From: Chloroflexota bacterium
GTDB lineage: Bacteria > Chloroflexota > Anaerolineae > Promineifilales > Promineifilaceae
Direction: 5' to 3'
Length of the DNA stretch: 14,993 nucleotides
NCBI GenBank assembly: GCA_024223125.1
Contig: JAAEOP010000481.1
Span: 1-14,993 of the forward strand
The translations under genes and the position numbers were made by a program. Of the stretch, positions 1 through 14,993 are shown piece by piece. Each line of letters starts with the position of its first letter. The stretch's first letter is position 1. Below the pieces are notes generated by a model. The model was not told the DNA's origin. It saw only the letters and a list, made by a program, of their open reading frames with translations, and did not search any database.

Positions 1-1
1 G

Positions 2-1567
2 TTTTACGGCATTATTAATAATTTGAGTGGGGATGGGACGGTGGAAATTACGGCCGTGCCCGGAACCACCCCAATCGCCCAAAATGGCAACGGGAACGAA
101 CAGGTTTTCACCAACCTCGATTCCCCCGAACCCATCTGGGGGCCAGACTACGATCCCAATGACGGTCTGCCGACCTACGTTTGTGGCGCCGATGCTTTTG
201 GCAGCTACTTTACCTTGCAGCAAATGCAAATGGCCGGCAAAGACATTGAGCATGGCTTTCATCTAGGCATTGTCCCCTTCTTCCTGAATGACGATCCTGA
301 ATATGACGTATCTGAAGAGGTACGTACCGCTCTGTTGGACGCCGGATTGTGGAATTGCCTGCTGACCACGCTGGATTCGGTCGCTCTCAGCAGCCCCGGC
401 GTCATTACAGCTATCGTGGATGAAAGCGCCGGCGCCGACCAGCTTTGGGGCCGGGACATCGAAACGATCAATGAGTTGGAAGATAAACGTATTGCTTTCT
501 CACGCGGCAGTGTGGGTGAATATTTTGTTTACTACACTCTTTCCATTGCCCAACTCAGCCCCCGTTCCCAGGTGACGCTGGTTCCAGAAGATAGTGTGGC
601 TGATGCGGTGGCGGCGTTTAACGACGGCCGTGCCGACATCGTATCTGGCTGGGAACCGGACATTTACGACGCCGAACAAGGCGGCGGCCAACCCCTGCTC
701 AGTTCGGCCCAACTTCGTATTGTCATGGATGTCATTGTCACCTCCCGCGACTCCATCAACGACGAGGCCAATCTGGTGCAAAGTTTCCACGATGCCTGGT
801 TTGACACGTTGAAAGATCAGGTGCAGGATTTTGACACGGCCGCGGCTCAAATTGCCGCCTGGGGCAACAACGATTGGAGTTTCGTTTACCCGGAAACGGC
901 CAGCGAGGATCTTGGCTTATGGCTGGAAAATGTTGCCCAAGCCGACCTGGGCGACAACGCTTTTGTCATGCGGGATACACGCCCCATCCTCAACCGGCTT
1001 TCTATTGCCCGACGTGTTTGGGCAGCTTCAGATGTGTCTGTGCCCAATGACAATGTGGAAGAGTTGGTCAATTCCGGCTTTGTGGTGCGAGCGGCCGAGC
1101 AAGCTAGTTTGCAATCCAACGCCAACCCCGTCAATGACAGTTTCTCAATTTCACAGCAGCTAGATTTAAGCTCCGTTTCCACCGGTGACGCGGCTACATT
1201 AGCCATATTGCCCTGCCGTACCTTCACCTTCCTGCCTGAATCTACAGAGTTAACGTTGGAATCACGCCGCATTTTGGATAACTGCGTCGTGCCTACCCTT
1301 TCGCAAAGCATCGGCCTATTCTTGCGCGTCAAAGGCTCGTCTGCCTGGCCGGCTAATGAGCCGCCCTGGACGGAAGCCGACATTTTGGAAGTGGCCGAAG
1401 GACGAGCACAATCTGTAGTAGATTATCTGGTGGCTCAGGAAATTGATCCGGCCCGCTTTATCGTGGAAGCCTCCCTACCGCCAGAAGACCATTGGCACAC
1501 GGATGACCCCAATGTTCAAGCCGAAGATCGTTTTGTGGAATTGACGCTGGTTACGGCCGGACGGTGA
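2..1567 (+). CDS. ABC-type substrate-binding protein fused to C-terminal OmpA-like domain (5' partial)
   Basis: The reading frame is open to the left edge, so the start lies outside the window; the TTG at 23 is only the first possible internal start. The 521 visible residues have two parts. The first, to about residue 385, looks like an NMT1/TauA/glycine-betaine type periplasmic binding domain: the stretch around residues 155-220 (INELEDKRIAFSRGS, then a run ending DGRADIVSGWEPDI) is the usual pattern of this fold. The second, from about residue 400, reads as an OmpA-like domain: FTFLPESTELT, a central LRVKGSS strand, EGRAQSVVDYLVAQEIDPARF and a final DRFVELTL. OmpA-like domains bind peptidoglycan, so the protein probably anchors a ligand sensor or transporter component at the wall; this is inference. 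No permease or ATPase gene is visible nearby. A VWA lipoprotein follows on the same strand after 85 bp. Confidence 0.8.
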   Translation, partial: FYGIINNLSGDGTVEITAVPGTTPIAQNGNGNEQVFTNLDSPEPIWGPDYDPNDGLPTYVCGADAFGSYFTLQQMQMAGKDIEHGFHLGIVPFFLNDDPEYDVSEEVRTALLDAGLWNCLLTTLDSVALSSPGVITAIVDESAGADQLWGRDIETINELEDKRIAFSRGSVGEYFVYYTLSIAQLSPRSQVTLVPEDSVADAVAAFNDGRADIVSGWEPDIYDAEQGGGQPLLSSAQLRIVMDVIVTSRDSINDEANLVQSFHDAWFDTLKDQVQDFDTAAAQIAAWGNNDWSFVYPETASEDLGLWLENVAQADLGDNAFVMRDTRPILNRLSIARRVWAASDVSVPNDNVEELVNSGFVVRAAEQASLQSNANPVNDSFSISQQLDLSSVSTGDAATLAILPCRTFTFLPESTELTLESRRILDNCVVPTLSQSIGLFLRVKGSSAWPANEPPWTEADILEVAEGRAQSVVDYLVAQEIDPARFIVEASLPPEDHWHTDDPNVQAEDRFVELTLVTAGR

Positions 1568-1575
1568 TTTAGTTA

Positions 1576-1631
1576 ACGGACGACGGACGACGGTTGACGG
1601 ACGACGGTCATCGGTCAACCATCATCGGTCA
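1576..1631. repeat. Degenerate tandem heptamer array (ACGGACG-type, about 8 units)
   Basis: Reading in steps of seven from 1576 gives ACGGACG, ACGGACG, ACGGTTG, ACGGACG, ACGGTCA, TCGGTCA, ACCATCA and TCGGTCA. The array fills almost all of the 85 bp between the substrate-binding/OmpA gene and the VWA lipoprotein gene. It ends just before the ribosome binding site of the latter. It has no coding potential that I can see. Confidence 0.75.
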
Positions 1632-1640
1632 TCAAAAATG

Positions 1641-1645
1641 AAGGA
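1641..1645 (+). promoter_or_regulatory. Ribosome binding site AAGGA that decides the lipoprotein start
   Basis: AAGGA lies 7 bases before the ATG at 1653. It would lie inside the reading frame if the earlier ATG at 1638 were used, so it favours 1653. Confidence 0.65.
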
Positions 1646-1652
1646 TATACAC

Positions 1653-3302
1653 ATGAATAGAAATCGTAATGCCTGGCTTTTGGTTTTTGTAGCAATGCTG
1701 GGATTGAGCACACTGGCTTGCGGCCTGGGGAATGGGGGCAGTGATGGGCCACCGAGAAATGCGGAAGTTGTAGAAGTGGCGGCAAATACGAGTCTGGAGC
1801 CGTGGTTGTTTACAGCCGTCTCCCAATTCAACGCCAGCGAAACGGAAACGGCCGCAGGCAAACCCGTTTACGTAATTCTAAATTCTGTAGATGCCGGTCA
1901 AGCCGTCACTGATTTAGCCAGTGGAACAAACGCTGTCTTATGGATTCCCGATGAGCAGGCGTGGGTAAATTTGTTGGCCGACCAGGGAAACAACAGCTTT
2001 CAGAGCAATTGTATGAGCGTAGCTCAAAGTCCGCTGGTCATTGGCATGTGGCGCGAAGTAGCGGAGACATTGGGCTGGCCTGGTCTGGATATTGGCTGGC
2101 TGGACATTGGCAGTCTGGCTTCTGACCCAGCCTTGTGGAACTATTACAGCGGCGGCCAACTGGGAAATGCGTTCCGACTGGGACATACCCATCCTGGCCT
2201 TTCCGGTACAGGGGCCAGTACATTGCTGGCATTAGTGCAAGCAGCCCAATCCAAAACGGAGGCTGTCAACGAAGCCGACATTCAACAGCCCATCGTGCAG
2301 GCATCTGTAGGTGCGTTTGAAGGGGGTGTCACCACGTTCAGCTCCGACACCCGTGCTCTGGGCAATTCGATGAGCCAGCGAGGCATGAATTATCTCAGCG
2401 GCGGGGTGATGTATGAAAGTGATGTGGTCAATTATGGGAATGGGCAGATTGTAGCTGTGTATCCCTTTGAAGGCACATTTATAGCTACCCATCCGGCCTG
2501 TATCAATCAAACTACAACGGCCGATCAGCAAGAAGCAGCCGGTTTGTTTCGGGATTATTTGTTGGGTGAGGAAGGGCAGCAGTTGGCTTTAGAAAATGGG
2601 TTACGGCCGGTGAGTACGGCCGTCCCCCTCAACTCTCCCTTAGACGGAGCCCACGGCGTAGACCCCAGCCAGCCAGAAATCATCTTCAACGCGCCTTCTG
2701 TATCCACCATTTATGCAGTACAGGAATTGTGGCAGGAAGCGCGTAAAGATGTGAATCTGGCCTTGCTGCTAGACACGTCAGGCAGTATGCGCGGTTCTAA
2801 AATGGAGGGTATGCAGGAAGCGGCCGTGCAATTTATAGAGCAGATGGGAGAGGATGATTACATCTCCATCATCGCCTTCAGCACTGAGCCGCAGCTGATC
2901 GTAGATCACACCCAGGTTGGCCCTAACCGGCAAAAAATTGTAAGCGCCGTTATGGCTGTGCCGGCTCAAGGGGACACAACCCTTTTTGACGCCATTGGCG
3001 ACGGCGCGGTGAAACTGCAAGAGACAACCCTGCCCCAAACGACGAATGCGATGGTGGTTTTGACGGATGGACAGGACACACGCAGCTATCGTTACGATGA
3101 AAGTTCGTCTTCGGGTATGGCGCTGGCAAATGGAATTACGGTGTTTACAATTGCTTACGGCCGTGACGCCGACGATGATGTATTACAATCCTTGGCCAAC
3201 CAGGCCAACGGTAACTTTTTTGAAGGGGATGAAGCCAGTATTGCCGCTATTTATGAGGAAATGTCGGCCGCGTTTGGGGGCAGTGTGGGAGTCGGCAGGT
3301 AG
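1653..3302 (+). CDS. Lipoprotein with substrate-binding domain and C-terminal VWA domain
   Basis: 549 residues from the ATG at 1653, chosen because AAGGA sits 7 bases upstream; the ATG at 1638 would add five residues. Residues 1-23 form a lipoprotein signal: RNR, a hydrophobic run (LLVFVAMLGL), then TLAC with Cys23 as the lipid-anchored residue. Thr at -3 is less usual than Leu. Residues about 35-345 resemble a bacterial extracellular solute-binding domain, including HTHPGLSGTGAST near 178-190. Residues about 366-540 are a von Willebrand factor A domain with a complete metal-binding MIDAS site: DTSGS with Asp374, Ser376 and Ser378, a Thr at 442-443 in GDTTLFDA, and Asp472 in LTDGQDT. Fusions of this kind are known among surface lipoproteins. 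The ligand is unknown. The role is probably metal-dependent adhesion or protein assembly at the cell surface. It shares strand and surface location with the preceding gene. Confidence 0.85.
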   Translation: MNRNRNAWLLVFVAMLGLSTLACGLGNGGSDGPPRNAEVVEVAANTSLEPWLFTAVSQFNASETETAAGKPVYVILNSVDAGQAVTDLASGTNAVLWIPDEQAWVNLLADQGNNSFQSNCMSVAQSPLVIGMWREVAETLGWPGLDIGWLDIGSLASDPALWNYYSGGQLGNAFRLGHTHPGLSGTGASTLLALVQAAQSKTEAVNEADIQQPIVQASVGAFEGGVTTFSSDTRALGNSMSQRGMNYLSGGVMYESDVVNYGNGQIVAVYPFEGTFIATHPACINQTTTADQQEAAGLFRDYLLGEEGQQLALENGLRPVSTAVPLNSPLDGAHGVDPSQPEIIFNAPSVSTIYAVQELWQEARKDVNLALLLDTSGSMRGSKMEGMQEAAVQFIEQMGEDDYISIIAFSTEPQLIVDHTQVGPNRQKIVSAVMAVPAQGDTTLFDAIGDGAVKLQETTLPQTTNAMVVLTDGQDTRSYRYDESSSSGMALANGITVFTIAYGRDADDDVLQSLANQANGNFFEGDEASIAAIYEEMSAAFGGSVGVGR

Positions 3303-3304
3303 AC

Positions 3305-3322
3305 AAACAGGTATACCTGTTT
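3305..3322. terminator. 18-bp perfect palindrome after the VWA gene, possible intrinsic terminator or operator
   Basis: AAACAGGTATACCTGTTT reads the same on both strands and begins two bases after the stop codon of the VWA gene. As RNA it would form a 7-bp stem (AAACAGG/CCTGTTT) with a TATA loop, followed by a short run of T. This fits a weak terminator at the end of the plus-strand genes. The stem is A/T-rich, so a dyad binding site is also possible. Confidence 0.4.
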
Positions 3323-3410
3323 TATGCCAGTAAAAATATCGTTTTGATTGTCAGGAAAAACTATGGTAAAAGGTTTGATTTGGCTGATTTGGGGTTGTAT
3401 TTCTATCGAA

Positions 3411-3431
3411 AGATTGAATCTCCCAATCTCC
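3411..3431. repeat. AATCTCC-type short repeat with small inverted repeat
   Basis: The segment holds AGATTG (3411-3416) and CAATCT (3424-3429), able to pair with a 7-base loop, and the 15-mer AATCTCCCAATCTCC at 3417-3431. The same 15-mer occurs in the opposite orientation at 4811-4825. It lies just downstream of the response-regulator gene on the minus strand, but has no clear T-run. Confidence 0.6.
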
Positions 3432-3449
3432 AACCTCAGAAATTGTTCC

Positions 3450-3833
3450 TTAGTTAATGGCAGAGAGATTAGGCAATACAGCTTTTATACTACCGATAAG
3501 CTCGTCGAATGAAACCGGCTTGCACAAATATTGGTTTGCACCAGCAGCTAACCCTTCGGCAATGGCTTTTTTTTGGGTTTTGCCGCTGAGCATAATCACC
3601 GGTAGTTCCATCAATTCAGGGTCTTCACGGATAATTTTGCACAGCGTAATGCCGTCCATGCGGGGCATCATCACGTCCAGAATCAGGGCATCGGGGGGGG
3701 ATTCTTCAATCTTGTTCAAGGCATCTTCCCCATTCTGGGCTTCAGTGACCGCGTAGCCGCCAATTTCTAACATCTGCCCAATGAGATTTCGTAAAGCTGG
3801 TTCATCATCTACTACCAGAACTGAAAATGTCAC
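3450..3833 (-). CDS. Stand-alone response-regulator receiver protein (CheY-like)
   Basis: 127 residues forming a single receiver domain with no output domain. The acidic pocket is Asp9-Asp10 (LVVDDEP), the phosphoacceptor is Asp53 (LILDVMMPRMD), the switch residue is Ser83 (MLSGK), the aromatic is Tyr102 and the conserved lysine is Lys105 (YLCKP). All residues needed for phosphotransfer are present. The start is GTG at 3833, supported by GAGGAG six bases upstream. It would signal by protein-protein contact after phosphorylation by a histidine kinase, but no kinase gene is in the window. It is the last gene of the minus-strand run, 39 bp after the small ORF. The link to the rRNA methyltransferase genes may be only positional. 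A run of eight G near 3692-3699 does not break the frame. Confidence 0.93.
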   Translation of the reverse strand: MTFSVLVVDDEPALRNLIGQMLEIGGYAVTEAQNGEDALNKIEESPPDALILDVMMPRMDGITLCKIIREDPELMELPVIMLSGKTQKKAIAEGLAAGANQYLCKPVSFDELIGSIKAVLPNLSAIN

Positions 3834-3872
3834 TATTTACTCCTCTTGTTGGGTGAAAAGCATGGACACTAC

Positions 3873-4061
3873 TCAGCTTTCCAGAACATCCAATAAATAA
3901 CCAACACTATTATGGCATAAAAGGAGCGTGAATGGCAGTAGGAAATATGGGCCTTGTTCGGGCTGTAATTTATTCACTATCCCATCTCTGAGTTCTGCAC
4001 CCGTGTCAGCCAAGACTTCATTAAGCTTTAACCATCTATCGAAGCGTTCGGAATAAATCAT
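3873..4061 (-). CDS. Small hypothetical protein, 62 residues
   Basis: I do not recognise this protein. It begins with ATG at 4061, 18 bp after the rsmE stop. An AGGTGA-like sequence lies 3 bases before the start (GGTAGG lies 6 before), and the ORF ends 39 bp before the receiver gene. The N-terminal half is charged and probably helical (RFDRWLKLNEVLADTGAELRD). The C-terminal half is hydrophobic (YFLLPFTLLLCHNSVGYLLDVL) and could form a short membrane or interface helix. Its position in a same-strand series and its start signal favour a real gene, but a chance ORF in a 246-bp spacer cannot be excluded. Confidence 0.38.
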   Translation of the reverse strand: MIYSERFDRWLKLNEVLADTGAELRDGIVNKLQPEQGPYFLLPFTLLLCHNSVGYLLDVLES

Positions 4062-4079
4062 CGTTCACCTACCATTTAT

Positions 4080-4802
4080 TTACTCACATTCATACAGTAT
4101 AACCGATGATGCTACAATCGCGGCCGTTTCCGCTCGCAGAATCCGTTTGCCTAAAGTGATGGGCTGGACGTTGTATTGCTGTGCCAATTCAATCTCATCA
4201 GGGGTAAAGCCGCCTTCCGGGCCGATAAACAAGGCAATAGATATGGGCGTTTTCCCGGCCAAAGCGCTGCGAATACCCACATCTTTGGCTTTTTCCCAGG
4301 GGATGAGGGCCACGGCCGCATCCAACCCTGTCACCGCCACCCCAAATTTCAACGGTTCAGCCAACGTTGGCATCCGTCCTCGTCGTGATTGTTCGGCCGC
4401 TTCCATAATAATTTTTTGCCAACGAGCCAGCTTGTTCGGCTTCAGATGGTCATCCTGCACTAAACTGCGCTGTGTCACCACAGGCACAAAACGGCCGACA
4501 CCCACCTCCGTGCATTTTTGCAATACCCATTCAAACTTATCTCGCTTCAGCAGAGCCATATACAATGTGATGTGTACAGATGGTTCCCCAACCGCGGTTT
4601 GTTTTTCCTGGATTTGGGCGGTGATCTGGTGGCGGGTTACGGCCGTTATTTCCACCACATACTCCCAGCCCACATTGTCCAACACAACCAGCACATCCCC
4701 CGTCTTCATCCGCAGCACATAAGCAATCTGGCGAGCCTGTTCGCCAGTCAAAATGACGGTTTCGGCAGAAATATTATCGGGGGAAATGAAGAATCTATGC
4801 AT
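4080..4802 (-). CDS. rsmE: 16S rRNA (uracil-1498-N3)-methyltransferase RsmE
   Basis: 240 residues from the ATG at 4802, matching the usual length of the family (E. coli RsmE is about 243). Family features are MHRFFISP at the N-terminus, which sets the start; LLKRDKFEWVLQKCTEVGV at about 84-102; EAAEQSRRGRMP at about 135-145; and the SPOUT-fold SAM-binding knot with GPEGGF (194-199) and LGKRILRAETAA (217-228). The frame extends 17 codons further upstream, but those codons are made of repeat sequence and would overlap the Arm1 gene. The enzyme methylates U1498 in the decoding region of the small subunit, using SAM. It sits 34 bp after Arm1 on the same strand, with no strong Shine-Dalgarno sequence visible. 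A 9-bp inverted repeat lies just before the start. Confidence 0.95.
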   Translation of the reverse strand: MHRFFISPDNISAETVILTGEQARQIAYVLRMKTGDVLVVLDNVGWEYVVEITAVTRHQITAQIQEKQTAVGEPSVHITLYMALLKRDKFEWVLQKCTEVGVGRFVPVVTQRSLVQDDHLKPNKLARWQKIIMEAAEQSRRGRMPTLAEPLKFGVAVTGLDAAVALIPWEKAKDVGIRSALAGKTPISIALFIGPEGGFTPDEIELAQQYNVQPITLGKRILRAETAAIVASSVILYECE

Positions 4803-4810
4803 AATATTTT

Positions 4811-4866
4811 GGAGATTGGGAGATTGAACCCAATCTCTAATCTCTAATCTCAAATCTCTTATCTAT
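4811..4866. repeat. Heptamer array (AATCTCT-type) with 9-bp inverted repeat between Arm1 and rsmE
   Basis: From 4832 the plus strand reads AATCTCT, AATCTCT, AATCTCA, AATCTCT and TATCTAT, a period of seven. On the left, GAGATTGGG (4812-4820) and CCCAATCTC (4829-4837) form a perfect 9-bp inverted repeat with an 8-base loop. The array runs into the 3' end of the Arm1 gene and encodes its last residues and stop codon. The hairpin would lie in the transcript just before the rsmE start. Confidence 0.75.
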
Positions 4867-5664
4867 AACAAAAACCAACTCCCCCTCAAACAACAACTCT
4901 GTCAGCGGCCAATTGTGGTCGGCAATCAATTGAGCCATAAATTCGCGGTAACGGTTGGTTAAATCTCGGCCACCGTGCGTACTGATTGTGGGATAAGAAA
5001 GAACCAGATAGCGGGCATGGAGGGCTTCCAGCAGCGGCCGTCCTCGCCCCTTATAATTCCGTTCAAAACGGGGTATCTCCTTCAAAAACAAGGCCACATC
5101 TGCCCGCTCCTGGGGAAACTGCACGGCCACATCCTGCACCCGCGCCAACGGTTCCAATCCTTCCAGGGCAAAGTAATGATTGATGAAAGCGATACGCGGT
5201 TCATGGATGTCGTAGGCATAGAAGCGACAACTGTGTTGCAACCGTAAGTTCATCCAGCGTAAGGCTAGTGGGTTGAGGGCACAGGCAATATCCAGGAGGG
5301 TTTGCGGCCGTCCGGTAATAGCAAAAATACGTTCGTAAAAATCAGTCAAAATGGGCAGCCGTTCGCGGGTAGACAAATGGGCGTTGAGACAGTCCAGGCA
5401 AATCGCTTCGATCTGCTCTTCATCATTCGCCGCAAAAGCCGCCTCCAGACGAGCTGCTTCCACTTCATAATCGGGATCCCCTAAATAAGGAGCCATAATG
5501 CTGTGCAGTCTGGTTCGCACCGCTTTAATGGCCACCTTCGTTTTTTTATGTTGGCGTACCGCTTCCTGTGTCAATTCCCGTATCGTCGCTTCGCTAGTGT
5601 CGCTGTACTTATTGGATTGTTTTACGGCCGTGACCACCGCCTCTACATCTGCCTTTTTTGTCAT
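4837..5664 (-). CDS. FmrO/Arm-family 16S rRNA (guanine-1405-N7)-methyltransferase homologue, divergent copy (Arm1)
   Basis: 275 residues, ATG at 5664. The order of motifs matches the Arm family (RmtB, ArmA, FmrO): an N-terminal helical rRNA-binding part with RTRLH (50-54), STRERLPIL (98-106), the SAM-binding LDIACALNPLAL (124-135), YDIH (151-154), FLKEIPRFER (193-202), SYPTISTHGGR (223-233) and a terminal GELVFVI strand. In known members the SAM motif is usually DIACGLNP and the later loop SLGGRGKGM. Here the glycine is alanine and the KGM part is missing. These enzymes methylate G1405 in helix 44 of 16S rRNA and block 4,6-disubstituted deoxystreptamine aminoglycosides. Whether this copy still does so is uncertain. 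It is a paralogue of the gene at 5754-6554. Its last codons come from a heptamer repeat. Confidence 0.85.
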   Translation of the reverse strand: MTKKADVEAVVTAVKQSNKYSDTSEATIRELTQEAVRQHKKTKVAIKAVRTRLHSIMAPYLGDPDYEVEAARLEAAFAANDEEQIEAICLDCLNAHLSTRERLPILTDFYERIFAITGRPQTLLDIACALNPLALRWMNLRLQHSCRFYAYDIHEPRIAFINHYFALEGLEPLARVQDVAVQFPQERADVALFLKEIPRFERNYKGRGRPLLEALHARYLVLSYPTISTHGGRDLTNRYREFMAQLIADHNWPLTELLFEGELVFVIDKRFEIRD

Positions 5665-5727
5665 ACAAACAATGTCTATAACTCCATAAATTCGACTCTA
5701 TATTCCAAGATCATTTTGATAGCATCT

Positions 5728-5750
5728 ATTGAGAAATTAAATCTCTCAAT
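5728..5750. repeat. Short inverted repeat in the A/T-rich Arm2-Arm1 spacer
   Basis: ATTGAGA (5728-5734) and TCTCAAT (5744-5750) are a perfect 7-bp inverted repeat with a 9-base loop, just after the Arm2 stop on the minus strand. No T-run follows in either direction, so it is a poor intrinsic terminator. The 89-bp spacer is much richer in A/T than the genes. It could hold a promoter for Arm1, but I find no convincing -35/-10 pair. Confidence 0.5.
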
Positions 5751-5753
5751 CAA

Positions 5754-6554
5754 TTAAAACGTCCTGACCAGAAAAGCAAGCTCCGTATCAAATTCAAACT
5801 TTTGCACCTGCCAATGACGGCCGTGCGCTAACTGTGCAAACTGAGCTTCATAATTGACCGCCATTCCTTTACGGCGGCCACCCAAACTTTGTGCCGGGTA
5901 AGAGATGAGCAGGTAATGGCCATTTACTGCATCCAGCAAATTCGTCGTCGCCCCCTTTTCGCTTTGTTCCAGGCAGGGCAGCGTCTTGAGGATGAAGACC
6001 AAATCAGCCTTTTTTGTGGGCGGCTGGCTGATGATGTCTTGATGATGAGTACGGCCGAGTACCCCTACCAACGGCCAAAACGCAGCCAAAAAAGCCAGCA
6101 TATCTCCATAAATATCATAAGCATCATATGTCATATCGGTCGTCAGATTCATCCAGGGAATAGTCAATGGGTTTAGGCCACAGGCGATGTCTACAATCGA
6201 ATGGATGGGCGGCAGGTGTGTGAAAATGGTCCGGTAAAACTCCGCCAGAATGGGCAGCCGTTCACGGGTGGAGGCGTGGCTCTGCATTATCTGGCGGCAT
6301 GTTTGCCGGAATAGTGTGGGGTCAGACACGGCCGTCTGCAAGCGGTGTAAAGCTTTGTCATAATCAGGTCTACTTGCAAAATAGGCCCCCCCAACCTGGT
6401 GCAGCTTGTTCTTAGTGGCTTTGGTGGCTTCTTTCTGGCTGCGGCCGATTTGTAGCTGCCGCGCCCCAATACGGCGAATGAGGTCTGGGCTGACGTGCCG
6501 GTATTTGGGAGATTGGGTTACGGCCGTAAGCAATAATTCTAACTGATCAGCCAA
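5754..6554 (-). CDS. FmrO/Arm-family 16S rRNA (guanine-1405-N7)-methyltransferase, canonical copy (Arm2)
   Basis: 266 residues from a TTG start at 6554, preceded by AGGGG about 9 bases upstream. That start aligns the N-terminus (LLLTAVTQSPKY) with the start of RmtB-type enzymes. Motifs in order: KNKLH (48-52), STRERLPIL (95-103), SAM-binding VDIACGLNPL (121-130), YDIY (146-149), FILKTLPCLEQ (187-197), SYPAQSLGGRRKGM (218-231), NYEAQF (234-239) and TELAFLV near the end. All follow the RmtB/FmrO pattern as I recall it, including the GGR-KGM loop that Arm1 lacks. The expected reaction is SAM-dependent N7 methylation of G1405 in 30S subunits, which gives high-level resistance to gentamicin- and kanamycin-type drugs. 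The gene overlaps the DUF4276 gene by 8 bp, so the two are probably translationally coupled. No aminoglycoside biosynthesis genes are nearby. Confidence 0.9.
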   Translation of the reverse strand: MADQLELLLTAVTQSPKYRHVSPDLIRRIGARQLQIGRSQKEATKATKNKLHQVGGAYFASRPDYDKALHRLQTAVSDPTLFRQTCRQIMQSHASTRERLPILAEFYRTIFTHLPPIHSIVDIACGLNPLTIPWMNLTTDMTYDAYDIYGDMLAFLAAFWPLVGVLGRTHHQDIISQPPTKKADLVFILKTLPCLEQSEKGATTNLLDAVNGHYLLISYPAQSLGGRRKGMAVNYEAQFAQLAHGRHWQVQKFEFDTELAFLVRTF

Positions 6555-7230
6555 CGTCAGCCGCCCCTAACGCTTCCAACTGCGTCACCCAATCATGAAA
6601 ATGCGGACATTTTTCGCGCATGATTTGCAGTCCGATCCTCTTGGCAGCAATGTTTCCATATAAAACTTTGTTGTAATCAGGAAATAGTCTTAACAACCGT
6701 TTTGACAGCGCCGTATCTGCATGATCGTTAATCTCTTCTGGGGAATTAAATTCGGCTGCGATTTGCTCTAAAGAAGCGACATCTGCTGACCTTTGCATTA
6801 CTTGCGCCAATACACCCGGTTGGCTAAATAGTAACGCTTCAAATTCGTGCATTTGGATATATGGGGAAAAACGCGCAGCATTAAAAGAGTTGCCCATTTC
6901 TCTGCAAATATCTTGGGCAATCGCTTTTTCAATACGTATAGCTTTTTGACTGTGCGGTAATGTCGCAGTGGTATCTCTCTCCGGCCAGTTATGGGGCAGA
7001 CCATAGTAGTCTACCATTGTTGTGATGAAAGCTTCCCTGTCTTGCTTCAAGAACTTAAGAAGGACAGAACGGGCACGGCCGTAGCGAACAATGCCACCCC
7101 TCGTACCTGACTTATTCAATAAAGGTGTAAACACATCATATACACCTTTGCTCCTCAAATGCGGGCGCAATATCCTGTCTACAAAAGTTTGTTCTGTTTG
7201 CCCTTCTACAACCACAATCAGCTTATTCAT
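6547..7230 (-). CDS. DUF4276 (TOPRIM-like) protein, partner of the adjacent AAA ATPase
   Basis: 227 residues from the ATG at 7230; the open frame extends 27 codons further, but those overlap the ATPase gene more deeply. The N-terminus KLIVVVEGQTEQTFVDRIL has the VEGxTE signature with Glu9, and MVDYYGLP has Asp74, the acidic positions expected of a TOPRIM-like fold. Later family features are SPYIQMHEFEALLFS (122-136), EEINDH and YGNIAAKRIGLQIMREKCPHF. DUF4276 genes are commonly found next to COG4637-type ATPases, as here. The 8-bp overlap ATGAATAA joins the two genes, indicating coupled translation. By analogy with OLD, Gabija and PARIS it may be the nuclease effector of an ATPase-controlled defence pair. 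That role is inference. Confidence 0.85.
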   Translation of the reverse strand: MNKLIVVVEGQTEQTFVDRILRPHLRSKGVYDVFTPLLNKSGTRGGIVRYGRARSVLLKFLKQDREAFITTMVDYYGLPHNWPERDTTATLPHSQKAIRIEKAIAQDICREMGNSFNAARFSPYIQMHEFEALLFSQPGVLAQVMQRSADVASLEQIAAEFNSPEEINDHADTALSKRLLRLFPDYNKVLYGNIAAKRIGLQIMREKCPHFHDWVTQLEALGAADVG

Positions 7231-8362
7231 ACGCCGGCGTCCCACCATAGATATTCTTCTGCCATAATTCGCCCAGAGTATATTCTTCATCAAGCCAAAT
7301 TGATAACTCATTTTCAGTCAAGTGTCTAAATCGGGATTCACCGTTTTTTCGATCTACCACGATAATATCTTCAGGCATAAAGGCATCTAACAGGGTCGCT
7401 GATTGCGTAGCAACAATAAGCTGTGTTCGTCGGGATTTCTGCGGCCGTTTAACAGCTTGTTTCATCAACCCGGCAAGAATCCCCAACGCATAAGGATGCA
7501 GGCCTAGTTCTGGCTCATCCAGCAATATGGTCGTTGGTGGGTTCGGCTGCAACAAGGCTGTAGTGAGAGCCATAAAACGTAGTGTGCCGTCAGATAGCTG
7601 ACTGGGGTGGAACGGATAATCGCTGTCCTTTTGTGTCCACTCTAATAATAAAACCAAGTCCCCATTGCTAGGGCGAGGCCGAAGCAAAAAGTCATTGAAG
7701 AATGGAGCTACCAACCGAATCGTATCGCGGATTAATTCATAAATAACTGGTTCTTTCTGTTTCAAATGCCACAAAATTGAAGCCAGGTTCGCGCCATTGG
7801 AACGTAATCGTTCATTATCACGCATCGTGTACGGGCGCAGCATGGGAGCTGTGTCACTTGTATCATGAAAGTGATAGACGACCCAACTGGAAACGGCCGG
7901 GTAGACATGCCGCGCCACTCTTGTTTTTAATGAAGAATCATCCTCATCAGCATACATTTGGCTTAATTTGGCTTCTTCATGTCCTGAACCCAAATTGAAG
8001 CTCTCCTCGCCGTACGCTCCGTCAAAATACATGCGTTCGTAGCCGAATATAAAACTGTTATCTATTGTTGGTTCCAGGGAAAATTCGTAACCATTCCAGC
8101 CAAATAAGATTTGACTATTGATCTGGCTGGTTTCTTTTGGGCCTAAAAAGAGATGTGCGTCAGCACCGCCTTTTTTTCTTATCGTGGCTACCATTCGTTG
8201 TTCTACCATCTCATGAAGCAAGTGGAAAAACTCTACAAAGTTACTTTTCCCCGCCCCATTGGCACCAACCAGGATATTAAGTTCTTTGTTGAGTTCAAAG
8301 TTTTGGAGCCTACGAATTGACTTGAATCCTTCTATTGTTATGTTATGGATTGGCCCACTCAT
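7223..8362 (-). CDS. COG4637-type AAA/ABC-like ATPase (OLD/SMC-like), DUF4276 partner
   Basis: 379 residues from the ATG at 8362, preceded by AAGGA 8 bases upstream inside the end of the tgt gene; a GTG at 8383 is the alternative start. ITIEGFKSIRR (9-18) opens the fold. Walker A is GANGAGKS (33-40) with Lys39, the signature is LSDGT (256-260), and Walker B is ILLDEPELGLHP (279-290). ATQS at 338-341 stands where many relatives have a histidine. The insert between Walker A and the signature is about 215 residues, typical of the AAA_21/OLD-like group. It probably dimerises head to tail on nucleic acid and controls the DUF4276 partner, with which it overlaps by 8 bp. Context suggests mobile defence or stress function, but there is no integrase or flanking repeat to prove transfer. 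Confidence 0.88.
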   Translation of the reverse strand: MSGPIHNITIEGFKSIRRLQNFELNKELNILVGANGAGKSNFVEFFHLLHEMVEQRMVATIRKKGGADAHLFLGPKETSQINSQILFGWNGYEFSLEPTIDNSFIFGYERMYFDGAYGEESFNLGSGHEEAKLSQMYADEDDSSLKTRVARHVYPAVSSWVVYHFHDTSDTAPMLRPYTMRDNERLRSNGANLASILWHLKQKEPVIYELIRDTIRLVAPFFNDFLLRPRPSNGDLVLLLEWTQKDSDYPFHPSQLSDGTLRFMALTTALLQPNPPTTILLDEPELGLHPYALGILAGLMKQAVKRPQKSRRTQLIVATQSATLLDAFMPEDIIVVDRKNGESRFRHLTENELSIWLDEEYTLGELWQKNIYGGTPAYE

Positions 8363-8363
8363 G

Positions 8364-9515
8364 TTATTTTTCCTTTCTGCCACCTGACGGCTGTTGCCAT
8401 CCAGCAGTAAGATTTTCCATCAACTGTATCATAAAACGCAAATTGTGGATGGTAGCCAGGCGAGGGTACAGGCTGTCGTTTAGCTTAAACAGATGGTGTA
8501 GATAGCCCAATGCGTAACGGCCGCAAACCGGACAATCACAAAACTCAGAGATGGGTTGGTTGATTTTGATATGTTTTTTGTCTTTGATATACAGGTAATG
8601 GAAAAAGTCACCTTGCTCATCCAGATAATTGGCGCCGGGATCAACAGTGTAGGCATATAAACGGCCGTGTCGCGCATCGCGGGTCGGCATCGTGCTGTCA
8701 AAAATCTCATAACCCAGCCGGGTACAAGCCACTATGCTGGCCGGATGTCCAATCCCCAACCCATGGACGGTATATTGGCGGGGGATCAATTCCCGGACCT
8801 GAGCTACCATATCGGTCAGCAGATTACCGGCTGCATCCAGCGGCCAACCGCCATAACCGTAACCATCAAACCCAATTTCCAGCAGTTGTTCAGCACACTG
8901 CTGCCGTAGTTGTTTACTGGCCCCACCCTGGACGACGGCGATGAGGTACGGCCGTATCCCATCCACCCACTCTTTTTGCTCCACAATTTGGCTAAACTCC
9001 CGCTTACATCGTCTGGCCCAGGCCACCGTGCGCTGCACCGATTTCTCCTGCTCACTCCAGGGATCATCTGCGTGCGTACAATCATCAAAACAGATAATTA
9101 CATCGGAACCATACCGGAGTTGAAGCTGAACACTTTTTTCTGGCGTCAGGTTAAATTTTCGTTCCGACCCGTCAGGGCGAAAAGTGGCCCCTTTGTCATT
9201 GATGGAACCGCTTTTGGCATTCTGGCGCAGTAGTGAGTAGATTTGAAAACCACCGGAATCGGTAAAGATGGGCCGCTGCCAACCGGCCATCTGGTGCAGT
9301 CCGCCTAAAGCGCGAATGGTGGAGGAACCTGGTTTTTGCATCAGGTGGAAGACGTTCATTTGCACGGCCGTTACCCCAGCGCTTTCTAAATCGGCAGCAT
9401 CAATGGAGCGCACAACTCCTTGTGTGCCATCTGGTAAGAATACGGGGAGGGGTAGACGGCCGTGTGGCAGTTGCAAATGGGTATTGGGGTAATCAGGTAA
9501 TGGGGTATAGGTCAT
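8364..9515 (-). CDS. tgt: tRNA-guanine transglycosylase (Tgt) family protein with altered substrate loop
   Basis: 383 residues, ATG at 9515, with GGGAG about 9 bases upstream and only 3 bp after the membrane-protein gene. TIM-barrel Tgt features: GTQGVVRSI (30-38), DSGGFQ with Asp86, FDDCTHADDP with Asp144, VVQGG with Gln186, FDSTMPTRDARHGR with Asp253 as the expected nucleophile, and a zinc site Cys306, Cys308, Cys311 and His337. The C-to-H spacing of 26 equals that of the Zymomonas enzyme as I recall it. Bacterial Tgt puts preQ1 into position 34 of GUN-anticodon tRNAs. The usual GGLAVGE substrate loop is replaced by GGWPLDA (212-218), so the base accepted may differ. No queA, queC-F or queG gene is visible. 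It could also be a queuine-salvage type or a paralogue with another RNA or DNA target. Confidence 0.85.
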   Translation of the reverse strand: MTYTPLPDYPNTHLQLPHGRLPLPVFLPDGTQGVVRSIDAADLESAGVTAVQMNVFHLMQKPGSSTIRALGGLHQMAGWQRPIFTDSGGFQIYSLLRQNAKSGSINDKGATFRPDGSERKFNLTPEKSVQLQLRYGSDVIICFDDCTHADDPWSEQEKSVQRTVAWARRCKREFSQIVEQKEWVDGIRPYLIAVVQGGASKQLRQQCAEQLLEIGFDGYGYGGWPLDAAGNLLTDMVAQVRELIPRQYTVHGLGIGHPASIVACTRLGYEIFDSTMPTRDARHGRLYAYTVDPGANYLDEQGDFFHYLYIKDKKHIKINQPISEFCDCPVCGRYALGYLHHLFKLNDSLYPRLATIHNLRFMIQLMENLTAGWQQPSGGRKEK

Positions 9516-9518
9516 TGT

Positions 9519-10847
9519 TTATGTCTCCCTCAACGCTCCCGTTTTCGCTTCATGCCAAATAGTCTGGTGTAGCGCCGTGATCAATCCTAATAAAAACCAA
9601 AAGATAAACCCAGGCCGGGCGCCTAAAGCGACGGCATCCGTTAATCCATAAACAAAATATGCTACGAGACTGCTGGCAAACCCCAGGACCAAGAGACGCA
9701 CAAAAACATCGTCACTCCGCCGCCACGTGTGCCACAACATGCCCGCCATTCCCAGCCACAATGCCAGGTAGGCAACCAAACCCGGAATCCCTAAATCCAA
9801 CGCCGCCTGAAATAAATGGTTATGGGCATGGGCTATATCCGTATCTGGAGAAATGAGGAACAACGGATACAAAATATGGACAACACGGCGGAAATTATTC
9901 ATGCCCATCCCCGTAAAAGGGAAATCCTGAATACCGTACAAAGCACGAGACCAGATTTCTAACCGCCCTGCCAATGTGGAAAGACCATCCTCCTCAATAC
10001 CCACTTGGAGGAAAATCTGGGCTGTTAACTGCTGGGATTCAATCTGGGTTGCTGCCAGGAGGCTAATGAATAGTAACGCGGCCGTTCCCCCCAGCAACCA
10101 GCGCCACGAATGGGCGGCAATTAGAACGGCTCCGGTAAACAAGACGGCCGCTACCAGCCCCAGGTAAGCGCTGCGTGACTGGGTTAATATGAGTATACTC
10201 AGAAGGGTTACGGCCGTGCCGACTAACAATAACAAAAGGGGGGTTATCAATGACGGCCGTACTCGTTGGCGCAGCCGACCCACATACAACACCCCACCAA
10301 TAGCCAATGTCAGCGCTAATGGTGTCATCCACAAAAGCACCCCGCTAATTTCATTGGGATTGATTCCTTTATCTCCACCCAATCCACTCTCAATCCGGGC
10401 CGGTAACAAGGCTACCATATTTGCTAACAATGGGATTTTTGTACGAAGGCGTACTGCCAACAACCCCAACCCCGCTATACCTAAACCGGCCGCCAACAGT
10501 CCGGTCACACCCCACCACAATCGCTTATAAGAATCACCTACCCAGGTCACCGCTGCAAAAAAAACGGCAATCCCATAAATCAATCCAGCAATCTTCACAA
10601 AACTATGGGTCATATCAAAGGTGGCGTACAAACTGACCAGAACCATCAGCAGCAAACCAAATAGAGACCAGTTTAGCGGTGTTATGGGCACGAAATGGCT
10701 GGTGGCAATTTTTCGTACCAGCCAGAGAAGGGGAATGAGTAGTAACACCCATGCTCTTTGGGGTGTGGGAAACAGCACAAGGGGGAGAATAAGTATGAGC
10801 AAAACCCATTCGTATTGCAGAAGCCATTGGCAGAAACGTGTCAGCAT
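9519..10847 (-). CDS. O-antigen ligase/polymerase family membrane protein (Wzy_C/WaaL-like)
   Basis: 442 residues with about ten or more hydrophobic segments, starting at the ATG at 10847. Features of the O-antigen ligase/polymerase superfamily are the loop QSRSAYLG (213-220) with an arginine typical of substrate pyrophosphate binding, the large extracytoplasmic loop with GRLEIW (284-289) and PFTGMGMNNF (300-309), and HAHNHLFQAALDLGIPG (330-346) carrying the conserved histidines. It would polymerise or transfer lipid-linked glycan outside the membrane. No clear ribosome binding site precedes the start; ACGGACC and a run of A lie there instead. It is separated from the sugar operon by a terminator, yet its role fits that operon. 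Downstream it is packed 3 bp from tgt. Confidence 0.85.
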   Translation of the reverse strand: MLTRFCQWLLQYEWVLLILILPLVLFPTPQRAWVLLLIPLLWLVRKIATSHFVPITPLNWSLFGLLLMVLVSLYATFDMTHSFVKIAGLIYGIAVFFAAVTWVGDSYKRLWWGVTGLLAAGLGIAGLGLLAVRLRTKIPLLANMVALLPARIESGLGGDKGINPNEISGVLLWMTPLALTLAIGGVLYVGRLRQRVRPSLITPLLLLLVGTAVTLLSILILTQSRSAYLGLVAAVLFTGAVLIAAHSWRWLLGGTAALLFISLLAATQIESQQLTAQIFLQVGIEEDGLSTLAGRLEIWSRALYGIQDFPFTGMGMNNFRRVVHILYPLFLISPDTDIAHAHNHLFQAALDLGIPGLVAYLALWLGMAGMLWHTWRRSDDVFVRLLVLGFASSLVAYFVYGLTDAVALGARPGFIFWFLLGLITALHQTIWHEAKTGALRET

Positions 10848-10884
10848 TTTTTTGGTCCGTCTAGGTCAGCATTGAGTAAAGAAA

Positions 10885-10907
10885 AAGCCCTGCTTCATTC
10901 AGGGCTT
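10885..10907 (-). terminator. Intrinsic terminator of the sugar-polysaccharide operon
   Basis: AAGCCCTG (10885-10892) and CAGGGCTT (10900-10907) form an 8-bp perfect stem with a 7-base loop. On the minus strand it is followed by TTTCTTTA, giving the U-rich tail. It lies about 105 bp after the stop of the nucleotidyltransferase gene and 38 bp before the Wzy-like start. Confidence 0.85.
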
Positions 10908-10929
10908 ATTGAGCATATGTCTTATTAGA

Positions 10930-10957
10930 ATTTTACAAGGTCTGAAACAAACGCCAA
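10930..10957 (-). promoter_or_regulatory. Possible sigma70-type promoter before the Wzy-tgt operon
   Basis: On the minus strand TTGGCG (complement of 10952-10957) and TAAAAT (complement of 10930-10935) are 16 bases apart. The transcript would start near 10923, so the terminator hairpin at 10885-10907 would fall in its leader. Both boxes deviate from consensus and this is a weak call. Confidence 0.25.
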
Positions 10958-10977
10958 GTATTAAATTTCACAGACCT
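10938..10977. repeat. Inverted repeat AGGTCTG...CAGACCT in the intergenic region
   Basis: AGGTCTG (10938-10944) and CAGACCT (10971-10977) are perfect inverted copies around a 26-base loop. The adjacent AAA and TTT could extend the pairing past a one-base mismatch. The element lies between the stop of the nucleotidyltransferase gene and the terminator, and spans the -35 box of the possible promoter. Confidence 0.55.
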
Positions 10978-11011
10978 CTTTTCTGTAATCTAAACGAACA
11001 CATTTGGCTGG

Positions 11012-12187
11012 TCAAATACGGTCGTGTCGCAACACATTCCACAAATGCCGCCACCGACTAATGAGATTTTTCCCGTAACGAGCCTCCATCCATTCCTCTT
11101 CGGGCCAGAGCGTGCGAAAAATAAGTTTAAGCATGTCGCGGCGACGGTCTACCAGGAGCAATAGCAAGATAAATCTCATCCGGCCGTGGCGTAAGTCTTG
11201 TCCGGCTAATACAGCTTCCGGAGATATATAATGGTGCAAAAGTTTAAGATGTAAGCGTGACGGCCGTAACTCTTCCAAAGCTATCTTAACACCATCTACC
11301 CCGATCAATTTATCCAGCAAATCGAGAGTAGTGTACACGGTCGCAGCCAACCGCCATAGTTTGGCTCTTTCCACCACAACCGGCCAGTTTACTGAGCGCG
11401 ATTTAGCTATAAAAGCAATATCCAGCAGACTCCTCAAAGTCGCCATACCAAACTGGTGATTCACAGCTAAATGAACAGCCACATGAATGACCATATCTTC
11501 CGGCGACAGTTGGTACGCTTGCCCACGCCAATCATCGCTTTGGGGTACAATTGGCTCAATCCGTGACCAGATAGCAACTTCATCCACTACGGCCGTGCGT
11601 TGCAGCCACCAACCGGGAAAAGGGGACCAATGCAGTTCAACCAGCCCCCAATTCCAATCTGACCGGGTAAACTGTATTTCACCTTTGGCCAAATGTTGCA
11701 GGCGTAACGGCCGTTCATCTTTTTCATTGCTCCGATAGCCCAATGAAAGCATCGTTGCCACTGCCGGGGCCATATCTTCATCTCTCAACCAAATATCAAT
11801 ATCTGACATCGGCCGTAAAACCGGATCATCATAAACGGATTGCCCCAAAGCGGCCCCTTTCAGCAAGACAAAAGGTAATCCCGCCTCTGAAAATGCCTGA
11901 CTAATTTGGGTGATACAGGTTGTGTGGAGTTTGGTTTCGGCCGTTGCTGAAAAGAAATCTTGTTGCAGCAACTTCCCCAAGACGTGAATTTGTGTATGAC
12001 AGCGAGCATAAACCAAAGGGCCAAGATCATGCGTCATAGCCCAGGCTGCTAATTGTGGTGGATCAAGCTGGTGATTTTCGACATAAAGTGTTTCTTCGGT
12101 CCAATCAGACCGGTACAAACGCCCTAAAAAAGAATGAGCCGTCGCCATATCTGGCCACGGCCCAATTTGCTGTTCCTGTTGTTTCAT
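11012..12187 (-). CDS. Nucleotidyltransferase family protein (PF14907-like, NTP_transf_5)
   Basis: 391 residues, ATG at 12187, 4 bp after the dehydratase gene. LPFVLLKGAALGQSVYDDP followed by LRPMSDIDIWL (124-134) is the hallmark of this nucleotidyltransferase group: KG at 110-111, with Asp129 and Asp131 as metal-binding acids. LVELHW (172-177), a histidine-rich helix HVAVHLAVNH (235-244) and LLDIAFI (254-260) also fit. The family is often found in polysaccharide or natural-product loci, but its substrate is not established. Here it ends a three-gene operon before a strong terminator, so a role in modifying the sugar or glycan made by its neighbours is the simplest inference. An RNA- or protein-nucleotidylating role is the alternative. 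Confidence 0.82.
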   Translation of the reverse strand: MKQQEQQIGPWPDMATAHSFLGRLYRSDWTEETLYVENHQLDPPQLAAWAMTHDLGPLVYARCHTQIHVLGKLLQQDFFSATAETKLHTTCITQISQAFSEAGLPFVLLKGAALGQSVYDDPVLRPMSDIDIWLRDEDMAPAVATMLSLGYRSNEKDERPLRLQHLAKGEIQFTRSDWNWGLVELHWSPFPGWWLQRTAVVDEVAIWSRIEPIVPQSDDWRGQAYQLSPEDMVIHVAVHLAVNHQFGMATLRSLLDIAFIAKSRSVNWPVVVERAKLWRLAATVYTTLDLLDKLIGVDGVKIALEELRPSRLHLKLLHHYISPEAVLAGQDLRHGRMRFILLLLLVDRRRDMLKLIFRTLWPEEEWMEARYGKNLISRWRHLWNVLRHDRI

Positions 12188-12191
12188 CTAT

Positions 12192-14141
12192 CTAATGCGC
12201 CTGCACGGCACCCGGTTTTAATGATGAATTTTGTGTCAGCGACTTGCTGCTTTTTGAGGTTGATTGGGTTGATTCTGTCTTCTCACGATCTGATTGAATG
12301 GGACAATATTCCGGCACCAGATTCTGTAAACCGCGCAAAATGGCCGCTTTATCATTTCGGGAGGCGGATCCTTCCAGGCTATTGATGTTCGTTTCCAAAT
12401 CATCGGGCACAAAACGGCTGGCATTACCGGCAATAAATATTTTTTCATGCCGGGTACGATGATATTCCTCGCCGGGTACAAATAATTCTTCAAACAGTTT
12501 CTCGCCTGGACGACGGCCAGTCATCTTAATATCTATATCCCGTCCTACTTCCAGGCCAGATAATTCAATCAAATCACGTGCCAAGTCTACAATTTTAACC
12601 GGTTCGCCCATATCTAATAGGAATACTTCACCGCCACTACCCAACACGGCCGCCTGCAATACCAACTGCACCGCTTCAGGAATGGTCATAAAGAAACGTT
12701 TCATTTCCGGGTCAGTCACCGTTACCGGGCCGCCAGCAGCAATCTGTTTTTGGAAGGTTAACACGACACTGCCGCGGCTGCCTAACACATTACCAAAACG
12801 AACGGCTACATACGGCCGTCCACTCTTTTCGGCCGCACGATGCACCAATAATTCGGCCACCCGTTTGCTGGCTCCCATAATACTGGTTGGGTTTACAGCC
12901 TTATCCGTTGAAATCATGACAAACCGTTCAACGTTGACAGCAAGAGCAGTATCAAGCAAATTTTGCGTTCCCAAAATATTGTTTGTAATCGCTTCGGCGG
13001 GATTCATTTCCATTAGCGGCACATGTTTGTGGGCGGCAGCATGGAACACAATTTCGGGTTGGTGTTGTTCAAAAATAGTAAGGATGCGGCCGGCAAAACG
13101 AGTATCGGCGATAACGGCCGTGACCTGATCTGCCTTGCCGCCCAGGCGGCGTAATTCATGGTAAATTTCAAAAATAGAATTTTCACCATGCCCCAGCAAT
13201 ATCAGTTCGGCCGGGCCGCAGCGCATGACCTGACGGCACAACTCGCTGCCAATGGAACCGCCGCCGCCAGTAATAAGAACACGCTTTTGGGCCACCAATT
13301 TTTGAACGGCGTCAAATTCAATTTGAACCGGATCACGGCGCAGCAAATCCTCAATTTGTACATCTCGCAACTGGTTTATTTTAACCGTACCATCGAGTAG
13401 TTCATACACACCGGGGATGATCTTGGTTTCCACTTGTGCCGTTTCACAAATAGTTACAATTTCTCTGATCACCTTACCGGGAGCCACAGGCATGGCAATA
13501 ATCACTTGTTCAATATCATATTCGGCCGTCAGGCGCGGAATATCCTGGCGCTTACCCAACACCGGTATCCCCCGAATTTGCACCCCTTGTTTGGCTGAAT
13601 CATCGTCTACAAACCCTACCGGAATCATGCCCAGGTTAGGATTTCTTTGTAATTCACGGGCTATCATAATGCCGGCATCGCCAGCCCCCACAATAAGCAC
13701 ATTTTTATAAGGTATTCCCATCTTCCAGGAACGTTGGTAGAGGGCGATTGTACGCATGGCCAACCTGGGCCCGGCCGTAACTCCCAGAGCCAACAATAAG
13801 AAAATAAAGGGAATGGATCGGGGCAAGTTTCCGGCAGCAGGCAATAACCACAAAATAACAACACTTATCATTCCGGCTACCAATGTAGCCATCGTAACAG
13901 CGCCAATGAGCAATAATAATTCTTCTACAGAAGCATAATGCCAGTAACGAGAATAAACGCCCATTTGTTTGAATATCAGAGTGATGGCAGCTACGGCCGT
14001 AATTGTAAACACAACATACCCGGCCCAAAACGGCTCAATATCAAATCGTTCTAGCCGCAGCACAAAGCTAATATAGGCTGCCAACGGCAATAGGAATAAA
14101 TCGAGAAAGAAAAAGTGACGATTACGCATTTGTTTGACCAT
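12192..14141 (-). CDS. Membrane-bound UDP-GlcNAc 4,6-dehydratase family protein (CapD/WbpM/PglF/FlaA1-like)
   Basis: 649 residues from the ATG at 14141, where AGGGGTGA lies 5 bases upstream; a GTG at 14150 overlaps the aminotransferase stop and is the alternative start. Four N-terminal hydrophobic segments (to about 125) are followed by a first Rossmann domain with VGAGDAG (151-157) and the catalytic SDR domain with TGGGGSIGSE (291-300). The active-site stretch STDKAVNPTSIMGASKR has Met422 in place of the usual SDR tyrosine and Lys426, as is known for WbpM and PglF. The last 60 or so residues are rich in Ser and Thr and probably disordered. The enzyme would convert UDP-GlcNAc to UDP-4-keto-6-deoxy sugar, feeding the aminotransferase encoded just upstream. 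The neighbouring genes are 4 bp away on one side and 5 bp away or overlapping on the other. Confidence 0.92.
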   Translation of the reverse strand: MVKQMRNRHFFFLDLFLLPLAAYISFVLRLERFDIEPFWAGYVVFTITAVAAITLIFKQMGVYSRYWHYASVEELLLLIGAVTMATLVAGMISVVILWLLPAAGNLPRSIPFIFLLLALGVTAGPRLAMRTIALYQRSWKMGIPYKNVLIVGAGDAGIMIARELQRNPNLGMIPVGFVDDDSAKQGVQIRGIPVLGKRQDIPRLTAEYDIEQVIIAMPVAPGKVIREIVTICETAQVETKIIPGVYELLDGTVKINQLRDVQIEDLLRRDPVQIEFDAVQKLVAQKRVLITGGGGSIGSELCRQVMRCGPAELILLGHGENSIFEIYHELRRLGGKADQVTAVIADTRFAGRILTIFEQHQPEIVFHAAAHKHVPLMEMNPAEAITNNILGTQNLLDTALAVNVERFVMISTDKAVNPTSIMGASKRVAELLVHRAAEKSGRPYVAVRFGNVLGSRGSVVLTFQKQIAAGGPVTVTDPEMKRFFMTIPEAVQLVLQAAVLGSGGEVFLLDMGEPVKIVDLARDLIELSGLEVGRDIDIKMTGRRPGEKLFEELFVPGEEYHRTRHEKIFIAGNASRFVPDDLETNINSLEGSASRNDKAAILRGLQNLVPEYCPIQSDREKTESTQSTSKSSKSLTQNSSLKPGAVQAH

Positions 14142-14146
14142 GTAAA

Positions 14147-14993
14147 TCACCCCCTGGTAGTGGCCTGCTCATGCACAGACCGGACTACAGCTACAATACG
14201 GGACAGATCGGCGGCCGTTAAATCTGATCCGGATGGCAAGCAAAGACCATCTCGAAACAATGATTCAGAAATTTCCCCACCCACAGATTCATATTGAGCA
14301 AAAATGGGTTGTATGTGCATCGGTTTCCACAACGGCCGTGCTTCAATATTTTCCGCTTCTAATGCCAGACGAACATCCTCCCTATTGGCTCCAAACGTTG
14401 CCGGGTTAATTGTTAACGTTGTCAACCAGCGCGAATGTTGCCCCCAGGACGCTTCGGGCATAAATTTTATTCCTGGCAATGCACCCAGCGTTTCTTCATA
14501 ATAATCATAATTATGTCGCAATGCCTTGACCCGTTCCGCCAACACTTGCAACTGCCCCCGGCCAACCCCAGCCAGGATATTGCTCATACGATAATTATAG
14601 CCAATTTCAGCATGTTCATAATGGGGTGCTGGCTCCCGCGCCTGAGTCGAGAGTTTACGGGCATGGGCAATCCAATCTGGATTATTGGAAACCAGCATAC
14701 CGCCGCCGGATGTTGTAATAATTTTGTTGCCATTAAAAGAGTAAAAGCCAAACGCACCCAATGTGCCCGGAGATCGGCCCTTATAAGTTGTGCCCAATGC
14801 CTCTGCCGCATCTTCTATCAGGGGAATATCGTACTGATTGCACAACGCTATAATCGGATCAATATCGGCGCTTTGCCCATATAAATGAACCAAAATAACG
14901 GCTTTAGGCAACCGACTTTGACGGGCACGAGCAGCTAAAAAATCTGCTAGTAAATTAGGATCCATATTCCAGGATTCAGTTTCGCTGTCAATA
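14147..14993 (-). CDS. DegT/DnrJ/EryC1/StrS-type sugar aminotransferase (5' partial)
   Basis: 281 residues are visible; the frame is open to the window edge, so the N-terminus lies beyond it (the visible part opens IDSETESWNMDPNLL). Family features are IPLIEDAAEALGTTYKGRSPGTLG with the PLP-ring aspartate, and the internal lysine in SFNGNKIITTSGGGML that forms the Schiff base with PLP. The C-terminal part has NYRMSNILAGVGRGQL and ARPLWKPMH. The SFNGNK-TT-GGG pattern resembles PglE-type enzymes, which aminate UDP-4-keto-6-deoxy-GlcNAc. The adjacent PglF/WbpM-like gene would supply exactly this substrate. Product identity (bacillosamine precursor or a similar amino sugar) is inferred, since no acetyltransferase is in view. 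Confidence 0.9.
   Translation of the reverse strand, partial: IDSETESWNMDPNLLADFLAARARQSRLPKAVILVHLYGQSADIDPIIALCNQYDIPLIEDAAEALGTTYKGRSPGTLGAFGFYSFNGNKIITTSGGGMLVSNNPDWIAHARKLSTQAREPAPHYEHAEIGYNYRMSNILAGVGRGQLQVLAERVKALRHNYDYYEETLGALPGIKFMPEASWGQHSRWLTTLTINPATFGANREDVRLALEAENIEARPLWKPMHIQPIFAQYESVGGEISESLFRDGLCLPSGSDLTAADLSRIVAVVRSVHEQATTRG

Follow-up and report, generated by a model that had tools for sequence, protein, structure and literature searches.

FmrO/Arm-fold paralogues and a divergent tRNA-guanine transglycosylase on Chloroflexota chromosomes: a putative decoding-centre modification module

Two paralogues of the FmrO/Arm family of 16S rRNA methyltransferases, here called A and B, are inherited vertically in Chloroflexota, and A is coupled across the phylum to a divergent paralogue of tRNA-guanine transglycosylase, TGT2. 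The explanation that we put forward as probable, with modest confidence, is that A and B form, together with TGT2, a chromosomal module for modification of the decoding centre, built on the Arm-family fold. The portions of PMC9311965 drawn on here describe the Arm family as serving producer self-protection or acquired resistance. Our searches of the open-licence PMC literature found nothing that links G1405 16S methyltransferases and aminoglycosides to Chloroflexi or Chloroflexota, nothing on FmrO in Chloroflexi, and nothing relevant by title on a TGT paralogue with a methyltransferase in Chloroflexi.

The window, that is, the whole stretch of 14,993 nucleotides that was analysed, carries the following genes around the pair.

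4080..4853, minus strand: RsmE-type 16S rRNA m3U1498 methyltransferase (PF04452, 166.8 bits), directly downstream of B
4837..5664, minus strand: gene B (275 aa), a divergent paralogue of the FmrO type
5754..6554, minus strand: gene A, FmrO/Arm-type 16S rRNA methyltransferase (266 aa, start codon listed as TTG)
6547..7311, minus strand: DUF4276 protein, HEC-01B type (PF14103, 193.9 bits; PADLOC HEC-01B, E 2.3e-78)
7223..8383, minus strand: AAA ATPase, HEC-01A type (PF13304, 105.5 bits; PADLOC HEC-01A, E 2.8e-133)
8364..9515, minus strand: TGT2 (383 aa), a divergent paralogue of tRNA-guanine transglycosylase (PF01702, 302.8 bits)
9519..10847, minus strand: O-antigen ligase family protein (PF04932, 76 bits), upstream of TGT2

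As the initial annotation had it, A and B are adjacent open reading frames of the FmrO/Arm family, and they score 218.9 bits (E 1e-64) and 142.2 bits (E 2.6e-41), respectively, against PF07091, for which the gathering cut-off is 27. That annotation had also placed the pair away from mobile genes and antibiotic biosynthesis, and this is borne out within the window: Pfam scans of 13 of its proteins found no transposase or integrase, and no aminoglycoside biosynthesis genes were found within the 15 kb. The sugar-type genes towards 14 kb (a DegT/DnrJ/EryC1/StrS aminotransferase, Polysacc_synt_2 and the O-antigen ligase, as named by Pfam) would belong to surface polysaccharide, not to aminoglycoside synthesis. 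Signs of producer self-resistance are absent from the 15 kb seen, though the rest of the genome may differ. PADLOC assigns the genes at 6547-8383 to HEC-01, the HEC-01A ATPase adjoining HEC-01B; they are a candidate phage-defence pair, inserted between TGT2 and A. Of 77 genomes with A, 6 have DUF4276 as its immediate upstream neighbour, the window included. Elsewhere, at 1638-3302 on the plus strand, one protein carries a solute-binding-type domain and, after it, a von Willebrand A domain.

Gene A keeps the family positions that were compared, and thus has the family signature of G1405 enzymes. Its best sequence match in the PDB is Sgm (E 5e-52), the nearest to A among solved structures, and Foldseek aligns its AlphaFold model (pLDDT 91.6) to Sgm (3lcu) with a TM score of 0.90-0.92 and an rmsd of 2.0. 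Its motifs are STRERL, DIACGLNP and SYPAQSLGGRRKGM, the last being the equivalent of SYP-GGR. In Sgm chain numbering, which is native numbering plus 7 and is used for residue positions here, A keeps H65, E114, R115, D138, D163, K206, P236, G246-M247 and E274. The first six of these are invariant across the 80 A and 45 B rows of our alignment, and G246-M247 is present in 79 of the 80 A rows, 13 of 13 reference rows and 5 of 5 plasmid rows; the motif counts leave out the fragments L029 and L061, also left out of the tree, and the references P0352, P0355, P0358 and P0360. When 20 A-type proteins from elsewhere in the phylum were aligned, all had G246-M247, and the family columns of A were kept in 20/20 except for P236 (19/20).

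We take the functional residues to be G135, D156, D182, K199 and E205 in Sgm and K20, R50, R68, K72, R211, R241 and M245 in RmtC. In RmtC numbering, the N-terminal-domain positions K20, R50 and H54 are kept in both A and B, and the R68, K72, R211 and E214 columns are conserved in neither. The R241 column holds arginine in 71 of 80 A rows from the class, 11 of 20 from the phylum and 5 of 45 B rows. The N7-G1405 core positions and the GM loop common to Sgm, ArmA and the Rmt enzymes are all found in A, which scores 227.0 bits against NF000466, the NCBI equivalog model for N7-G1405 Rmt enzymes, and so falls below its cut-off of 250. Judged from its sequence and predicted structure, A is probably an N7-G1405 methyltransferase. 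PF07091, STRER, DxAC, K206 and the GM loop are features that it shares with the producer enzymes Sgm, FmrO and Kgm; unlike these, A has no producer cluster in the window, belongs to a Chloroflexota clade of its own and lies next to TGT2.

The two genes, which had been annotated as equivalents, proved to be different paralogues in separate clades. B scores 181.6 bits against NF000466, again below 250, and its predicted fold also has Sgm as best match, from a weaker model (pLDDT 82; rmsd 11.8 over 246 residues versus Sgm) in which domain placement is unsure. Among structures, A and B alike are matched best by an Arm-family enzyme, with unrelated methyltransferases far behind, and the predictions do not point to any other methyltransferase family. 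The family motifs first reported for the pair are only partly common to it: STRERL and DIAC-LNP occur in both (as DIACALNP in B), and the KGM ending of the SYP-GGR motif is confined to A, B having SYPTISTHGGRDLT at this motif, without that ending. The methionine of the (K)GM loop is found in 0 of 45 B rows (43 have L, one V and one I), as against 97 of 98 other rows. B also has E207 after K206 in 45/45 rows, where A has mainly T, A or S, and R210 in 45/45, and has gained HEPR. Because B departs from the tested N7-G1405 core positions and GM loop, we have not filed it as an N7-G1405 enzyme. As read from the sequence, the substrate loop of B is changed and its SAM site is intact, and B probably acts either on a target other than that of A or as a partner of A.

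The second of these options can be taken further: B would then be a subunit that assists or regulates A, and only one of the paralogous pair would be catalytic, an arrangement seen in some tRNA methyltransferase dimers. B is seldom found without A (no A is visible in 3 of 46 B genomes, these being MAGs that may be incomplete), A lies directly upstream of B in 15/44 (not in 29/44; contig edges cut some loci short), and it is the catalytic loop that is altered in B. However, the SAM-site residues D138, D163 and K206 are invariant in 45/45 B rows, whereas a non-catalytic subunit need not keep them, and in many genomes B stands apart from A and adjoins RsmE. We consider such a subunit role rather unlikely. 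If A and B are parts of a decoding-centre module, as we favour, B would bind SAM and act on the 30S elsewhere or with A.

Two origins for B were tried and rejected. It is not a decayed copy, since between genomes B is more conserved than A (in pairwise comparisons of 28 core genomes, 98% of the pairs show the smaller distance for B), and it does not stem from a recent tandem duplication, A and B being 35% identical and in separate deep clades. In several public sources, proteins of the B type go under the name '16S rRNA (guanine(1405)-N(7))-methyltransferase' despite the absence of the GM loop. This may be over-annotation; if the G1405 names are wrong, they could inflate resistance counts in metagenomes.

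The coupling of TGT2 to A across Chloroflexota was observed directly in gene content and gene order. TGT2 is distinguishable from canonical bacterial Tgt (queuine tRNA-ribosyltransferase) by score, the window protein reaching 291.5 bits and two others 287.6 and 297.8 bits against TIGR00430, all below the cut-off of 306.75. Like the canonical enzyme, TGT2 keeps the catalytic and zinc regions (DSGGFQ, the FDx(A/T)xPTRDAR region and CxCxxC, in the rows that matched). Unlike it, the window TGT2 has GGWPLD where a single canonical reference, from G031, has GGLAVGE; this base-binding loop reads GGWP in 39 of 40 TGT2 rows and GGYP in the other. It is mostly an additional copy: 25 of 31 B genomes have a full-length TGT2 (284-333 bits, PF01702) alongside canonical Tgt, which in the B genomes is full-length in 26 (505-536 bits) and partial in three.

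All TGT2 genomes in our samples have FmrO. The class sample of 396 genomes divides into 70 with both, 36 with FmrO alone and 290 with neither, and the phylum sample of 350 into 67, 5 and 278, so that FmrO accompanies TGT2 in 70/70 and 67/67 genomes (13 TGT2 genomes are common to the two samples). The corresponding Fisher values, 2.9e-51 and 1.6e-66, both ignore kinship. In the class, 54 of the 70 genomes have TGT2 adjoining A on its upstream side, both genes sharing a strand; in 7 others the distance is at most 4.3 kb, and in 9 TGT2 is elsewhere. Counted from A, a TGT lies directly upstream in 46/77, some of these loci stopping at contig edges. In the phylum sample the two genes adjoin in 54/67, TGT2 preceding FmrO in 44 and following it in 10, and are further apart in 6 and elsewhere in 7. 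Since both orders occur, the link is likely to be a functional one and not that of a single frozen operon. TGT2 is not needed for A, since 36 of the 106 class genomes with A, and 5 of the 72 in the phylum sample, have kept A in its absence. When the A tree is rooted on B, TGT2 is present at the root and absent from 15 of 80 rows, which requires five changes.

To our knowledge all TGT enzymes act on tRNA, and the coupling to TGT2 is the strongest link that we found. Both points would suit a reading in which A, B and TGT2 act on tRNA: next to a second TGT, the FmrO fold would have been taken over for N7-methylation of guanine in tRNA. Against it, both the GM loop and the basic N-terminal positions of 30S-acting enzymes are kept in A, the remaining recurrent neighbours have 16S rRNA or the decoding centre as their place of action, and A also occurs without TGT2; we regard it as improbable. 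Little credence is given, too, to the idea that TGT2 swaps a guanine of 16S rRNA instead of tRNA, with A and B methylating nearby guanines of helix 44, at N7 or otherwise. We know of no transglycosylase so far that acts on rRNA.

At an E value of 1e-10 or lower, protein searches returned 2873 relatives for A and 709 for B. In the 120 matches listed for each gene, the named organisms are Chloroflexota or Chloroflexota MAGs, besides some metagenome labels. GTDB genomes scanned with the alignment of B gave 31 loci, titled as Chloroflexota lineages; 28 of these genomes have at least two PF07091 matches, some being fragments of one gene, and three (G004, G025 and G031) have a single match. PF07091 is matched in 108 genomes of the class sample, Anaerolineae to judge by the titles of related loci (106 above the cut-off), in 72 of the phylum sample and in none of 14 control genomes.

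The initial annotation had suggested a deep environmental branch of the family, and the trees agree with this, placing A and B in clades of their own apart from the actinobacterial and plasmid enzymes when ArmA, RmtB, C, F, G and Sgm are included. B forms one clade in the 147-row tree (45 rows, SH-aLRT 99) and in a 69-row tree (22 rows, 100/100; bootstrap 100). The latter leaves out ArmA, P0352, P0360 and P0244 and keeps 29 of the 80 A and 22 of the 45 B rows; the 29 A rows group at 82/73, or at 88/92 with two more rows, one of them labelled Oscillochloridaceae. The actinobacterial enzymes, Sgm among them, form a separate clade (98 in the 147-row tree, 100/98 in the 69-row tree), and the plasmid enzymes lie outside the A and B clades, grouped weakly (52; 91/36) and on long branches. 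One protein, L068, is A by score yet falls outside clade A in the 147-row tree. In the 69-row alignment a single A+B clade gives p 0.203 by the AU test, and we neither claim nor reject an origin of A and B as sister paralogues within Chloroflexota.

Over the 41 genomes with both genes, the distances of A and those of B are strongly correlated (Mantel r 0.925, a value reached by 0 of 999 permutations), as is expected under vertical inheritance. The pair looks neither mobile nor producer-linked. The acquired enzymes of Gram-negative pathogens, ArmA and RmtA-H, have the same fold and core positions as A and B, and this shared fold and Pfam family, together with database names of resistance type, could suggest that the pair was recently acquired by transfer or is the reservoir from which mobile Rmt genes came. 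The genes differ from those enzymes in several respects: plasmid matches all share less than 60% identity with A (between 26% and 38% for the 40 listed), A is not mobile here and is not nested among the mobile enzymes tested, and B lacks M245/GM. ArmA, RmtB, C, F and G are not inside the Chloroflexota branch (in the 147-row tree, and without ArmA in the 69-row tree). With no mobile genes among the 13 window proteins scanned and the Mantel correlation pointing the same way, the pair does not have the character of an acquired 16S methyltransferase, and we think both versions of this reading very unlikely indeed; the earlier proposal that the pair is a source of resistance genes is accordingly not upheld.

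The other recurrent neighbours lead to the ribosome. RsmI is the 16S C1402 2'-O-methyltransferase and the site of RsmE is U1498; C1402, G1405 and U1498 are all located in helix 44, and SmpB acts in the decoding centre. RsmE directly follows B in 24/45 B genomes (not in 21/45, with some loci cut short by contig edges), and the window protein scores 181.7 bits against TIGR00046 (cut-off 41) and lies below the cut-offs of the PRK11713 equivalog models. Of 43 loci examined, 12 have RsmI adjoining the module of TGT2 and A, and the one such protein that was checked scores 227.2 bits against TIGR00096 (cut-off 167.9). SmpB is beside A in 18 of 32 loci with FmrO and without TGT2, with one of these checked (PF01668, E 3.8e-56). 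It is these factors that suggest the decoding centre; the neighbourhood indicates this region but no particular nucleotide. RsmE and RsmI, housekeeping methyltransferases of helix 44, resemble the module in being chromosomal and recurrent neighbours, and differ from A and B in fold and chemistry; they are functional clues, not relatives. In class genomes without TGT2 (L107-L111 and similar loci), A was seen beside SmpB and an S41 peptidase.

In the mechanism that we propose, A and B would be anciently separated FmrO/Arm-fold paralogues of the ordinary Chloroflexota chromosome. A would dock on the 30S subunit and methylate N7 of G1405 in helix 44, in the way of Sgm and RmtB, as predicted from its sequence and modelled fold, and would work in a module with TGT2, whose base-binding loop is changed, and with RsmI, RsmE and SmpB; TGT2 would share the substrate of A and B. 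B retains its SAM site and the basic positions of the N-terminal domain but has lost the flipped-base loop common to A and the resistance enzymes, and for want of this loop it would most likely methylate another nucleotide or serve A as a partner. Its nucleotide would probably also lie in the 30S decoding region, near the RsmE site. The main role of the module would be decoding-centre tuning or maturation. Resistance to 4,6-disubstituted 2-deoxystreptamine drugs would then be a by-product, since m7G1405 would bring a resistance phenotype whatever the natural role of A.

That phenotype could itself be what is selected, with A (and B) kept as intrinsic resistance against aminoglycosides that other soil or sludge organisms make. 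That A has the complete family signature and a fold like that of Sgm is consistent with this, as is the blocking of 4,6-disubstituted 2-deoxystreptamine drugs by m7G1405, as given in the portions of PMC9311965 and PMC12340973 drawn on here. However, coupling to TGT2, RsmI, RsmE and SmpB and phylum-wide vertical inheritance are atypical of such defence genes, and B is more constrained than A yet is without the resistance-enzyme loop. We therefore hold intrinsic resistance to be a doubtful explanation. A housekeeping variant, the other alternative first offered beside the resistance relative, is the better of the two, given the vertical inheritance, the rRNA and decoding-centre neighbours and the coupling to a TGT paralogue.

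A chromosomal branch that spans the phylum and is tied to a TGT paralogue, RsmI, RsmE and SmpB suggests that ordinary ribosome maturation is also among the roles of the Arm fold, and it may have been the first of them. The origin of a drug-resistance fold thereby becomes testable, and the prediction is of natural m7G1405, plus a second mark by B, in abundant uncultured bacteria.

The 16S sequences themselves were also read. The search pattern includes G1405, which is hence present by construction, and only the following bases are informative; the pattern matched in 25 of 42 genomes searched, and the others may have no assembled 16S. A1408 is present in 39 of 39 16S matches read. A looser search of the 396 genomes, allowing three mismatches, gave mostly chance matches. 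In the 16S of one genome with A and B (L169, from G341, 2.2 Mb), an A1409-U1491 pair replaces C-G in helix 44. At the adjoining pair, 1410-1490, almost every FmrO genome read has G-C, and several genomes without FmrO have A-U, the exceptions being L133, which has G-C and no FmrO, and L173 (G253, with FmrO), which reads ACACT there. This pattern may follow kinship only.
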